Shown piece by piece: positions 1 to 64,000 of a stretch of DNA of 64,000 nucleotides (its first letter is position 1; every line of letters begins with the position of its first letter). Origin of the DNA: Microbacteriaceae bacterium (GTDB lineage Bacteria > Actinomycetota > Actinomycetes > Actinomycetales > Microbacteriaceae). Below the pieces are notes generated by a model, which saw nothing but the letters and a program-made list of their open reading frames with translations, did no database searches and was not told the origin of the DNA. Location of the stretch: NCBI GenBank assembly GCA_947486475.1, contig CANKTR010000002.1, positions 1 to 64,000 of the forward strand, read 5' to 3'. The position numbers were made by a program, and so were the translations under genes.

Positions 1-807
1 ACCGAGTCGTCGCCCCGCGTCAAACCCGTCAATTTCGAGCATGTCAGCAGCGTCGAGTTCGAAGTCGAACAGCGCGATGTTCTCGATCAGTCGTTCTTTA
101 CTGGATGTCTTCGGAAAAATGATCGTCCCGTGCTGAATGTGCCAGCGCAACACGACCTGCACCACGGACTTGCCATACCGCTCGGCCACGTTCACGAGAG
201 TGGGCATTTCCGCCGCGAGGTCGACCGAACCGTGACACAGCGGTCCCCACGCTTCGGTGGCGATTCCGCGTTCGGCGAGTACCGCACGCAGTTCTTTCTG
301 CTGAAACAGCGGGTGCAGTTCGACCTGGTTCAAGACGGGAACGGTGTCGCTGACTGCGGCAATCGCGTCGAGGTGTTGCGGTTCGAAGTTGCTGACGCCG
401 ATTGACGTCGTGAGTTCGTCCTGCTGGAGAACCTCGAGCTGGGTCCACGCATCGACGTAGGTGCCGCGCACCGCCGCCGGCCAGTGAATCAGATACAGGT
501 CGACGTGTTCGAGGCCGAGGCGGTCGAGCGAGCCGCTGATGGCATCGCGCGCTTTCGGCTGGTCGCCGTTCCACAACTTGGTCGTGATGTACAGGTCGTC
601 TCGGGGTATTCCGCTCTCACGAATCGCGCGGCCGACACCCTTCTCGTTCTGATAGATGCGCGCGGTGTCGATATGGCGGTAGCCCAATTCGAGGGCGGCG
701 GACACAACACGGTACGCGTTGTCGTCGTCCAATTTGTAGGTGCCGAGACCCAGCTGCGGGATGCTCGTGCCGTCATTGAGCGGAACGGTGTTAACGGAAG
801 AAGCCAT
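1..807 (-). CDS. Aldo/keto reductase, C-terminus cut by the window edge
   Basis: NADPH-dependent reductase of the aldo/keto reductase superfamily (2,5-diketo-gluconate reductase-like AKR5 type), probably reducing small aldehydes or ketones in the cytoplasm. I read 269 codons on the minus strand from ATG at 807 to the edge without a stop. The family is about 275 residues long, so only the last few are missing. Visible family signatures are IPQLGLGTYKLDD near the N-terminus, GYRHIDTARIYQNE (catalytic Asp and Tyr), TTKLWN (catalytic Lys), DLYLIHWP (catalytic His), SIGVSNF and FPKTSSKERLIENI (NADPH 2'-phosphate binding). The gene starts 40 nt after nrdB on the same strand, and its start codon lies inside a stem-loop. 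The exact substrate cannot be told. Confidence 0.9.
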   Translation of the reverse strand, partial: MASSVNTVPLNDGTSIPQLGLGTYKLDDDNAYRVVSAALELGYRHIDTARIYQNEKGVGRAIRESGIPRDDLYITTKLWNGDQPKARDAISGSLDRLGLEHVDLYLIHWPAAVRGTYVDAWTQLEVLQQDELTTSIGVSNFEPQHLDAIAAVSDTVPVLNQVELHPLFQQKELRAVLAERGIATEAWGPLCHGSVDLAAEMPTLVNVAERYGKSVVQVVLRWHIQHGTIIFPKTSSKERLIENIALFDFELDAADMLEIDGFDAGRRLG

Positions 808-833
808 GCCCCCCAGTTTATGGGGGACATGGC
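803..833 (-). promoter_or_regulatory. Stem-loop covering the aldo/keto reductase start
   Basis: An inverted repeat has a 6-bp outer arm (803-808 with 828-833), one C/A mismatch, a 5-bp G/C arm (810-814 with 822-826) and a 7-nt loop. On the minus strand the ATG (807-805) and the G-run that could serve as ribosome binding site are both inside the stem. It lies 15 nt after the nrdB stop. It may act as an nrdB terminator or attenuator (there is no U-tract) or limit translation of the reductase gene. This is inference from the sequence only. Confidence 0.45.
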
Positions 834-847
834 CTGGAACTTCCCGC

Positions 848-1840
848 CTACGAGGCTTTGGCCGAAGCGCCCGAGTTGACCTCGTACGAGGTGTTCGTCG
901 ATTCGAAGAAGTTGACCAACTGCAGCGTGTCGTTGGCGGCAGCCATCCACTTCGCGGGGTTGGGCACCTTGTAGTGCGCTTCGAAACCGAGCTCTTCGAG
1001 ACGACGGTCGGCCATGTGCTTGGTGTACTGCGTGATGTATTCCGCGTTGAGACCGAGGATGCCGTTGGGGATCATGGCCTTGTTGTACTCCTCTTCCATC
1101 ACGACGGAGTCCAGAATCATCTGCTTGATTTCGGCAGCGAATTCTTCCGTGGCGATGTCTGGGTTCTCTTCCAGCACCGTGAGGATGAGGTTGATTCCGA
1201 ACTTGAGGTGGAGCGACTCGTCGCGAACGATCCAGTCCACGAGCGAACCGAAGTTACGGAGCAGGTTGCGCTGACGGAACGACAGGGCGACCATGAATCC
1301 GGTGTAGAACCAGATACCTTCCATGATCACCGAGTACGCAACGAGGTTGCGGACGAAGTCCTGCTTGCCCTCGGTGGTGGTGATGTCGAGGCTTCGCTCG
1401 GCCATGCGCTTGATGAACTTGACTTCGAACTCTTCTTTGGCGGCGATGGCCGGGTGATCGACGTGCTGCGCGTAAATCTTTTCGCGGTCCACCGGGAACG
1501 TCTCGAGGATGTACTCGAAGCTCATGCAGTGGTTCGCTTCTTCCCACATCTGCTTGGCGAGGTAAAGGTGCGCCTCGGCTGCGTTGAGGTACGGGTACAC
1601 GCCAAACGCCAGTGCCTTGTTGACGATCAGTTCCGAGGGGTTGAAGAACGACATGAGGAACGTGATGGCTTGCCGTTCTTCATCGGTCATCTTCTTGAAG
1701 TCGGCGATGTCTTCGCCGAGCTGAATTTCGTTCGGGAACCAGGTGTTCGCAACGGCCTGGTTGTACAGGTCCATCGCCCACTGGTAACGAACGGGCTTCA
1801 GCAAAAGTCCGTCTTGGATTCCGGTTCCGAGAATTCCCAT
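848..1840 (-). CDS. nrdB: Class I ribonucleotide reductase small subunit, class Ic-like
   Basis: Beta (R2) subunit of aerobic ribonucleotide reductase, which generates the radical used by NrdA to make dNDPs. The protein has 330 residues with ferritin-like metal ligands Glu70, Glu101, His104, Glu174, Glu208 and His211. Two positions differ from E. coli-type class Ia. The first ligand is Glu70 (SEL) where Asp84 is expected, and the residue 7 after Glu101 is Phe108 (EANHCMSF) where radical Tyr122 is expected. The 31-residue spacing from ligand 1 to ligand 2 is the canonical one. Glu plus Phe is the signature of the Mn/Fe class Ic enzyme of Chlamydia. Tyr319 near the C-terminus could serve in radical transfer. 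The start has a good ribosome site (TTAGGAG). It is co-oriented with nrdA, and the NrdA tail ORF lies between them. Confidence 0.95.
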   Translation of the reverse strand: MGILGTGIQDGLLLKPVRYQWAMDLYNQAVANTWFPNEIQLGEDIADFKKMTDEERQAITFLMSFFNPSELIVNKALAFGVYPYLNAAEAHLYLAKQMWEEANHCMSFEYILETFPVDREKIYAQHVDHPAIAAKEEFEVKFIKRMAERSLDITTTEGKQDFVRNLVAYSVIMEGIWFYTGFMVALSFRQRNLLRNFGSLVDWIVRDESLHLKFGINLILTVLEENPDIATEEFAAEIKQMILDSVVMEEEYNKAMIPNGILGLNAEYITQYTKHMADRRLEELGFEAHYKVPNPAKWMAAANDTLQLVNFFESTNTSYEVNSGASAKAS

Positions 1841-1896
1841 GATTACTCCTAAGTGTTGTTGTGAAAGGTGATTGCGGGGTTATCCGCGGGTGGTTG

Positions 1897-1980
1897 TTAC
1901 TGGCAGGAGTCGCACTGGAGCAGATCCATGGGATCTACCGGTACCGAATATTCTCCTACATTGGATTCGAGCGGATTCAT
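1897..1980 (-). CDS. Detached NrdA C-terminal redox tail (27 codons, other frame)
   Basis: A 27-codon ORF begins with an ATG that overlaps the TGA of nrdA (TCATGA) and ends with DPMDLLQCDSCQ and TAA. A C-terminal C-x2-C pair of this kind is the swinging arm that re-reduces the active site of class I R1 proteins and accepts electrons from thioredoxin or glutaredoxin. The NrdA reading frame itself ends in a Gly/Ala/Ser-rich linker with no cysteine near its end. The tail is in the -1 frame relative to nrdA. An in-frame TGA two codons before the ATG limits where a frameshift could occur. Possible explanations are translational coupling through the ATGA overlap, recoding, a recent frameshift mutation, or a one-base sequence error. 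No classic slippery heptamer is visible. Confidence 0.7.
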   Translation of the reverse strand: MNPLESNVGEYSVPVDPMDLLQCDSCQ

Positions 1981-4445
1981 GATTCACCGCCCGTCGACGA
2001 CGATCCGCCGAAGCCGAAGCCTCGTCGGGGTGCGCCAGCCGCAACGGGTTCTGCTGCGGGTGACGGAGCGCCGGCGCTGGTGCCGAAGCCCTTCCTGCTT
2101 CCTCCACTAATTTCTTCGGCCTTGTTGACCTTGACCGTGGACTGTTCTGCGGTGTGGCGCGGCTTCATGTGCAAGTAGTAGGTCGTTTTGACGCCACGAG
2201 TCCACGCACCCGTGTAGATGTCGACCATTTCGTCGATGTCGCGTGTTTCGAGGTACATGTTGCGGCTGATGGCTTGGTCGATCCACTTCTGGGCGCGACC
2301 CGCGACCTCGAGGAACGAATTGGGGTCGAGCTGGAAGCTGGTCTTGTAAATCGCCTTGATGTCATCCGGAATCGAGGCGATGCTCTGGATGTCGCCTTGC
2401 GAACGGAGGATGTCTTCGCGAACCGACTCCCACAGACCGCGGTCGGAGAGAGCATCAACGAGGTTGCGGTTGACCTCGAGGAACTTTCCGCTCGAGGTCG
2501 AGCGCGAGAAGATCTGCGAGAACTGAGGATCGAGACCGGGGGTCGTTCCGGCGACGAGACCGATGGACGCCGTCGGAGCGATGGCCATGAGGGTCGCGTT
2601 GCGGATTCCGCCCTTGACCTTGACGCGAAGCGCATCCCAGTCGAGACGGGTCTTTCGAGAGATCTCGATTGCGACGCCGCGGTCCTTTTCGGCGAGGTCG
2701 ATCGAGTCAAAGGGTACGAGTCCCTGCGACCAGCGCGATCCCTCGAAGTTGTCGTACGAGCCACGCTCGCGGGCGAGGTTCGCCGACTCGTCAATCGCTG
2801 AGTACGAAATGTGCTCGGTGATTTCGTCGATGAGGTCGTAGGCCGCTTCGCTGTCGTACGAGATGCCAAGGCGCTCACAAATATCGGCGAAGCCCATGAG
2901 CCCCAGTCCGACCGCGCGGTTTTCCTTGTTCGCCTTGTCGGCTTCGTGCACCGAGGAACGCGTGATGTCGATGAGGTTGTCGAGCTGGCGAACGGCGACG
3001 CGGGCGCTCTCGTCCATCTTGACCCAGTCGATTTTTCCTGCGACGAGGTGCGTCGAGAGGTTGATCGATGCCAGGTTGCAGACCGAGACGTTCTCGGCGT
3101 CTTGCGGGAGACAGATTTCGGTGCAGAGGTTCGACGAGTGAATCGTGCCGGTGTTGTTGTTAAGTGCACGAAGGTTAATCGTGTCTTTCCAGGTCAGCCA
3201 CGGGTGCGACGACGACTGGAGCGAGATAAGGATCTGCTTGAACTGTTCGCGGGCGGAAATCTTTTTGAAGAGGTTCATTTCCCCCTTTTCCGCCATCGCG
3301 ATGTATTCCGCATAGCGCTTGGAGAACGCGGCGCCATACAGTTCGTTGAGGTCCGTGACCTCGAGCGGGTCGAACAGGTACCAGTCATCGTCGTTCTGGG
3401 CGCGCTTCATGAACTCGTCCGAGATCCACACCGCGGTGTTCGCGGTTCGCGTGCGACGGTAGGGGTCACCGGAGTTCTGACGGAGGTCGAGGAACTCGGG
3501 GAAGTCGAGGTGCCAGTTCTCCATGTAGAAGCACAGAGCGCCGAACTTCTTACCGCCGCGCGAGATCGCGCGGAGAACCGAGTCGATGGTGTGCATGAAG
3601 GGAATCGGTCCGGTCGACACGGTGTTGTTCGAACGGATGGGTGAACCCTGAGCACGCAACTTGGTGACCGAGAGGCCGATGCCACCCGTGCCCTTCGTGA
3701 GCCACATGACGTCGCGCGTGGTCTTGGCGATGTGTTCGATGTCGTCCTGCATTTCGAGGACGAAGCAGTTCGCGAGTTGTGGGTAGGACGTGCCCGCGTT
3801 GACGAGGGTCGAACCGGCGGCCAAATACTCGAGCGTCGACATCTTGCGGTAGAACCGAAGGGCGGTCTCGGTCGGGTTCTTCTCGTTGAGCGAGAGCCCC
3901 ATCGCGATTCGCATCCAGAAATACTGGGGAACCTCGAGCGCGTCGCCGTTGCGTCCCTTGACGCCGTAACGGTTGTTGAGCGTGACCACGCCGATGTACT
4001 TGAGAAGTTCGTCGTGGGCCGGTTCGAGTTCCGCGGCGAGAGTGTCGAAGTCGAACATCTCGACGAGGCGGGAGTCGAGCAGGCCTTCCGTCACTCCGCG
4101 GCGAACGTTCTCTTCAAAGTGCGCAGCGTGGAGTTTCTTCAGTTCATCGGGCGACGAGTAGTCACCGAGAACGCTCTTGTAGATGGTCTTGAGAAGCAGG
4201 CGGGCGGCGATGGTGTCGAACCCGGGATAGTCCTTGACGTTCTGAAGGGCGACCTGGATGACGGCTTCGTCGAGCTGTTGCGACGTGATCCCGTCGAACA
4301 GGGTGAGTTCGAGTTCCGTACCGATTTGGGTGACCCAGGCAAGTTTGTCGGTGAAGCCTTCGGCGGCCTGTTCGATCGCAAGGTTGATTTTGTTCGCGTC
4401 GTATGGCTCGCGACTTCCATCGCGTTTGACGACCGTGATGTTCAT
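1977..4445 (-). CDS. nrdA: Ribonucleoside-diphosphate reductase large subunit
   Basis: Alpha (R1) subunit that reduces ribonucleoside diphosphates; 822 residues from the ATG at 4445. I prefer this start over the ATG at 4505 because the ATP-cone begins directly (MNITVVKRDG) and AGGGAC lies about 10 nt upstream. An N-terminal ATP-cone spans about residues 1-90. Active-site residues are visible: Cys227 (LANCFV), the N-x-C-x-E triad (Asn439, Cys441, Glu443), Cys456 (SVCNLAS) and the Tyr-Tyr radical-transfer pair in KTTYYLH. The last 45 residues are a Gly/Ala/Ser/Pro-rich linker with two RGFG/KGFG motifs and no terminal Cys pair. That pair is encoded by the next small ORF in another frame. The operon promoter has tandem NrdR boxes. 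Confidence 0.95.
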   Translation of the reverse strand: MNITVVKRDGSREPYDANKINLAIEQAAEGFTDKLAWVTQIGTELELTLFDGITSQQLDEAVIQVALQNVKDYPGFDTIAARLLLKTIYKSVLGDYSSPDELKKLHAAHFEENVRRGVTEGLLDSRLVEMFDFDTLAAELEPAHDELLKYIGVVTLNNRYGVKGRNGDALEVPQYFWMRIAMGLSLNEKNPTETALRFYRKMSTLEYLAAGSTLVNAGTSYPQLANCFVLEMQDDIEHIAKTTRDVMWLTKGTGGIGLSVTKLRAQGSPIRSNNTVSTGPIPFMHTIDSVLRAISRGGKKFGALCFYMENWHLDFPEFLDLRQNSGDPYRRTRTANTAVWISDEFMKRAQNDDDWYLFDPLEVTDLNELYGAAFSKRYAEYIAMAEKGEMNLFKKISAREQFKQILISLQSSSHPWLTWKDTINLRALNNNTGTIHSSNLCTEICLPQDAENVSVCNLASINLSTHLVAGKIDWVKMDESARVAVRQLDNLIDITRSSVHEADKANKENRAVGLGLMGFADICERLGISYDSEAAYDLIDEITEHISYSAIDESANLARERGSYDNFEGSRWSQGLVPFDSIDLAEKDRGVAIEISRKTRLDWDALRVKVKGGIRNATLMAIAPTASIGLVAGTTPGLDPQFSQIFSRSTSSGKFLEVNRNLVDALSDRGLWESVREDILRSQGDIQSIASIPDDIKAIYKTSFQLDPNSFLEVAGRAQKWIDQAISRNMYLETRDIDEMVDIYTGAWTRGVKTTYYLHMKPRHTAEQSTVKVNKAEEISGGSRKGFGTSAGAPSPAAEPVAAGAPRRGFGFGGSSSTGGES

Positions 4446-4529
4446 CGGTGCCTGTCCCTTCGTTCGTCTTTTCTGGCCCTGCGATCTGCGGAATCGTGCC
4501 AGCACGAGGTGTTAACGTCTGGACTAAAA

Positions 4530-4577
4530 ACACTACATCTACGTATTAGATTTGGTCAAGAACCCCATATGTTGTGG
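4530..4577 (-). promoter_or_regulatory. nrdAB promoter with tandem NrdR boxes
   Basis: Two sequences fit the NrdR-box consensus acaCwAtATaTwgtgt: 4530-4545 (10 of 16 by my count, strongest in the first 12 positions) and 4562-4577 (12 of 16). They start 32 bp apart, about three helical turns, the usual spacing of paired NrdR boxes. On the minus strand a -35 TTGACC (4559-4554) and a -10 TAGTGT (4535-4530) are separated by 18 bp. The first box therefore covers the -10 element, which fits repression by NrdR when dATP is high. No nrdR gene lies in this window. Confidence 0.7.
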
Positions 4578-4592
4578 CGTGTCGTACACAAT

Positions 4593-4620
4593 TGGGGATA
4601 ACTTGTCCACGCTCTCCACA
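4593..4620. promoter_or_regulatory. Cluster of three DnaA-box-like 9-mers
   Basis: Three near matches to the DnaA box TTRTCCACA lie within 28 bp upstream of the nrdA promoter: TTATCCCCA on the minus strand (4601-4593), TTGTCCACG (4603-4611) and CTCTCCACA (4612-4620). The first two differ from the consensus at one position each and the third at about two. Control of nrd genes by DnaA-ATP is known in E. coli. Linking replication initiation to dNTP synthesis here is inference. Confidence 0.4.
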
Positions 4621-4705
4621 GGTTACGGCGAACCTCGGACGCATAAAACGTGCGCATCCCTCAAACGCAACAATCGCCGTCTGATTGCGCTATAGATTTG
4701 TTAGT

Positions 4706-5878
4706 ATGAAGCGTTACGGGCAATTACTGAGCATCCCGGGTGTCATCCCCGTCGTTCTCGCACAATTACTCGCCCGCTTTCCCGGCGGAATGTTGACCAT
4801 CGGGCTGCTCATCCACTACCAAAAACAAACGGGGAACTTCACGGTCCCGGGACTCGCGCTCGCTGCGCTGTCGATCGGTCAGGCGATTTCCATTCCCTTG
4901 GCCTCGCGAATGATCAGCACATACGGCATCCGCCTCGTTCTGGGAACGCTCATCACCATCTGCACTGGCGCAACGCTGGTAGCGGCCCTCGTTGTCCTCG
5001 ACACCATCCCCACGATTCTGCTCGGTTTCGTCATCGGCGCATCACTGGCCCCCATCCAGCCCGCCGCCCGCGCCGTGTACCCGTCGATCGTCCCGAAGCG
5101 TCAGTTGCAGTCGCTGCAAGCACTCGATGCGAGCGTCCAGGAACTCATCTGGATCGCCGGTCCCGTCATCACCGTGTTTCTTGCCACACAAATCGACTCG
5201 ACCACTGCCGTGCTCTCCACCATCGTTTTCGGCGCGGGCGGCGGACTGTGGTTCCTCAGCCGAAAAGAGGTCGGGGCGGCGCAACTCGAACAATCATCCG
5301 GGCGCCTCGGGTCGGTTCTGAAAAATCGGGCGGTCGTAATCGGCGTGATGAGCGGATTCCTCGTTGTCGGTTCCTTCGGCGCGATCGAGGCGGGGACCGT
5401 CGCAGCATTCGGAAGTGAAGAGAACTCCATCGCCGGCATCGTTCTCGGGCTGTGGGCAATGTCGTCACTCATCGCCGGCCTCGCGATGGGCCATACCCCG
5501 ATGGGCCCCTGGTCGCTGTCACGGCGGCTCGGCGTCGTTGCCATTGGCACCGGGCTCGCAATGTTCACCGTCGATCCGATTCTCCTCACTATCGCGCTGT
5601 TCATCTCTGGGCTCGGCGTCGCTCCGGCGATGACGGTTCAATACGCAATCGCAACCGAATCGGTGGCCAAGGGAAACATCCCCGAGAGTCTCGGCTGGCT
5701 CGGCACGGGTTGGGTCGGTGGCGCGGCACTCGCGAGCGCCATAGCCGGCGTCTCCATCGACCTGTGGGGGGCCACGGGTGGGTTCGTCGTCGCCACCGCG
5801 TTTGCGGGGCTCGCCGCGCTCGTCCCCGCGCTCTTCGTCAAATCACTACCGGATTTGCGCCACCTCGCCGCACACTGA
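4706..5878 (+). CDS. MFS transporter
   Basis: Major facilitator superfamily membrane protein of 390 residues with about 12 hydrophobic segments; its substrate is unknown. It resembles the drug-efflux-like MFS proteins common in actinobacteria, with a short cytoplasmic N-terminus (MKRYGQLLSIPGV) and a central charged loop near residue 185 (SRKEVG). I chose the ATG at 4706 rather than the TTG at 4685. A TATAGAT hexamer-like element (4691-4697) lies just upstream, which suggests a leaderless transcript. The gene is divergent from nrdA. No regulator or partner enzyme is next to it, so the sequence does not indicate the cargo. Confidence 0.85.
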   Translation: MKRYGQLLSIPGVIPVVLAQLLARFPGGMLTIGLLIHYQKQTGNFTVPGLALAALSIGQAISIPLASRMISTYGIRLVLGTLITICTGATLVAALVVLDTIPTILLGFVIGASLAPIQPAARAVYPSIVPKRQLQSLQALDASVQELIWIAGPVITVFLATQIDSTTAVLSTIVFGAGGGLWFLSRKEVGAAQLEQSSGRLGSVLKNRAVVIGVMSGFLVVGSFGAIEAGTVAAFGSEENSIAGIVLGLWAMSSLIAGLAMGHTPMGPWSLSRRLGVVAIGTGLAMFTVDPILLTIALFISGLGVAPAMTVQYAIATESVAKGNIPESLGWLGTGWVGGAALASAIAGVSIDLWGATGGFVVATAFAGLAALVPALFVKSLPDLRHLAAH

Positions 5879-5973
5879 TTCACGAAACGCCCCACCGGTC
5901 TGTGGATCATTCTTCTATGATTCCTAGATGTTTCCGTTAGGCGTTGCGCGCCCACAGGCGTAACGTGACGAAC

Positions 5974-6852
5974 ATGAAGATAACCCCGCTCCTTTCCGTC
6001 CTTGCCTTGTCCTCGATTGCCCTGACCGGCTGCGCGTCAACCAGCTACGAATCACCCGTCTCTGACGCCTACCTCTATAGCTCCGGAGCACCCGCCGTCG
6101 GCGGAAGTAATGCCGACCTCGGTTCCACTGCGGGCATGTCGTCGATTCGCGACGAGTCGATCATCACCACGGCCTATGCCTTTCTGACAGGGGATGACCC
6201 CGCGGCCGTCGCCGACGAGGTGGAGAAGCGAAGCAAGGCTGCCCAGGGCAAGATCGATGGCCGATCGGCCTCGAGCGACAGTGATGGAAAAATCACGTCG
6301 GTTTCTCTGACCGTTCGCATACCCGCCGCCGAAATCGATTCGTTCCTCACGGGGCTCGACGAGATCGCAACGGTTCACAACCTCAGCCAGAATTCAACGG
6401 ACGTGACGCTCACCGTCACCGACTATGAAGCGCGCATCTCGGCGCTGGAGTCCTCCATCGCTCGATTCACCGCCCTAGGAAAGTCAGCGAAGACCACGAC
6501 GGACCTGATCGAGATTGAGTCCGCCCTCGCGGAACGGCAGGCGCAACTCGAACAGTTGCAATCCGAAATGCGCTACTACAGCGACCAAATCGCGCTCTCT
6601 ACGGTTCAGGTCGACATCGGCCTTCCCGACAGCGCAACCGACCCCATCCCCGACGATTTCTGGGGTGGAATCGTGGCCGGCTGGTACGGGCTCCTCGCGT
6701 TCTTCGGCGGGACTCTCGTTGCAATCGGAATGGTCATCCCCTGGATTCCCGTTGTTGCCGGACTCGCGTGGCTTGGTCGGTGGCTGGTACGCCGCCTCGC
6801 CGCCCGCCGATCGGCGACGCCCGCCCCAACGAAAAAGACCGCGAAGCGCTAG
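5974..6852 (+). CDS. DUF4349 lipoprotein with C-terminal membrane helix
   Basis: Predicted cell-surface lipoprotein of 292 residues. It has a signal peptide with lipobox ALTGC (acylated Cys near residue 19). A DUF4349 domain follows, with the typical pattern of an alpha/beta part (SVSLTVRIPAAEIDSFL), a long heptad-rich coiled coil (TDYEARISALESSIARF to LIEIESALAERQAQLEQL), and a C-terminal hydrophobic segment followed by Arg/Lys. The family's function is unknown. The start at 5974 is supported by TAACGT seven bases upstream (leaderless type) and places the signal peptide at the very N-terminus. It converges with the CoA transferase gene and overlaps it by 4 nt at the stops. Confidence 0.85.
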   Translation: MKITPLLSVLALSSIALTGCASTSYESPVSDAYLYSSGAPAVGGSNADLGSTAGMSSIRDESIITTAYAFLTGDDPAAVADEVEKRSKAAQGKIDGRSASSDSDGKITSVSLTVRIPAAEIDSFLTGLDEIATVHNLSQNSTDVTLTVTDYEARISALESSIARFTALGKSAKTTTDLIEIESALAERQAQLEQLQSEMRYYSDQIALSTVQVDIGLPDSATDPIPDDFWGGIVAGWYGLLAFFGGTLVAIGMVIPWIPVVAGLAWLGRWLVRRLAARRSATPAPTKKTAKR

Positions 6853-8003
6853 TCGCCCGCAATCCAACGCAGAACGGCCTTGGTGTGCTGGCCGAGCGTC
6901 GGTGGCGCGGAGTGATGCGTCGGGGTGATCTCCGTCACCCCGTCGAACCACCGCAGGGGCGGTCCGGGGATGTCGATGGGACCCAGCGTTGCGTGATCGA
7001 CCGACACGACGAGCCCCTGCGAACGAGTCTGGTCCCAGGAATAGACCTCGTCCATCGACCGAACCTTGCCCGCGGGGACACCGGCCGTGGCGAGGGCGTC
7101 AAGTACCTCGCCCACCGTCCACGTCGACAGCGCGGTGTTGACTCCGGCAATCAGGTCATCGATAAAGGTGACTCGCCCTGCGTTCGTGTCGAACCGCTCG
7201 TCGTGTTCGAGTTTGAGCACGCGACACAGCGCTACCCAGTGGCCTTCGGTTCCGACCGCGATCTGTACCTGCGAGTCGGCACAGTGAAACAATCCGTAGG
7301 GCGCGAGCGACGGGTGGTGGTTACCCCGCGCTGTTCCCGAAACGCCCGCCACCGTCTGGGCCGTGCCTTGATAAACGTGAGCGCCGACGGTAGAGGCGAG
7401 TAGCGACGTGCGAATTATCTGCCCCTTGCCGGTCTTTTCGCGATCGAGGAGGGCGGCGACAATTCCGAACGCGCCGTTCATTCCGGCGAGAACATCAGAG
7501 ATGGGGACTCCGACGCGTTGCGGGTTGTCAGTCCCAGGGCCTGTGACGGACATGAGCCCCGCCTCGCCCTGCGCAATCTGGTCGTAGCCCGGCCTGTTCG
7601 CCTCCGGACCGTCATGACCGAAGCCCGTGATCGACAACACAGTGGCGCGCGGGTTGAGTGCGTGAATGCGCGCATCGTCGAAGCCCAAGCGGGCGAGGGT
7701 TCCCACTCGGAAGTTTTCGATCAGCACGTCGGCGCGTTCGATGAGTGTCGTGAGGGCAGAGGTTCCCTCGTCGGTCTTCAGGTCGAGAACGACGGATTCC
7801 TTGTTTCGATTGATGGACAGAAAGTACGTCGATTCACCGCCGACAAATGGCGGTCCCCACCGACGTGAATCGTCCCCGTCGGGGGACTCGATTTTGATGA
7901 CCCGTGCCCCCAGGTCGCCCAACATTTGCGCGGCCTGCGGCCCGGCGACAGCACGGGACAGATCCACAACCAGGATTCCCGTGAGAGGCCCGTGGCTCGT
8001 CAC
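6849..8003 (-). CDS. CaiB/BaiF family (class III) CoA transferase
   Basis: Family III acyl-CoA:carboxylate CoA-transferase of 384 residues. These enzymes move CoA between carboxylic acids, for example in formyl-CoA, carnitine or succinyl-CoA pathways. Family motifs are the N-terminal LTGILVVDLSRAVAGP, LGDLGARVIKIE, INRNKESVVLDLK, and ENFRVGTLARLGFD, which precedes the loop usually containing the active-site Asp. I chose the GTG at 8003 rather than the ATG at 8033. It is preceded by GGAAG at good spacing and leaves one base between it and the DedA stop, whereas the longer form overlaps DedA by 29 nt. The substrate is unknown. It follows a DedA gene in an apparent two-gene operon, without obvious functional relation. 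Confidence 0.85.
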   Translation of the reverse strand: MTSHGPLTGILVVDLSRAVAGPQAAQMLGDLGARVIKIESPDGDDSRRWGPPFVGGESTYFLSINRNKESVVLDLKTDEGTSALTTLIERADVLIENFRVGTLARLGFDDARIHALNPRATVLSITGFGHDGPEANRPGYDQIAQGEAGLMSVTGPGTDNPQRVGVPISDVLAGMNGAFGIVAALLDREKTGKGQIIRTSLLASTVGAHVYQGTAQTVAGVSGTARGNHHPSLAPYGLFHCADSQVQIAVGTEGHWVALCRVLKLEHDERFDTNAGRVTFIDDLIAGVNTALSTWTVGEVLDALATAGVPAGKVRSMDEVYSWDQTRSQGLVVSVDHATLGPIDIPGPPLRWFDGVTEITPTHHSAPPTLGQHTKAVLRWIAGD

Positions 8004-8004
8004 G

Positions 8005-8646
8005 TCAGTTGCTTCCGACCTGACGGTTGGCACGCCAGGCGCGATAACCCGCGATGAGTGACAACGAGATCACGACACCCGCAATGACATACGCGGCAGA
8101 TTTCACGCCGGGGATGAAATGCGCGCCGTACCCGGCGAGGGTCAGACCGACACCCCACAGGATTGCGCCCGTGGCGTTCGAGGTGAGGAATCGGTAATAG
8201 TCCATTCGCCCGATTCCGGCAATCCACGGAATGAAAACACGGCCGTAGGGCACGAATCGTGCGACGACGACCGACCACCACCCGTAACGGGTGTACATCA
8301 CTTCGACACCCGCGACGATTTTGGCCATCCGCGGGCTGGTGCGTGCGTCCAGATAGGGTCTGCCCAAATTACGACCCATGACGAATCCCAGTTGGTCCCC
8401 CATGAATGCGGCGATTCCCGTTCCGATGGCCAAGACGATGACGTCGACCCCCACAATCGTCGCCGCGAGAAGGCCCGAGGCGAACAGCAGCGTGTCACCG
8501 GTGATGAACGGGATGAATGCCCCGATGAAAAGCCCGGTTCCGGCGAACACCAATGCCCACACCAACAGATAAAAGGCGATAACTCCGGCGGTCGCGATGG
8601 TGTCGTTAAACCAGGGAAGCAAGTCTTCCGAGGCGGCCATAATCAT
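8005..8646 (-). CDS. DedA family (VTT domain) membrane protein
   Basis: Integral membrane protein of 213 residues with the SNARE-associated/VTT (DedA) domain. Members are linked to lipid scrambling or undecaprenyl-phosphate recycling and to membrane homeostasis. Typical features are the early F-x-P-F-x-T-G-D-T-L re-entrant segment (around residue 50), the Gly-rich GDQLGFVMGRNLG, and the R-F-x-P-x-x-R motif (ARFVPYGR) with a following GIGRMDYYRF. The start at 8646 is favoured because TACGGT lies exactly six bases upstream of the ATG, the leaderless pattern recurring in this window. It is divergent from the glycosyltransferase gene; a second DedA gene lies just beyond that. Confidence 0.85.
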   Translation of the reverse strand: MIMAASEDLLPWFNDTIATAGVIAFYLLVWALVFAGTGLFIGAFIPFITGDTLLFASGLLAATIVGVDVIVLAIGTGIAAFMGDQLGFVMGRNLGRPYLDARTSPRMAKIVAGVEVMYTRYGWWSVVVARFVPYGRVFIPWIAGIGRMDYYRFLTSNATGAILWGVGLTLAGYGAHFIPGVKSAAYVIAGVVISLSLIAGYRAWRANRQVGSN

Positions 8647-8727
8647 GGTTCTACCGTACCCCGTGCGTTCACCCGACATTTACCTCCACGGCACCGCCTC
8701 GACACCTATCTGACAGATTCTGAGAGC

Positions 8728-9855
8728 GTGAAAATCGTCATCGTGACTGAGTCATTTCTGCCCCAGCTCAACGGCGTGACCAATTCGGTCATCCGCGTGG
8801 CGAGACACCAACGTGACCTTGGGCACGACGTGGCGATTGTCGCCCCGACACGACTGGGGCCAAAGTTTGAAGGCATCCCCGTCCACATCGTCCCCAGCAT
8901 CCCGCTCGTGAAGTTCGCGGTCGGGATTCCCAGCATCGCAGTGTCGAATCTCCTCGACAGCATCGGCCCCGACCTCATTCACGTGGCTAGTCCCTTCGCG
9001 TTGGGTGCCCAGGCGATTGCCTACGCGCAACGAAACTCGATTGCGTCGGTCGCCGTGTACCAGACCGACATAGCCGGCTACCTTCACCGATACGGGATGG
9101 CCGTAGCCAAACCGATGGTCGATCGATTCGTTGCGAACACCCACAACGCGGCCACCGTGACTCTCGTGCCGACACCCATCGCGAGGGACGCCTTGAAGGA
9201 ACTCGGCGTCAAGAATCTCGCGGTGTGGGGACGCGGTGTCGACCTCGACGGGTTTCACCCGAACAACCGATTCACGGACGAGGCACTCGCGTTCCGTACC
9301 GCCCATGCTCCGAACGGTGAACGAATCATCGGATACGTCGGACGGCTCGCTGCGGAAAAACAGGTCGACCGTTTCCGCGAACTCCTCAACATCCCCCACA
9401 CCCGCATCGTATTGGTCGGCGACGGTCCCGAGCGCGCGCGCCTCGAGTCGATGCTTCCCGCGGAATCCGTGACGTTTCTCGGTAGCCGAAGCGGACGCGA
9501 ACTTCAGATCGCGTACGCGGCAATGGACGTTTTTGTGCACTTCGGCACCAACGAGACCTTCGGACAAACCATTCAAGAGGCACAGTCCGCCGGCTTGCCG
9601 GTGGTTGCCCCTCGTTCCGGCGGCCCAATCCACCTCATCGATTCCGGTGTCGACGGCATGCTTTTCGAGGTCGGCGACCACGGGAGCCCGCGAGTGGCCG
9701 TGCAACACTTGTTAGACGACGACGAGCTTCGCTCCCGAATAGGCGAAGCAGGACGCCGCAGAGTGTTGGGAAAGTCCTGGGAGGCGGTGAACGATGAACT
9801 CACTCACCACTACGACGTCGCTCGCTCTCGGGCCAAGCGTCGTGCCCTGGCTTGA
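8728..9855 (+). CDS. GT4 family glycosyltransferase, MgtA/PimB-like mannosyltransferase
   Basis: Retaining glycosyltransferase of the GT-B fold, 375 residues, starting at GTG 8728 with the Rossmann start VKIVIVTESFLPQLNGV. Motifs include the N-terminal N-G-V-T-N sugar-nucleotide loop, the acceptor-side YQTDIAGY segment, GRGVDLDGFHP, YVGRLAAEKQ, VGDGPERARLE, and the donor-binding F-G-x-x-x-x-E-x-x-x (NETFGQTIQEAQSAGLPVV). These fit the MgtA/PimB-like alpha-mannosyltransferases that build glycolipids in actinobacteria. Mannolipid synthesis is thus the likely role, but the donor is not proven. The next gene, a DedA protein, overlaps the 3' end by 62 nt, which suggests translational coupling. Confidence 0.85.
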   Translation: MKIVIVTESFLPQLNGVTNSVIRVARHQRDLGHDVAIVAPTRLGPKFEGIPVHIVPSIPLVKFAVGIPSIAVSNLLDSIGPDLIHVASPFALGAQAIAYAQRNSIASVAVYQTDIAGYLHRYGMAVAKPMVDRFVANTHNAATVTLVPTPIARDALKELGVKNLAVWGRGVDLDGFHPNNRFTDEALAFRTAHAPNGERIIGYVGRLAAEKQVDRFRELLNIPHTRIVLVGDGPERARLESMLPAESVTFLGSRSGRELQIAYAAMDVFVHFGTNETFGQTIQEAQSAGLPVVAPRSGGPIHLIDSGVDGMLFEVGDHGSPRVAVQHLLDDDELRSRIGEAGRRRVLGKSWEAVNDELTHHYDVARSRAKRRALA

Positions 9856-10459
9856 CGCCAAGGCCATCATCAATCAGGTTGGGCCCTACGCCACTTACGC
9901 CGTCGCGCTGATTATCTTCATTGAAACCGCGTTCATCCTGACATCGTTCCTTCCCGGCGACAGCTTGCTATTCGTTCTCGGTATAACTCTCGCGGCCACC
10001 ACCGATTTCCCTGTCTGGCTGGCAATCCCGTTGGTCACCGCCAGCGCGATTGCGGGCAGCCAAATAGGTTTCGCGACCGGTCACGCGGTTGGGCCCGTGT
10101 TGTTCGAGCGGCGGCACACCTGGATCTTCAACCCGACGTTCGTCGCCAAAGCCCACGAATACTTTGAAAAATATGGACCGCGCGCCATAATCCTCGCTCG
10201 ATTCATACCCATTGTGCGCGCTCTTGTGCCCATGCTCGCGGGAATCTCCAAGATGGACCGGCGGACATTTCTCGTCAATAACATTCTGGGCGCCGTCATC
10301 TGGGTGACCAGCCTCGTGGGAATTGGCTACCTGCTCGGCGAGGTGCCGTTTGTTGCGGAACACATTGACACCGCAATTTTGATTGTCATCATCGTGACCT
10401 CGCTCCCGTTTCCCCTCGAGCTCCTGCGGGAATGGATCATCCGAAAACGTCAGCGCTAG
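9794..10459 (+). CDS. DedA family (VTT domain) membrane protein
   Basis: Second DedA/VTT protein in this region, 221 residues, with the motif FIETAFILTSFLPGDSLLF near residue 45, a re-entrant GSQIGFATGHAVGP and the R-F-x-P-x-x-R motif (ARFIPIVR). The first helix follows a short soluble N-terminus. The ATG at 9794 has an excellent ribosome site (GGGAGG) inside the end of the upstream glycosyltransferase gene, so a 62-nt overlap is real rather than a start-calling error. Coupling with a glycolipid glycosyltransferase suggests a role in lipid transport or recycling (inference). Its stop overlaps the stop of the convergent ugd gene. Confidence 0.88.
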   Translation: MNSLTTTTSLALGPSVVPWLDAKAIINQVGPYATYAVALIIFIETAFILTSFLPGDSLLFVLGITLAATTDFPVWLAIPLVTASAIAGSQIGFATGHAVGPVLFERRHTWIFNPTFVAKAHEYFEKYGPRAIILARFIPIVRALVPMLAGISKMDRRTFLVNNILGAVIWVTSLVGIGYLLGEVPFVAEHIDTAILIVIIVTSLPFPLELLREWIIRKRQR

Positions 10460-11631
10460 TTGTCGCCGAACAGGTCCCTGGTGTAGACCTTGTCCCCCGC
10501 CACCGCGAGCTCGTCGGTCTGGCGGTTGGCGATGATCACATCGGAACGCGAGACGAAATCGGCGAAATCCGTGACCAGTTCGAGGTCGTCGAAGGTCGCA
10601 TCCGAGAGATTCGGTTCGTACACCACGACGGCAATGCCCGCGGCGCGAAGTCGGTCGGTTATCCCGATGATGCTCGATTCGCGGAAGTTGTCACTTCCCG
10701 CCTTCATGATGAGTCGATACACGCCCACCGTCGTCGGTTTCTTGGCGACGATCTCGGAGGCGATGAAATCTTTTCGAAGTTCGTTCGCTTCGACCGCCGC
10801 GCGAATCGTGCTCTGCGGGACGTTTCGGTAATTCGCCAACAGCTGTTTCGTGTCTTTGGGCAAACAGTAGCCGCCATACCCGAAGGACGGATTGTTGTAT
10901 CCCGACCCGATGCGGGGATCGAGACTGACGCCGTTGATGACCGCCCGCGCGTCCAGACCGTGCACCGCGGAAAACGTGTCGAGTTCGTTGAAGTAGGCGA
11001 CGCGGAGTGCCAGATAAGTATTCGCGAACAACTTGATTGCCTCGGCCTCAGTGGAACCGGTCAGAAGAATGGTCGGTTTCGCGTCCTCCGACGCGTCAGC
11101 GAGCAGCTCGGCAAACGCCTGCCCCCGCTCGGATTGTTCACCGACGATGATGCGCGACGGGTGGAGGTTGTCGAACAACGCACTGCCTTCGCGCAGAAAC
11201 TCGGGGGAAAACACGATGTCGGTCGTCGAATACTTTGTGCGAACGCTCTCGGTGAAACCGACGGGCACGGTCGACTTCACCACGATGAGAGCGCCGGGCC
11301 GGTGCTCGAGCACCAACCGAATCACCGACTCGACGCTCGACGTGTCGAACGTGTCGGCGTCGGGGTCGTAGTTCGTCGGGGTCGCCACAATCACAACGTC
11401 CGCCGTGGAGATCGCACCCACCGAGTCGGTGGTGGCGGTCAAGCGAAGGTCTTTCTCGGCAAAGAATCGCGACACGTCTGCGTCCTCGATGGGAGAAATT
11501 CGATTGTTGACCTGGTCCACTTTGGACGGATCGAGGTCAATGGCGACGACGTCGTTGTGCTGCGCGAGCAGAACCGCGAGTGAGAGCCCCACGTATCCGA
11601 TTCCGGCGACGACGATGCGCTGAGAGGACAT
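10456..11631 (-). CDS. ugd: UDP-glucose 6-dehydrogenase
   Basis: NAD-dependent nucleotide-sugar dehydrogenase that oxidises UDP-glucose to UDP-glucuronate. The 391 residues match the short HasB-type subgroup. Visible are the Rossmann motif VVAGIGYVGLSLAVLLA, VIVATPTNYD, VVKSTVPVGFT, SPEFLREG with the catalytic Glu region, the substrate Lys/Asn helix KLFANTYLALRVAYFNELD, and the catalytic Cys in GGYCLPKDTKQL. UDP-glucuronate would feed exopolysaccharide or glycolipid synthesis, in line with galU at 15.5-16.4 kb. TATACT six bases before the ATG marks a leaderless promoter. The gene stands alone on its strand. Confidence 0.92.
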   Translation of the reverse strand: MSSQRIVVAGIGYVGLSLAVLLAQHNDVVAIDLDPSKVDQVNNRISPIEDADVSRFFAEKDLRLTATTDSVGAISTADVVIVATPTNYDPDADTFDTSSVESVIRLVLEHRPGALIVVKSTVPVGFTESVRTKYSTTDIVFSPEFLREGSALFDNLHPSRIIVGEQSERGQAFAELLADASEDAKPTILLTGSTEAEAIKLFANTYLALRVAYFNELDTFSAVHGLDARAVINGVSLDPRIGSGYNNPSFGYGGYCLPKDTKQLLANYRNVPQSTIRAAVEANELRKDFIASEIVAKKPTTVGVYRLIMKAGSDNFRESSIIGITDRLRAAGIAVVVYEPNLSDATFDDLELVTDFADFVSRSDVIIANRQTDELAVAGDKVYTRDLFGDN

Positions 11632-11713
11632 TGGGCAAGTATATCGGCGGACGATAGCGCGAACGGGTGGGAAGTGGATAGTGTGACGAGTGGTTCAGAG
11701 GAAAGAGGTTCCC

Positions 11714-13030
11714 ATGTCCGAGCCCACACTCCCCGGCGACGCAACACTCCGGTCGACGGCACTTGCGCTCGACGCCGCCGACCCGCTCGCCTACTTTCGG
11801 GATCGGTTCTACATCGACGATGAGGATGTGTGTTACCTCGACGGCAACTCCCTTGGGCGGCTCCCGCTCGAGACGGTGTCCGCCGTCGGTGAGTTCATGA
11901 ACGATGAGTGGGGTTCCGAAGCCGTCGACGGTTGGTCGCACTGGATTGACGAAGCGGGTTCCGTCGGCGACATCCTCGCGCACGCCGCGCTGGGAACCGG
12001 ACCCGGCCAAACCCTGGTGTGTGATACCACGAGCGTCAACCTGTACCAGTTGGTCGGTGCCGCAATCCGCGCGAACCGCGATCGAAAGACAATCGTCGTC
12101 GACTCGGCCAATTTCCCCACCGACCGTTACATCGTCCAGGGACTCGCCGAAACGTTTGGGTTGACCATCGTGACGCTCGACACCGACGGGTCGGGCGGTC
12201 CCGGTTCAGTCGCCATCGATGCCATCGACGAGATGTTGACCGTCGCCACGTTGGAGCCGTTCCTCACGGACGACGTTGCGGTCATCACGCTGCAGGCCGT
12301 GAACTATCGCAGCGGCGCGCGCCCGGACATGAAAGCCATCAACGACCTCGCGCGCTCTCGCGGGATCTATGTCGTGTGGGATTGTGCTCACGCGATCGGC
12401 AGCATCGAATTGGACTTTGACGCAAACGGAGTGGACCTCGCCGTTGGCTGTACCTATAAGTATGGAAACAGTGGTCCCGGCGCACCCGCGTGGCTGTTCG
12501 TTCGAAAGGCGCTTCAGCCCGTGTTGAACCCGCCGATTCAGGGGTGGTTCGCCCAAAAAGACCAGTTCGCGATGGGTCCGGCGTTCGAGCCGACCACCAC
12601 AATCCGTCGATTCCAAATCGCCTCGCCGTCCATCATGGGGCTGCGATCGGTGAAACTGGCGTTCGAGCTGATCGACGAAGCCGGAATTTCGGCGATTGCG
12701 CGCAAAGCCGAACTCGGCACCGAATACATGATTCAGCTGGTCGACGAGTGGTTGGTTCCGCTCGGATTTCGACTGGGAACGCCGCGTGAGGCACTCAAGC
12801 GCGGCGGGCACATCACGATTCACCACCCCGATGCGAAACAGATTGCGCTCGCGATGCGGAAAGTGTCGAAAGTTGTGCCTGATTTCCGAATGCCCGACGG
12901 TATCCGGATTGCCCTGTCCCCACTGCCCACCTCGTTCGTCGAAATGTGGGACGGGCTCGCACGCACTCGCGACCTCGTCGCGAGCGGCGAATACAAAGGC
13001 GTCACTGATGAAGGAAACCGCGTCACATGA
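11714..13030 (+). CDS. kynU: Kynureninase
   Basis: PLP enzyme that cleaves L-kynurenine to anthranilate and alanine; 438 residues. Family signatures are CYLDGNSLGRLP near the N-terminus, the cofactor loop around DTTSVNLYQ, VVWDCAHAIGSIELDF (Asp that holds the PLP pyridine), and the internal-aldimine Lys in CTYKYGNSGPGAPAW. The start at 11714 has a GAAAGAGG ribosome site 5 nt upstream; the in-frame start 24 nt earlier does not. It is translationally coupled to kynA by an ATGA overlap, so the pair forms a tryptophan-to-anthranilate unit. A kynurenine formamidase gene is not seen nearby. Confidence 0.93.
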   Translation: MSEPTLPGDATLRSTALALDAADPLAYFRDRFYIDDEDVCYLDGNSLGRLPLETVSAVGEFMNDEWGSEAVDGWSHWIDEAGSVGDILAHAALGTGPGQTLVCDTTSVNLYQLVGAAIRANRDRKTIVVDSANFPTDRYIVQGLAETFGLTIVTLDTDGSGGPGSVAIDAIDEMLTVATLEPFLTDDVAVITLQAVNYRSGARPDMKAINDLARSRGIYVVWDCAHAIGSIELDFDANGVDLAVGCTYKYGNSGPGAPAWLFVRKALQPVLNPPIQGWFAQKDQFAMGPAFEPTTTIRRFQIASPSIMGLRSVKLAFELIDEAGISAIARKAELGTEYMIQLVDEWLVPLGFRLGTPREALKRGGHITIHHPDAKQIALAMRKVSKVVPDFRMPDGIRIALSPLPTSFVEMWDGLARTRDLVASGEYKGVTDEGNRVT

Positions 13031-13845
13031 GCACACAGGCCCTCACCTACACCCAGTACCTCAAGATCGACGAGTTGCTCTCGCTCAACCAGCCACAGTC
13101 CGAAGAACACGACGAACCGTTGTTCATCGCGATTCACCAGGTGTACGAACTGTGGTTCAAGCAAATCTTGCACGAGTTCGGTGCGGCACAACGCACGCTG
13201 GAAGCCGGCGAAACTTTTGGGTCGCTGGCGACTCTCGGCCGAATCCGGACAATCTTGAAGACGTGCGTGAGTCAACTCGACATTCTCGAAACAATGACGC
13301 CGCTCCAGTTCAATTCGTTTCGCGATCGGTTGTCGTCGGGGTCAGGGTTTCAATCCGCGCAGTTCCGCGAACTCGAGGCCGTACTCGGTCGTCGCGATCA
13401 CGCGGGTGCCGGCGCTGGCGCTGGGACAGGAATGGGCATGAGCGAACACCTCGTTGCCGGCTCGCCAGCCCGTCAGCGCGTCGAGAACGCGATGGCGCGT
13501 CGTTCGGTGTGGGATTCGACCCTTCGCTACCTCGTCGCACGCCAGCACGCGATTCCCGCCGAAGTGCTCGACCGTGACGTCAGCGCGCCGTACGGTGGCG
13601 ACGAACGAGTGCAAGACGTGTTGCTCGCCGTCCACCGTGACGACCCCGAGGCGGGACTCGTCTGCGAGTCACTCGTCGATATCGACGAGGGCATGCAGGA
13701 GTGGCGATACCGTCACGTCAAGATGGTCGAACGCACGATCGGCAACAAGCCGGGAACGGGCGGTTCGAGCGGAGTCGGCTACCTGCAGTCAACCCTTTTC
13801 CACTCGGTCTTCCCCGACCTGTGGGCTATTCGCACCAAATTCTAA
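13027..13845 (+). CDS. kynA: Tryptophan 2,3-dioxygenase
   Basis: Haem enzyme that opens the indole ring of L-tryptophan to give N-formylkynurenine, the first step of the kynurenine pathway; 272 residues, normal length. Motifs are YLKIDELLSLNQ, the EEHDEPLFIAIHQVYELWFKQ stretch of the substrate pocket (distal His), FRDRLSSGSGFQSAQFRELE, the haem-ligand His in EWRYRHVKMVERTIG, and GNKPGTGGSSGVGYL. A Gly/Ala/Met-rich loop (residues about 122-140) is less conserved. It follows kynU with an ATGA overlap. A strong stem-loop lies 20 nt after the stop. Confidence 0.95.
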   Translation: MSTQALTYTQYLKIDELLSLNQPQSEEHDEPLFIAIHQVYELWFKQILHEFGAAQRTLEAGETFGSLATLGRIRTILKTCVSQLDILETMTPLQFNSFRDRLSSGSGFQSAQFRELEAVLGRRDHAGAGAGAGTGMGMSEHLVAGSPARQRVENAMARRSVWDSTLRYLVARQHAIPAEVLDRDVSAPYGGDERVQDVLLAVHRDDPEAGLVCESLVDIDEGMQEWRYRHVKMVERTIGNKPGTGGSSGVGYLQSTLFHSVFPDLWAIRTKF

Positions 13846-13864
13846 AAATCTGAGTGGAGATAGG

Positions 13865-13889
13865 CGCAACAAACCGGTTGGTTGTTGCG
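13865..13889. terminator. Stem-loop between kynA and tRNA-Ala
   Basis: The inverted repeat CGCAACAAACC / GGTTGTTGCG with a GGTT loop forms a stem of about 10 bp with one bulged A. It sits between the convergent kynA and tRNA-Ala genes. The plus strand has no U-tract directly after it. The minus strand has TTTTT about 14 nt after the stem. It probably ends transcription from either side. Confidence 0.5.
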
Positions 13890-13918
13890 GAAAAGGTAAC
13901 ACCAAACGAACCTGTGGG

Positions 13919-13991
13919 TGGAGCTAAGGGGAATCGAACCCCTGACCTTCTCATTGCGAACGAGACGCGCTACCAACTGCGCTATAGCCCC
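13919..13991 (-). tRNA. tRNA-Ala (anticodon CGC)
   Basis: Complete cloverleaf on the minus strand, 73 nt. The acceptor stem is GGGGCTA/TAGCTCC (one G-U pair), the D-arm GCGC/GCGC, the anticodon stem TCTCG/TGAGA with loop TTCGCAA (anticodon CGC, reads GCG), and the T-arm AGGGG-TTCGATT-CCCCT. The discriminator base is A. CCA is not encoded. It lies alone between kynA and the membrane-protein gene. Confidence 0.95.
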
Positions 13992-14031
13992 AGAGTGACC
14001 AGAATAGCACCGCGGGAATTTGCGGCGCGAA

Positions 14032-14808
14032 CTAGTTCGCGCGTCGGGCTCGAAGGGCTGCGGTGATGTCGATCGTGCCGGTTTCCTCGGTGGCGGGAGT
14101 GGCAGGCTCGGTGAATCGAGGATCCGCCGCCACTCCGGGTTCAGCGGCGCGGGCGGCTTGCTCTCGGATCCGAGCGGCGCGTTCGCGTGCTGCGACCGCT
14201 TTGACCTGTTCCTCGGTGACGATGAGTCCCGCGCCTTCGGGCACTGACCGGTGTTCCAGCGGGGTGCGGATCGGTGTCCATGTGTCGTCCACCACAGCAA
14301 CCGTGCGCCGGGTGGGCGAGGGTCGAGTCGCCCGGCGGGGCGGGCGGACGTCGCTGGTGTTGACGGCGATCAACCCGACGACGGACAGCAGTGCGCACCC
14401 GGCCGCGAGGACAAGGTAGGACCACGCAGTGAAATACGCCGCCGCGCCGGCTCCGCCGATGGAAACGACGACGCACATGCTGAGTGCGAGTTTTAACGCT
14501 CGATACCGAGCGGCGAGTCTGGGTGAGGCATCGAGCAGGGTGCGGCGCTCCCCGCGCCGGTGATGCCGGTCATTTGTTCGCGCGAGCCGTTCCATCTCGC
14601 GCCGGTGCTGCGCGATCTCGCGCGCGGACATCTGGCTCAGTGGCGTTTTCGGGACGATTCCCAGTTCTTGGGTGGTCGCGGCGATACGACGGGCATCGCG
14701 CTCAATGTTCCGCGTTTCTGCTCGGTCCCGCAGGTTCGGGGCCAAATACAGCAACCACAACAACCCACCGACGATAAGCGTCACGGTCGGTCCGAGTCCA
14801 CTGTTCAC
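14032..14808 (-). CDS. Actinobacterial conserved membrane protein ('large exoprotein' type)
   Basis: Protein of 258 residues of unknown function. It has an N-terminal hydrophobic helix (VTLIVGGLLWLLYLAPNL), an Arg-rich cytoplasmic part with coiled-coil character (ERDARRIAATTQELG onward), then two hydrophobic segments near residues 110-155 and a soluble Arg/Pro/Ala-rich C-terminus. Such proteins, often annotated 'large exoprotein', occur in Microbacteriaceae beside the same GNAT and galU genes. I place the start at GTG 14808 because TACCGT lies seven bases upstream (leaderless pattern); a TTG at 14829 would add seven residues. It may be co-transcribed with the GNAT and galU genes upstream. Confidence 0.75.
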   Translation of the reverse strand: MNSGLGPTVTLIVGGLLWLLYLAPNLRDRAETRNIERDARRIAATTQELGIVPKTPLSQMSAREIAQHRREMERLARTNDRHHRRGERRTLLDASPRLAARYRALKLALSMCVVVSIGGAGAAAYFTAWSYLVLAAGCALLSVVGLIAVNTSDVRPPRRATRPSPTRRTVAVVDDTWTPIRTPLEHRSVPEGAGLIVTEEQVKAVAARERAARIREQAARAAEPGVAADPRFTEPATPATEETGTIDITAALRARRAN

Positions 14809-14868
14809 GTTCTCTACGGTAAATCGCAAACTGCGGAACCCTCCCCAAGCGGCGGGGCGGTGTGTCGT

Positions 14869-15513
14869 TCAGCGAAGAGGTGTGCGAACGGCGCGGCGAT
14901 CGACTTCGGGGATGTCGGCCAGGCTTTCGTTTGCCGTCCCCCGCGTCAAGCGGGCGAGCAATCCGCCCGTCACCTCGTCGATAGTGACCGCGAAACAGAA
15001 GTGGTCACGCCAGTCGCCGTCGATATGGATGTACCGGCGGCGCAAACCCTCGTACCGCATCCCCAGTTTTCGCACGATTCGCAACGAGGATTCGTTTTCG
15101 GGGCGAATACAAATTTCGATGCGGTGGATTCCGAGTCCCGTGAAACACCAATCAGCGACCAACGCCACTGCCGTGGGGGTGATGCCCCGTCCCGCGACGT
15201 CTTCCGAAATCCAGTACCCGATTGACCCCGACGCCAGTGACCCGAACGACAAACCGCTGACGGTGATTTGGCCAACGACTTTGCCCTGATGTTCGATCAC
15301 GAATGGTGCGGCCTGATCGTGCCTCGCCAACCGGAGCAGCGAACGAACGATTGTTCCCGCCGCCGGTAATGCCGAATCACCGGGAATCGTCGCTTCCCAC
15401 TTTTCCAGCCACGACCGATTGCGTTTCAGTTGAAGGCCGAGTTGCCGTGCATCGCGCGGCCGAATAGACCGGACGTACACATCCCCGTGGCTCAGAGTTG
15501 GGACGAAAATCAC
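14869..15513 (-). CDS. GNAT family N-acetyltransferase (RimJ/RimL-like)
   Basis: Acetyl-CoA-dependent N-acetyltransferase of 214 residues. It resembles the RimJ/RimL group that acetylates N-termini of ribosomal or other proteins. The GNAT core is visible: VYVRSIRPRDARQLG (beta-1 and alpha-1), VGQITVSGLSFGSLASGSIGYWIS, the acetyl-CoA loop in DVAGRGITPTAVALVADWCF, HRIEICIRPENESSLRIVRKLGM, and YEGLRRRYIHIDGDWRDHFCF. The GTG start overlaps the galU stop (GTGA), so the two genes are translationally coupled. The target protein is not known. Confidence 0.85.
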   Translation of the reverse strand: MIFVPTLSHGDVYVRSIRPRDARQLGLQLKRNRSWLEKWEATIPGDSALPAAGTIVRSLLRLARHDQAAPFVIEHQGKVVGQITVSGLSFGSLASGSIGYWISEDVAGRGITPTAVALVADWCFTGLGIHRIEICIRPENESSLRIVRKLGMRYEGLRRRYIHIDGDWRDHFCFAVTIDEVTGGLLARLTRGTANESLADIPEVDRRAVRTPLR

Positions 15514-16400
15514 GGACGGCGGTGCGATTCCACGTCAAGCCAACTCTCGAGCGCTGGCCCCAGGTCGGGGCGTTGCAGGGCGAGGCGAACAATCGCTTTG
15601 ATGTAATCGAGTTTGTCGCCCGTGTCGTAGCGACGACCTCGGAACACAATCCCCAGAACTCCACCCGCAATGTTGTCGGTCGCCATGTGCCGCAGCGCGT
15701 CGGTCAATTGAATTTCATTGCCCTTGCCCGGCTCGGTGCCTTCGAGAATCCCAAAAATCTCGGGGCGCAGCACATATCGGCCAATCACCGCGAGGTTGGA
15801 TGGGGCGTCCTTGGGATCGGGCTTTTCGACGAGGTCGACGATGCGAACAAGGTCCCCTTCGCCGATGTCTTCGATTGTGGCGATGCCATAGTGGTCGGTC
15901 ATGTCTTTCGGCACTTCCATGAGAGCGACAACGGAGGCCTGATGCTTTTCGTGCGCGGCGATCATGGGGCCGAGCACGTTGTCGCGTTCATCGATGAGGT
16001 CGTCACCGAGGAGGACCGCGAAGGACTCATTTCCGACGTGCATCTGTGACCGCAGTACAGCGTGACCGAGTCCGCGCGGCTCACCCTGCCGGACGTAGTG
16101 CATGTCAGCGAGGTCGGTTGACTGCTCGACAGACGCCAACTTGGACGAGTCGCCCTTTTTCCGCAACGCGCTCTCGAGTTCCGGTGCGTTGTCAAAATGG
16201 TTTTCGAGCGCGTTCTTGTTGCGTCCGGTAATCATGAGAACATCGTGCAGACCGTTGCGCACCGCTTCTTCGACGACGTATTGAATCGCGGGCTTGTCCA
16301 CGACCGGCAGCATTTCCTTCGGCATGGCCTTGGTCGCGGGCAAGAATCGGGTACCCAGGCCAGCAGCGGGGATTACCGCTTTGGTAATACGTGTAGACAT
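15510..16400 (-). CDS. galU: UTP-glucose-1-phosphate uridylyltransferase
   Basis: Makes UDP-glucose from UTP and glucose-1-phosphate, the precursor for Ugd and for glycolipids and polysaccharides; 296 residues. It shows the nucleotidyltransferase signature AVIPAAGLGTRFLPATKAMPKEMLP, PAIQYVVEEAV, GLGHAVL, LLGDDLID (metal-binding Asp) and the late VEKPDP motif. The start ATG has TACCCT six bases upstream, so the transcript is probably leaderless. It shares a 40-bp divergent promoter region with the 5-formyl-THF cyclo-ligase gene and is coupled to the GNAT gene downstream. Confidence 0.95.
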   Translation of the reverse strand: MSTRITKAVIPAAGLGTRFLPATKAMPKEMLPVVDKPAIQYVVEEAVRNGLHDVLMITGRNKNALENHFDNAPELESALRKKGDSSKLASVEQSTDLADMHYVRQGEPRGLGHAVLRSQMHVGNESFAVLLGDDLIDERDNVLGPMIAAHEKHQASVVALMEVPKDMTDHYGIATIEDIGEGDLVRIVDLVEKPDPKDAPSNLAVIGRYVLRPEIFGILEGTEPGKGNEIQLTDALRHMATDNIAGGVLGIVFRGRRYDTGDKLDYIKAIVRLALQRPDLGPALESWLDVESHRRP

Positions 16401-16406
16401 GCCTCA

Positions 16407-16434
16407 AGGGTATCGTGATGGCGCTCTTTAGGAT
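16407..16434. promoter_or_regulatory. Back-to-back leaderless -10 elements of galU and 5-FCL gene
   Basis: In the 40-bp gap between two divergent genes, TACCCT (16412-16407, minus strand) lies exactly 6 nt before the galU ATG. TAGGAT (16429-16434, plus strand) lies exactly 6 nt before the ATG at 16441. Both fit a TANNNT -10 hexamer whose transcription start would be at the A of the ATG. Confidence 0.55.
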
Positions 16435-16440
16435 GGGCTT

Positions 16441-17019
16441 ATGGCCATCGGTGACGACAAAGCGGAACTACGGGCGTTTGTGCGGTTGACGCGGGCGGCG
16501 AGACCCGCGGGCGAACGGTCCGCGGCGGAACTCGGTTACACCGACGTTCTCGCCCTTCTCGCCGACCAGTTCTCGTGGTCCCGCATCGCGGCGTTTCTCC
16601 CCACCCCGACCGAGCCGCCCATTGCGCGCGGGCTGGACGAACTCGTTCGTCACGGCGTGACGGTGCTGGTCCCCGTTTCGGGACCGGGCGGGTTACTCGA
16701 ATGGGTGAATCTTGACCCCGGCGCAATAGCCAACACAACCCTCGACGCGATGAACATGCCGACCCCCACCGGCGGCGAGCGTGTGTCGGCCGGCAGTTTG
16801 GATGCGGTGCTCGTTCCCGCCGCCGCCGTCGATCGAGACGGTAACCGGCTCGGTTGGGGAAAAGGCTACTACGACCGGTTTCTCGAAACCGTGGACGGAT
16901 CCCCGCTCGTGGTCGCGGTCGTTTACGATTCGGACATCGTCACGTTGGTGCCAACCGAACCGCACGATGTCCCCGTCAACGCCATCGTGACCGAATACGA
17001 AGTCGCGTTCGTTCAATAG
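16441..17019 (+). CDS. 5-formyltetrahydrofolate cyclo-ligase
   Basis: ATP-dependent enzyme that converts 5-formyl-THF to 5,10-methenyl-THF, returning the folate storage form to one-carbon metabolism; 192 residues, normal length. It shows IAAFLPTPTEPP (substrate loop), VLVPAAAVDRDGNRLGWGKGYYDRFL (the ATP/Mg-binding signature G-x-G-x-G-Y-Y-D) and TEPHDVPVNAIVTE at the C-terminus. The transcript is probably leaderless (TAGGAT, 6 nt, ATG). Its last codons overlap the small convergent gene by 7 nt. Confidence 0.92.
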   Translation: MAIGDDKAELRAFVRLTRAARPAGERSAAELGYTDVLALLADQFSWSRIAAFLPTPTEPPIARGLDELVRHGVTVLVPVSGPGGLLEWVNLDPGAIANTTLDAMNMPTPTGGERVSAGSLDAVLVPAAAVDRDGNRLGWGKGYYDRFLETVDGSPLVVAVVYDSDIVTLVPTEPHDVPVNAIVTEYEVAFVQ

Positions 17020-17156
17020 TGCGGCGGTTTGTCCGCTTTCAACCGCTCGTCGTTTTCCTTCTCGGAATGCCGGTCGGGTTCCGGGGTCGGCGTCGGGTCC
17101 GTTCCCGGAGGCGCGGGACGAACAACGCGGCGCTTAGGGGGTTTCTTGTCCGTCAC
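17013..17156 (-). CDS. Small conserved actinobacterial protein, 47 residues
   Basis: Small soluble Pro/Lys/Arg/Asp-rich protein from GTG 17156, ending in DERLKADKPPHY. Short proteins with a very similar 'DERL..DKPPH' end are found after this helicase-like gene in other Microbacteriaceae, which supports it as a real gene despite its size. Its start overlaps the end of the helicase gene by 23 nt on the same strand, so it is probably translated by coupling. Its function is unknown. Confidence 0.65.
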   Translation of the reverse strand: MTDKKPPKRRVVRPAPPGTDPTPTPEPDRHSEKENDERLKADKPPHY

Positions 17157-20100
17157 GAAGGACTCTCTCGATGTGATCGGCCACGAGGTCGGGACTGAGG
17201 AACAACTGCAGTTCGTGCACACGCACGTATCGCCAGCCGCAGCGGGCCAACATCGCGGGGCGAATTCGGAGTCCTTCGCGCAGCGTCATCGGCATGATGT
17301 TGTCGTCAATATCAATCGCCACGCAGGCGTCACCAATTCGAGCGGCAAGTGGAATCCCCGGAACATCGGTGAGGAGGGTCGCACCGCGTTTACTCAGGCG
17401 CTCACCGAGGTCGTTGAGCAAGTGGTGTTGGTTCGCCGGTTCGGGGACGAAGGCGAGAGTGTCGTCGATGAATTCACCGAGCAGCCGAACTCCCCGCGAC
17501 ATTCGCTCTTCACGTAATTCGGCGGTGGACAACGCTGAAATCACGGTGAGGTGTCTCGTTGCGCGGGTGACCGCAATCGCAACAAGCCGTTCGCCGCTGT
17601 CGGTGGACAACGCGCCGAGGTCACTGAGAACGCGGCCGTGCGGGCTGCGCCCGAACCCGAGGGCGAAGATCACCCGGTCGCGTGTGACCGCGGACGCCTG
17701 GTGGAGGCTCAACACGACGAACGGGGTGTCCTCGTGACGGGCGAAGAAATCCTGAAGCGTTCGATTCGCGGGCAGAGCACTCTGAATCGCGTCCTGGACT
17801 CGCGCGACCGTCAACGCCGATGCGCTCACCACCATCAACGATTGTTCGGGGTGAAGGGTCGCATGTTCGACGACGTTCGCGACAATCGCGTCCAGCTCCG
17901 ACGCGGTCGCTTCGATCCGTCCCGTCTTTTCGTCGAGGGGCCCTTTGCCGTCGATTGTGATGAACGACAATCCCAATTCACCGAGTGACGTCGATGCCAG
18001 CGGCCACGACCGCAGACCGCCCGAATACAGGTGCTGCGCGATTTGCGCGGCGAGTCCCGTGCCGAGGGGACGATAAGACATGGTCATCGCGTGGGTCGGC
18101 AGAATCCGTGCGAGCTCAGACAGAATCGAACGAGCGGCAACGCCTGCGTCTAGCTCATCGTCGGGGGTGATGGTGAACGGAGTGGGGTGGTCGGTCACGG
18201 GGTCGCCGAACGCCACGATCTGTTTCCCGCGTGAAATCGCCGGCGCGGCTTCGGCGACAGAGATGGCACCCGCATCCACCAGAATCACGACGTCAAACTG
18301 CTGAACGACCGCGAGCGAACTGACGGAATAGGGCGACACACACCACACCGGCGCGAGAATGTCGGTCAGGATTGGTGCGACCGACGCGAGGTTTCGCGCT
18401 GTGGTCGGCCCGACCGTCAGAGCGGTCTTGATGGCGGCGGATTCGTCGGGGAGATCCACCAACGCGATACGCCACGCCTCAGCGAGCGAGTGCGCCAGTT
18501 TGTGCGCGTTGCCCGTGATGTGTGCCTGATCGACCAAGCGGAAATCCTGTTCCAGTCGGTCAAGAATCGTGGTGTCGGCGCCGAGCAGTTGTCGACGGTC
18601 ACTGATGATGGCTTCGAGGACTCCGCGCCACCACGCGAGTTGCAATTCCGCGGTGATGATGTCTCGGGTGACGATTCGCCCGCTGAACGCGGTGAGCAGC
18701 CCCTCGAGGCCGCGGCCCCGCATCGCCTCCGTGATGGTGCTGCGTTCTTGGACGGTGTCGATGCTCACGGTGTCCTGCGCAAGTGCTGACACCAGCGACG
18801 TGACGACGGCACGGGGTTCCGAGGACAGGTTGCGTCCGAGGACAGTATTGAGCGTTGCCAGGTCGGACAGTACCTCGTCGAGGTGCTCACCGAGCCCGAG
18901 GAAACCCGCGGGAACGGCGGGCCGGTAGGCGGCGTTGACGAGGGAATTCCACCCCTGTCGAGCATCCCGCGCAGCACTCAGCGCCTCGAACATGTCGGGG
19001 ACATGAGCGCCCGGTCGCTGGAATTCCTTCGCCAGTTTCTTGAGTCGACGCCGCTGGTTTCCCGGCATCGCGCTGTCCCGTGTCTTGGGCGCGAACGCCG
19101 ACACGAAGTCGTCAATCGACCGATCGAACAACTCGGGGGTGAACTTATCGAGTGTGCCGCTCACCCGCCGGAGCGTGTCCAGACGGAACTTCAGGTCGTC
19201 GAACGTGACGCCGGTGCCGAGCGGTGTCGGTTGCAGGATTTCGGTGGCCATCGCGTCCAGTGTGGAGAGACTGACACCGTCGAGTCGCGACGCCGCGGCA
19301 AACGCCGCTTTGGCGTGTTCGGCATCGGTGAAGTGCGCGGTCGCCCACGGCGAGTGAATCTGTGCCGACTGGAATTGTCCCAGGTCGGCGGCGGCGAGAA
19401 TCATCGATACGACCTCGTCCATTGTCGACGTCAACGCAATGACGGTGTCGACAGTCAACGACACCTCGTTGACAGCGTCCGTCGTGTTCGTCAAGCGCGC
19501 GAGTTCGCGAATGGCGTCGAGGACACTCACTCGGAACCGGGGGTCGGGCTGGTTCAGTGCGGTTCGATAATCGGCGATGACGGACCGCATGCGCAACAAC
19601 GCAGCGTCGACATCCATGGTGTTGGGAACCGCCGTCTTTTCGATTCGGCTAATCGACCGAATGAGGTCGGCTTTGAGTGTGGCGGGAGACGCCCCGAGCC
19701 CGTCGAGCCCCAGCCCACGGAACCGGCGACGAATGTCGTCGAGACGAGCGCGGCGCGGCCCGACCACGAGCACCCTTTTACCCGAACGGATGAGCTCACC
19801 GACGGCGTTGACAATCGTTTGCGTCGCGCCAGAACCCGACGGCGTTCCGACGACAATCGAATTACCCGCAACGATGTGGGCGACGATTCGTTCCTGTTCC
19901 GGATCCGCATCGAGCAACAGACTGTCCGTGTCAAGGCTTCGCGTGTCGGAATTGCCGGGGTCAACCGCCGCATGGCTTTCGGTGACGAGGCGTCCCGAGT
20001 TCGTGTTTCCGCCGATGGTATCGAGCAGCGGGTGGTCGAGAATCCGCGACGCGGCGACCATTTCGGACGCAACGTCGCTGAGGTTGGCAATGGCGAGTGT

Positions 20101-20769
20101 GGGGACAACCGTCGCGCTGTCGAGGTGAGCAATCAGCCCGTGCAATCGGTCGAGAGCGCCGTTCGGTCGGAAGGACCCGTTGTCGTTGGTGAGCGCGACG
20201 AACGCCCGCTCGTCCAGCGCAATCCCGAACTGCAGGGCGAGTTCGCGGGCGAGCGCAGGGTTCAGGTGCAGTGCGCCCGTGAGTTGCACCTCCAGATCGT
20301 CGCCCTTGCGGTGCATCGAAATCGGTCGCACCAGCATCGGTGCAGTGAAGTGAGCGTCACCGTTCGTCCACGACACCAATCCGACTGCGAGAAAGACCGA
20401 ATCGATCCCCCGAGCGGCGGCCAACTCGACCGCTTTGTCGTTGATGCGCGACGCGCGTTGGCGAGCGCGGTGCAGGGCGACATCGTCGCGAACGAGGTTT
20501 CGCAGAAGTGTCGGCGTTCCCGCAAAAAATCGCGCGAGGCCGCCCGGGTGTCCGGTGCTCAGTTCAACCGCGTTGCCGGTGGGGAAATGCAGAAGGGGGT
20601 TGACCCCACCGAGGGCCGCGAGTTCGTCACGCCATTCTTCCCACACCGACTGGGCAACGTTCGTGACGGTGGCGGAGGGATTTCCTGTGGTCAGATTCGA
20701 CGGGTCATCAAATTCGGACAGCGCGCGGGAAAGATCGCCTGTCCAGTCGTTTTCATACCGCTCCGACAC
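17134..20769 (-). CDS. SF1-like helicase-related protein with degenerate ATPase motifs
   Basis: Large protein of 1211 residues related to the actinobacterial DUF4011-like DNA helicase family. The N-terminal 270 residues contain a family domain (VWEEWRDELAALGG; PMLVRPI). The Walker A position near residue 310 reads GTPSGSGATQT, without the usual GKT/S lysine. The Walker B position reads ILVDAGAIS instead of DEA/DEAS. C-terminal motifs VAIAVTRATRHL (motif VI-like) and a Vsr-like fold remnant (IGDACVAIDIDDN, RCGWRYVRVHELQLF) follow. The degeneracy seems to be a trait of this subfamily, so it may be structural or bind DNA without hydrolysing ATP. TAGCGT six bases before the GTG marks a leaderless start. 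It is followed by the coupled 47-residue gene. Confidence 0.75.
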   Translation of the reverse strand: MSERYENDWTGDLSRALSEFDDPSNLTTGNPSATVTNVAQSVWEEWRDELAALGGVNPLLHFPTGNAVELSTGHPGGLARFFAGTPTLLRNLVRDDVALHRARQRASRINDKAVELAAARGIDSVFLAVGLVSWTNGDAHFTAPMLVRPISMHRKGDDLEVQLTGALHLNPALARELALQFGIALDERAFVALTNDNGSFRPNGALDRLHGLIAHLDSATVVPTLAIANLSDVASEMVAASRILDHPLLDTIGGNTNSGRLVTESHAAVDPGNSDTRSLDTDSLLLDADPEQERIVAHIVAGNSIVVGTPSGSGATQTIVNAVGELIRSGKRVLVVGPRRARLDDIRRRFRGLGLDGLGASPATLKADLIRSISRIEKTAVPNTMDVDAALLRMRSVIADYRTALNQPDPRFRVSVLDAIRELARLTNTTDAVNEVSLTVDTVIALTSTMDEVVSMILAAADLGQFQSAQIHSPWATAHFTDAEHAKAAFAAASRLDGVSLSTLDAMATEILQPTPLGTGVTFDDLKFRLDTLRRVSGTLDKFTPELFDRSIDDFVSAFAPKTRDSAMPGNQRRRLKKLAKEFQRPGAHVPDMFEALSAARDARQGWNSLVNAAYRPAVPAGFLGLGEHLDEVLSDLATLNTVLGRNLSSEPRAVVTSLVSALAQDTVSIDTVQERSTITEAMRGRGLEGLLTAFSGRIVTRDIITAELQLAWWRGVLEAIISDRRQLLGADTTILDRLEQDFRLVDQAHITGNAHKLAHSLAEAWRIALVDLPDESAAIKTALTVGPTTARNLASVAPILTDILAPVWCVSPYSVSSLAVVQQFDVVILVDAGAISVAEAAPAISRGKQIVAFGDPVTDHPTPFTITPDDELDAGVAARSILSELARILPTHAMTMSYRPLGTGLAAQIAQHLYSGGLRSWPLASTSLGELGLSFITIDGKGPLDEKTGRIEATASELDAIVANVVEHATLHPEQSLMVVSASALTVARVQDAIQSALPANRTLQDFFARHEDTPFVVLSLHQASAVTRDRVIFALGFGRSPHGRVLSDLGALSTDSGERLVAIAVTRATRHLTVISALSTAELREERMSRGVRLLGEFIDDTLAFVPEPANQHHLLNDLGERLSKRGATLLTDVPGIPLAARIGDACVAIDIDDNIMPMTLREGLRIRPAMLARCGWRYVRVHELQLFLSPDLVADHIERVLRDGQETP

Positions 20770-20797
20770 GTTCTTACGCTAGTCGGAACCCCGCAAA

Positions 20798-20846
20798 ATC
20801 AAGGGAACCACTCCGATACCGCCACAAGCGGTAACGGAGTGGTTCC
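20798..20846 (-). terminator. Intrinsic terminator of the FnIII/RCC1 gene
   Basis: A perfect 12-bp inverted repeat (GGAACCACTCCG at 20804-20815 with its complement at 20835-20846) encloses a second small CCGC/GCGG stem. On the minus strand it is followed by CCTTGATTTT, a U-rich stretch. It lies 7 nt after the stop of the secreted-protein gene. Confidence 0.8.
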
Positions 20847-20852
20847 GATGGG

Positions 20853-23800
20853 TTAGGAGACGGGTACGACCATCCGGCTCGGCTCGCTGGACCCGAGTTT
20901 GGACTTCGCAACAACCGTGACCGTCCACTTCGTCGCCCCGGGCATCTTGCTGAAGTTCGCCGATGTCCCCGTGACAGTTTTCGTCAGGGTCTTGTTTCCC
21001 TTCTTCAGAGTCACCGTGTACTTTGTCACCGGATTCCCTCCGTTGTAGGTCGGCGCGCTCCACGAGACCGTCACGTTCCCGTGCGAGGGCGACACCGCGC
21101 GCGCGTTCACAACGGGTAACGGGGCGGCGCCCTTTACCTGGATCGACACAGCCCCGGTCGACACAACGCCCATTCCGCGGATCAGGTAGCGACCCGATTT
21201 CGTTGCGCACACCGTGAGTGTTGCGATTCCGTTCGCGCCCACCGTGGCCGCGAGCTTCGCTCCCTTGCACTTCTGGGTGGCTCCGGCGGGGGGCGCAATC
21301 GACACCGTGGCCCCAACTGCGCTGCGTGTGCTGCGGCCGTCCGCCGAGACAGATCCGCTGGTTTTCAGGGTCAACGTGACGAGCGATCCCGCCACTGGCT
21401 CGGTCGTGATGACGGGTGTTTCCACCCACGGCATGTCCTCAAGAACGAATTCCGCGTCGCCGTCACCCAGGGGACCGGACGCGCGTTGAATGAGAATTCC
21501 ATCGTTGTATTCGACCAACACTCGCGATTCGTCGGAGGAGTATCCCGACAGATAAACCTCGCCGTATTCGTTCGTCACACCGCTCGTGACGGTCTCCGGA
21601 GCGGTGAACCGCGCACCGTCCACCGAGGCAGACGCGGACAGGGCGGTGACACTCACCGTGGCGCCCACGACGGGTAGTCCGTTTGACAAGACGACTCGAA
21701 CCGTGTGTGTTGATTGAGACGGTTCGGGCGGCAACGTGATGACCGAATCGGTTGAGAAACCGATGGTGGTGGTCGCTTCGTAGTTCGCGATGGCACCACC
21801 CAACAGCTGAACGTCCCGGAGGGTCACATCGACGGGGCCTGCGGGAATGAACGGGAAGGTTGCCCGCCCATCGACGGTCAGTCCGTAGTCGAGCGCCGAC
21901 TCGAACGATCCGTCCCGCTTTCGCCACGTGACCTGGCCGCCGTAAACGGGTTGACCGTCGGCGTCGCGAACCGCGATTGCGTGTGACACGAGACCCGTTG
22001 TGTAGGCCGTGACGGTCTCGGAAAAGGAGGAGGTTCCCGCGGCGTTCACTGCGCTGAGCCGAATCGCGATCGCCGAACCCAGAGCAAGTCCCGTCAGAAT
22101 CGCCGAGGTTTCGCCGGCAGAGACGGTTCTGGAACTCCACGTGGTTCGGTCAGTGCTCCAGTCCAGTTGGTAACTCAACACGGGTTCGTGCGGCGACGAC
22201 ACGGGTCGCCACGCAACGGTCACCGAATTGGCTGTACTCGCCGAAACCGTCGGGGTACCGGGTCGCTGGGGTGGCAACGCGGTCGATACCGCGAGGACGT
22301 CAGATCTCGGTCCGGTTCCCGCCGAACTCGTCGCCGAGACGCGAACCTCGGCGGTCGACAGCGTCGCGAGTTCGGGTGACGTCCAACTGTTCACGCCGGC
22401 AGCAATCGGAACGGTCCTCCATGAGCCGTCCGCCAAACGCCAGTCCAGCAGGTAGCCGCTCAGGGCAAAGTCCCCCGCGTGAGGTGTCGCCCACGACACC
22501 GTTACGGTGCGGGCGGTGCGAGCGGTCTGTGTCAGATTCGTCACCGTGGCGGGTGCTGCGGCTGAACGAACGGTCCACGGTCCAAAGGCAGGGACAATCT
22601 TGGGAACAGTGGTTGACGACACACCCAGGCGCAAATCGCCGATGTTTCCCCAGCAGTAGACGGTCGCGGAAACACCGATGGCACATGATCTTTTGATCCC
22701 CCCGACTTCGTCGTCATTCTCTGCCAGTCGAACGATTGGTTCGGGGAGACGTGCTGTTGTAGTCCCGGAGGAGAAACTGCCGTCGCCGAGTTGACCGACA
22801 TCGTTCGACCCGCCACATTTCACCGTGCCGTCCATAATCACCGCGCACCAATGTCCGGGATAAGCCTGGATCTCGACAACGTCGGTGAGTCCGGCAATTG
22901 TCGAAAAAGCCACACCGATATTGTCAAAACAAATCACCGAATTCTGCATGGTGAGTGCACAGGTTCCCCCACTGTGCGCATCAAGTTGCCGAGCGGTGGG
23001 TGCTGCTGGGTTCGAAGCCCAGCGGTAAGAAATGGCGCCGGCCGTGAGGCAGGTGATTGTGTCATCCCACTGAATTGCGCAAAGACCATCGAGGTCCTTC
23101 ACCCCCCGAAGTTGGAGCGCCGGGGTAAGAAGGTGCTTGCCAAAACGGTCATTGCTCCAGCGCCCCCAGCACCACACCTCTTTGCTGTCGGAAAGAGCAC
23201 AGCCCGTGTTGCCGGAGACCGAGATATCCACGATGTTCTCGGGCAGTCCTTCAACCACAAAGTTCCCCGCCGGCATGCCGGCGTATCCCAGCCCCTGCTG
23301 ACCCTGCTCGTTAGATCCACTGACACACACCACGCCTCGGGACTTCGAGAGAACACACGAAAGGTCGATGTACCACCTCTGGGCATAGCCAACCCGCTTG
23401 GTAACATCCGTGACACGAACCGACGGCAATATCCTGTTCGGATCGTCGATGTCCGTTCCCGACTGGTAAACCTTCGTTCCGTCGACGCAGTTGAATCGAC
23501 CGGATGGATCTGCGGCACACGTTCCAAATTGGTTGGAAACGAATTCCTCACCAATTCCCAGCACCGACGCGGGGCCGGTACCGTTCGCGTTGACGGCCGC
23601 CACACGGAGTTCGTAGTCTCGACCCGCCTCGAGTCCGGTCACGGTAGCGGATCGCACGGTCGATACCCCGTCATTGAATACGGTCCACGACCCGCCTGCA
23701 ACGCGATGTTCGATGGCGTAGTCCGTGATGGACGAAGACCCAGGGCCTCGAGGCGCGTCCCACGACAACGCGACCGACCCTGGTCCGTTGCCGTCGTAGC

Positions 23801-23939
23801 GCACCGACGGAATGGGTCCGGGTGCGTCGACCCCCGCAGCACCAGCGGGCGAACCCGTCAGTTGGGCGGGAACCACGATGAGCGCGGCGAGGAGGAAGCC
23901 AAGTGCCCGTGACACTCGTTGCTGAGTAATTGTCTGCAT
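20853..23939 (-). CDS. Secreted multidomain protein: FnIII repeats and RCC1-like propeller
   Basis: Predicted secreted protein of 1028 residues with unknown binding partner. A signal peptide (hydrophobic LGFLLAALIVVPAQL, then SPAGAAG) is followed by a FnIII domain (about 40-130), a region of seven RCC1-like repeats (about 140-455), two FnIII domains (about 465-650), Ig-like/carboxypeptidase-regulatory-like domains (about 650-930, e.g. HAIAVRDADGQPVYGG and THTVRVVLSNGLPVVGA) and a final FnIII domain. Each RCC1-like repeat contains C-x9-C, seven in all. This points to a seven-bladed propeller with a disulfide in each blade. No sortase motif or C-terminal membrane helix is present, so it is probably released or held non-covalently. 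A strong terminator follows. Confidence 0.8.
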   Translation of the reverse strand: MQTITQQRVSRALGFLLAALIVVPAQLTGSPAGAAGVDAPGPIPSVRYDGNGPGSVALSWDAPRGPGSSSITDYAIEHRVAGGSWTVFNDGVSTVRSATVTGLEAGRDYELRVAAVNANGTGPASVLGIGEEFVSNQFGTCAADPSGRFNCVDGTKVYQSGTDIDDPNRILPSVRVTDVTKRVGYAQRWYIDLSCVLSKSRGVVCVSGSNEQGQQGLGYAGMPAGNFVVEGLPENIVDISVSGNTGCALSDSKEVWCWGRWSNDRFGKHLLTPALQLRGVKDLDGLCAIQWDDTITCLTAGAISYRWASNPAAPTARQLDAHSGGTCALTMQNSVICFDNIGVAFSTIAGLTDVVEIQAYPGHWCAVIMDGTVKCGGSNDVGQLGDGSFSSGTTTARLPEPIVRLAENDDEVGGIKRSCAIGVSATVYCWGNIGDLRLGVSSTTVPKIVPAFGPWTVRSAAAPATVTNLTQTARTARTVTVSWATPHAGDFALSGYLLDWRLADGSWRTVPIAAGVNSWTSPELATLSTAEVRVSATSSAGTGPRSDVLAVSTALPPQRPGTPTVSASTANSVTVAWRPVSSPHEPVLSYQLDWSTDRTTWSSRTVSAGETSAILTGLALGSAIAIRLSAVNAAGTSSFSETVTAYTTGLVSHAIAVRDADGQPVYGGQVTWRKRDGSFESALDYGLTVDGRATFPFIPAGPVDVTLRDVQLLGGAIANYEATTTIGFSTDSVITLPPEPSQSTHTVRVVLSNGLPVVGATVSVTALSASASVDGARFTAPETVTSGVTNEYGEVYLSGYSSDESRVLVEYNDGILIQRASGPLGDGDAEFVLEDMPWVETPVITTEPVAGSLVTLTLKTSGSVSADGRSTRSAVGATVSIAPPAGATQKCKGAKLAATVGANGIATLTVCATKSGRYLIRGMGVVSTGAVSIQVKGAAPLPVVNARAVSPSHGNVTVSWSAPTYNGGNPVTKYTVTLKKGNKTLTKTVTGTSANFSKMPGATKWTVTVVAKSKLGSSEPSRMVVPVS

Positions 23940-24056
23940 GGGCCCAAGTTAGACCGGGCCACGGACACGTTATTTTTCACCGTGCCGCTGGAGCGGGAGA
24001 GTGCAGTGCACTCTCCCGTCTGACTCAACGTGCAGAGAAACGACGGCCTTAAGATG

Positions 24057-24128
24057 TGCCGCTGGAGGGACTCGAACCCCCAACCCTTTCCTTAGGACGG
24101 AACTGCTCTTCCATTGAGCTACAGCGGC
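24057..24128 (-). tRNA. tRNA-Arg (anticodon CCT)
   Basis: Cloverleaf on the minus strand: acceptor GCCGCTG/CAGCGGC, D-arm GCTC/GAGC, anticodon stem around GTCCTAA (anticodon CCT, reads AGG), T-arm GGGGG-TTCGAGT-CCCTC with one G-U pair, discriminator A. CCA is not encoded. The first anticodon-stem pair (27-43) appears as G-A, a mismatch at the stem base. Fold and anticodon are otherwise clear. Confidence 0.92.
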
Positions 24129-24156
24129 GACCTCACCAGTAAACCACGAGCGGGTT

Positions 24157-24648
24157 CTAGGCCGCGAGGTACTCGCTCCACGCGGGGACGTCGCGGTCGA
24201 TGCCGCGGACGAGCCACGCCGTTCCGTGGGGCTGACGCGGTTGAGAATTGAGTGTCCAGCCGAGTTCCCGCAGGGTGCGATCGGCTTTCTGGTTGTTGCA
24301 CCGCACACAGCAGGCGACGAGGTTTTCCCAACTGTCCGATCCACCGCGCGATTTCGGTTGGACGTGGTCGATGGTGTTCGCGGTGTTGCCGCAATACGCA
24401 CAGCGGTTGTTGTCTCGGCGCAAAACCCCGCGCCGGGTGAGCGGGACACCTTTGGTCATGGGCACACGAACGTAACGGCTGAGGATGATGACGCTCGGCC
24501 GGTCCCACAAACCCGAGATTCCAAAGACGGGGTGGTCCGGCTCGTGGGCGAGTATGTTCGCTTTTCCGGTCATTACCAAAACGAGTGCGCGGCGGTACGA
24601 AACAACGGCGAGCGGTTCATAGCCTGCGTTGAGGACGAGGGTTCTCAT
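24157..24648 (-). CDS. HNH endonuclease
   Basis: HNH nuclease-domain protein of 163 residues, of the type found once in most actinobacterial genomes. The N-terminal half (MRTLVLNAGYEPLAVVSYRRAL) is the conserved family domain. The HNH core follows at about residues 70-125: RDNNRCAYCG, TIDHVQPKSRGG (catalytic His) and ENLVACCVRCNNQKADRT. The paired C-x2-C motifs bind a structural zinc. The DNA target and physiological role are unknown. It is preceded by GAAAGGAACACC. A structured leader ending in an intrinsic terminator lies 68 nt upstream, which may control its expression. A tRNA-Arg follows. Confidence 0.85.
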   Translation of the reverse strand: MRTLVLNAGYEPLAVVSYRRALVLVMTGKANILAHEPDHPVFGISGLWDRPSVIILSRYVRVPMTKGVPLTRRGVLRRDNNRCAYCGNTANTIDHVQPKSRGGSDSWENLVACCVRCNNQKADRTLRELGWTLNSQPRQPHGTAWLVRGIDRDVPAWSEYLAA

Positions 24649-24715
24649 GGTGTTCCTTTCGTTCCCACATGGCCTGTGGGATGTCGGGCTGTGTTGATCG
24701 TCGCTCGTGTCTTAA

Positions 24716-24746
24716 CCGAAAAAGGCACCGTCGCTATGACGATGCC
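24716..24746 (-). terminator. Intrinsic terminator before the HNH gene
   Basis: On the minus strand a 9-bp stem (GGCATCGTC / GACGGTGCC, one U-G pair) with loop ATAGC is followed directly by TTTTT. It lies 68 nt upstream of the HNH start and 177 nt downstream of the NlpC/P60 stop. Confidence 0.85.
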
Positions 24747-24880
24747 CCTTCTTATCCGCGCCCTGGTCGGGGCGCATCGGTACTCGGACTTATCGGGTGT
24801 TCCCAGTCGAAACCTCGGGGTGAGGTTCGGTGGGACCCGCCAAGTCCGTTACGGACACGAGGTGTGATGTTCACATTTAC
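24716..24880 (-). ncRNA. Candidate structured RNA or leader between NlpC/P60 and HNH genes
   Basis: The 274-bp gap contains a series of helices. 24844-24856 is GTCCG-TAA-CGGAC. A two-part helix (24795-24798 with 24835-24838; 24802-24805 with 24831-24834) encloses 24811-24827, AACCTC-5nt-GAGGTT. 24758-24775 is GCGCCC-6nt-GGGCGC. A terminator lies at 24746-24716. No ORF of note is present. I do not recognise a known class: no SRP, 6S, tmRNA, RNase P or c-di-AMP (ydaO) core is visible. It could be a small RNA with its own terminator, an attenuating leader of the HNH gene, or a long structured 3' UTR of the NlpC/P60 gene. The 5' end is a guess, after TAGTCT near 24886. Confidence 0.5.
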
Positions 24881-24922
24881 AGACTACGCCCGTGGCGCGC
24901 CGAGTTCGGTATTGCCGTGAGG

Positions 24923-25702
24923 TTATATTCCGAGGCGGACGATGTAGAAGTTGGACGTCCAAATCTTTCGGATACTGACGACGCCTCCGGCGGCGGGTGC
25001 GTCGAGAATCATGCCATTACCGGCGTAGATGCCGTTGTGACCGGAAATCATGACGATGTCACCGGGGCGCGCGTCGGAGAGTCGGATCGGTTTCCCGATC
25101 GCCCCCTGTGCTGCCGCGCTGTGCGGGAGTTCCACACCGAACTGGGCGTAGACGAACATGACAAATCCGGAACAGTCGAATCCGGATGGGGTTGCGCCAC
25201 CAAACCGATAGGGGACTCCGACGTACTTTTTGGCAACGTCGAACACCTTCGACAAACTGAAATCGGGGTACTTCGGGTTCTTAAGATAGTCGGCCGCAGA
25301 CGGCCCGTTGTAGCTCGGGAAATTGACCTGTCCCGCCGCCGCCAGCCGCGAGAGCTGAGCCTGGCTGGTCGCGCGGAAAGTGGATTGTTCGACGGCAAGG
25401 GCTGTGCCACCCGTTGTTGTCAGATCCTGAGTCGCTTCGCTTGCGGCGATGATTTCGGGGCTGAACGCGTAAGCGGGCAGAGACACTGTTCCCACCAATG
25501 CGCTGACCAACGCGAAGACGGAAGCTTGGCGAGCAGCGTCACTCTGCACCGCGGTGCGAACGACCCGTCCGACGGCTGGTCGTGCAATCCGGCTGACGCG
25601 GGCGAGGAAACGAAATGCGTCGCCGATTGCTAAAGCGGTGGTGTGACCGATTCGGAAGAAAGCGTTGTTCAAGAGGTATCCCCTGAGCCCGAGGCGCTTC
25701 AC
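24923..25702 (-). CDS. NlpC/P60 (C40) peptidoglycan hydrolase
   Basis: Secreted or membrane-anchored cysteine peptidase that cleaves peptide stems in peptidoglycan. The catalytic domain is C-terminal: DVAKKYVGVPYRFGG, the nucleophile Cys in GFDCSGFVMFVYAQFG, LPHSAAAQ, RPGDIVMISGHNGIYAGNGMILDAP (catalytic His and third residue). A hydrophobic segment (VFALVSALVGTVSLPAYAFS) acts as signal peptide or anchor. With GTG 25702 the protein has 259 residues and a 60-residue Arg-rich cytoplasmic N-terminus, but the ribosome site (GGGGAG) directly abuts the GTG. With GTG 25549 the hydrophobic segment would sit at the N-terminus like an ordinary signal peptide. The true start is uncertain. Confidence 0.85.
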   Translation of the reverse strand: MKRLGLRGYLLNNAFFRIGHTTALAIGDAFRFLARVSRIARPAVGRVVRTAVQSDAARQASVFALVSALVGTVSLPAYAFSPEIIAASEATQDLTTTGGTALAVEQSTFRATSQAQLSRLAAAGQVNFPSYNGPSAADYLKNPKYPDFSLSKVFDVAKKYVGVPYRFGGATPSGFDCSGFVMFVYAQFGVELPHSAAAQGAIGKPIRLSDARPGDIVMISGHNGIYAGNGMILDAPAAGGVVSIRKIWTSNFYIVRLGI

Positions 25703-25881
25703 CTCCCCGTCCTTGGTTTTGTTGAACTGTCCGACGACGGGGAAATCGGGCTTCGAACAGTTGTTCTGTGTGCGCGGTGGCGCGTTCGGAACTCTTTCAA
25801 TTTACCAAGCAAGTTAGCGCCGAGGTCGAAGGCGGGCTTCGGCGTGGCAAAACCTCCGACGTCCAGCCCCTGTGGATTGTT

Positions 25882-25887
25882 TAGACT
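25882..25887 (+). promoter_or_regulatory. -10 element of serC (leaderless type)
   Basis: TAGACT lies exactly 6 nt before the serC ATG at 25894. This spacing places the transcription start at or next to the ATG, and there is no ribosome binding site between them. Confidence 0.5.
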
Positions 25888-25893
25888 GGGGAA

Positions 25894-27000
25894 ATGTCCG
25901 ACTTTCGACTGCCCCCCGAATTGATTCCCTCCGACGGTCGTTTCGGGTGCGGGCCTTCGAAAGTGCGATCCGAGCAAATCGACCATCTCATCGCCCACGC
26001 CCACCTGCTGGGGACTTCTCATCGCCAACCTCCGATTCGAGCGCTAGTTGGACGAATTCGTGAAGGTCTCGCCGACCTCTACCGTCTTCCCAGCGGATAC
26101 GAGGTCGTTCTAGGAAACGGTGGGTCGACCGCGTTTTGGGATGCGGCCGCTTTTTCCCTCATCGACAATCGCAGTGCGCACCTCGCGTTCGGGGAGTTCG
26201 GGCAGAAGTTTGTGACAGCAGCGAGCGCCCCCTGGCTCTCAGCGCCGATTGTCAACACGGGCGCGGCGGGTGACGTGTCGCAGTTCACCGGCGACGAGGA
26301 CGCCGATGTTTTCGCTTACCCGCACAACGAAACGTCGACGGGCGCAATGAGCACGGTTCGGCGTCATGGCGCCAGCGGTGCCCTGACCGTGGTGGATGCG
26401 ACAAGCGCGGCCGGCGGGATCGACATCGACGTGCGCGAAACGGATGTCTACTATTTTGCGCCGCAGAAAAACTTCGCGAGCGACGGTGGGTTGTGGATTG
26501 CGCTGATGTCCCCCGCCGCACTCGAGCGCATCGAACGCATCGCTGCGTCGGGCCGCTACATCCCCGAGTTTTTGTCGCTCGGCGTTGCCGTCGATAATTC
26601 TCGATTGGACCAGACCCTCAATACCCCCGCCATCGCGACTCTGTTGCTCATGGACGCGCAAATCCAGTGGATTCGCGACAGCGGTGGGCTCTCCTGGGCG
26701 GACGCGCGAACACGGGATTCGTCGAGACGCATTTACGACTGGGCAGAGCGTCGTTCGGACGCGTCTGCGTTTGTCGCGGTTCCCGAGCACCGATCGCAGG
26801 TTGTTGCGACGATTGATTTCGACGAGACCGTCGACGCCGCGAAGGTGTCGGCACTGTTACGCGCCAACGGAATCGTCGACATTGACCCGTACCGGAAACT
26901 CGGTCGAAACCAACTGCGCATCGCGACGTTTACCGCGATTGAACCGGACGATGTGACGCGTCTGCTCGGCGCTATCGAGTTGGCAATCGCCGCGCTCTAG
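25894..27000 (+). CDS. serC: Phosphoserine aminotransferase, actinobacterial type
   Basis: PLP enzyme of serine biosynthesis that interconverts 3-phosphohydroxypyruvate and phosphoserine; 368 residues, matching the mycobacterial SerC subgroup. Motifs are LIPSDGRFGCGPSKVR, GTSHRQPPIR, VLGNGGSTAFWDAA (PLP phosphate loop), HNETSTGAM, VVDATSAAGGIDID (PLP Asp), the Schiff-base Lys in YYFAPQKNFASDGG, and YRKLGRNQLRI near the C-terminus. It appears leaderless (TAGACT, 6 nt, ATG). Its stop overlaps the convergent DUF3027 stop. Confidence 0.93.
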   Translation: MSDFRLPPELIPSDGRFGCGPSKVRSEQIDHLIAHAHLLGTSHRQPPIRALVGRIREGLADLYRLPSGYEVVLGNGGSTAFWDAAAFSLIDNRSAHLAFGEFGQKFVTAASAPWLSAPIVNTGAAGDVSQFTGDEDADVFAYPHNETSTGAMSTVRRHGASGALTVVDATSAAGGIDIDVRETDVYYFAPQKNFASDGGLWIALMSPAALERIERIAASGRYIPEFLSLGVAVDNSRLDQTLNTPAIATLLLMDAQIQWIRDSGGLSWADARTRDSSRRIYDWAERRSDASAFVAVPEHRSQVVATIDFDETVDAAKVSALLRANGIVDIDPYRKLGRNQLRIATFTAIEPDDVTRLLGAIELAIAAL

Positions 27001-27479
27001 CGGTCGTCGACAACCACGAAATCGTCGTCGTCGGCATCGTCAAGGTCGTCGATGCCTAAATCATCGTCGTCGAGATCGTCAAGGTCGTCGACATCGTCAA
27101 GGTCGTCGAGGTCGTCCTCCTCGTCGTCCTCCTCGTCGTCCTCTAATTCGTCGTCGGGGACAACGACAACCTCGTCCTCGACTCCCGCAGCGATCGACGC
27201 TTCGTATTCCCGGAGTCGGTCCACCCAGGGAACCCACTCGGGGGACTGAATTGAATCGACTCCGGCGAGAAGCTCCGTTTCCAACACCGACGTCGCGGAG
27301 CCGTCGACCGCGAGGGACGCGACCCATTCCCAACCGACGTAGCCCGGCAGGTTGGACGCGAACCGAACGTCTGCGACACCATCGGATTCTTTCGCCGAGA
27401 GCACTGTTCCGATCGTGTCCGCCGAGGTGATTGTTTCGAGAGCGGCGCGAGCGGCTTTCTCGAGTGCTTTAGGCGTCAA
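26997..27479 (-). CDS. DUF3027 protein with long acidic tail
   Basis: Conserved actinobacterial protein of unknown function, about 160 residues. The DUF3027 core (ARAALETITSADTIGTV, LPGYVGWEWVASLAV, LAGVDSIQSPEWVPWVDRL) is followed by about 60 residues that are mostly Asp and Glu. The tail is encoded by GTC/GTCGTC-rich direct repeats at about 27000-27180. I place the start at TTG 27479, which overlaps the cold-shock gene by 11 nt with GGAAAA upstream; upstream in-frame codons read as shadow of the cold-shock gene. Coupling to a cold-shock protein suggests a nucleic-acid-related role (inference). An acidic tail may mimic nucleic acid or bind basic proteins. Confidence 0.75.
   Translation of the reverse strand: MTPKALEKAARAALETITSADTIGTVLSAKESDGVADVRFASNLPGYVGWEWVASLAVDGSATSVLETELLAGVDSIQSPEWVPWVDRLREYEASIAAGVEDEVVVVPDDELEDDEEDDEEDDLDDLDDVDDLDDLDDDDLGIDDLDDADDDDFVVVDDR
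27000..27180. repeat. Low-complexity GTCGTC-type repeat coding an Asp/Glu tail
   Basis: Imperfect direct repeats of units such as ATCGTCAAGGTCGTCG occur here, encoding D-D-L-D-D type units of the DUF3027 tail on the minus strand. Such tracts can change length by replication slippage. Confidence 0.7.
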
Positions 27480-27849
27480 AGTTTTCCGCAACCTTTCGAA
27501 GAACGACCGCGATTTTGCGGGAATGAGCGTTTGCGGGGTAGTGCCCCCGACGCAGATCGGAGCTCGCGGATTCCAACAACCGGATGACGTCCTCGACGAT
27601 GACCACCATGTCGTCCGCGTTCCGGCGACGGCTTCGAACGACGGACTGCGGCTCTTCCAACACCGTGACGCCGTGAGCCTGCAGGCCACGTTTGCCGTCG
27701 ACGGTTCCATACTCGACGAGTGCACCGGGTTGTACGGCCGTGCCCGCGGGCAGTGCCGAGGCGTGGAGGAACACCTCGCTGCCGTCGTCGCCTTGGATAA
27801 ATCCAAAACCTTTGTCCTCGTCGAAGAACTTCACTTTTCCGGTTGGCAT
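27469..27849 (-). CDS. Cold-shock domain protein with C-terminal extension
   Basis: RNA/single-stranded-DNA binding cold-shock protein of 126 residues. The N-terminal 66 residues are a CSD with RNP1 (KGFGFIQ) and RNP2 (VFLHASAL). The C-terminal 60 residues (DDMVVIVEDVIRLLESASSDL and following) form an extra helical part found in the actinobacterial CspB-like long form. A proper AAGGAG ribosome site precedes the ATG, unlike many leaderless genes here. It is coupled to DUF3027 (11-nt overlap) and divergent from the Helicase_C_3 gene, a conserved actinobacterial neighbourhood. Confidence 0.9.
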   Translation of the reverse strand: MPTGKVKFFDEDKGFGFIQGDDGSEVFLHASALPAGTAVQPGALVEYGTVDGKRGLQAHGVTVLEEPQSVVRSRRRNADDMVVIVEDVIRLLESASSDLRRGHYPANAHSRKIAVVLRKVAENFDA

Positions 27850-27897
27850 TACGTCTCCTTGAATCCTGACCTTTACCGAGGATACCCGTCAGCGCGA

Positions 27898-27903
27898 TAA
27901 ACT
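27898..27903 (+). promoter_or_regulatory. -10 element of the Helicase_C_3/XPB operon
   Basis: TAAACT lies exactly 6 nt before the ATG at 27910, again the leaderless spacing. There is no ribosome site. Confidence 0.5.
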
Positions 27904-27909
27904 AAACGG

Positions 27910-29523
27910 ATGCCTTCTTCACACGTCGTCTCGGTTCGGTTGGGAACGCTGTCACTCCGAGAACTCGAGAGCCTCGTGTTGTCCCGTCCGTGGGCGATGG
28001 GGCGCCAGAACGACCTGCACGATGTGTCCGACACGCTCGTGTCACCGGAGTCCATCGTTCCGACGCTGCGGTCACTCGGACGACCGACCCTCACGTCCCT
28101 CGTCGCGGGTACCGCGGACCCCCTCGCCTGCGAGTTGATGCTCGCCGACGCCGACGGTGCGGTCTACCCCGAAGTCACCGCGCTGTTGCCCGCGATTCTC
28201 GATCAGCCGGCACCGACAGAACCCGCCACCTCGGGCGACAGCACCACGGTCGCTCTTCACAGTGTCATCGCGATTCGCGACCTCATCGGGTGGGTCGCCC
28301 GCGAACCACTAACGATGGGAGCTACCGGCGGCCTTCTCAAAGCCGAGGAAAAAACACTCGCTGCGGGGATGGTGGTTTCGGACCAGGACGCCGCGGCGCT
28401 CGTCGGAGTTGCCCACGCCGCCGGACTCGTGAACACAATCGATCGTCGCCTGTATGCGACCACCCGCGGCCTGGAGTTGAGTGACGACCTGGCCGGGTTG
28501 TGGTCGGTGTGTGCCGAGGCGATTGGTGCTGTCCTGAGCCGTTCCGTTCGCGAAGCCTGTGCGGCAGCGGGTCGGTTCGACCTCGAATTCATCGAGTGGC
28601 TCACACCATTGCGTGACCCGTCCGAGTCACGTGCTCTGGCGACGCTGTCGGACGGTGCCCGCTTGTTCGGGCTCACCGCCGGCGGAACGACCGACCTGGG
28701 CCGAACTTTTCTCGACCCCCGCGGCGATGTCTCCGCCCAACTCACCACGCTGTTTCCCGCGTTACAGAATTCCGTCTACGTCCTCGACGACCTGAGCATC
28801 ATCGCTCCGGGACCGGTGTCCCGCGACACCGCCGACTTCCTCGCGCTCGTGTCGACGCTCGAAACGCGAGGACTCGCCCCCAAATACCGGCTCGAGCCAA
28901 CGCTGATCCTGCGGGCAATTGCTAACGGGTTGACCGCCGAATCAATCGTTGCCCGGTTAACCGAACTGTCGCTCACCCCGGTGTCCCCCGCTGTCACATC
29001 GACGGTCGATGACGCTTCGCGCAACGGGCGATTCATCGTCCTCAACGGCACCGGAACCGACACCGCGGCGAAAGCGTCCCATGTGGAGCTGGGTGAACTG
29101 TTGTTGACCGACCCGAGATTGCAGCGCCTCGCGCCCATCAAGGTCGACGACTATTCGGTGTTGTATGGCGCGTCCCGCCTTCGCGTCGAAACCGCGCTTG
29201 CCGAAACGCGGTACACGGTCATCACGCCCACGCCCGAGCGAATCATCGTCGCGCCGGCGGCACCGACAAAGTTGCTCGACCTCATCGAACGCCTTCACGA
29301 AACGGGTTTGGGCTCGTCGCATCTCGAGCGGGCACTCGTGACCGCGGGTAAGTCACGGAGTTCGGTGACGTTGCTGGTCGAAACCAGCACGGGAAACAGG
29401 ACCATCACGCTCGAACCTCGTCACGTCGCCAACGGTCGTGTTCGTGGGCTCGACACCGTTGCCGACGTCGAGCGCACGCTACCCATTTCCGCCATCATCG
29501 AACTCCTCGCGGTCGGAGAATAA
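27910..29523 (+). CDS. Helicase-associated (Helicase_C_3) protein
   Basis: Protein of 537 residues. The N-terminal half consists of winged-helix-like repeats (LSLRELESLVLSRPWAMG and similar). A C-terminal Helicase_C_3/XPB-like domain follows (SVYVLDDLSIIAPGPVSRDTADFL; KYRLEPTLILRAIANGLTAESIVARL). No ATPase motifs are present. In actinobacteria this gene precedes the XPB helicase gene. Here the gap is only 3 nt, so the two form an operon and the products probably act together on DNA. Its biochemical role is not established. Confidence 0.8.
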   Translation: MPSSHVVSVRLGTLSLRELESLVLSRPWAMGRQNDLHDVSDTLVSPESIVPTLRSLGRPTLTSLVAGTADPLACELMLADADGAVYPEVTALLPAILDQPAPTEPATSGDSTTVALHSVIAIRDLIGWVAREPLTMGATGGLLKAEEKTLAAGMVVSDQDAAALVGVAHAAGLVNTIDRRLYATTRGLELSDDLAGLWSVCAEAIGAVLSRSVREACAAAGRFDLEFIEWLTPLRDPSESRALATLSDGARLFGLTAGGTTDLGRTFLDPRGDVSAQLTTLFPALQNSVYVLDDLSIIAPGPVSRDTADFLALVSTLETRGLAPKYRLEPTLILRAIANGLTAESIVARLTELSLTPVSPAVTSTVDDASRNGRFIVLNGTGTDTAAKASHVELGELLLTDPRLQRLAPIKVDDYSVLYGASRLRVETALAETRYTVITPTPERIIVAPAAPTKLLDLIERLHETGLGSSHLERALVTAGKSRSSVTLLVETSTGNRTITLEPRHVANGRVRGLDTVADVERTLPISAIIELLAVGE

Positions 29524-29526
29524 GGC

Positions 29527-31155
29527 GTGAACGGCCCCCTCATTGTCCAGAGCGATCGCACCGTGTTGCTCGAAGTCGGTCACGAACAGGCGACCGACGC
29601 GCGCCACGCCCTCGCCGTTTTCGCCGAACTGGAGCGCGCTCCCGAACACATTCACACCTACCGCATCACGCGTCTCGGGTTGTGGAACGCGCGTGCCGCC
29701 GGGCACACCGCCGAGGAAATGCTCGACACGCTCGAGACCTACTCGAAGTTCCCCGTGCCACCCGTCGTGGCGATTGATATCGCCGACACCGTGTCGCGAT
29801 ATGGCCGAATTGTGGTCGAACGCGACGCCGAGGGTTTGTACCTCGAAGCGGAGTCCCCCGAGATTCTCACCGAGGTCACGCGAACCTCGAAACTCGAGCC
29901 GCTGCTTGGAGCAATCACGAGCCCGACCGTCGTTCGCCTCAACGATTGGGCTCGCGGCATTGTCAAACAGGAATTGCTGGGAATCGGCTGGCCCGCCGAA
30001 GACCGGGCCGGTTTCACCGAGGGAACCCCGATGGCGGTCGCGCTCGACAATTCGACTTGGGAACTTCGCGGCTACCAACGCGAAGCCATCGACCTGTTCG
30101 AGAAGAGCGGCGCGGGTGTCGTGGTACTGCCGTGTGGCGCGGGCAAAACCGTGGTCGGGATTGGGGCGATGGTCGAAGGCCAGTCCTCCACCTTGATTCT
30201 GGTGACGAACTCGGTGTCGGCGCGACAGTGGCGCGACGAAATCATCGCCCGCACCACCCTCTCGGCCGAGGACATCGGCGAGTATTCGGGTGAAAAGAAA
30301 GAGATCAAAGCCGTCACGATTGCGACGTATCACATCCTCACCGCGAAGCGAGCGGGTGCGTTCGCCCACCTTCCCCTGCTCGACGCCAACAACTGGGGAC
30401 TCATCATTTATGACGAAGTTCACCTGCTTCCCGCTCCCGTCTTCAAGTTGACCGCCGACCTGCAGGCGCGTCGCCGGTTGGGGTTGACCGCGACGCTCGT
30501 TCGCGAGGACGGCAAAGAGGGTGACGTTTTCAGTCTGATTGGACCGAAACGTTTCGACGCGCCGTGGAAGGAAATCGAGGCCCAGGGTTTCATCGCACCG
30601 GCACGCTGTGTGGAGGTTCGGGTGCTGCTCGAATCGGACGAACGGATGGATTACGCTGTAGCGACCGAACGCCAACGGTTCCGCATCGCCGCGACGAGTC
30701 CCGCCAAACGCCCCATCATTTCCAAGCTGATTGCCCAGCATCCCGATGACCAAATCCTCGTAATCGCCCAATACCTTGACCAGATTGATGATGTGTCGGA
30801 CACTCTCGGACTGCCGACGATTACCGGAGCGACGCCGGTCGACGAACGTGAAGTGTTGTACGACAAGTTCCGGTCGGGCGAAATCCGCGTGTTGCTCGTT
30901 TCCAAGGTGGCGAACTTTTCCGTCGACCTACCCGATGCGTCCGTCGCCATTCAGATCTCGGGGTCATTCGGTTCGCGGCAAGAAGAAGCACAACGCCTCG
31001 GTCGAATTCTGCGTCCGAAATCGGACGGACGCAGTGCCGTGTTTTACACCGTCGTGGCGCGCGATACCGTCGAACAAGACTTCGCACAAAACAGACAGCG
31101 CTTTCTGACGGAACAGGGATACGCCTACGAAATCGTTGACGAAGGCGCGATTTAG
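29527..31155 (+). CDS. XPB-like DNA repair helicase (SF2)
   Basis: Bacterial homologue of the XPB/Ssl2 3'-5' helicase, 542 residues from GTG 29527. An N-terminal XPB-specific region (IVQSDRTVLLEVGH) is followed by the ATPase core at about residues 180-350: Q-motif ELRGYQREAIDLF, Walker A LPCGAGKTVVG, motif Ib TNSVSARQWRDE, Walker B IYDEVHLLPA, motif III LTATLVRED (the RED motif of XPB). RecA-2 follows with QISGSFGSRQEEAQRLGRILRPK (motifs V-VI). It probably unwinds DNA during repair or transcription-linked processes. The sequence alone does not show which. It is co-operonic with the Helicase_C_3 protein. Confidence 0.93.
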   Translation: MNGPLIVQSDRTVLLEVGHEQATDARHALAVFAELERAPEHIHTYRITRLGLWNARAAGHTAEEMLDTLETYSKFPVPPVVAIDIADTVSRYGRIVVERDAEGLYLEAESPEILTEVTRTSKLEPLLGAITSPTVVRLNDWARGIVKQELLGIGWPAEDRAGFTEGTPMAVALDNSTWELRGYQREAIDLFEKSGAGVVVLPCGAGKTVVGIGAMVEGQSSTLILVTNSVSARQWRDEIIARTTLSAEDIGEYSGEKKEIKAVTIATYHILTAKRAGAFAHLPLLDANNWGLIIYDEVHLLPAPVFKLTADLQARRRLGLTATLVREDGKEGDVFSLIGPKRFDAPWKEIEAQGFIAPARCVEVRVLLESDERMDYAVATERQRFRIAATSPAKRPIISKLIAQHPDDQILVIAQYLDQIDDVSDTLGLPTITGATPVDEREVLYDKFRSGEIRVLLVSKVANFSVDLPDASVAIQISGSFGSRQEEAQRLGRILRPKSDGRSAVFYTVVARDTVEQDFAQNRQRFLTEQGYAYEIVDEGAI

Positions 31156-31239
31156 TCCCCAACTCGGTCTCACACCCGTTTGCACCCAGCCTGGCGTCCA
31201 CGACCGGCGCGACGCCGCACGACACAGCACCATGGTGGG

Positions 31240-31530
31240 ATGACCAGTTTTCACGTCGACGCGGGTGCTCTGGACGCCGCCGCGACCCATATCACCCGCA
31301 CGATTGACTCTCTTCAATCCGACATCACGAGCCTCACCGCCCAACTTCGCGGGCTCGACGGGACGTGGTCGGGTCCGGCTGCGCTCGCCTTTGCGGGTGT
31401 CGTTGACGAGTGGACAACGAATAGCACGCGCGTCGCAGAATCGCTGAGCGACATCGGCGTCGCGCTGCGCACCATCCAGGCGCACTACCTCGACACCGAA
31501 CAGGCCAACCTGAGACTTCTCGGGCGGTAA
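31240..31530 (+). CDS. WXG100 family protein
   Basis: Small helical-hairpin protein of 96 residues with a central turn WSG (GTWSGPAALAF) in place of W-x-G. Such proteins are usually substrates of the type VII (ESX) secretion system. The C-terminal half continues as a long helix to LDTEQANLRLL. The C-terminal YxxxD/E export signal is partly seen as YLDTE. No EccC, EccD or second WXG100 gene is nearby, so it is a solitary member. A strong bidirectional terminator separates it from groL. Confidence 0.8.
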   Translation: MTSFHVDAGALDAAATHITRTIDSLQSDITSLTAQLRGLDGTWSGPAALAFAGVVDEWTTNSTRVAESLSDIGVALRTIQAHYLDTEQANLRLLGR

Positions 31531-31538
31531 CAACAAAG

Positions 31539-31568
31539 GACGGGGGCGGCGCGAACGCCACCCCCGTC
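31539..31568. terminator. Bidirectional terminator between WXG100 gene and groL
   Basis: A near-perfect GC-rich stem (GACGGGGG-C-GGCG / CGCC-A-CCCCCGTC) with a CGAA loop lies between the convergent genes, 8 nt after the WXG100 stop and 13 nt after the groL stop. Short T-rich stretches (TTTG on plus, CTTTGTT on minus) follow on both strands. Confidence 0.8.
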
Positions 31569-31581
31569 TTTGATGCTCGGG

Positions 31582-34370
<2,789 letters not shown>

Positions 34371-34394
34371 AAGAGTTCTCTTTCTATCCGCCGT

Positions 34395-34964
34395 CTAGCG
34401 GATGAAATCTTTACCCATGAGAACGGTTACTCGTGCGCCGGGGTACAGGTCGGACTGTTTCACGGCCTTGATGCCAAGACTCATGGCGACACTCGTAGCC
34501 AAGGAGAGGTCTTCGTCCGGGCCGTACACAACAACACTGATTTTGATGGTCGTGTCTGCTGCGCTCGCCACCGTGATGTTCGGCCACGATTGCGCTTCCA
34601 AGATCGCCGCGACATCCTCGTCGAGCGTCTCGGATGTCGTTCCGTTGAGCACCGTGATGGTGATGTCGTTCAATTCTTTCTTCGACAGTGTCGTCGGGTC
34701 CACCAGCGGAATTTCCGGAGTGGGAGTCGGCGTGGGAGTCGGCGTGGCGGTGATGCCCAGAACGGGAAGGTCGATGTCCTGAAGATTTCGGGCGTCGAGA
34801 ACCGCGACGCCGGCGAGCGCCGAGAGAATGAGAACCGACGTCACCCCGAGGGACACCAGGCTCTTGACCCACCAGGGCTTTCGCGCCACCGGCTGGCGGT
34901 GAGCGCCAACGCGCGCAGGAACAGAAGCCTTATCGTCGAATCGATCACGAGGGTACTTAGTCAC
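34395..34964 (-). CDS. LytR_C domain membrane protein
   Basis: Single-pass protein of 189 residues. A short cytoplasmic N-terminus is followed by a membrane helix (SLVSLGVTSVLILSALAGVAVL), a Thr-Pro repeat spacer near residue 75, and an extracytoplasmic LytR/CpsA-associated C-terminal (LytR_C) domain: DITITVLNGTTSETLDEDVAAIL, ISVVVYGPDEDLSLATSVAMSLG. Its role in the envelope is not defined. The start is GTG 34964. The neighbour upstream carries a DUF3263 domain, and DUF3263-LytR_C is a conserved actinobacterial pair. Confidence 0.85.
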   Translation of the reverse strand: MTKYPRDRFDDKASVPARVGAHRQPVARKPWWVKSLVSLGVTSVLILSALAGVAVLDARNLQDIDLPVLGITATPTPTPTPTPEIPLVDPTTLSKKELNDITITVLNGTTSETLDEDVAAILEAQSWPNITVASAADTTIKISVVVYGPDEDLSLATSVAMSLGIKAVKQSDLYPGARVTVLMGKDFIR

Positions 34965-34989
34965 GCGTTGGTCACATCCATCTCACGGG

Positions 34990-36198
34990 TCAAGCGGTTG
35001 GAGGCACAGTCGAGTCGGAAAAACTGCGAACCAAAACCGAGTCGTACCGCCGAGCGGCGGAACACTCCATTATCGCGTACACGCGCTGGTAATAGCGCAC
35101 AAGCGAGAGGCTCCACACTTTTCGTACGAGAGACTCCTTCGAACGGGTCGAGCCCCAGTTGTCCCGCTCGAATTCGATCAAGTCAATCTCGTCGGGAGTG
35201 AGCCCCGAGGAGTCAGACACCGTCACCCGACGACCGAGCGGATCGACCGCGGCGATGGGCGCGCCATCGAGACTGAGGATGAATTCGCCCGCGACGCCCG
35301 CGACGTCCGCCGCATCCCCGATTCGGGGAATAACGCGACGACCGTCGAGCGAAATCCATCGGACCTTCGCCCGGAGGCAATAGTTCGCGAACTTTTCCCG
35401 CTCGGCGGGGTCGAGATACACGAGGACGGCGGGCGACGACACCACGATTGTTGCTTTCGGTGCGGCCTTTCGGGCACGCGCGACGACCCCGCGAATCTGC
35501 GCGACCGCGTCGCCCGTCGTCATCCGCGGCGGATTTTCTGCGACCAACTCGGCCGCCGCACGCACCAGCTCGAGCCGTTCCTGTTGTTCCGGCCACACCA
35601 ACGCCTCAAGCCACTCCCGATCGTTTCGGTCGCGAACGTCCAGCGGATTAAGGTCGATACCCTCTCGATACACGATGTTCGGTCGCCGTGGCGGGCTCGC
35701 TCCCCAGCCGGCGATGTCGGCGGGAAGGAGGACGGTCGATGAGCCGTCCGTCGGGTGAGACTCGATGACCCGGCCGGGGGCGGTCCAGCGGTACGAATAG
35801 CGATCGGGGCACAGCGTGAGGCCAGCGGACGCCCCCACCTCAATCAGCGCGATCGGCCCGCGAATGCGATGCAGGGCAACGAGCAACGGAGTGCACCGGC
35901 GTGGGTCGTTGGTTTGTGTCGCCCGAGACTTTGCGAGTTTAGCGATGGCCGGCCACAGCGCGATGAAGTCGTCGCGGGCGGTCTCGAACGGTCGAAGCGG
36001 AACACCGGCAACCCGGGCGCACGTCAGAATGAGGACGGGTTGGCGTTTCGCGCGCGGGAGTTTTCCGATGAGATCGAGGATGTGCGCGTCATTCGCAACG
36101 CCCTCCGCCCAATCGCGATATCGGGAGGATTCCGCACCCTCGCCAGCCGCAAAGCGACGAAACCAGTCCGCGGTCTGTTCTCGCTCGCTGTCCGCCAT
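34990..36198 (-). CDS. DUF2332-DUF3263 fusion protein
   Basis: A single 402-residue frame combining two families normally separate. Residues 1 to about 320 are DUF2332 (ADWFRRFAAGEGAES, PLRPFETARDDFIALWP, IALIEVGASAGLTLCPDRY). Residues 325-402 match the small DUF3263 protein (LTPDEIDLIEFERDNWG, KESLVRKVWSLSLVRYYQRVYAIM), which resembles a sigma/HTH-type DNA-binding fold and usually stands directly before LytR_C. The junction carries GTG codons at 35226 and 35220. The first forms GTGA, so in the alternate frame the DUF2332 part would stop exactly where DUF3263 would start. Either a true fusion or a small indel in an ancestral overlapping pair is possible. TAAACT seven bases before the ATG suggests a leaderless start. 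Confidence 0.75.
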   Translation of the reverse strand: MADSEREQTADWFRRFAAGEGAESSRYRDWAEGVANDAHILDLIGKLPRAKRQPVLILTCARVAGVPLRPFETARDDFIALWPAIAKLAKSRATQTNDPRRCTPLLVALHRIRGPIALIEVGASAGLTLCPDRYSYRWTAPGRVIESHPTDGSSTVLLPADIAGWGASPPRRPNIVYREGIDLNPLDVRDRNDREWLEALVWPEQQERLELVRAAAELVAENPPRMTTGDAVAQIRGVVARARKAAPKATIVVSSPAVLVYLDPAEREKFANYCLRAKVRWISLDGRRVIPRIGDAADVAGVAGEFILSLDGAPIAAVDPLGRRVTVSDSSGLTPDEIDLIEFERDNWGSTRSKESLVRKVWSLSLVRYYQRVYAIMECSAARRYDSVLVRSFSDSTVPPTA

Positions 36199-36219
36199 AT
36201 TTCCGAGTTTAATGGGGGC

Positions 36220-36630
36220 ATGACAGATAACCCGATGAAGCGAACCGATGCCGAGTGGCGCGAAGCGCTCACGCCCGAACAGTTCCACATCTTGCGCGAA
36301 GCAGGCACCGAGCGACCGTTCACTGGCGAGTTACTGAACGAAGAGCGCGCCGGGCTCTACACCTGCGGCGGATGCGGTGCCGAACTGTTCGTCGCCGGCA
36401 CCAAATTCGACAGCCATTGCGGCTGGCCCTCCTTCTACGAAACCATCAATCCCGACGCAGTGACGCTGATCGAAGACAATTCGCTCGGACAGACCCGAAC
36501 CGAAGTTCGGTGCGCCGCATGCGACGGACACCTCGGCCACGTTTTTCCCGACGGGTTCGGGACCCCGACCGGGCTTCGCTACTGCATGAATTCGGTCGCG
36601 CTGAAATTCACGCCCGAGAGTGGGTCATGA
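36220..36630 (+). CDS. msrB: Peptide-methionine (R)-S-oxide reductase
   Basis: Repairs oxidised methionine (R-sulfoxide) in proteins using thioredoxin; 136 residues. Zinc-binding Cys pairs are C-G-G-C (YTCGGCGAELF) and C-A-A-C (VRCAACDGHLGHVF). The active-site Cys is in GLRYCMNSVALKF and the substrate motif is SHCGWPSF. The start at ATG 36220 has a G-run just upstream; a second ATG 15 nt downstream is possible. It is divergent from the DUF2332 gene over only 21 bp and overlaps DUF2200 (ATGA). Confidence 0.95.
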   Translation: MTDNPMKRTDAEWREALTPEQFHILREAGTERPFTGELLNEERAGLYTCGGCGAELFVAGTKFDSHCGWPSFYETINPDAVTLIEDNSLGQTRTEVRCAACDGHLGHVFPDGFGTPTGLRYCMNSVALKFTPESGS

Positions 36631-36980
36631 CCGAACACCGCATTTTTGGGATGCCAGTTGCGGTTGTCTATCCCCTGTACCTCGCAAAGTTGATCCGCAA
36701 GGGTCACACCGAAGAGGAATTGCGTGTCGTGACCCGCTGGCTCACGGGATTCACGGACGCCGAAATCGATGAACACCTGTCCCGCGAGAGCACGTTCGCA
36801 GACTTTTTCGCTGCGGCAAAACTCCACGACAACGCCTCGCAGATCACGGGTGTCATCTGCGGGTTGCGTGTCGAAAACATCGAAGATCCGCTCATGCAAA
36901 AGATCCGGTACCTCGACAAGTTGGTTGACGAGGTGGCCAACGGCAAAAAGATGACGTCCATCCTGCGGGGTTCGAACTAA
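36627..36980 (+). CDS. DUF2200 protein
   Basis: Protein of 117 residues of the DUF2200 family, function unknown. Family motifs are MPVAVVYPLYLAKLIRKGHT, VTRWLTGF, FFAAAKLHDNASQITGVICG and IRYLDKLVDEVANGKKM. It is translationally coupled to msrB by an ATGA overlap. A tRNA-Thr gene on the other strand begins 5 nt after its stop. Confidence 0.88.
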   Translation: MTEHRIFGMPVAVVYPLYLAKLIRKGHTEEELRVVTRWLTGFTDAEIDEHLSRESTFADFFAAAKLHDNASQITGVICGLRVENIEDPLMQKIRYLDKLVDEVANGKKMTSILRGSN

Positions 36981-36984
36981 CCGG

Positions 36985-37056
36985 AGCCTCGAGTGAGGAT
37001 TGAACTCACGACCCCTTCATTACGAGTGAAGTGCTCTACCACTGAGCTATCGAGGC
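36985..37056 (-). tRNA. tRNA-Thr (anticodon CGT)
   Basis: Cloverleaf on the minus strand: acceptor GCCTCGA/TCGAGGC, D-arm GCTC/GAGC, anticodon stem CTTCA/TGAAG with loop CTCGTAA (anticodon CGT, reads ACG), T-arm GTGAG-TTCAATC-CTCAC, discriminator T. CCA is not encoded (CCG follows). Confidence 0.95.
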
Positions 37057-37105
37057 ATCGCCGAATCGGCAACCGCACTAGGTTATCACGCCGAGTCGGT
37101 CGCGA

Positions 37106-38245
37106 TTAAGCCCGGGCGACGCCGCTCGTTTCGACGAACAACGCCTCGAGCGCCAACAGCGGTGTGACGTTCCGTTCCATTCGCTTGCGGGCCGTGTCGA
37201 TTGCGTCGAGCAGGGAGACCGCGTGCGCGGCATCGTGTCGTTCGAGCCACAGGGAAATCTCGTTGCTGAACTCGGAATTGGTGAGCGGCACGTTTCCGCC
37301 CAGTGACACGACCAAGACGTCGCGAAACAGCGACTCGAGGTCGGTCAAAACGCGATCCACACCGTCCCGAAGCGAACGGGTGGCACGACGCTTCTGGTTT
37401 TCTTCGAGAGCCTTCAGTTGCGGCCTGAGCCCCAGCGGGACGGCTTCGCCGGGGGCGAGCCCGAGCGACTGCAGGAATTCGGAACGTTCGGTGTCGTCGC
37501 GAACTTCGGTGTACGCCTTCGCGTCGTCGGTGGCGAGGGCAACTATTTCCGCCGCCGTGTTGACCGCGTCGGACACCAGCCGAATTCCCAACACGAGCGA
37601 GAGGCTGCGGGCTCGTCGCTCGCGGGCGTCGGCGGACGTGGCGAGGCGCCGCGCCATGCCGATGTGGCTCTGGGCGTGGCGCGCCGATTGTTCCGCAATC
37701 ACCGGGTCGACTCCGTCACGCGCCACCAGCATCGCGGCGATGTCGGCAATCGCGGGAACCCCGATTCGCACGCTACGAACGCGCGAGCGAATGGTCGGGA
37801 TGACGTCGGCCTCGCTCGGCGCACACAGTATCCAAATGGTGCGCGCGGCGGGCTCTTCGAGCGCTTTGAGCAACACGTTCGACGTGCGTTCCGCCATTCG
37901 GTCGGCGTCTTCGATGATGATGATCCGCCACGAGGACGCCACCGGCGAGCGATACGACGTCTCGACCAGTTCCCGAACCTCGTCAATGGGGATCAGCACT
38001 CGTTCGGTAGCGAGCACCGTGAGGTCGGGGTGGGTGAGCGCGCGCACCTGTCGGTCAATCGAGTCAGCGTCTTCGCCGGCCCCGAGCAATTGCGCCGCGA
38101 ACGCGCGCGCGATCAGCGAACGCCCCGACCCAGCCGGTCCGGTGATGAGCCACGACTGCGTCAACGTCTCTGGGCTGTCTGCCGCGCTCTGCATCTGCGC
38201 GATAACCGAGTCGTGCCCGACCAGATCATTCCAGAGGGAGGTCAT
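37106..38245 (-). CDS. holB: DNA polymerase III subunit delta'
   Basis: Clamp-loader subunit of the replicative polymerase, 379 residues with the AAA+ fold: SWLITGPAGSGRSLIARAFA, ERVLIPIDEVRELVE, WRIIIIEDADRMAERTSNVLLKALEEP (delta' signature) and IPTIRSRVRSVRI. The Walker A lysine is absent (GPAGSGRS), as expected for a non-hydrolysing delta' subunit. The four-cysteine zinc module normally found between Walker A and 'HPDL' is missing: that stretch (about residues 54-72) has no Cys. The gene overlaps tmk and follows it in a topA-tmk-holB operon, a common actinobacterial arrangement. Confidence 0.92.
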   Translation of the reverse strand: MTSLWNDLVGHDSVIAQMQSAADSPETLTQSWLITGPAGSGRSLIARAFAAQLLGAGEDADSIDRQVRALTHPDLTVLATERVLIPIDEVRELVETSYRSPVASSWRIIIIEDADRMAERTSNVLLKALEEPAARTIWILCAPSEADVIPTIRSRVRSVRIGVPAIADIAAMLVARDGVDPVIAEQSARHAQSHIGMARRLATSADARERRARSLSLVLGIRLVSDAVNTAAEIVALATDDAKAYTEVRDDTERSEFLQSLGLAPGEAVPLGLRPQLKALEENQKRRATRSLRDGVDRVLTDLESLFRDVLVVSLGGNVPLTNSEFSNEISLWLERHDAAHAVSLLDAIDTARKRMERNVTPLLALEALFVETSGVARA

Positions 38246-38859
38246 CAGCGCTCGTTCAGCCGCGCGAGAATCGCGTCGCGTATGACGTCGCGGTCCAACG
38301 TCGCATCGACCACGATGAACCGGGCGGGCTCCGCCGCCGCCAACTCGAGATACGAGTCGCGAACGCGGGTGTGAAACTCGAGGGCTTCCGATTCGAGTCG
38401 ATCGAAACGCTTGTTTGCCGCGTCGAGCCGTTCCCGGCCAACGGCGGGGTCGAGGTCGAGCACCACCGTGAAGTCCGGCAACAACCCTTCGGTCGCCCAG
38501 AGGCTGAGGTTGCGTACTTCAACCGGATCGAGAACGCGGCCCGCCCCCTGGTAGGCGACCGAGGAATCGAGGTAGCGATCTTGAATCACGACCGCACCGC
38601 GCTCGAGTGCTGGACGAACCACCGTCAAGATGTTGTGGGCGCGGTCCGCGGCGTACAACAGCGCCTCGGCGCAGGGCGCGATGTGGTTTCGCGAGTGCAG
38701 CACAATTTCGCGGAGTTCCAACCCAAGGTCGGTTCCCCCCGGTTCACGGGTAAAGACCACTTCGCGGCCCTGATTAGTGAACCATTCGCCGAGCAACTCC
38801 GACTGGGTGCTCTTCCCCGTCCCGTCGCCGCCCTCGAAGGTGATAAACAGTCCGGTCAT
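38245..38859 (-). CDS. tmk: Thymidylate kinase
   Basis: Phosphorylates dTMP to dTDP; 204 residues, normal length. P-loop FEGGDGTGKSTQ, the DR-x motif TREPGGTDLG, DRYLDSSVAYQGAG (substrate-binding DRY) and the LID region are present. It overlaps topA upstream (AAAAAATGACC: topA stop TGA within ATGA) and holB downstream by 1 nt. The three genes are translationally coupled. Confidence 0.95.
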   Translation of the reverse strand: MTGLFITFEGGDGTGKSTQSELLGEWFTNQGREVVFTREPGGTDLGLELREIVLHSRNHIAPCAEALLYAADRAHNILTVVRPALERGAVVIQDRYLDSSVAYQGAGRVLDPVEVRNLSLWATEGLLPDFTVVLDLDPAVGRERLDAANKRFDRLESEALEFHTRVRDSYLELAAAEPARFIVVDATLDRDVIRDAILARLNER

Positions 38860-41525
38860 TTTTTGGCTCGTGACGGTCGTCGGCCAATCGGCTTCTTCGG
38901 GGCTGGGCCTTTCGCCCGTCGCTCCGCGATGAGTTCCACCGCGCGCTCGTGGGACACCTCTTCGGGGACCTCACCGGCGGGGATGGTGGCGTTCGTCTCG
39001 CCGTCCGTGACGTACGGACCGAACTTGCCACTCTTGACCTTGATGGGCTTACCGCTGACGGGGTCCGGCTCGAGTTCTTTGATGCTCGACGCCGACCGCG
39101 ACCCGTACTTGGGTTGTGCAAATAGTTCGAGGGCGTGTTCCAGCGTCACCTCGAAAATCGCCTGCTCATCGTCGAGCGAGCGCGAGTCCGTGCCCTTTTT
39201 CAAATACGGTCCGTAGGGTCCGTTCTGCGCGGTGATGGGTTTCTCCGTTTCCGGGTCGATTCCGACGACGCGGGGAAGCTCAAACAGTCGAATGCAGGTC
39301 TCGAGGTCGACGGTCGTCGGGTCCATCGTGGAAAACAGCGACGCCGTGCGCGGCTTCGGGTCTTTACCCTTGATTTTTCGCGGGGTGTATTCGGGCAGGG
39401 TATAGCTGGGTTCGTCGCCCTCGATGATCTCGGGGTCAATCGGACTTTCTTGGATGTACGCACCAAACCGTCCCACGCGAGCGGTGATCATGCTGGTGCC
39501 ATCCGCGCTGACGCCGATCGCGCGAGATCCCGGCTCGGGTGCGTCGCGTAATTCTCGGGCTTTATCGAGCGTCAGTTCGTCCGGTGCCAAACCGTCCGGC
39601 ACGGACACGTTGCGCTTGTCGTCGTCACCCGTCTGAATCTCGAGGTACGGACCGTACTTTCCGCTACGAAGAACGATTCCGTCTCCGAGCGGGAACGAGT
39701 TGGATTCACGAGCGTCGATCGTCGCTTTCCAGTCGACACAGGTGTTGACGAGTCCGGCGTGGTCACCCGAGCCGTAGTACCACCGCTGGAGGTAATCGGT
39801 GCCCTTGAGTTCACCCACAGAAATTCGGTCGAGATCGTTTTCCAGTTCCGCGGTGAAGTCGTACTCGACGAAGTCGGTATAGAACTTCTCCAAGAGGGTG
39901 ATGACGGCGAACGCCGTCCAGCCGGGAACGAGCGCCGAGCCGCGTTTGGTGACATAACCGCGCTCGAACAGCACCCCGATGATGTTGGCATAGGTCGACG
40001 GGCGTCCAATCCCTCGTTCTTCGAGGGCTTTCACGAGGCTCGCTTCGGTGAATCGAGGCGGCGGCAGCGTCTCGTGTCCTTTGGGTGTCACCTCGGGGAC
40101 GGTGAGAACGTCACCGATGGTCAGGTTCGGAATCTTGGCGTCGTCCTCGGCGTCCGCCTCGTTCCGGTCGACATCCTGGCCCTCTTCGTACGCCGCCAAG
40201 AATCCGCGAACCGTGATGGTGGTCCCGGCGGAGGACATCGTCGCGGTACCCAACGCGCCGACGGGAGCGGTCATCGTCACGGACACCGTTTCGCCGGTTG
40301 CGTCGACCATTTGTGAAGCAACGGTTCGCTTCCAAATCAGGTCATACAGCCGGAATTCGTCGGCGGACAGCAACCGGCGCATTTCCTCGGGCGTCTTGAA
40401 GGTTTCCCCCGCCGGACGAATCGCTTCGTGGGCTTCTTGGGCGTTCTTGACTTTGGATTGATAGGTCCGCGGCGTCGCCGGGATCGAAGCCTCGCCATAC
40501 AACGCGACGGCTTGAGCCCGAGCGCCCGCCACCGCCTGAGCAGAAAGGGACACGGAGTCGGTTCGCATGTAGGTGATGTGTCCGTTTTGGTAAAGGTTTT
40601 GTGCGATCCGCATCGCGTCACGTGACCCGAGTCGCAACTTTCGTCCCGCCTCTTGTTGCAGCGTCGACGTGGTGAACGGTGCCGCCGGGCGACGCGTGTA
40701 GGGCTTGGATTCGATGGTGGTCACGGTGGGGGCCGACACCTCGAGCGCCTGCGCCAACTGCCGCGCCGTCGCCTCGTCCACGACCGTAGCGCCACTCGTC
40801 AATTTTCCGTTGTCGTCAAAGTCGCGGCCCGAGGCGAGTTTGGCATCGTCAAGTTTGGTGACTTTGGTGCCGAACGATTCGCCCTTTTTGGTCATCACCG
40901 TGGCCGACACGTCCCAATACGATGCGGCGGTGAACGCGCGGCGTTCCCGTTCGCGCTCGACGATCAAGCGAAGGGCGGGTGACTGGACGCGACCTGCACT
41001 GAGCCCGCGGCCGATTTTGCTCCAGAGCACGGGCGACAGTTGATACCCGAAAAGTCGGTCGAGGATGCGACGGGTTTCCTGCGCGTCGACGAGGGGCATG
41101 TCGATTTCACGCGGGTTTTCGACCGCAGCGGCAATCGCGTCTTTGGTTATTTCGTGAAACACCATGCGCTTGACCGGAACTTTGGGCTTGAGAATCTCCA
41201 ACAGGTGCCAGGCGATGGATTCACCTTCGCGGTCCTCATCTGTCGCGAGAAGCAGTTGGTCCGCGTTCTTCAACGCTTTCTTCAATTCCGTGATGGTCGC
41301 CTTGGCGCGAGGGGTGTCTATATATATAGGCGCAAATCCGTTCGCGACGTCCACACCAAACTGGCCGTGTGTCGCTTTGAGTTCGGCGGGCACTTCTTTG
41401 GGCTGAACCAGGTCACGCACGTGACCCACCGACGCCAACACTTCATAGCCATCACCCAAATATTTGGCGATGGTTTTTGCTTTCGCGGGGGACTCCACGA
41501 TCACGAGTGTGTGCTTGTCGGCCAC
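38856..41525 (-). CDS. topA: DNA topoisomerase I
   Basis: Type IA topoisomerase relaxing negative supercoils; 889 residues from GTG 41525, which has AAGGAGAAC upstream. N-terminal TOPRIM with LVIVESPAKAKTI and the acidic DEDREGES motif, the central domain, and the catalytic Tyr in ITYMRTDSVSLS are visible. The C-terminus has several repeats typical of actinobacterial TopA (KYGPYLEI, RFGAYIQ, GPYLKKG, KFGPYVTDG) instead of zinc fingers, and ends in a basic tail (KKPIGRRPSRAKK). The palindrome CTATATATATAG at 41318-41329 encodes P-I-Y-I-D with two rare ATA codons. It heads the topA-tmk-holB operon. Confidence 0.97.
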   Translation of the reverse strand: MADKHTLVIVESPAKAKTIAKYLGDGYEVLASVGHVRDLVQPKEVPAELKATHGQFGVDVANGFAPIYIDTPRAKATITELKKALKNADQLLLATDEDREGESIAWHLLEILKPKVPVKRMVFHEITKDAIAAAVENPREIDMPLVDAQETRRILDRLFGYQLSPVLWSKIGRGLSAGRVQSPALRLIVERERERRAFTAASYWDVSATVMTKKGESFGTKVTKLDDAKLASGRDFDDNGKLTSGATVVDEATARQLAQALEVSAPTVTTIESKPYTRRPAAPFTTSTLQQEAGRKLRLGSRDAMRIAQNLYQNGHITYMRTDSVSLSAQAVAGARAQAVALYGEASIPATPRTYQSKVKNAQEAHEAIRPAGETFKTPEEMRRLLSADEFRLYDLIWKRTVASQMVDATGETVSVTMTAPVGALGTATMSSAGTTITVRGFLAAYEEGQDVDRNEADAEDDAKIPNLTIGDVLTVPEVTPKGHETLPPPRFTEASLVKALEERGIGRPSTYANIIGVLFERGYVTKRGSALVPGWTAFAVITLLEKFYTDFVEYDFTAELENDLDRISVGELKGTDYLQRWYYGSGDHAGLVNTCVDWKATIDARESNSFPLGDGIVLRSGKYGPYLEIQTGDDDKRNVSVPDGLAPDELTLDKARELRDAPEPGSRAIGVSADGTSMITARVGRFGAYIQESPIDPEIIEGDEPSYTLPEYTPRKIKGKDPKPRTASLFSTMDPTTVDLETCIRLFELPRVVGIDPETEKPITAQNGPYGPYLKKGTDSRSLDDEQAIFEVTLEHALELFAQPKYGSRSASSIKELEPDPVSGKPIKVKSGKFGPYVTDGETNATIPAGEVPEEVSHERAVELIAERRAKGPAPKKPIGRRPSRAKK

Positions 41526-41694
41526 AGTTCTCCTTGTTGTGTGCGCTAACCAAAGGCTACTTCGGACGGCAACTTGTGTGGCCGGCGAAGTCTCATCCTG
41601 TTCGCGATTAGTGACTATACACAGACTGTCAATGAGTTTCGTCGCTCTGTTATTCCCGTGGCGTGGCGAAACGGTCTCGGTCTGGAGCCCAGCG

Positions 41695-41997
41695 CTAGCG
41701 CTCGGGACCGGCAACCGCCGTTGCCCGCACACCGTCCTTGGCGATTCGAACGGTTGCAATTCCGCCGTCGACGAGGCACTTTTCAACCCGAGCAATCGCC
41801 GGTTCGCACGGAGTGGGGTCCCCCGCGAGCGCTCGCGTGGCCACGGTGGCGGCGCTCAGTTCAGCTTCACGGAGGGTATCGGTGACTCGCACAATGACCG
41901 TGGCCCCCGCCAAGCCACCGAGCGCGAGGCTCACGACCGCGCCCATCAGGACGAGTGCCGTGACACCACCCGAACCTCGTTCTAGCGAGGTGCGCAC
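41695..41997 (-). CDS. Rv3654c-type TadE-like protein
   Basis: Small membrane-anchored protein of 100 residues with a pilin-like N-terminus (GSGGVTALVLMGAVVSLALGGLAGATV), of the 'helicase/secretion neighbourhood TadE-like' family. It ends with a short extracytoplasmic part containing two Cys. It probably belongs to the Tad (Flp) pilus apparatus. The start at GTG 41997 gives a 16-nt overlap with the preceding tadE-like gene. In actinobacteria this gene normally ends the tad cluster, which here is split. Confidence 0.8.
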   Translation of the reverse strand: MRTSLERGSGGVTALVLMGAVVSLALGGLAGATVIVRVTDTLREAELSAATVATRALAGDPTPCEPAIARVEKCLVDGGIATVRIAKDGVRATAVAGPER

Positions 41998-42314
41998 TGA
42001 CTCACCGTGACGTGACCCATGAGGGGAAGGGGTGGCGGGAATAGCGCATCGACGCACACCTCGAAGGGTTCGACTCGGGCGGACCAGTCGGCGAGCGAAA
42101 CGATTCGCTTCGCCGCCGCGAGCCGTTCGCCTTCGGGCTCACCCCGCACGATGTCCCGCGCCGATTCGGATGCGACCGAGGTCGCGGTGACCGCGTCCAT
42201 CGACCACCGGATCACCCCGATAATCAGGCCGACGACGAGCAACAGAGCCGGGATGGCGATCGCGATCTCGAGTGTGACGAGGCCTTTCTCGTCACGAAAC
42301 GAAACTGAGCGCAC
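41982..42314 (-). CDS. TadE-like minor pilin
   Basis: TadE family pseudopilin of 110 residues: short N-terminus (VRSVSFRDEKGLVTLEIAIAIPALLLVV) with the Glu-containing TadE signature, one membrane helix, and an extracytoplasmic domain with two Cys. Its GTG start overlaps the end of the DUF4244 gene, so the three small tad genes are translationally coupled. It would take part in Flp pilus assembly. Confidence 0.85.
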   Translation of the reverse strand: MRSVSFRDEKGLVTLEIAIAIPALLLVVGLIIGVIRWSMDAVTATSVASESARDIVRGEPEGERLAAAKRIVSLADWSARVEPFEVCVDALFPPPLPLMGHVTVSQCAPR

Positions 42315-42477
42315 CGCTGATGAGATCCGTCAGAAGGTTCTGAATCGGGCTGCTCTTAAGGACGACGGCGAGAAGTCCGGCAAAGCCGGCGGCCGCCACG
42401 GTTGCGATCGCGTATTCGGCGGTCGCAGCACCACGTTCGGGGTCACGGGTTTCCAGGGGAGTGATTGTTGTTGTCAT
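42292..42477 (-). CDS. DUF4244 Flp pilin-like protein
   Basis: Small protein of 61 residues from ATG 42477: RGAATAEYAIATVAAAGFAGLLAVVLK is a class III/Flp-type pilin N-terminus with the E-Y pair and one membrane helix. It is the probable major pilin of the Tad system. In other actinobacteria the tadA-tadB-tadC genes directly precede it. Here those genes lie 19 kb away on the same strand. Confidence 0.85.
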   Translation of the reverse strand: MTTTITPLETRDPERGAATAEYAIATVAAAGFAGLLAVVLKSSPIQNLLTDLISGALSFVS

Positions 42478-42575
42478 GCGTTCAGGATGCGCGAGACGTG
42501 CTCTGCTCGGGTGAACGTGATTGCGCAGTGTTGACAAGTCGTGGCAAAGCCCCGCTGTGGGCGAAGGTTCCCTAT

Positions 42576-43025
42576 CTATCTTTCGGGGCTGGCCCAAATC
42601 TCGAGTTGGATGCCATCGGGGTCGCGAAGGTATGCCCAACGTGAACCGGCAAGATCCCCATCGGTGAGCGTGACGGGTGGTGCGTTGAAGACCGCGCCGC
42701 GCTCCAGAAGAGTGCTGTAGGCCACGTCCATGTCGTCGATCTGCAGGCAGATGTGCGTCGCCCCCACGTCACCATTCTTGAGGTCAAAGTCCTTGCCCCG
42801 CGGATTGTGGTACTCGAGAAACTCGATGCGCGTGCCACCGATGTCGATCATCGAGAACGACAATTCGGTTCCCTCCACTTGAACTGCGTCCGAGAGCGCT
42901 TTGCCTTCGCCATGATTGACCGGACCGGGCTGTAACCCGAACATTCTGGAGTACCAATCGAACGACCTCTTCATGTCTCGAACGGTGATACCGAAATGAT
43001 GGACGCCTTTTACCGTGAAGGACAT
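42576..43025 (-). CDS. VOC family (glyoxalase-fold) protein
   Basis: Metal-dependent enzyme or binding protein of the vicinal oxygen chelate superfamily, 149 residues with two beta-alpha-beta-beta-beta modules. Likely metal ligands are His10 (VHHFGITV), Glu in GTRIEFLEY, His in THICLQIDD and Glu near the end (GIQLEIWA). The closest groups are methylmalonyl-CoA epimerase-like and lactoylglutathione lyase-like proteins. The ATG at 43025 has GAAAGGA upstream. It is divergent from the SDR gene across a region that carries the island operator, so it is probably part of the regulon. Its reaction is unknown. Confidence 0.85.
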   Translation of the reverse strand: MSFTVKGVHHFGITVRDMKRSFDWYSRMFGLQPGPVNHGEGKALSDAVQVEGTELSFSMIDIGGTRIEFLEYHNPRGKDFDLKNGDVGATHICLQIDDMDVAYSTLLERGAVFNAPPVTLTDGDLAGSRWAYLRDPDGIQLEIWASPER

Positions 43026-43214
43026 TTCTCGATTCCTTTCGTCGCTGAGTAAAGCCCCATTCAACACTATTCCCACCGTGTTCACGCTGACCAGACATAA
43101 CGGTTTGAAAACTATTGCTCGGCCCCCACCTGTGGAACCTAGCCGTTTTCCACTTGCTAGCAAGGATTTTTGCCGAAAAGAATCACGAATCGAGAACCGT
43201 GATCGACCAAATTG

Positions 43215-43253
43215 TAGTTGTGAGCACATTACGTGTTCATCTAGACTAAACAC
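43215..43253 (+). promoter_or_regulatory. Island operator 1 and SDR-operon promoter
   Basis: TGTTCA-N7-TAAAC occupies 43234-43251 in the 271-bp gap between the VOC and SDR genes. For the plus strand I see -35 TTGTGA, 18 bp, -10 TAGACT (43242-43247), so the operator covers the -10, consistent with a repressor. The same element recurs before the PRISE-SDR, ABC importer and EboE/XRE genes. The rest of the gap is AT-rich without an ORF. Confidence 0.5.
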
Positions 43254-43296
43254 ACTGCGGCACTCCCCAATGGGGCGCCCTGTTCAGGAGGGAATG

Positions 43297-44076
43297 ATGG
43301 GAACCAGAATGTCCGGTCGGACCGTACTCATTACGGGTGGCGCGTCCGGTATCGGTTTGGGTATCGCCCACGGCCTAGCCGCGGAGGGCGCGAACCTCGT
43401 CATCGCCGATCTCAATGCGGATGCCGCCCAAACGGCCGCTGATGCAATCAACAAGTCGGGTGGCAGCGCGATATCGGCCCACGTCGATGTGACAAGCCGC
43501 GCGTCGGTTACTGCGGGCATCGAACTCGCGGCAAAAACCTTCGGCCAGTTGGATTGTTACTTCAACAACGCTGGATTCAATAAGCCGATGAAGTTTCTCG
43601 ACGTGACCGAAGACAACTTCAACACCATCATGAGCGTGAATGCGCTCGCGGTTTTTGTCGGCACCCAGGAAGCCGCGAAGCAGTTTATTCGCCAAGGAAC
43701 TGGCGGCAAGGTCGTCAACACTGCCTCTATCGCCGGGCGAACGGGCTTTTCCAGTTTTGCCCCATACAGCGCGTCGAAAGCCGCCGTGATTTCCATCACT
43801 CAAGCCGCTGCTCGGGCCCTGGCGGAACACAACATCACGGTCAATGCCTTTTCGCCCGGCGTGGTTCAAACCCCGCTCTGGACCAAGCTCGATAAAGATC
43901 TTGAGGAAATTGGTGAAGGTGATTCCGGTTTTGATTCAATGGCAGCGGGAATCCTCGTTGGCCGCGCGGCCCAGCCCAAAGACATTGTTCCCACGGCCTT
44001 GTTCCTCGCGAGCAGTGATTCAGATTATGTAACAGGTCAAACCATGGCAATCGACGGTGGAATGATCCTGGTCTGA
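43297..44076 (+). CDS. Short-chain dehydrogenase/reductase
   Basis: Classical SDR of 259 residues using NAD(P). Rossmann motif TGGASGIGLGIAHGL, D-x-x (VIADLNADAA, Asp after beta-2, suggests NAD preference), NNAGF, catalytic Ser in TASIAGRTG, Y-x3-K in PYSASKAAV, and the C-terminal DYVTGQTMAIDGGMIL are present. This is the pattern of polyol or sugar dehydrogenases (e.g. ribitol, meso-butanediol, glucose dehydrogenase types). AGGAGG lies 4 nt before ATG 43297; ATG 43294 is a near alternative. First gene of the plus-strand operon that runs to 48621. Confidence 0.88.
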   Translation: MGTRMSGRTVLITGGASGIGLGIAHGLAAEGANLVIADLNADAAQTAADAINKSGGSAISAHVDVTSRASVTAGIELAAKTFGQLDCYFNNAGFNKPMKFLDVTEDNFNTIMSVNALAVFVGTQEAAKQFIRQGTGGKVVNTASIAGRTGFSSFAPYSASKAAVISITQAAARALAEHNITVNAFSPGVVQTPLWTKLDKDLEEIGEGDSGFDSMAAGILVGRAAQPKDIVPTALFLASSDSDYVTGQTMAIDGGMILV

Positions 44077-44107
44077 CCCGGATCTCCATCTCTATGAAAG
44101 GCACATC

Positions 44108-45490
44108 ATGACAACGGCAACATTCGGAACCAATCAGGTTGACTGGGAACAGCGCCTTGATTTCGACAAGCTTCGAACCGAGCGCCTGGCGAAGTTGAAG
44201 GTCGAATTGGAAAAATCCGATGTTGGCGCGCTGTTGGCGTTTGACTTCGCAAACATTCGATACATGTCGTCCACTCACATCGGCACCTGGGCAATCGACA
44301 AGGCAATCCGCTTTGCGCTCGTGACCAGAAATTCGGACCCCATCGTGTGGGATTTCGGTTCCGCCGCGAAGCACCACCAGTTGTACAACCCCTGGCTCGA
44401 CACCACGACGGCCGAAGCGGATGCCGACCCCCACGCGCCGCACCACGGTGCGGTCAAGCCTCGCGCCGAATCCGGTGCCCGCGCCGGTATCTCGACTCTT
44501 CGTGGTGCGTTCAATCCAGATTCGGGAATCGCCGACGGGGTTGCCGCCAAAATCAAACACGAACTCGAGAAGTTCGGACTTCTCAACGAACCGCTGGGGG
44601 TTGACATCATCGAGCTCCCTATCCTGTTCGCGCTCCAGCGGGCCGGAATCGACGTGGTTGATGGGCAACAAATCTTTTTGAACGCACGGGCAATCAAGAC
44701 GGGCGAAGAAATCGGGCTGCTCACTCAGGCCGCATCGATGGTCGATGCCGCCTACGAATCGCTGTACGAGTTCCTGCGCCCCGGCGTCCGCGAAAACGAG
44801 GCCGTCGGTCTCGTGTCCAAGGTCCTGTACGACCTCGGGTCCGAGTACGTGGAGGGCGTCAACGCGATTTCCGGCGAGCGTTGCTCGCCTCACCCTCACG
44901 TCTATTCCGACCGAATCATTCGCCCGGGCGACCCGGCGTTCTTCGACATCCTGCACAGCTACCAGGGCTACCGCACCTGCTATTACCGCACCTTCGCGGT
45001 GGGTTCAGCGAGCACCGCGCAGCACGACGCCTACAAGCGGGCGCGCGAATACATGGATCGCGCGATCGCACTGGTTCGTCCCGGCGCAACCACAGCGGAC
45101 ATCGTCGCGGTGTGGCCGAAGGCAGAGGAATTCGGTTTCCCGAACGAAGAAGCGGCGTTTGCGTTGCAATACGGCCACGGCGTTGGTTTGTCCATTTGGG
45201 AAAAGCCAATCTTCTCGCGCTTAGTGTCATTCGATCACCCCGAAGTTCTCAAAGAGGGAATGGTCTTCGCACTGGAAACCTATTGGCCGTCCGCTGATGG
45301 CTGGGGCGCTGCTCGAATCGAAGAAGAACTCGTTGTCACGGCAACAGGGTGCCAGGTCATCACCAAATTCCCCGCCGAAGACCTCCTCGTCGCGGGTCAG
45401 CGCTATTTCTCGGTGGGCGGCCCGCTGCCGCTCGAACGTGATTCCCAATCACACCTCAACACCGTTGCTGGGCGTGGCGGAAAGGGTTAG
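44108..45490 (+). CDS. M24 (pita-bread fold) protein with altered metal site
   Basis: Protein of 460 residues with a creatinase-like N-terminal domain and a C-terminal M24 domain (about 205-410). Family members include aminopeptidases P, creatinase, ectoine hydrolase and the DMSP lyase DddP. Of the five canonical metal ligands I see Asp280, His357 (YGHGVGLS), Glu390 (FALETYW) and Glu406 (RIEEEL). The second Asp, expected 11 residues after the first, is Cys291 (YRTCYYRTF). The enzyme therefore may not be a standard dimetal peptidase. It sits inside an operon of dehydrogenases 31 nt after the SDR, so a hydrolase or lyase acting on a small compound is more likely than a housekeeping peptidase. 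Confidence 0.8.
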   Translation: MTTATFGTNQVDWEQRLDFDKLRTERLAKLKVELEKSDVGALLAFDFANIRYMSSTHIGTWAIDKAIRFALVTRNSDPIVWDFGSAAKHHQLYNPWLDTTTAEADADPHAPHHGAVKPRAESGARAGISTLRGAFNPDSGIADGVAAKIKHELEKFGLLNEPLGVDIIELPILFALQRAGIDVVDGQQIFLNARAIKTGEEIGLLTQAASMVDAAYESLYEFLRPGVRENEAVGLVSKVLYDLGSEYVEGVNAISGERCSPHPHVYSDRIIRPGDPAFFDILHSYQGYRTCYYRTFAVGSASTAQHDAYKRAREYMDRAIALVRPGATTADIVAVWPKAEEFGFPNEEAAFALQYGHGVGLSIWEKPIFSRLVSFDHPEVLKEGMVFALETYWPSADGWGAARIEEELVVTATGCQVITKFPAEDLLVAGQRYFSVGGPLPLERDSQSHLNTVAGRGGKG

Positions 45491-46560
45491 TGACCTCGAT
45501 GGGAAAAATGAAAGCCGCCGTTTATCACTCCGCGGGGGACGTCCGCATCGAAGAGCGCGATGTTCCAACGCCCGCCGCAGGCGAAGCATTGATCAAAGTT
45601 TTACGTTCGGGCATGTGCGGTAGTGATGCATCAGAGTACAAGTCCGGCCCCAAGATTTTCGCGACACAAACCACGCACCCGGTGAGCGGCCATCATGGTC
45701 CCATGATCATGGGCCATGAGTTCATCGGTGAAATCGTTGGCGACGTCGATGCAGCTTCGGGGTTCACGACAGGTGACCTCGTTGCATCGGGAGCAGGAAT
45801 CTCCTGCGGTGTGTGTAAACGATGTGCCGAAAAGCGCACCAACCTGTGCGAGAAGTACGTGACTCTGGGGCTCAACCGCGACGGCGGAATGGCCGAGTAC
45901 GTTGCCGCGCCGACCAGCACCTTGGTCAAGATTCCCACCGGACTGAGTTTGGACGCTGCGGGAATCGCCCAACCTCTCGCCGTCGGTTTGCACGCCGCAC
46001 GACGAGCCGGGGTACGCGATGGCGACAAGGTGCTGTTGATCGGCGCCGGGGCAATCGGAACTTTCGTTTTGTCGGGACTGAAGAAACTGTTCAACGCCGA
46101 GGTCACCGTGCTCGATTTCGCGGGAAGTCGACTAGAGCGCGCGGCACGGTTGGGCGCTGATCACACGGTCGACGTGGGTGACAACGCCGAAGCAGACATC
46201 CGGAAGATTTTCGGTGACTCCGGCATCGACGTGGTGATTGAGGCGAGTGGCGCACCCGGTCAACTGCAATTCGCGATCGGGATCGTAAAACCAGGTGGAA
46301 ACATTTTGCAGGTTGGATTGCCGTCGACGAGGCAAGAGATTGACGTTCACCGGATTGTCATGAGCGAAATCAACATCCTGACCACCCTTGCTCACGTCTG
46401 CGGCCAGGATCTGGCGCCGGCACTGGAAATTTTGGGAAACACCCCCCTGGCTGCCGAGCTGATCGAAGGCGTTCACCCGCTCTCCGACCTCGTCAACCAA
46501 CTGGAACAACTTGGCGCTGGGAAAATCCAGGGCAAAGTCCTTTTCGATCCATCTCTGTGA
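45490..46560 (+). CDS. Zinc-dependent alcohol dehydrogenase (MDR family) 1
   Basis: Medium-chain dehydrogenase of 356 residues: catalytic zinc site GMCGSDASEY and GHEFIGEIV, structural zinc Cys set CGVCKRCAEKRTNLC, Rossmann GAGAIGTFVLSGL, Asp in VLDFAG (NAD-type). It resembles sorbitol/threonine/galactitol-type dehydrogenases, so a polyol is a plausible substrate. The GTG start overlaps the M24 stop by one base; an ATG at 45499 is an alternative. It is one of three different MDR genes in a row, which suggests successive oxidations or related substrates. Confidence 0.88.
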   Translation: MTSMGKMKAAVYHSAGDVRIEERDVPTPAAGEALIKVLRSGMCGSDASEYKSGPKIFATQTTHPVSGHHGPMIMGHEFIGEIVGDVDAASGFTTGDLVASGAGISCGVCKRCAEKRTNLCEKYVTLGLNRDGGMAEYVAAPTSTLVKIPTGLSLDAAGIAQPLAVGLHAARRAGVRDGDKVLLIGAGAIGTFVLSGLKKLFNAEVTVLDFAGSRLERAARLGADHTVDVGDNAEADIRKIFGDSGIDVVIEASGAPGQLQFAIGIVKPGGNILQVGLPSTRQEIDVHRIVMSEINILTTLAHVCGQDLAPALEILGNTPLAAELIEGVHPLSDLVNQLEQLGAGKIQGKVLFDPSL

Positions 46561-46585
46561 CCACCGCAACACCAAGGAGTAAAAA

Positions 46586-47644
46586 ATGAAGGCCGCAATC
46601 TTTTACGGGGCGAAAGACATTCGTGTAGAAAATGTCGCAGAACCTCAGTCCGTCGGTGTCGGTGAGGTACGGCTCAAGCCCTTCTGGTGCGGAATCTGCG
46701 GAACGGACGTGCACGAGTACGCGATGGGGCCCATCGTCATTCCGTCGAAGCCCCACAAACTGAACGGCTCAATCCTCCCGCAGATCCTCGGACACGAGTT
46801 CTCGGCCGAGGTGCTGGAGGTCGGTAAGGGTGTCACCAACGTGAAGGTCGGTGACCGCGTATCGGCCATGCCACTTCTGTCGTGCGGTGTGTGTTACTTC
46901 TGCTCACGCGGGGACAACCACCTCTGCACCTCAATGGCCTGTATCGGGCTCAGCTGCGAGTGGGGTGGAATTGCCGAGCAAGCAGTTGTTCCCGCCGCTA
47001 ACGTCTTCAGACTGCATGACAACGTTTCGGATGTCGCGGGTGCGCTCGTCGAACCCACCGCGGTGGCGGCCTACGGTGTCGACCGCGGAAATGTTCGCCC
47101 CGGAGACACCATCCTGATCACGGGCGCCGGACCAATCGGTGCCCTGGCCGCACTGTACGCCGAGAACCTCGGCGCACGCGTCTACGTTTCCGAATTGAAC
47201 CCCAACCGGCAGAAAATGATGAACAACCTCGGCGTCGCAACGTTGCTCGATCCGACCAAGGACGACGTTATCGCCGCGATGAAAGACGCGACCGGCGGAA
47301 TCGGTGTTGACGCGGTCATCGAATGTTCCGGCAACGAACGCGCGCTCCAGACCGCGATCAAGGCAGTCCGTTCCGGTGGGTATGTTGTGCAGACTGGTTT
47401 GCACACGAGTCCGGCGTCGATTGAACCAATGGAACTCGCCGAACGCGAAATCACCTACACCGGAACCTGGTGCTACCCGGTCACTGATTGGCCTCGAATC
47501 ATCGACCTGATTGGTCGCCGCGGTTTGGCAGTAGAGAAAGTCGTCAGCTCGACCATCAACATGGACGACATCGTGACAAAGGGCTTCGAAGAACTTGTCT
47601 CCCCAACCGGAACCGAAACCAAAGTACTAGTGAGAGGACACTAA
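46586..47644 (+). CDS. Zinc-dependent alcohol dehydrogenase (MDR) 2, butanediol-dehydrogenase-like
   Basis: MDR of 352 residues close to the (R,R)-2,3-butanediol dehydrogenase group: WCGICGTDVHEYAMGPIVIP, LGHEFSAEV, structural zinc CGVCYFCSRGDNHLC, GALVEPTAVAAYGV, Rossmann GAGPIGALAALYAENLGA and GTWCYPVTDWPRII near the end. It oxidises secondary alcohols or polyols. AAGGAG lies a few bases before the ATG. It sits between two other MDR genes with gaps of 25 and 2 nt, clearly one operon. The true substrate is unknown. Confidence 0.88.
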   Translation: MKAAIFYGAKDIRVENVAEPQSVGVGEVRLKPFWCGICGTDVHEYAMGPIVIPSKPHKLNGSILPQILGHEFSAEVLEVGKGVTNVKVGDRVSAMPLLSCGVCYFCSRGDNHLCTSMACIGLSCEWGGIAEQAVVPAANVFRLHDNVSDVAGALVEPTAVAAYGVDRGNVRPGDTILITGAGPIGALAALYAENLGARVYVSELNPNRQKMMNNLGVATLLDPTKDDVIAAMKDATGGIGVDAVIECSGNERALQTAIKAVRSGGYVVQTGLHTSPASIEPMELAEREITYTGTWCYPVTDWPRIIDLIGRRGLAVEKVVSSTINMDDIVTKGFEELVSPTGTETKVLVRGH

Positions 47645-47646
47645 TC

Positions 47647-48621
47647 ATGAAGGCTCTACAGTTTGTGTCAGAAGGTAAAGCCGAAGTCAGTGAGCTTTCT
47701 GTTCCCGAGATCGCGGACGATGAAGTCCTGATCGCGTCACGTGCCGTCGGTGTGTGCCACTCCGACATCGAGTTGCTCGAGGGTCGCTACATCATTCCGT
47801 TCAGCTATCCCATCATTCCCGGGCACGAATGGTCGGGCGAAGTGATGAAGGTCGGCGCGAAAGTCACGAATTTCGCCAAGGGTGACCACGTCGTCGGTGA
47901 CTGTGTCATTGGCGACGATCACTTCGGCTTTTCCATCAGTGGCGCGGCAGCGGAATTCTTCATCACGAAAGCGTCGTGGCTCCACAAGATTCCCACGAAC
48001 ATTTCGTGGAACAACGGCGCACTCGTTGAGCCATTCAGTGTTGCGTACTACGCGTTGATGCGCGTCGGTAACGTGAACGCAAGCGACACCTTGGTGGTTC
48101 TCGGCGCCGGTCCGATTGGCCTTGCCGTCACCGCGGCCTCGAAGGCGCTCGGTGCTCGCACCATCGTTGTTGAGCCGGTTGATTTCCGTCAGAGGGCAGC
48201 ACGCGAACTCGGCGCAGACATCGTGTGCACCCCCGAAGAAATCAAGGCAGTCCTCGACAAAGACACCGACGGTCGCGGTGCAAATGTTGTTGTTGAGGCA
48301 ACCGGGCGCCCCGACGTCATGGCAACGGCACTGGAACTTGCCGGATTCAAGGGCCGCATTGCGTACATCGGCATCGATGTCGGCAAGTCGGCCCCCGCAC
48401 AACTCGGCTTAATCCAGTCGAAAGAACTCACGATCACGGGATCGATCGGCTCACCCGGTGTGTGGGAGGAGACGATTCGGTTCATGTCAACGAAAAACAT
48501 CGACCTGTCCCCGTTGGTCACCGCGCGATTCGGCATCGACGATGCCCTCGGTGCGGTCGACGCCGCGCAGCACCCGATGAACAACATCAAGGCGCACATC
48601 GAGCTGAACGCACAACTCTAG
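47647..48621 (+). CDS. Alcohol dehydrogenase (MDR family) 3, without structural zinc
   Basis: MDR of 324 residues with catalytic zinc motifs GVCHSDIELL and GHEWSGEVMK, Rossmann GAGPIGLAVTAASKALGA, and Glu in VVEPVD. The structural-zinc cysteine loop is absent: the stretch after GDHVVGDCVIGDD has no further Cys. This matches the sugar/polyol dehydrogenase branch (e.g. glucose or sorbitol dehydrogenase-like) rather than classic ADHs. It follows the second MDR by 2 nt and ends the plus-strand operon, with a strong terminator after it. Confidence 0.87.
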   Translation: MKALQFVSEGKAEVSELSVPEIADDEVLIASRAVGVCHSDIELLEGRYIIPFSYPIIPGHEWSGEVMKVGAKVTNFAKGDHVVGDCVIGDDHFGFSISGAAAEFFITKASWLHKIPTNISWNNGALVEPFSVAYYALMRVGNVNASDTLVVLGAGPIGLAVTAASKALGARTIVVEPVDFRQRAARELGADIVCTPEEIKAVLDKDTDGRGANVVVEATGRPDVMATALELAGFKGRIAYIGIDVGKSAPAQLGLIQSKELTITGSIGSPGVWEETIRFMSTKNIDLSPLVTARFGIDDALGAVDAAQHPMNNIKAHIELNAQL

Positions 48622-48624
48622 AAA

Positions 48625-48670
48625 CGCACAAAGTGGGGGCCGTCCTTTCGGGCGGCCCCCACTTTGTGCG
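48625..48670. terminator. Bidirectional terminator after the MDR operon
   Basis: An 18-bp perfect inverted repeat (CGCACAAAGTGGGGGCCG with its complement at 48653-48670) has a 10-nt loop. It lies 4 nt after the MDR3 stop and 24 nt after the stop of the convergent PRISE-SDR gene, so it probably serves both. Confidence 0.9.
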
Positions 48671-48694
48671 TAACAGGAAGAGAGGTGTTTCAGA

Positions 48695-49777
48695 TTAACG
48701 GGGAAGGATGTTCGCCTTGCGGTAAGCCTCGACGTTCGCAAAGAAACTCTTGGGGCTCGAACGGAAGTTGAGGAACCCAGCCTCGCGCGACTTCGTCATG
48801 TCGGTGAAGCATTCGATTTGCCGACCGAGGTCGCTGTCACTGTGCCACCACGACGCGAGTTTGGTCACATCGGAAACCGCCAGGTTGTGCTTCTTCGCGA
48901 TTTCCTCCCAGACCGGACCAGCATCTTTCATCTGCTCTTCGAGCGGCTGGAAGTGCGATTCCTTTGGTCCTTCGTAGGGCAATCCAAAGTGTTCGGCGAT
49001 TTGCGGCCACATCCAACGCCACCGGAACGTGTCGCCGTTGGCGATGTTGAACGCTTCGTTTTCGCCAGCCTTGTTCGTGGCGGCCCAAACGAGTTGCTCG
49101 GCGAGGAGGTCGGCGTCGGTGACATCGACCACCCCGTTCCAGGACTGGGTCGAACCGGGGTAGATAAACGGTTTGCCCAGTGCTTTTTGAATTTCCGCAT
49201 ACACCGAGAGTGTGAGCACCATGTTCATCGCATTGTCAACCGCATGACCAAAAATCGTGTGCGAACGGTGAACGCTCCACGTGAATCCTTGGTCTTTCGC
49301 TGCGGCAAACAATTCGTCTTCTTGGGTGTAGTAAAAGTTCGGAACGTCGAGTCGAGGTTCGTCCTCGTGGAATGGGGTCTCGGCCATGACCGCGTTGGCG
49401 TAATTGTCGAACGGTCCGAGGTAGTGCTTGAGGCCTGTCTGAAGTGCGACGTGTCGCACGCCACCGTCGGGTTTCAGACCTGCGAGCAGGTTGCGAATCG
49501 TGGCGCCGTTCACCTCAATGTTTTCCGCTTCGGAGTCCTTCTTGATCCACGCCGTCATGAACACAATTTCAGGCTTGAGTCCTGAGAGTGCGGTGACGAC
49601 CTCGTCCGCGTTGAGAAGGTCCGCTTTGATGTGATGGACGCCTGCCGGAAGTCCTTCTGTTCGGCGAGAAAGACCGTGGACTTCCCACCCAGCCTTCATC
49701 AGCTGCGTGGCAATGACCTGACCCGAGATTCCGGTAACACCCACGACGAGTGCCCTGCGGGATGAATTGTTGCTCAT
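48695..49777 (-). CDS. PRISE-type SDR (progesterone 5-beta-reductase/iridoid-synthase-like)
   Basis: Extended short-chain reductase of 360 residues. NADPH motif VVGVTGISGQVIATQL, SRR after beta-2 (HGLSRRTEG), and characteristic segments VRHVALQTGLKHYLGPF, PFHEDEPRLDVPNFYYTQED and WSVHRSHTIFGHA fit the PRISE family of enone 1,4-reductases. The typical Tyr-x3-Lys is replaced in this family, and the conserved Lys/Tyr here are KHY and NFYYTQED. It reduces activated C=C bonds or carbonyls in related proteins; the substrate here is unknown. Its promoter region carries the island operator, so I place it in the same regulon. The ATG at 49777 marks the first canonical residues. Confidence 0.82.
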   Translation of the reverse strand: MSNNSSRRALVVGVTGISGQVIATQLMKAGWEVHGLSRRTEGLPAGVHHIKADLLNADEVVTALSGLKPEIVFMTAWIKKDSEAENIEVNGATIRNLLAGLKPDGGVRHVALQTGLKHYLGPFDNYANAVMAETPFHEDEPRLDVPNFYYTQEDELFAAAKDQGFTWSVHRSHTIFGHAVDNAMNMVLTLSVYAEIQKALGKPFIYPGSTQSWNGVVDVTDADLLAEQLVWAATNKAGENEAFNIANGDTFRWRWMWPQIAEHFGLPYEGPKESHFQPLEEQMKDAGPVWEEIAKKHNLAVSDVTKLASWWHSDSDLGRQIECFTDMTKSREAGFLNFRSSPKSFFANVEAYRKANILPR

Positions 49778-49803
49778 GTGTTCGCGTCTCCATTTCCTAG
49801 CGA

Positions 49804-49821
49804 TGTTCACTTGAGATGAAC
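49804..49821 (-). promoter_or_regulatory. Island operator 2, upstream of the PRISE-type SDR
   Basis: TGTTCA-N7-TGAAC, 27 nt before the ATG at 49777. The half sites GTTCA and TGAAC are a perfect 5-bp dyad. It lies in a 291-bp divergent gap shared with the ABC importer operon, which has its own copy near 50030. The rest of the gap has no ORF. Confidence 0.5.
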
Positions 49822-50025
49822 GATACCAGCAATTTCGCAATTTCGCCTAGACAGCAACAAGCGTTCTCAAACCCGCCTGCCGTGATCGAAAGTCAGCCCT
49901 GGTAAGAGGCGTTAGGGGCAACATTCGTCAGTATCCAGCGGGGTGCTCTCGGTAAAGTGTCACCGAAACGTTATCGAAAATCTCACACAAGGGCCGCTTC
50001 ATTCCATAAAGTAGCACTCAACAGA

Positions 50026-50043
50026 TGTTCAGTAGTATAGAAC
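50026..50043 (+). promoter_or_regulatory. Island operator 3, upstream of the ABC importer operon
   Basis: TGTTCA-N7-AGAAC, with GTTC/GAAC as a perfect outer dyad separated by 9 bp. It ends 25 nt before the permease start (50069) and so overlaps or directly follows the likely promoter. Confidence 0.5.
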
Positions 50044-50068
50044 TTACCTAATGTACCAAGGAGTGCAC

Positions 50069-51106
50069 ATGGCACAGCGGAGTGCGGCAACCCTGTCGAA
50101 GGGACCCCGCTTTCAGGTTTCAAAAGGTCTGTTGACCGTTCTGGTTTCAACAGTGGTTCTTTTCGTCCTGAGCGCGGTAATCGCCCCGACGAGCGTCGCT
50201 CCGGGTCCTCTGGGCAGCATGATTCCCTTCGCGGCGATTTTGGCAATTGTCGGGCTCGGGCAAATGCTCGTGATTCAGCAGGCCGGAATCGATCTTTCTG
50301 TCCCCGGATCAGTTTCGCTCGCCGCGGTAATCGTTTCGGCGCTCCCGGAAATGGAAGACAGTCGGCTCGTGCCGGCGGTAATCGTGGCCCTTGTTGCCGC
50401 AATCGCGATCGGTCTTTTCAACGGGTTCTTGATCGGCTTCCTGAAGCTAAACCCGATTATCGCAACCCTCGGCACCAACTCACTCCTGTTCGGGTTCGTG
50501 ATGCTCATCACACAAGGCATCCCCCGCATGACAACAGAGTTGCTCTTGACCGTCGTGAGCGGATCCACCGTGGGAATTCCGAACTCGGTTTTCATCGCAA
50601 CCGCAGTCTTACTGACCGTGATTTTCGTCTTGCGTAAAACCGTTCCGGGTCGCCGTTTCGAATCGATTGGGGCGAGCGCTCCCGTGGCCATGGTGTCCGG
50701 ACTCAGAATCAAGACGCACCAGGCCATGGCGTATGTGTGGGCACAGGTGCTGTACTCAATCGCCGGCATCATGATCGCCGGGGTCATCTCTGAGCCCAAC
50801 GGCTCGATGGGTAGCGCCTACCTTCTCCCGTCGGTTGCCGTCGTCGTACTCGGCGGAACCTCTCTGCTGGGCGGTCGCGGTATTCCCACCGCCACGGTCA
50901 TCGCCGCAGTCTTCCTTTCTCAACTGGATCAATTCGTGTTGGCGCTCGGTGTCAATTTCGCAATCCGAACGCTCGTTCAAGCCGCGGCACTCGCAATCGG
51001 CGTTGCCATTTACACCGTGAACTGGTCTCGCGTGAGATCGTTCCTTCAAAAATTCCTGTCGACTCAACGTCGCGGGGAGCACCAAACTTCTTTGCCGACG
51101 GCTTAG
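50069..51106 (+). CDS. Ribose-type ABC transporter permease
   Basis: Integral membrane subunit of a carbohydrate uptake (CUT2/RbsC-like) importer, 345 residues with about 8-10 hydrophobic helices. RbsC signatures are GLGQMLVIQQAGIDLSVPG, IIATLGTNSLLFG and VVLGGTSLLGGRG (coupling region). The ATG at 50069 has AAGGAG 6 nt upstream. The only ATPase nearby is fused to a second permease two genes downstream, so the two permeases probably form a heterodimer around it. It belongs to the operon permease - binding protein - ATPase/permease. Confidence 0.9.
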   Translation: MAQRSAATLSKGPRFQVSKGLLTVLVSTVVLFVLSAVIAPTSVAPGPLGSMIPFAAILAIVGLGQMLVIQQAGIDLSVPGSVSLAAVIVSALPEMEDSRLVPAVIVALVAAIAIGLFNGFLIGFLKLNPIIATLGTNSLLFGFVMLITQGIPRMTTELLLTVVSGSTVGIPNSVFIATAVLLTVIFVLRKTVPGRRFESIGASAPVAMVSGLRIKTHQAMAYVWAQVLYSIAGIMIAGVISEPNGSMGSAYLLPSVAVVVLGGTSLLGGRGIPTATVIAAVFLSQLDQFVLALGVNFAIRTLVQAAALAIGVAIYTVNWSRVRSFLQKFLSTQRRGEHQTSLPTA

Positions 51107-51158
51107 AAGCACAATATGCGCGACAGTGATGTCACGCAAACAAATGGAGGAGACATAG

Positions 51159-52256
51159 ATGATTCGTCGTCGTAATGTCGCTGCAGCGCTTTCTGCTGCA
51201 GCAATCGCCGCCCTGCTGCTAGCGGGTTGTGCAAGCACTACCGATTCCGGCCCCGACGCCGCCGCGGGCGAACGCCCCGACTGGTGTGGACCAACCGAAA
51301 TCACCATGGGTCTCACTGACGGTTTCGGTGGAAACAACTGGCGTCTCGTCACCACGGCTTCGGCTCAGGATGAGATTGCCAAGTGTTCTAGCGTTACCGA
51401 GCTGCTCTATGCAGACGGCCAGGGAGACACCACCAAGGCAATCTCTGACATCAACGCCATGGTCGCGAAGGGTGTCAAGGCACTCGTCGTGTTCCCCGAT
51501 GCAGGACCAGCAATCCTTCCTGCACTTCGTGACGCGTACGCTGCCGGAGTTGTCACGGTTCCTTACCGCGTTGACGCTGGTGGCGTCGCCGGCGAGGACT
51601 TCAACCTCTGGGTCGGTGGCGACTTCGTCACGGACGGCAAGAACTGGGGCGAGTGGACCAAGGCCAACTTCCCCGACGGTGCAAACATCCTGTTCCTCTC
51701 GGGTCCTGCTGGAAACAGCCAGGGTGTCGACGAGCGCACGGGCTTCGAATCGGTTCTCGGTGACGGTACGGGTATCTACAAGTACATCGGTGAGCAGCCC
51801 TTCGAAGTTACCAACTGGGATGCAGCTCTCACTCAGAAGGTGCTCACCGCAGCAATCGCAAAGTACGACCAGATCGACGTGATCATGTCCGACTTCGGTC
51901 CGGTTATGGTGTCGTCGCTTGGTGAATTCACCAAGAGTGGCCGTTCGATTCCTGCACTCGCAACGTCGGATGGAAACATCCTTGGTTGCTTCTACGAGGA
52001 CAACGTGGACGCCAACGCTGACTTCAAGTTGATGACCGTTGCTACGGGTAACGACCACGTGCGTCTTGCAGTTCAGCACGCTGTTGCCCTCGCAACCGGT
52101 GGTGTCGTTCCTACGGCTACCTCCTTCGCCGGACCGGTGTTCGAAGACTCCACGTCAACGGACAAGCCAGTTCAGTGCAACCGCGACATCGACCCCTGGA
52201 CCTTCCTCTCAGCACAGCTGAGCGGCGAGGACCAGCAGGCGTTGCTCGGTCAGTAG
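51159..52256 (+). CDS. Sugar-type ABC transporter substrate-binding lipoprotein
   Basis: Extracytoplasmic solute receptor of 365 residues, periplasmic-binding-protein type I (ribose-like) fold. Signal peptide with lipobox LLAGC (Cys at about residue 24), then the domain GLTDGFGGNNWRLVTTASAQDEI, ISDINAMVAKGVKALVVFPDAGPAI, VTVPYRVDAGG, ILFLSGPAGNSQGVDERTGFES and DVIMSDFGPVMVSSLGEF. GGAGGAGA precedes the ATG. It uses more C- and T-ending codons of highly expressed type than its neighbours, which fits strong expression. A stem-loop just after the stop probably protects this part of the mRNA and lowers readthrough into the next gene. Confidence 0.92.
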   Translation: MIRRRNVAAALSAAAIAALLLAGCASTTDSGPDAAAGERPDWCGPTEITMGLTDGFGGNNWRLVTTASAQDEIAKCSSVTELLYADGQGDTTKAISDINAMVAKGVKALVVFPDAGPAILPALRDAYAAGVVTVPYRVDAGGVAGEDFNLWVGGDFVTDGKNWGEWTKANFPDGANILFLSGPAGNSQGVDERTGFESVLGDGTGIYKYIGEQPFEVTNWDAALTQKVLTAAIAKYDQIDVIMSDFGPVMVSSLGEFTKSGRSIPALATSDGNILGCFYEDNVDANADFKLMTVATGNDHVRLAVQHAVALATGGVVPTATSFAGPVFEDSTSTDKPVQCNRDIDPWTFLSAQLSGEDQQALLGQ

Positions 52257-52276
52257 TCCGGTAACACAGTAGTAAA

Positions 52277-52312
52277 GCGCTGGGTCGGCTTAGAGATAAG
52301 TCGGCCCAGCGC
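52277..52312 (+). terminator. Intercistronic stem-loop after the binding-protein gene
   Basis: The inverted repeat GCGCTGGG-TCG... / CGG-CCCAGCGC with an AT-rich loop lies 20 nt after the stop and 36 nt before the next gene. There is no U-tract. Such hairpins after binding-protein genes often stabilise the upstream mRNA or attenuate readthrough. Confidence 0.6.
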
Positions 52313-52348
52313 ACCATCTCAACAAACTGAAATATCAGGAGAAGCAGA

Positions 52349-54862
52349 GTGGCTCAGAACAAATCGGACACCGTGGTGATGGAACTGCGGGGGATCTCCA
52401 AGGACTACTCGGGTGTTCCCGCCCTCACCGATGTGAGTCTGCAGATCAAGGCGGGGGAAGTCCACGCTCTGCTTGGCGAAAACGGTGCCGGCAAGTCGAC
52501 CCTGATGAATGTCGCCACGGGAACAGTCGTTCCGTCGAAAGGCGATCTCATTGTTCACGGAGAGCGTTACGACGCCCTGACGCCAGCACTGGCGACCAAA
52601 CTCGGAATTGCCATCGTCCACCAACACCCTGCCGTGTTGAACGACCTCACCGTCCTCGAGAATTTGCAGGTTGCTCTGCCCAGTTCCGTTTTCGCCGGTC
52701 GTGCTGCCGAATCAGTCGGAGCAGAGCTGCTGGAACGGGTGGGACTCAAGATTTCGCTGAACCTTCGTGTCGAAGATCTGACGATTGCACAAAAGCATTT
52801 GCTCGAGATCGCGAAGGCACTGGCCACCTCGCCAACGATTTTGGTTCTTGACGAGCCGACCGCTGCGCTCGGTCAAGACTCCGTCGAACTTCTCTTCCAG
52901 CTCATCGCTAAGGAAATCGCCAAGAAAACCGCAGTGATTTACATCACTCACCGTCTTGCGGAGGTTCGCCAACTGGCAAATATCGTCACGGTGTTGCGCG
53001 ACGGATTGCTCAGGGGTACGTCGCCGATCAACAAAATCACCGATGCCGAGTTGCTCGCCCAGATTATCGGACGCGAACTCAAATCGACGTTCCCGGCCAA
53101 GCGGAAGACGCCGTCCGGTGTCAAGCCCAATCTTGTCGTCACGAATCTCTCGGGAAATGGTTTCACCGATGTGAGTATCGAGGCATACCCGGGTCAGATT
53201 ATCGGTATCGCCGGCGTGATCGGAAACGGCCAGTCGCAGTTCTTGAAGGCGTTGTCGGGTCAGGCGGAATTCACGGGTTCCATCGAAATCAACGGTGAAA
53301 CAAAGACGTCCCGACAACTGAACGGCAAGGCGGCGCTCATGCCCGCCGACCGTCAGCGGGAAGGCGTGATGATGCGCATGTCGGTCCGAGAAAACTCGGC
53401 ACTGTCGTCACTCCAGAAATTCAAGCTTTTCGGGCTCCTGAGCCGAAAAAAGGAAGTCAACGAGGTTCACGAATCGCTCAGCGCACTGTCCATCAAGGCA
53501 CCGAGCCTCGAAGCCCCGGTTTCCGCGCTGTCGGGCGGTAACCAGCAGAAGGTCGTCATGGCGCGAGCGTTGCTCTCGGATCCGGTCATGATTCTCGCCG
53601 ACGAGCCCACCCAAGGTGTGGACGTTGGCGCTCGTCTGGAACTGTACGAGATCCTGCGGCAGGCTTCCGCGGACGGAATCCCCGTCGTCGTTGCGTCATC
53701 GGACGCGAAAGAGCTCGAAGGGCTGTGCGACACCGTGTACGTGTTGTCCCGTGGGCAGGTGGTCAAGACCCTGCACGACGGTGAAAACCGTGAAGAGGAA
53801 ATGATCAAGGCGGCCGTGACGTCGACAACGCGGGTGATTCGACTCGAACGCGAAGAGCGCGAACAGAAGTTGGGCAACGAGACGTTTGTCGAAAAGTTCC
53901 GCAGGTTCATGCGGGGCGACTACGCGCCGCCCGTCATGCTCGCCGTGGTCATGCTCGCCGTGGCCGCCATCATCTTGCCGCGGAGCGCAACCTACCTGGG
54001 CGACTTCAACATCAAATCGATGCTGCTCTTGGTCAGCGCACTCGCCTTTGTCGCGATAGGTCAAACGACGGTCATGATGACCGGTGGAATTGACCTGTCG
54101 GCCGGTCCACTCGCGGGATTCTTGGTGGTGATCGCATCCTTCTACTTCAATGACGATTCACCCCTGACCGCAATTCTCATGGGACTTGCGACAATGGCGT
54201 TGGTAGCGGCGCTCGTCGGCTTGATAAACAGCTCGCTGATTAGGTTTTTCAAATTCACCGCGATTGCGGCGACCCTTACGACGTACATCGCGATCGGTGG
54301 CTTCGCCTTCATCTTGCGCCCCGAGCCCGGCGGCTTGGTGAGCAGGGCGATTGCCGACGCTCTCAAGTCGACCCTCGGTCCGATTCCCTACGTGTTCATC
54401 GCCGCGGTTATTGCCGCAGTCGGTATGGAGTATTTGCTTCGCCGGTCGCGTTGGGGTTGGCGTTTGCGCGCCGTCGGGTCCAACGAAGAGTCGGCCCGCC
54501 AAATCGGAATCAACATCAACCGGTCAATCATCGGGGCGTACGTGATTTCCTCGTTGTTCGTATTCTTGGGGTCGATTCTGTTGACAGTTCAACTGGGGAT
54601 TGGCGACGCGACTCAGGGTGTGACCTATACCCTCACCAGCATCACCGCGGTGGTTCTCGGCGGTACCTCGTTGCTGGGTGGTCGAGGAACATACATCGGA
54701 ACATTGATGGGTTCCGTATTGCTGATTCAGGTACTCAACGCGACAGTGTTCCTCGATCTCGACCAAAAATGGCAGTACTGGCTCCAGGCCGGACTAATCC
54801 TGATTGCCGCGATCGTGTACAGCGTCGCCCGAACCAGAAAAGTGAAACTCAAAAAGGCGTAG
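52349..54862 (+). CDS. Fused ABC ATPase (double NBD)-permease of ribose-type importer
   Basis: A natural fusion of an RbsA-like double ATPase and an RbsC-like permease, 837 residues. NBD1 (about 8-235) has Walker A GENGAGKST, a degenerate signature LTIAQKHLLEIAKAL and Walker B ILVLDEPTAA. NBD2 (about 262-505) has a degenerate Walker A (GVIGNGQSQ), signature LSGGNQQKV and ILADEPTQGVD, normal for RbsA. The permease (about 530-832) has GGIDLSAGPLAGF and VVLGGTSLLGGRGT. The GTG start has AGGAGA upstream. RbsA and RbsC are usually separate polypeptides, so this and the other permease give an asymmetric importer. The substrate is unknown but likely a small carbohydrate or polyol. Confidence 0.92.
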   Translation: MAQNKSDTVVMELRGISKDYSGVPALTDVSLQIKAGEVHALLGENGAGKSTLMNVATGTVVPSKGDLIVHGERYDALTPALATKLGIAIVHQHPAVLNDLTVLENLQVALPSSVFAGRAAESVGAELLERVGLKISLNLRVEDLTIAQKHLLEIAKALATSPTILVLDEPTAALGQDSVELLFQLIAKEIAKKTAVIYITHRLAEVRQLANIVTVLRDGLLRGTSPINKITDAELLAQIIGRELKSTFPAKRKTPSGVKPNLVVTNLSGNGFTDVSIEAYPGQIIGIAGVIGNGQSQFLKALSGQAEFTGSIEINGETKTSRQLNGKAALMPADRQREGVMMRMSVRENSALSSLQKFKLFGLLSRKKEVNEVHESLSALSIKAPSLEAPVSALSGGNQQKVVMARALLSDPVMILADEPTQGVDVGARLELYEILRQASADGIPVVVASSDAKELEGLCDTVYVLSRGQVVKTLHDGENREEEMIKAAVTSTTRVIRLEREEREQKLGNETFVEKFRRFMRGDYAPPVMLAVVMLAVAAIILPRSATYLGDFNIKSMLLLVSALAFVAIGQTTVMMTGGIDLSAGPLAGFLVVIASFYFNDDSPLTAILMGLATMALVAALVGLINSSLIRFFKFTAIAATLTTYIAIGGFAFILRPEPGGLVSRAIADALKSTLGPIPYVFIAAVIAAVGMEYLLRRSRWGWRLRAVGSNEESARQIGININRSIIGAYVISSLFVFLGSILLTVQLGIGDATQGVTYTLTSITAVVLGGTSLLGGRGTYIGTLMGSVLLIQVLNATVFLDLDQKWQYWLQAGLILIAAIVYSVARTRKVKLKKA

Positions 54863-54880
54863 CCGCCGGCGAAAGGCTAC
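54859..54880. terminator. Stem-loop between convergent ABC and dehydrogenase genes
   Basis: A GTAGCC / GGCTAC arm pair with a 10-nt loop spans both stop codons. It is short and without a U-tract, so a weak candidate only. Confidence 0.35.
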
Positions 54881-55758
54881 GAAAGCTTTCGTTGACGAGT
54901 CAGTTCGGCAATCGCAGACCAATCAAGGTCGGTTAGGTCAGGGTCGTCGATTGCTCGTTCGAAGAGTTCGTGCAGGACGGAGGCGACCGGGAGCGTGAGC
55001 CCCACATCCGCTGCGGCGTCTTCAATCAACTTGACGTCTTTCAGCCCCATCGTCATCGAGAATCCGGGAGGGGTGTACGCGCGGTTCACAATCATGGGCC
55101 CGTAACCCGCGTAAGCGGAACCCGTGAAGGCCGTGTGAGTCAGAATCTCCATAAAGGTGTTGGGGTCGACTCCAGCGGATTCCACCAGAGCGACCGACTC
55201 CCCAATCGCCTGCAGCGCATGGATCAGGTTGTAATTCACCCCGAGCTTCACGACATTCGATTGACCGTGGTGTTCTCCCACGTTCCACAACTGTGCGGAC
55301 ACCTTGTCAAAGATCCCGCGGGCGGCCTCAATGTCTTTCGCGTTGCCCGCGGCAACAATCAAGAGCTTTCCGTTGGTAATGGCGATCGGTCGGCCCAGCA
55401 CAGGCGCAGCAATGTACCCAACGCCGTGCATGTTGTGCCGCGCAGCGAGAGTCTCGGCCGCGGCCGCGCTGACCGTGGACATGTTGATGTGGATTGTTCC
55501 GGGCTTTGCCTCGGTGAGGTTTTCGTCGCTGAAAACTTCGAGTGCGGCACCATCGTTGCTGAGAAACGAAAGGACGAAATCATTGTTTAATGCATCGTTC
55601 AACGAGGTTTGACGCGCGCCTTTGGCCACAAGGTCCGAGACGTCTTTCGTCGACCGATTCCAGAAGTCGAGATCAAAACCCTGATCGAGCAAACGATGCG
55701 CCATCGCAGTGCCCATTGAACCCAAGCCGATGAGCGAAACACGAGTCTTTTCGGCCAC
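54877..55758 (-). CDS. 3-hydroxyisobutyrate dehydrogenase family oxidoreductase
   Basis: Beta-hydroxyacid dehydrogenase of 293 residues: Rossmann LIGLGSMGTAMAHRLLDQG, the N-R-S after beta-2 (FWNRSTKDV) typical of NADP users in this family, substrate-binding INMSTVSAAAAETLA (S-T-x-S type), GVGYIAAPVLGRP, and catalytic Lys in NVVKLGVNYN (K-x3-N). It oxidises hydroxyacids or reduces semialdehydes, e.g. tartronate semialdehyde. The GTG start lies 3 nt after the EboE-like gene, so the two are co-transcribed. It may act on the acid product of the preceding oxidations (inference). Confidence 0.87.
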   Translation of the reverse strand: MAEKTRVSLIGLGSMGTAMAHRLLDQGFDLDFWNRSTKDVSDLVAKGARQTSLNDALNNDFVLSFLSNDGAALEVFSDENLTEAKPGTIHINMSTVSAAAAETLAARHNMHGVGYIAAPVLGRPIAITNGKLLIVAAGNAKDIEAARGIFDKVSAQLWNVGEHHGQSNVVKLGVNYNLIHALQAIGESVALVESAGVDPNTFMEILTHTAFTGSAYAGYGPMIVNRAYTPPGFSMTMGLKDVKLIEDAAADVGLTLPVASVLHELFERAIDDPDLTDLDWSAIAELTRQRKLS

Positions 55759-55761
55759 GAC

Positions 55762-56961
55762 TTATCCCATCAATTCGTTACGAACGAACTCGAGTTCTCG
55801 GCTGACGTACTCGATGATGTCGCCCGTCTTCAATTCGGGTGGCAGAACATCCCAGGTGTACGTTTCGATCTCCAAGTGGTCCGAGAGCGGTGTGGCGCGG
55901 TGCATCGTGAGAGCTTCCTGGACTCCAAACCGAGTGGTTCGAAAAGGTCCCAGTTCCTCGAGGAACACGGGGACATGGAAATGCGTGCGCATTTCGCTGG
56001 GAACCGGATTCGCTTCGTACGCATCCAGTGCCTCCCCGAGGTTGAGGAACTTCGTGATCGTGCCATTTTGTTTGAGCGACGTCTGGCTGAGGTAAATGGT
56101 GTCGGTGAAACGCCGCAACTCGGGAATCTTGTCGTGGGTCAGTTCTTCAACCCACAGCGACGACGCTTCTTGAAGTTTGAAGATGGGAATTCCCGCCTCC
56201 ACAATCTTCCCGAGTGACTCCGTGATGTTCTCAAAACCGACCGACTGGTGACCAATGTCGAACACAATTCCGAGATAACGACGAATCGCTCCTTCGGCTT
56301 CACTGACGGGGATGCGGGCGACCTCCGCCAGTTCACGTATTCCGGCCGGCGAATAAATGCGATTCGTGAACCATTCCAGTGTTTCGTCGGTGGTTTCGAG
56401 ATAGCACGCCGGCTCCGGTTCGATAGCCAGTTTCACTCGTCGTCCCGTTCGATGTTCCAACTCGTTGAGGTGAGAAACAACCCGAAGTACATTGCGAGTG
56501 AACGCCGCGATGTACGCCTCTCCTGCAACATTAGGTTTGAACGCGAGCGGCGCAGTCTGAATCGAGGGGTTGACGTGTGCCGGTGAAATCTCGGCCAAAA
56601 TGTCAGCAACCGAATTCGTATAATTCACGCGATCATCGGTTGTCCAGTCCGGTTCGTACACCCGTTCCATGACAACCTCTCCCTTGAATGGTCCATAGGG
56701 AAAAGCGTTCACGGTGTACACGTACAGGTCCTCCGAGGCGAGGAATTCAGCCAAAGACGTCCGTTCCTCTTGGCTATCCGTGAGGGTCTTCGCCGACGAC
56801 GCCGAGATGCGAAGCGATACGGCGAAAGGGGCGTGCGGGGACACGCGCTTTTTGATCTGCGGGACAAACTCCCGAAGGCTGGCGTTCATTTCCGCCCACG
56901 TGTCACCGAGGTGCACCAGGGTCGAATAGCTGAGGTGCCCCAAACCATTGTCGAGTTTCAT
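55762..56961 (-). CDS. EboE-like TIM-barrel protein
   Basis: Protein of 399 residues resembling the 'metabolite traffic protein EboE', a sugar-phosphate-isomerase/xylose-isomerase-like TIM barrel. Family segments are LGHLSYSTLVHLGDTWAEM, FAVSLRISASSAKTL, DLYVYTVNAFPYGPFKG, VYEPDWTTDDRVNYT, SIQTAPLAFKP, LAIEPEPACYLETT and IVFDIGHQSVGFE (possible metal-binding Glu, Asp, His). EboE is best known from the ebo cluster that exports scytonemin precursors in cyanobacteria. Here it stands without EboA-D/F and beside catabolic genes, so an isomerase or epimerase role in the island pathway is more likely. The ATG at 56961 has GGGAAGG upstream. Confidence 0.8.
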   Translation of the reverse strand: MKLDNGLGHLSYSTLVHLGDTWAEMNASLREFVPQIKKRVSPHAPFAVSLRISASSAKTLTDSQEERTSLAEFLASEDLYVYTVNAFPYGPFKGEVVMERVYEPDWTTDDRVNYTNSVADILAEISPAHVNPSIQTAPLAFKPNVAGEAYIAAFTRNVLRVVSHLNELEHRTGRRVKLAIEPEPACYLETTDETLEWFTNRIYSPAGIRELAEVARIPVSEAEGAIRRYLGIVFDIGHQSVGFENITESLGKIVEAGIPIFKLQEASSLWVEELTHDKIPELRRFTDTIYLSQTSLKQNGTITKFLNLGEALDAYEANPVPSEMRTHFHVPVFLEELGPFRTTRFGVQEALTMHRATPLSDHLEIETYTWDVLPPELKTGDIIEYVSRELEFVRNELMG

Positions 56962-56995
56962 GACGCCTTCCCAGATTGTCGTTAAACCCAGTTTA

Positions 56996-57013
56996 TGTGC
57001 AGTTACACTAAAC
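56996..57013 (-). promoter_or_regulatory. Island operator 4, between EboE-like and XRE genes
   Basis: TGTGCA-N7-TAAAC, 35 nt before the EboE-like ATG, in the 170-bp divergent gap shared with the XRE-cupin regulator. A second partial dyad, GGTA-N9-TACC, lies at about 57085-57101 near the regulator's own promoter. The regulator may bind here to control itself. Confidence 0.45.
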
Positions 57014-57131
57014 ACGAAGCGGAAAATTTACCACTTTCTGCCCGATTCATACAGAAATAATGAATATTTGCCCACCACTCTGTAAGGTATTTGTAAAGTA
57101 CCCGCGTTTCCGACTCACGAGAGAAGACTCG

Positions 57132-57857
57132 ATGCATTTCGCAATTGGAGAAGAGCTTCGCAGAGTTCGTCTTTCGCGGAAACTGAGTCTGAGAAACGTG
57201 GCTTCCGCTGTCGGCGTTTCCGCCAGCCTGCTTTCCCAAGTGGAAACCGGTAAGACGCAGCCATCGGTATCAACTCTGTATGCGCTGGTGAACCACCTCG
57301 GGGTATCTCTTGACGGGTTGATGAGGGGAATCAGCCAGTCCGACGGCACGGCATCCGATGGCTCCGTCTATGAGGATGGCCACCACGGGATTGTGCAGCG
57401 ACGCAGCGAGAACCCCATCATCGAAATGGAAAACGGTGTGGTGTGGGAGCGTTTGGCCGACGGTGGACGCGACGACGCCGATCCGCTCATGGTGACCTAC
57501 GAACCGGGCAGTTCAAGTTCAGTCGAGGGCAAGATGATGCGCCACGACGCTCTCGAGTACGGATTGATAATCGAGGGCACGTTGACTCTGCGGATTGAAG
57601 ATGACGTGTACGAGATTTACCCGGGCGATTCGTTCAGTTTCGATGCAAATCGTCTGCACATGTTCGAAAACAATTCGGCGAAGCCGGCGCGCGGAATTTG
57701 GTTCGTGATTGGCAACAAGCACGACACGAGTCTGGATCTGAGCGATCTTGGCCCCGCCAAGACCGCGTCACCGTCGTTACCCGCAAAATCCGCGGTTGAT
57801 GTGCTGAATGCGATGGGCGACGCGAAAACCCGAAAACTCAACGGTCAGCGCGCCTAG
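57132..57857 (+). CDS. XRE-family transcriptional regulator with cupin domain
   Basis: Regulator of 241 residues. The N-terminal HTH_XRE (GEELRRVRLSRKLSLRNVASAVGVSASLLSQVETGKTQPSVSTLYALVNHLG) binds DNA. The C-terminal cupin_2 domain (about 125-210: VTYEPGSSSSVEG, EYGLIIEGTLTLRIEDDVYEIYPGDSFSFDANRLHMFEN) is a probable small-molecule sensor. The ATG at 57132 is preceded by GAGAGAAG. It is divergent from the EboE-like operon and is the only regulator in the island, so it is the best candidate to bind the shared TGTKCA-N7-NRAAC operators. Confidence 0.9.
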   Translation: MHFAIGEELRRVRLSRKLSLRNVASAVGVSASLLSQVETGKTQPSVSTLYALVNHLGVSLDGLMRGISQSDGTASDGSVYEDGHHGIVQRRSENPIIEMENGVVWERLADGGRDDADPLMVTYEPGSSSSVEGKMMRHDALEYGLIIEGTLTLRIEDDVYEIYPGDSFSFDANRLHMFENNSAKPARGIWFVIGNKHDTSLDLSDLGPAKTASPSLPAKSAVDVLNAMGDAKTRKLNGQRA

Positions 57858-57904
57858 GACGACAGCAGGTCGCCCGGCCTCAGTGGCGGTGGGGACGGAA
57901 TCCT

Positions 57905-58927
57905 TCAATAATCGAACGCGGTCGTGTACCCGTTCATCGCGGGCTGCCCGCCGAGGTGCGCGTACAGAACCCGACTGCCCTCGGGGAAGTATCCTTCCCG
58001 AACGAGGTCAATCATCGCGGCCATCGACTTGCCTTCGTAGACCGGGTCGGTGATCATCCCGTCCATTCGAGCCGCGAGTTCGATGGCCTCGATGGTGCGT
58101 GGGCCGGCGATTCCGTAGATTCCGTCATGCCAACGGTCAAAAAGAACGATTTCGTCGTCACGGACCTCGCGGCCGAGTTCGATGCCCGCAGCCGTGCGCC
58201 GCGCGATGCGTGCGATCTGCTCATGCGTCTTCTCAACCGTTGCGGACGCGTCGATGCCCAGCACCGTCTGGGCGCGATCAGAGTGGGCAAAGCCGGCAAT
58301 CATTCCGCCCTGGGTCGACCCCGTCACGGAACACACGATGACGTTGTCGAACGTGACGCCGAGTTCTCTCTCTTGATCCTCCACTTCGAACGCCCACCCC
58401 GCAAAACCGTGGCCGCCGAGTTCGTGATCGGACGCTCCGGCGGGAATCGCATAGGGCTTGCCGCCTCGCGCCTCGACCGATGCGATGGCGTCTTCCCAGG
58501 ACTTACGGAACCCGATGTCGAATCCGGAATCATCCAGCCGCACATCGGCCCCCATGATCCGACTGAGCAGGATGTTGCCCGTTTTCTCGTAATTCACTTC
58601 GTCCCAGTCGACCCAGTGTTCCTGGACCAAAACGGCACGCAGTCCCATCTTGGCGGCAACCGCTGCGACCTGGCGGGTGTGATTCGATTGGACACCGCCG
58701 ATGGACACGAGGGTGTCGCAGCCCTGGTTGAGTGCCTCCGCGACGAGGTACTCCAACTTGCGCGTCTTGTTCCCGCCGAAGGCTAAACCTGAATTGACGT
58801 CTTCGCGCTTCGCCCACAATTCAACTTTTCCACCGAGGTGCTCGGTCAGACGGTCCAGGCGGTGAACCGGGGACGGTCCAAATCGAAGGTTGAGCCGCGG
58901 GGTGTTCTCCAGTGCGATGCGCGTCAT
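57905..58927 (-). CDS. acdS: 1-aminocyclopropane-1-carboxylate (ACC) deaminase
   Basis: PLP enzyme of 340 residues that opens ACC, the ethylene precursor of plants, to 2-oxobutyrate and ammonia. Schiff-base Lys54 ([10 protein letters not shown]), Ser81 (SIGGVQSN), Tyr297 and Glu298 (DPVYEGKSM) and Leu325 (YAHLGG) are all present. Glu and Leu at the last two sites distinguish true ACC deaminases from D-cysteine desulfhydrases, which have other residues there. High similarity runs through the whole length ([41 protein letters not shown]). The gene converges with the XRE regulator; no operator of the island type is seen before it. It allows use of ACC as nitrogen source and suggests plant- or algae-linked habitats. 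Confidence 0.88.
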
Positions 58928-58989
58928 GACGATGAATCCTTCTAGTAGAGGGTGGTCACACCATTATTCCGCGACACACGGGAGGTTGG

Positions 58990-59691
58990 CTAACGGTTCA
59001 CGGGATTCATCGCGATCAACAACACCGCAGCCCAGTGGCACAGGAACGCGACGACGGTCAGGACATGAAAGATCTCGTGGAATCCGAACACACCGGGAAA
59101 AGGATTCGGTCGCTTCAGTCCGTAAATAACAGCACCCACTGAATAGGCGAGGCCGCCGACAATCACGAGAACCGTCATCGGCACATTCACCGCGAATAAC
59201 TGGGGCATGTACCAGACGCTTGCCCAGCCGAGAGCGAGATAGAGCGGAACGTACAACCACCGCGGTGCGCCCAACCAGAAGACGCGGAAAACGATTCCGA
59301 GCCCGGCTCCAATCCACACCGCCGTCAACAACCACAGGCCGTCGGACCAGGGAAGTGCCGAAAAACCAAGCGGCGTGTAGGTGCCCGCAATGAGGACGAA
59401 GATGTTGGCGTGATCGAGCCGTTTGAGGACCGCCCGGGCCTTCGGTGTCCACTCAATTCGGTGGTACGACGCTGATGTGCCGAACATCAAGAGGGACGAG
59501 ATCGCAAATGCGACACTCGACCACGTTGCGGCGGGCCCGTCGGCGAGAGCGACGAGAACCAGACCGAGGAAAGCAACAATCGGAAGTGCCCCCAGGTGAA
59601 ACCAGCCACGCAACAGGGGCTTGACCTCGTGTTCGGCCGACCTGCTCGTGTTCGCCGTGTCCCGTGAACCGGTCTTCAGCGTGGATGCCAT
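58990..59691 (-). CDS. PAQR/hemolysin III family membrane protein
   Basis: Seven-helix membrane protein of 233 residues of the PAQR/hemolysin III (YqfA-like) family; possible zinc-dependent hydrolase activity in the membrane. Conserved motifs are RGWFHLGALPI, GTSASYHRIEW (Ser, His), LKRLDHANIFVLIAGTYTP (Asp-His) and FHEIFHVLTVVAFLCHW (H-x3-H), the three zinc-binding sites. TAGGGT lies six bases before the ATG, and GGAG overlaps the same stretch. It is divergent from acs. Confidence 0.88.
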   Translation of the reverse strand: MASTLKTGSRDTANTSRSAEHEVKPLLRGWFHLGALPIVAFLGLVLVALADGPAATWSSVAFAISSLLMFGTSASYHRIEWTPKARAVLKRLDHANIFVLIAGTYTPLGFSALPWSDGLWLLTAVWIGAGLGIVFRVFWLGAPRWLYVPLYLALGWASVWYMPQLFAVNVPMTVLVIVGGLAYSVGAVIYGLKRPNPFPGVFGFHEIFHVLTVVAFLCHWAAVLLIAMNPVNR

Positions 59692-59805
59692 TTCTCCACC
59701 CTAGTCACCGCTCTATTCGCGCACCGTGCCCTCAACACCATTAGTCTGATGGGTACGCCCATGCGCGTGACCGATCAATTCTGAACGATGAGAACGAGGA
59801 CGCCG

Positions 59806-61752
59806 ATGTCCACCACCACGATTGACAGCCTGCTGAACGAGAATCGCCGTTTCCCACCCACGTCCGAGTTTGCGGCGAGTGCCATTGCTCAACCGAGCCT
59901 GTACGACGCTGCCGCCGCGAATCGGCTCGAATTCTGGGCCGATCAAGCGCGTTCCCTGCACTGGCACACGCCGTTCACCGAAACCCTTGACTGGTCTGGT
60001 GCGCCTGTTGCCAAGTGGTTTGCGGACGGTCAAATCAACGTCGCCTACAACTGTCTCGATCGTCACGTGGACGCGGGGCTCGGTGACCGCGTCGCGATTC
60101 AGTTCGAGGGCGAGCCGGGCGACTCGCGCGCCATCACCTACCGAGAACTCACGGACGAGGTTCGAAAAGCGGCGAACCTGCTCGCCAGTCTGGGCGTCGG
60201 TCAGGGCGATCGCGTCGCGATTTACATGCCCATGATTCCCGAGGCAATCGTGGCGATGCTCGCGTGTGCCCGCGTCGGCGCAATTCATTCCGTGGTGTTC
60301 GGGGGATTTGCCGCGGAAAGCCTCCGCGCTCGAATTGAGGATGCCGAAGCCAAACTCGTCATCACCGCCGATGGCGGTTACCGCAAGGGCACTGTGTTCA
60401 ACCTCAAGAACGCGGTGGACGAAGCCGTTGCCCAAACTCCGACCGTCGAGAAGGTTCTCGTGGTCAAGCGCGGCGGGAACGACATCGACTGGGTGGACGG
60501 GCGTGATGTGTGGTGGCACGACGAAATGGCGCTGATGTCCGATGACCACATCGCGCACGCTTTCCCCGCCGAGAACCCGCTCTTCATTTTGTACACCTCG
60601 GGAACGACGGGAAAGCCGAAAGGAATCCTGCACACGAGCGGTGGCTATCTGACCCAAGCGGCGTTCACTCACCGGAACGTGTTCGACCTCCACGCCGACA
60701 CGGATGTCTACTGGTGCACCGCCGACATCGGGTGGGTCACCGGCCATTCCTATGTGGTGTACGGACCTCTCGCCAACGGCGCGACCCAGGTGATTTATGA
60801 GGGAACCCCCGACTTCCCCGCCCCCGGACGCTGGTGGGACATCATCGAAAAGCACCGCGTGTCGATTTTGTACACGGCCCCGACGGCGATTCGGTCCTTC
60901 ATGAAGGCGGGTCGCGAAATCCCCGACGCCCGCGACCTGTCATCACTAAGGGTCTTGGGTTCCGTCGGCGAACCCATCAACCCCGAAGCATGGATGTGGT
61001 ACCGCGAGGTGATCGGCGGAAACAACTGTCCCATCGTCGACACCTGGTGGCAGACCGAGACGGGGGCCATCATGATTTCCCCTCTGCCGGGAATCACGGC
61101 GACAAAACCCGGCAGTGCGCAGGTTCCCATTCCGGGGATTTCGGTCGACGTGCTCGATGACAACGGGGTTACGGTCGGCTCGGACGCCGGTGGGCTTCTC
61201 GTCGTCACGGAACCGTGGCCGTCGATGCTGCGCGGCATCTGGAAGGACCCCGAGCGCTTCGCCGAAACCTACTGGTCGACGTTCGCGGGAAAGTACTTCG
61301 CGGGCGACGGCGCTCACCGCGACGCCGACAACGACGTGTGGCTTCTCGGACGAATCGATGACGTCATGAAAGTGTCCGGGCACCGCCTGTCGACCATGGA
61401 AATTGAGTCCGCACTGGTGTCGCACCACGCGGTCGCCGAATCGGCCGTCGTCGGTGCCGCGGACAACATCACCGGGGAGGCTGTCGTCGCATTCGTCGTT
61501 CTCACGCGTCAGGCACAATCGACCCTGAATCCTGCGGATGAAATCAACGCCCTCAAGGCGCATGTCGTGAAAGAAATCGGAGCAATTGCGAGGCCGCGGG
61601 ACATCTACCTGGTCGACGACCTTCCCAAGACTCGATCGGGGAAAATCATGCGCCGCCTCTTGCGCGACATCGCCGAGGGTCGCGAAATTGGGGACACCAC
61701 CACACTGTTGGACACCTCGGTGATCCGCGTCATCGACAATCAGGTGAACTGA
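59806..61752 (+). CDS. acs: Acetyl-coenzyme A synthetase
   Basis: AMP-forming acetate-CoA ligase of 648 residues, normal length. Motifs: YTSGTTGKPKGILHTSGGYL (A3), TADIGWVTGHSYVVYGPL, WWQTETGAIM (A5), GDGAHRDADNDVWLLGRIDDVMKVSGHRLST (A7-A8), and the acetylatable Lys in PKTRSGKIMRRLLRD (A10). It activates acetate for the TCA cycle and biosynthesis. The start at 59806 matches the family N-terminus. In many actinobacteria acs lies near the tad locus, as here next to tadBC (convergent), which suggests this part of the region is ancestral. Confidence 0.96.
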   Translation: MSTTTIDSLLNENRRFPPTSEFAASAIAQPSLYDAAAANRLEFWADQARSLHWHTPFTETLDWSGAPVAKWFADGQINVAYNCLDRHVDAGLGDRVAIQFEGEPGDSRAITYRELTDEVRKAANLLASLGVGQGDRVAIYMPMIPEAIVAMLACARVGAIHSVVFGGFAAESLRARIEDAEAKLVITADGGYRKGTVFNLKNAVDEAVAQTPTVEKVLVVKRGGNDIDWVDGRDVWWHDEMALMSDDHIAHAFPAENPLFILYTSGTTGKPKGILHTSGGYLTQAAFTHRNVFDLHADTDVYWCTADIGWVTGHSYVVYGPLANGATQVIYEGTPDFPAPGRWWDIIEKHRVSILYTAPTAIRSFMKAGREIPDARDLSSLRVLGSVGEPINPEAWMWYREVIGGNNCPIVDTWWQTETGAIMISPLPGITATKPGSAQVPIPGISVDVLDDNGVTVGSDAGGLLVVTEPWPSMLRGIWKDPERFAETYWSTFAGKYFAGDGAHRDADNDVWLLGRIDDVMKVSGHRLSTMEIESALVSHHAVAESAVVGAADNITGEAVVAFVVLTRQAQSTLNPADEINALKAHVVKEIGAIARPRDIYLVDDLPKTRSGKIMRRLLRDIAEGREIGDTTTLLDTSVIRVIDNQVN

Positions 61753-61778
61753 CACTCACGGTCGTTCGGAAATAGCCG

Positions 61779-62546
61779 TCATCCGGACGGGCGGAAAAAC
61801 CCCTCTGCCATACTCGCGACCGCGGGAATGACCGTGAGGGTGATGAACGCGGGGAACAGACACAAACCCAACGGAATCAAGAGTTTCCCGGGTAGTTCCT
61901 CGATGTGTCCACGGACGTCAAAACGGGCAGTGCGACGAAGTTCGGCGGCGCGATGTCGCAGCAGGTTCGCGACGGGAATCCCCGTGTTTCGCCCGATCTC
62001 TCGAATGTTGCACACGTCGTCCCATTCGTGGACGACCCCCCAACGCCGCGCACAGCTCGCGGCGAGTTCGGCCGCATCCGGGGTGAGTCCGGTCACGCTC
62101 AACACCTCCGCCACGCAATCAACGAGAATCCCGGTTTCGAGAGCGGGTGTGGCGACCCGGCCGCGGAGCGCCGCCATCCACCGCCACCCGGCGAGTGTCG
62201 CACCCACACCCATGACCAAACACACCCACCCTGCTGGCGTGGTGAGCAGAAACCCAATTGCGTCGACTCCGAACAACGCCGAGGCCAGCGCGGTGGCGAT
62301 CGGCAATGCCGACAACACGACAGCCGAATGGCGGGCCGCGGTCGCGGCAATGGTCACTTCACGCCGAAGCCCCTCGTTCTCGTCCAGTGCGTCCGCGACG
62401 AGCAACAACAATCGCGATTGCGGTGCTCCCGTTTCACGGGCAACGTTGACAATGTCCACCACCATGGCGTGCTGCGGAGTATCCCTCGATGGTGAGATAC
62501 CCGACTGCAATCCGACGGCCAGTTGGCGGAGTTCACGCGCATTCAC
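61779..62546 (-). CDS. Fused TadB-TadC type pilus assembly membrane protein
   Basis: Type II secretion F-domain protein of 255 residues that would form the inner-membrane platform of the Tad pilus. It contains two consecutive halves. Residues 1-110 resemble the end of TadB (ALDENEGLRREVTIAATAARHSAVVLSALPIATALAS, two helices). Residues 110-255 resemble TadC (LVDCVAEVLSVTGLTPDAAELAASCARRWG, LPGKLLIPLGLCLFPAFITLTVIPAV). Each is shorter than a free-standing TadB or TadC, so the two may be merged and compressed. It overlaps tadA by 4 nt (same strand). The pilin-like genes that should follow are 19 kb away. Confidence 0.75.
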   Translation of the reverse strand: MNARELRQLAVGLQSGISPSRDTPQHAMVVDIVNVARETGAPQSRLLLLVADALDENEGLRREVTIAATAARHSAVVLSALPIATALASALFGVDAIGFLLTTPAGWVCLVMGVGATLAGWRWMAALRGRVATPALETGILVDCVAEVLSVTGLTPDAAELAASCARRWGVVHEWDDVCNIREIGRNTGIPVANLLRHRAAELRRTARFDVRGHIEELPGKLLIPLGLCLFPAFITLTVIPAVASMAEGFFRPSG

Positions 62547-63466
62547 GAATCGACCACGACGGCCTCCCCCGTGCGTCGAAAACGGCCGAGCCGCACTCGG
62601 TGACCGCCATCAATTCGTTCACACAACACGACGTGCGAAAATGCGACAGCGACGAGCCGCGCAACGGTGGTCGGGTCGACTCCTGCCATCATCCCCAGGG
62701 CGATCAAGCGGTCGGGGACTTCGTTGAGGGACTTGGCGTGAATGGTCGACAGCCCCCGATGGCCGGAGGTGAGCGCCAGCAAAAGGTCGATGATTTCCGC
62801 GCCGCGAACTTCGCCCACGACAATTCGATCGGGGCTCATCCGCAGAGCCTCTCGGACCAGTTCGCTCATCGTCACCCTGCCCGCACCCTCGGCATTCGGT
62901 GGCCGTGTGGTCATGGACACGGCGTGCGGATGACGAACAGACAACTCGGGGATGTCTTCGATCACCACCACTCGTTCGTTCAGAGGGACCCGCGCGAGCA
63001 ACAACTCGGTGACGGTGGTTTTGCCGCTTCCCGTCGCACCCGCGACGAGGACGGAACGACCGCCGAGCGAATCCCACAGGTCCTCGTCTTCGACGACAAA
63101 GTCAGATTCACGCAGCGGCACTGCCCGCGGAAATCGCAACGAGATCAGCGCCGATCCGCGGGAAATCGGCGGCAACACAACGTGAGCTCGGATATCGCCC
63201 GCGAGCGCCGAGTCCCCGGTGGGTTTGGCGTCGTCGACTCGCCCACCCGTTAATTCAACGAGGCCAACCCCGATTCGCCGTGCCTCGCGCGGTTCGAGAC
63301 GAATTCCCGAGTCATCGAAACCCCCCGTTCGACGCACCCACACCACTCCGTTGCCATCCACGCACAGATCCCGCACGTCGGAGTCGACAACCCCACCGAG
63401 AGCACCGAGTGCGGCGTGAAGAGTTGGGCTCACACTCGCATCGTGACGCCTCACACCCCACTGCAC
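62543..63466 (-). CDS. tadA: TadA/CpaF-type pilus assembly ATPase
   Basis: Hexameric secretion ATPase that powers Flp/Tad pilus assembly; 307 residues from GTG 63466. Walker A LVAGATGSGKTTVTELLLA, Asp box VVIEDIPEL, Walker B MSPDRIVVGEVRGAEIIDLLLALTSGH, and His box GLSTIHAKSLNE are intact. The N-terminal domain is short but present. A Ssd-like (septum-site) gene often precedes tadA in actinobacteria; here a RidA gene on the same strand lies upstream instead. It is coupled to tadBC by a 4-nt overlap. Confidence 0.9.
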   Translation of the reverse strand: MQWGVRRHDASVSPTLHAALGALGGVVDSDVRDLCVDGNGVVWVRRTGGFDDSGIRLEPREARRIGVGLVELTGGRVDDAKPTGDSALAGDIRAHVVLPPISRGSALISLRFPRAVPLRESDFVVEDEDLWDSLGGRSVLVAGATGSGKTTVTELLLARVPLNERVVVIEDIPELSVRHPHAVSMTTRPPNAEGAGRVTMSELVREALRMSPDRIVVGEVRGAEIIDLLLALTSGHRGLSTIHAKSLNEVPDRLIALGMMAGVDPTTVARLVAVAFSHVVLCERIDGGHRVRLGRFRRTGEAVVVDS

Positions 63467-63535
63467 CGCGATATCAGTCAGGCCGGTGCATAACCCCCTG
63501 TCGTCACCGGTTGGGGAGAAACGCGTGTCGAGGTT

Positions 63536-63994
63536 TTAGGCGAACTCGACCACAAGTTCGAGTTCGACCGGTGCGTCGAGCGGCAATACCGCAACACCGA
63601 CGGCGCTCCTCGCGTGTCGCCCCGCTTCGCCAAAAATCTCGACGAGCACGTCGCTCGCGCCATTCGCAACACCGGGTTGACCCGTGAAGTCGGGCTCGGA
63701 AGCAACGAAAACAACGAGTTTCACGACGCGCGTGATGCGATCGACCGACCCGATGGCGGTTTCGATGGCGGCAAGTGCATTCAACACCGCGGTGCGGGCG
63801 TAGTCGTGCGCCGCGTCAGCCGACACGGTCGCGCCGACCTTGCCTGTCGCGGGTAGCACTCCGCTGATGAAGGGCAATTGGCCAGCGGTGAACACGAGGT
63901 TGCCTGTCACCATCGCCGGCAGGTACGACGCGACGGGCTTCGCCACCTCCGGGATGACGAGGCCTAACTCGGCAAGTCGATCTGTCGCGCTCAT
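63536..63994 (-). CDS. RidA family protein
   Basis: Rid (YjgF/YER057c/UK114) family protein of 152 residues, of the longer actinobacterial subgroup (NLVFTAGQLPFISGVLPATGKVGATV, LNALAAIETAIGSVDRITRVVKLVVFV, GEAGRHARSAVGVAVLPLDAPVELELVVEF). RidA proteins hydrolyse reactive 2-aminoacrylate-type enamine intermediates. The key Arg is in HARSAVGV (R-S/x-x-V-G), which fits an active deaminase. The start ATG at 63994 is 6 nt from the window edge. It lies 69 nt upstream of tadA on the same strand. Confidence 0.92.
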   Translation of the reverse strand: MSATDRLAELGLVIPEVAKPVASYLPAMVTGNLVFTAGQLPFISGVLPATGKVGATVSADAAHDYARTAVLNALAAIETAIGSVDRITRVVKLVVFVASEPDFTGQPGVANGASDVLVEIFGEAGRHARSAVGVAVLPLDAPVELELVVEFA

Positions 63995-64000
63995 GACCCA

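What the first reader, a model, noticed from the sequence alone, without database searches (positions are those of the whole stretch)
1897..1980. NrdA redox-active C-terminal tail encoded in another frame
The NrdA frame stops after a Gly/Ala-rich linker with no terminal Cys pair. A 27-codon ORF in the -1 frame starts at an ATGA overlap and ends in LLQCDSCQ, the C-x2-C swinging arm found at the end of class I R1 proteins. Without it NrdA could not be re-reduced by thioredoxin. If the sequence is correct, the tail either acts in trans as a separate peptide made by coupled re-initiation, or is joined by recoding. No slippery heptamer is visible and an in-frame TGA lies just before the ATG.
Basis: partly seen in the sequence, partly recalled or inferred. 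Interest (0 to 1): 0.75.

Follow-up and report, generated by a model that had tools for sequence, protein, structure and literature searches.

The report
Ribonucleotide reductase tail as separate peptide
In a family of bacteria, the small sulphur-bearing arm that recharges the enzyme making DNA building blocks is not part of the enzyme but a tiny separate gene, usually present twice per genome and also carried by phages and plasmids.

Summary
NrdA (4445..1977, minus strand) ends without a terminal Cys pair. A 27-codon ORF (1980..1897) overlaps its stop as ATGA and ends YSVPVDPMDLLQCDSCQ. Of 80 related loci from a named collection, 76 show the same split. The tail lies in all three relative frames, which excludes frameshifting as the general mechanism. 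In 299 family genomes the tail occurs in 122 of 122 with this NrdA and in 3 of the other 177. Of 38 tail-bearing genomes listed in full, 36 have both an nrdA-adjacent and a distant copy, 2 only a distant one. One distant copy per genome was tested for NrdR boxes: 35 of 35 have a pair; 0 of 18 further copies do. Phages and plasmids of such hosts carry free tails too, and one uncultured phage has the order tail-nrdA. In hits elsewhere in the order the tail is fused to NrdA. Best reading: a trans-acting redox-tail peptide, i.e. a split class I RNR that my literature searches did not find described. That it reduces NrdA is inferred; nothing was measured.

The parts
1977..4445 (-). nrdA: class I RNR catalytic subunit without a redox tail (822 aa from ATG 4445; ORF open to GTG 4505), ending ...RRGFGFGGSSSTGGES
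   Evidence: NF005101 1578 bits vs cut-off 988; PF03477, PF00317, PF02867; best PDB match is P. aeruginosa NrdA (5im3). Cys227/Cys441/Cys456 and Tyr756/Tyr757 (numbered from Met 4445) align with Cys and Tyr there
1897..1980 (-). tail-peptide gene (27 aa), start overlapping the NrdA stop as ATGA; ends CDSCQ
   Evidence: conserved in the family; pN/pS 0.19 in the genus
1900..1953 (-). conserved core EYSVPVDPMDLLQCDSCQ; Cys codons at 1914-1912 and 1905-1903
   Evidence: Alignment A2 and column conservation: P, D, P, M, C, C, Q at or above 97% in all four sets
1984..1988 (-). weak Shine-Dalgarno-like GGTGA, 3 nt before the tail ATG and inside the nrdA 3' end
   Evidence: weak on its own, so translational coupling is inferred
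848..1840 (-). nrdB: radical subunit (330 aa), 56 nt after the tail stop, own AGGAG at 1850-1846
   Evidence: (PF00268), 97: best PDB match is 1syy, Phe108 aligned with its Phe127, i.e. class Ic-like
4562..4577 (-). NrdR-box-like CCACAACATATGGGGT upstream of nrdA
   Evidence: pair with 16-nt spacer beats all 100 shuffles; 66 of the 68 nrdA upstream stretches that could be read, at p<=0.05. The single-box scan is not significant (2 found, 1.2 expected)
4530..4545 (-). second NrdR-box-like site TACGTAGATGTAGTGT

Best explanation
The redox-active C-terminal tail of this class I NrdA has become a separate gene product (21-57 aa in 76 distinct junctions, commonest 26-27) that works in trans. Shown by sequence: separate ORFs, selection on the peptide, strict co-occurrence with the tail-less NrdA, homology to the fused tail of NrdA in other families, a second copy elsewhere with NrdR boxes, and copies on phages and plasmids. 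Inferred: the nrdA-adjacent copy is made by termination-reinitiation at the ATGA/TGATG junction. The peptide docks on NrdA through its conserved [Y/F]xVPxDPM[D/E]xL segment, perhaps helped by the [RK]GF[GA] motif near the end of the NrdA linker. Its C-x2-C dithiol reduces the active-site disulfide (Cys227-Cys456) formed at each turnover, and the oxidised peptide is re-reduced by thioredoxin or an NrdH-like redoxin. The NrdR-boxed copy would raise the peptide supply when RNR genes are derepressed. Phage and plasmid copies would supply peptide outside that control.
For: 76 of 80 loci split; three relative frames, start from 1 base before to 61 bases after the first base of the NrdA stop; tail in 122 of 122 genomes with this NrdA against 3 of 177 others, Fisher p about 1e-81 (the three have no or only a partial NrdA match); distant copy in 38 of 38 fully listed tail genomes, adjacent copy in 36; NrdR box pair with 16-17 nt spacer at 35 of 35 distant copies tested, one per genome, against 0 of 35 and 0 of 66 control stretches; fused homologous tail CP[VI]DPMExLQCxSCQ at the NrdA C-terminus in 17 of 17 hits outside the family; at least 120 IMG/VR stretches with the motif against 0 for a reversed-motif control, 79 of the 80 handed out stopping right after ..CQ; tail upstream of a tail-less nrdA in phage locus L276; tail-like end on an NrdH-like redoxin in Naasia lichenicola.
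Against: No expression, binding or enzyme data. The redoxin in the Naasia fusion lacks its own CxxC and its Pfam match is below cut-off (16.6 vs 22.9 bits). Genome G030 has the peptide but only one partial thioredoxin match and no glutaredoxin match, so its reductant is unexplained. Many phage copies sit behind holin genes (17 of 41 scanned upstream ORFs), an odd place for a nucleotide-metabolism gene. The further distant copies have no NrdR boxes (0 of 18), so not every copy is RNR-regulated.
Confidence: 0.88

Rival explanations
1. Programmed -1 frameshifting or other recoding joins the tail to NrdA.
For: In 67 of 76 distinct junctions the tail is in the frame reached by a -1 shift; 8 of 76 have an XXXYYYZ heptamer near the stop.
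Against: 9 of 76 junctions are in other frames; some have SD-bearing gaps; a TGA stop lies in the tail frame just upstream in the window; in 5 genomes the tail was found only elsewhere; one phage has it upstream of nrdA. Local RNA folding at the window junction is not unusual (z 0.79).
Confidence: 0.02
2. Assembly or read error that broke a single frame.
For: L016 (G024), where the NrdA frame runs past the tail without a stop, may be such a case.
Against: The same architecture with different junctions is found in 76 of 80 loci from many assemblies, isolates among them.
Confidence: 0.01
3. The peptide is an RNR-associated regulator or inhibitor, or a thiol peptide with another job, rather than the reducing arm; phage and plasmid copies would then interfere with host RNR.
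For: Phage copies often follow holin genes, and supernumerary copies sit on what look like mobile elements and on plasmids.
Against: Homology to the fused catalytic tail, near-invariant CxxCQ end and strict co-occurrence with tail-less NrdA fit the reducing arm better.
Confidence: 0.07
4. NrdA here is reduced directly by a small thiol (e.g. mycothiol) or another donor and the peptide is a dispensable relic.
For: G030 keeps an NrdA of this type with no glutaredoxin match and only one partial thioredoxin match.
Against: The peptide is under purifying selection, kept in 122 of 122 genomes, and kept behind NrdR boxes.
Confidence: 0.02

Closest known systems
Split class II RNR NrdJa/NrdJb of Pseudomonas aeruginosa (PMC4520616; abstract, introduction and discussion read)
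   Same: RNR divided into a catalytic chain and a second chain carrying the reductive cysteines; both genes in one operon; the small chain does the dithiol exchange
   Different: That one is class II (B12) and its small chain has 229 residues. Here it is class I (NrdA/NrdB) with a peptide of about 27 aa, usually two copies per genome, one behind NrdR boxes, and copies on phages and plasmids. The 2015 paper calls NrdJ the only split RNR found in a non-viral organism
Split nrdA of Aeromonas phage Aeh1 (PMC2988022 and PMC3653736, passages seen)
   Same: class I nrdA in two coding regions, reported functional as two chains
   Different: There a homing endonuclease (in one paper an intein) lies at the split, in a functionally critical region; here the break is at the linker before the redox tail, with no mobile insert in the window
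Fused redox tail of class I NrdA, e.g. Demequina
   Same: same motif (CPVDPMExLQCESCQ)
   Different: attached to NrdA, as in ordinary class I RNR
Glutaredoxin fused to NrdB in Facklamia ignava (PMC6187632, abstract seen)
   Same: rearranged linkage between an RNR and its reductant
   Different: there a whole redoxin is fused to NrdB; here the NrdA tail itself is detached

Membership tests
Class I RNR catalytic subunit (NrdA) | ATP-cone, all-alpha and barrel domains; catalytic Cys triad and Tyr pair | tested here: met
   (roles of the residues recalled)
Class I RNR catalytic subunit (NrdA) | C-terminal redox Cys pair on the same chain | tested here: not met
   absent from the NrdA frame; present on a separate ORF
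Class Ic-type NrdB | Phe in place of the radical Tyr | tested here: met
   Phe108 aligned with Phe127 of 1syy (that this is the radical-Tyr position is recalled)
Class Ic-type NrdB | Mn/Fe cofactor | not testable with these tools
   needs purified protein
Split RNR of the NrdJa/NrdJb kind | separate gene for the chain carrying the reductive cysteines | tested here: met
Split RNR of the NrdJa/NrdJb kind | class II, B12-dependent, about 229-residue small chain | tested here: not met
   class I, 27-aa peptide
Split RNR of the NrdJa/NrdJb kind | physical complex and dithiol exchange by the small chain | not testable with these tools
NrdR regulon (one distant copy per genome, and nrdA) | pair of NrdR boxes 15-17 nt apart and an NrdR gene | tested here: met
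   boxes; NrdR over cut-off in 38 of 38 genomes; spacing rule from PMC12051234 passages. The box consensus used is recalled. Not met by the 18 further distant copies tested
NrdR regulon (one distant copy per genome, and nrdA) | NrdR binding | not testable with these tools
   needs binding assay
Programmed ribosomal frameshift gene | fixed frame relation and slippery site | tested here: not met

The most novel reading that the evidence does not exclude
The RNR redox tail has become a diffusible, exchangeable peptide. Hosts keep a cistron coupled to nrdA plus an NrdR-boxed spare, and phages and plasmids of these hosts carry their own copies, mostly without NrdR boxes (2 of 78 phage copies have them; 0 of 18 further chromosomal copies), at least once fused to a redoxin-like protein, to steer host dNTP synthesis through the peptide alone.
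Probability: 0.5. Interest if true: 0.93.

Novelty: new variant of a known kind. Interest (0 to 1): 0.86.

Why it matters
Class I RNR is an essential enzyme in which the swinging tail is taken to be part of the catalytic chain. A widespread natural system with that arm detached makes the mechanism directly testable: affinity, stoichiometry, whether one peptide serves several active sites, and which redoxin it meets. It also points to a probably essential protein of about 27 aa, largely unannotated, and to a compact handle by which phages and plasmids could act on host DNA-precursor synthesis.

Tried and rejected
Tried and rejected. (1) Read error and recoding: rejected (see rivals). (2) My idea that G030 (927,303 bp; I recall this as the size of a Tropheryma whipplei genome, no call names it) had lost the tail together with thioredoxin: wrong, it has the tail about 33 kb away. 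Paper searches on its thioredoxin gave nothing on the point (passage of PMC12886343). (3) Structured RNA at the junction: none found. (4) Single NrdR-box scan of the window: not significant; only the paired-box test is. (5) Pfam, NCBIfam and PHROGs for the peptide: no family (one chance-level Pfam match at E 0.28 for a phage tail). (6) NrdR boxes at all copies: no. The 35 distant copies tested were one per genome: 20 were the only distant copy of their genome, 15 had been met earlier, some with boxes already seen. The 18 further copies gave 0. (7) Phylum-wide draw: of 396 genomes only G001 has free tails; G757 is fused, and G814 is a weak match in which no such NrdA end was found. So I found no other host lineage with free tails, and the hosts of the IMG/VR phages with a CPVDPME-type tail are unknown. 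(8) Structure prediction: not available. (9) L190 as a second redoxin-tail fusion: by eye only; Pfam gave no redoxin match. Chance matches: five Staphylococcus phage records. Rows dropped: of 102 loci with the KTTYYLH motif (duplicates between and the window included) 93 gave a split tail with a start; left out were 2 fused (L018, L019), 4 without an adjacent tail (L020, L088, L096, L109), 2 truncated (L001 and L031, the same contig) and L016; identical junctions were collapsed to 76. In one search, 68 nrdA upstreams could be read (the window and 67 of the 79 loci L032-L110); the two that fail include L096. In one search, 41 of the 70 upstream ORFs were scanned, chosen by me. One search failed and was rerun.

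Full report
WHAT IS THERE. On the minus strand the window holds nrdA (ATG 4445 to TGA 1979-1977), a 27-codon ORF (1980..1897) and nrdB (1840..848). NrdA ends ...RRGFGFGGSSSTGGES without a Cys pair. The small ORF starts at the ATGA overlap and reads MNPLESNVGEYSVPVDPMDLLQCDSCQ. NrdA matches NF005101 at 1578 bits (cut-off 988) and has the ATP-cone, all-alpha and barrel domains. Aligned with P. aeruginosa NrdA (5im3) it has Cys at 227, 441 and 456 and a Tyr pair at 756/757, numbered from Met 4445. Their roles (active-site pair, thiyl Cys, radical path) are recalled from E. coli RNR. NrdB has Phe at the radical-Tyr position.

THE SPLIT IS CONSERVED. A scan of a named genome collection with an alignment of nine NrdAs kept the best 80 of 430 loci. 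In 76 a short tail ORF follows the NrdA stop; three lack it there (L088, L096, L109) and in one the contig ends inside it. Over 76 distinct junctions (93 before collapsing duplicates; loci and the window) the start lies at -1 (23 cases), +2 (34), +3 (2), +5 (5), +6 (2), +7, +8, +12, +14 (3), +19, +29, +60 and +61 relative to the first base of the NrdA stop. Relative frames are 67, 6 and 3; starts are 69 ATG and 7 GTG; lengths 21-57 aa, 26 or 27 in 31 of 76. In L004 the stop is followed in the same frame by the ATG; in L007, L009 and L010 an AAGGAG and a gap intervene. A frameshift cannot serve all of these. The last 18 codons show pN/pS of 0.19 (13 sequences of the window's genus), 0.29 (66 of the family), 0.21 (35 distant copies) and 0.28 (77 phage copies) (one of the 66 rows, L043, was a wrong pick).

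CO-OCCURRENCE. In 299 genomes drawn from the family, the tail profile A2 matched 125 and NF005101 passed its cut-off in 122. All 122 are among the 125. The other three (G080, G200, G307) have a partial or no NrdA match. The remaining 174 have neither. In 248 genomes of the order, each of the 17 hits outside the family is the end of a long NrdA frame (869-1098 aa) with a fused tail of the type CP[VI]DPMExLQCxSCQ; a protein search finds the same in Demequina NrdA. So the fused form occurs outside and the split was seen only in this family in what was sampled; in 396 genomes of the phylum no other free tail appeared.

A SECOND COPY ELSEWHERE. In the four genomes without an adjacent tail (G030, and those of L088, L096 and L109) the tail is elsewhere. 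Of 80 family genomes whose matches were all listed, 38 have tails: 36 have an adjacent and at least one distant copy, and 2 (G030, G094) only a distant one. The genome nearest to the window, G001, has a distant copy (MDFDNDSVGGYAVPVDPMDLLQCDSCQ, L202). One distant copy per genome usually stands near MaoC-like and murB-like genes (sequence motifs in 32 and 25 of 35 loci; gene names are my reading). Upstream of it, 35 of 35 tested copies have a pair of NrdR-box-like palindromes with a spacer of 16-17 nt at p<=0.01 against 200 dinucleotide shuffles. Twenty of these were the only distant copy of their genome; some of the other 15 were taken after boxes had been seen. The same test gave 0 of 35 for stretches downstream, 0 of 66 for stretches inside nrdA just before the adjacent tail and 0 of 18 for further distant copies. 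The 16-nt consensus is recalled; the spacing rule (15-16 bp usual, 15-17 best for the Streptomyces NrdR) is from passages of PMC12051234. nrdA itself has such a pair in 66 of 68 readable upstream stretches, the window included. NrdR is present in 38 of 38 tail genomes.

MOBILE COPIES. Third and further copies lie in what look, by eye, like prophages or other mobile DNA, several right behind small membrane-protein genes. Cultured phages phiPsal1 (Pontimonas) and CMP1 and CN1A (Clavibacter) encode unannotated tails, in phiPsal1 and CMP1 right after the holin; the tblastn E-values are weak (0.06-0.2) but each frame ends CxxCQ-stop. A degenerate pattern for DPM[DE] ... Of 41 scanned ORFs upstream of phage tails, 17 match holin family phrog_443. 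Phage copies mostly lack NrdR boxes (2 of 78 pass the test). In L276, from an uncultured phage, the order is tail, then an nrdA with an intein-like insert that ends RKGFGFKSAN without a tail. Nineteen plasmid records match the tail (E 4e-5 to 8e-2), all from Clavibacter (15), Leifsonia (3) and Gryllotalpicola (1); I read one of them. In Naasia lichenicola a tail-like end (PVDPEDGLDCDSCQ) is part of a protein that NCBI calls NrdH-redoxin and that lacks the redoxin CxxC. L190 looks to me like a second such fusion, but Pfam shows no redoxin there.

MECHANISM. Shown: separate genes, selection, co-occurrence, homology to the fused tail, NrdR boxes at one copy, mobile copies. Inferred: coupled re-initiation at the junction; docking through the conserved core; reduction of the Cys227-Cys456 disulfide; re-reduction by thioredoxin or an NrdH-type redoxin. 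NrdA keeps an [RK]GF[GA] motif 8-19 residues from its end in 99 of 99 loci examined, a candidate docking site, though related motifs also occur in fused NrdA (L018). Against: of 8 genomes examined G030 has one partial thioredoxin match where the others have 4-7, and no glutaredoxin match (nor has the incomplete G001); phage copies sit in lysis regions; nothing has been measured.

LITERATURE. Searches for split RNRs, trans tails, nrdA in Microbacteriaceae, small RNR proteins and phage RNR genes listed, in titles and abstract starts, no report of such a peptide; they cover open-licence PMC papers only. Passages of PMC9669993 and PMC5704485 describe the tail as part of the chain; the passages of PMC9531940 say nothing of a detached one. 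The nearest cases are the split class II NrdJ (PMC4520616; [quoted passage not shown] Of 14 public proteins with longer free tails those with a name are hypothetical proteins; one 33-aa plasmid copy is labelled ribonucleotide-diphosphate reductase subunit beta.

VERDICT. The finding is real and larger than reported: a class I RNR whose redox tail is a separate, usually duplicated and mobile peptide gene.

Noticed in passing
window 848-1840 (-): NrdB has Phe108 where the radical Tyr would be, aligned with Phe127 of the Chlamydia-type R2 1syy: a tyrosyl-free, class Ic-like radical subunit (species of 1syy recalled).
   Followed up: partly
L276:9782-13317: Uncultured phage with the tail gene upstream of an nrdA that carries an intein-like insert and lacks a tail.
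   Followed up: partly
L121:1240-1542 and L190:544-930: L121: NrdH-like protein that lacks its own CxxC and ends in an RNR-tail-like motif. L190: a similar-looking ORF by eye, without a Pfam redoxin match.
   Followed up: partly
L188:4067-4702 (-), L189:3037-3699, L192:3092-3775: Tail motif at the C-terminus of longer ORFs of unknown function on likely mobile DNA.
   Followed up: no
G030 (L117, L128): 927-kb genome with a boxed tail but no glutaredoxin match and only one partial thioredoxin match: reductant of its RNR unclear.
   Followed up: partly
L096:5490-5540: Where the adjacent tail is missing in Naasia lichenicola, a long GC-rich inverted repeat lies between nrdA and nrdB (seen by eye); this nrdA also lacks a readable NrdR box pair.
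   Followed up: no
L016 (G024): NrdA frame runs through the tail region without a stop; possibly an indel in a one-contig genome rated 86% complete.
   Followed up: no
L357:2495-2575: Phage Pan2, recorded host Pseudanabaena, encodes MDDFDTIDGFACPNDPADLVSCESCQ in a frame other than the annotated CDS; a cyanobacterial host would be unexpected.
   Followed up: partly
L356:3965-4066 (WP_223361114.1): 33-aa tail on a Leifsonia plasmid is labelled ribonucleotide-diphosphate reductase subunit beta, a misleading name.
   Followed up: yes
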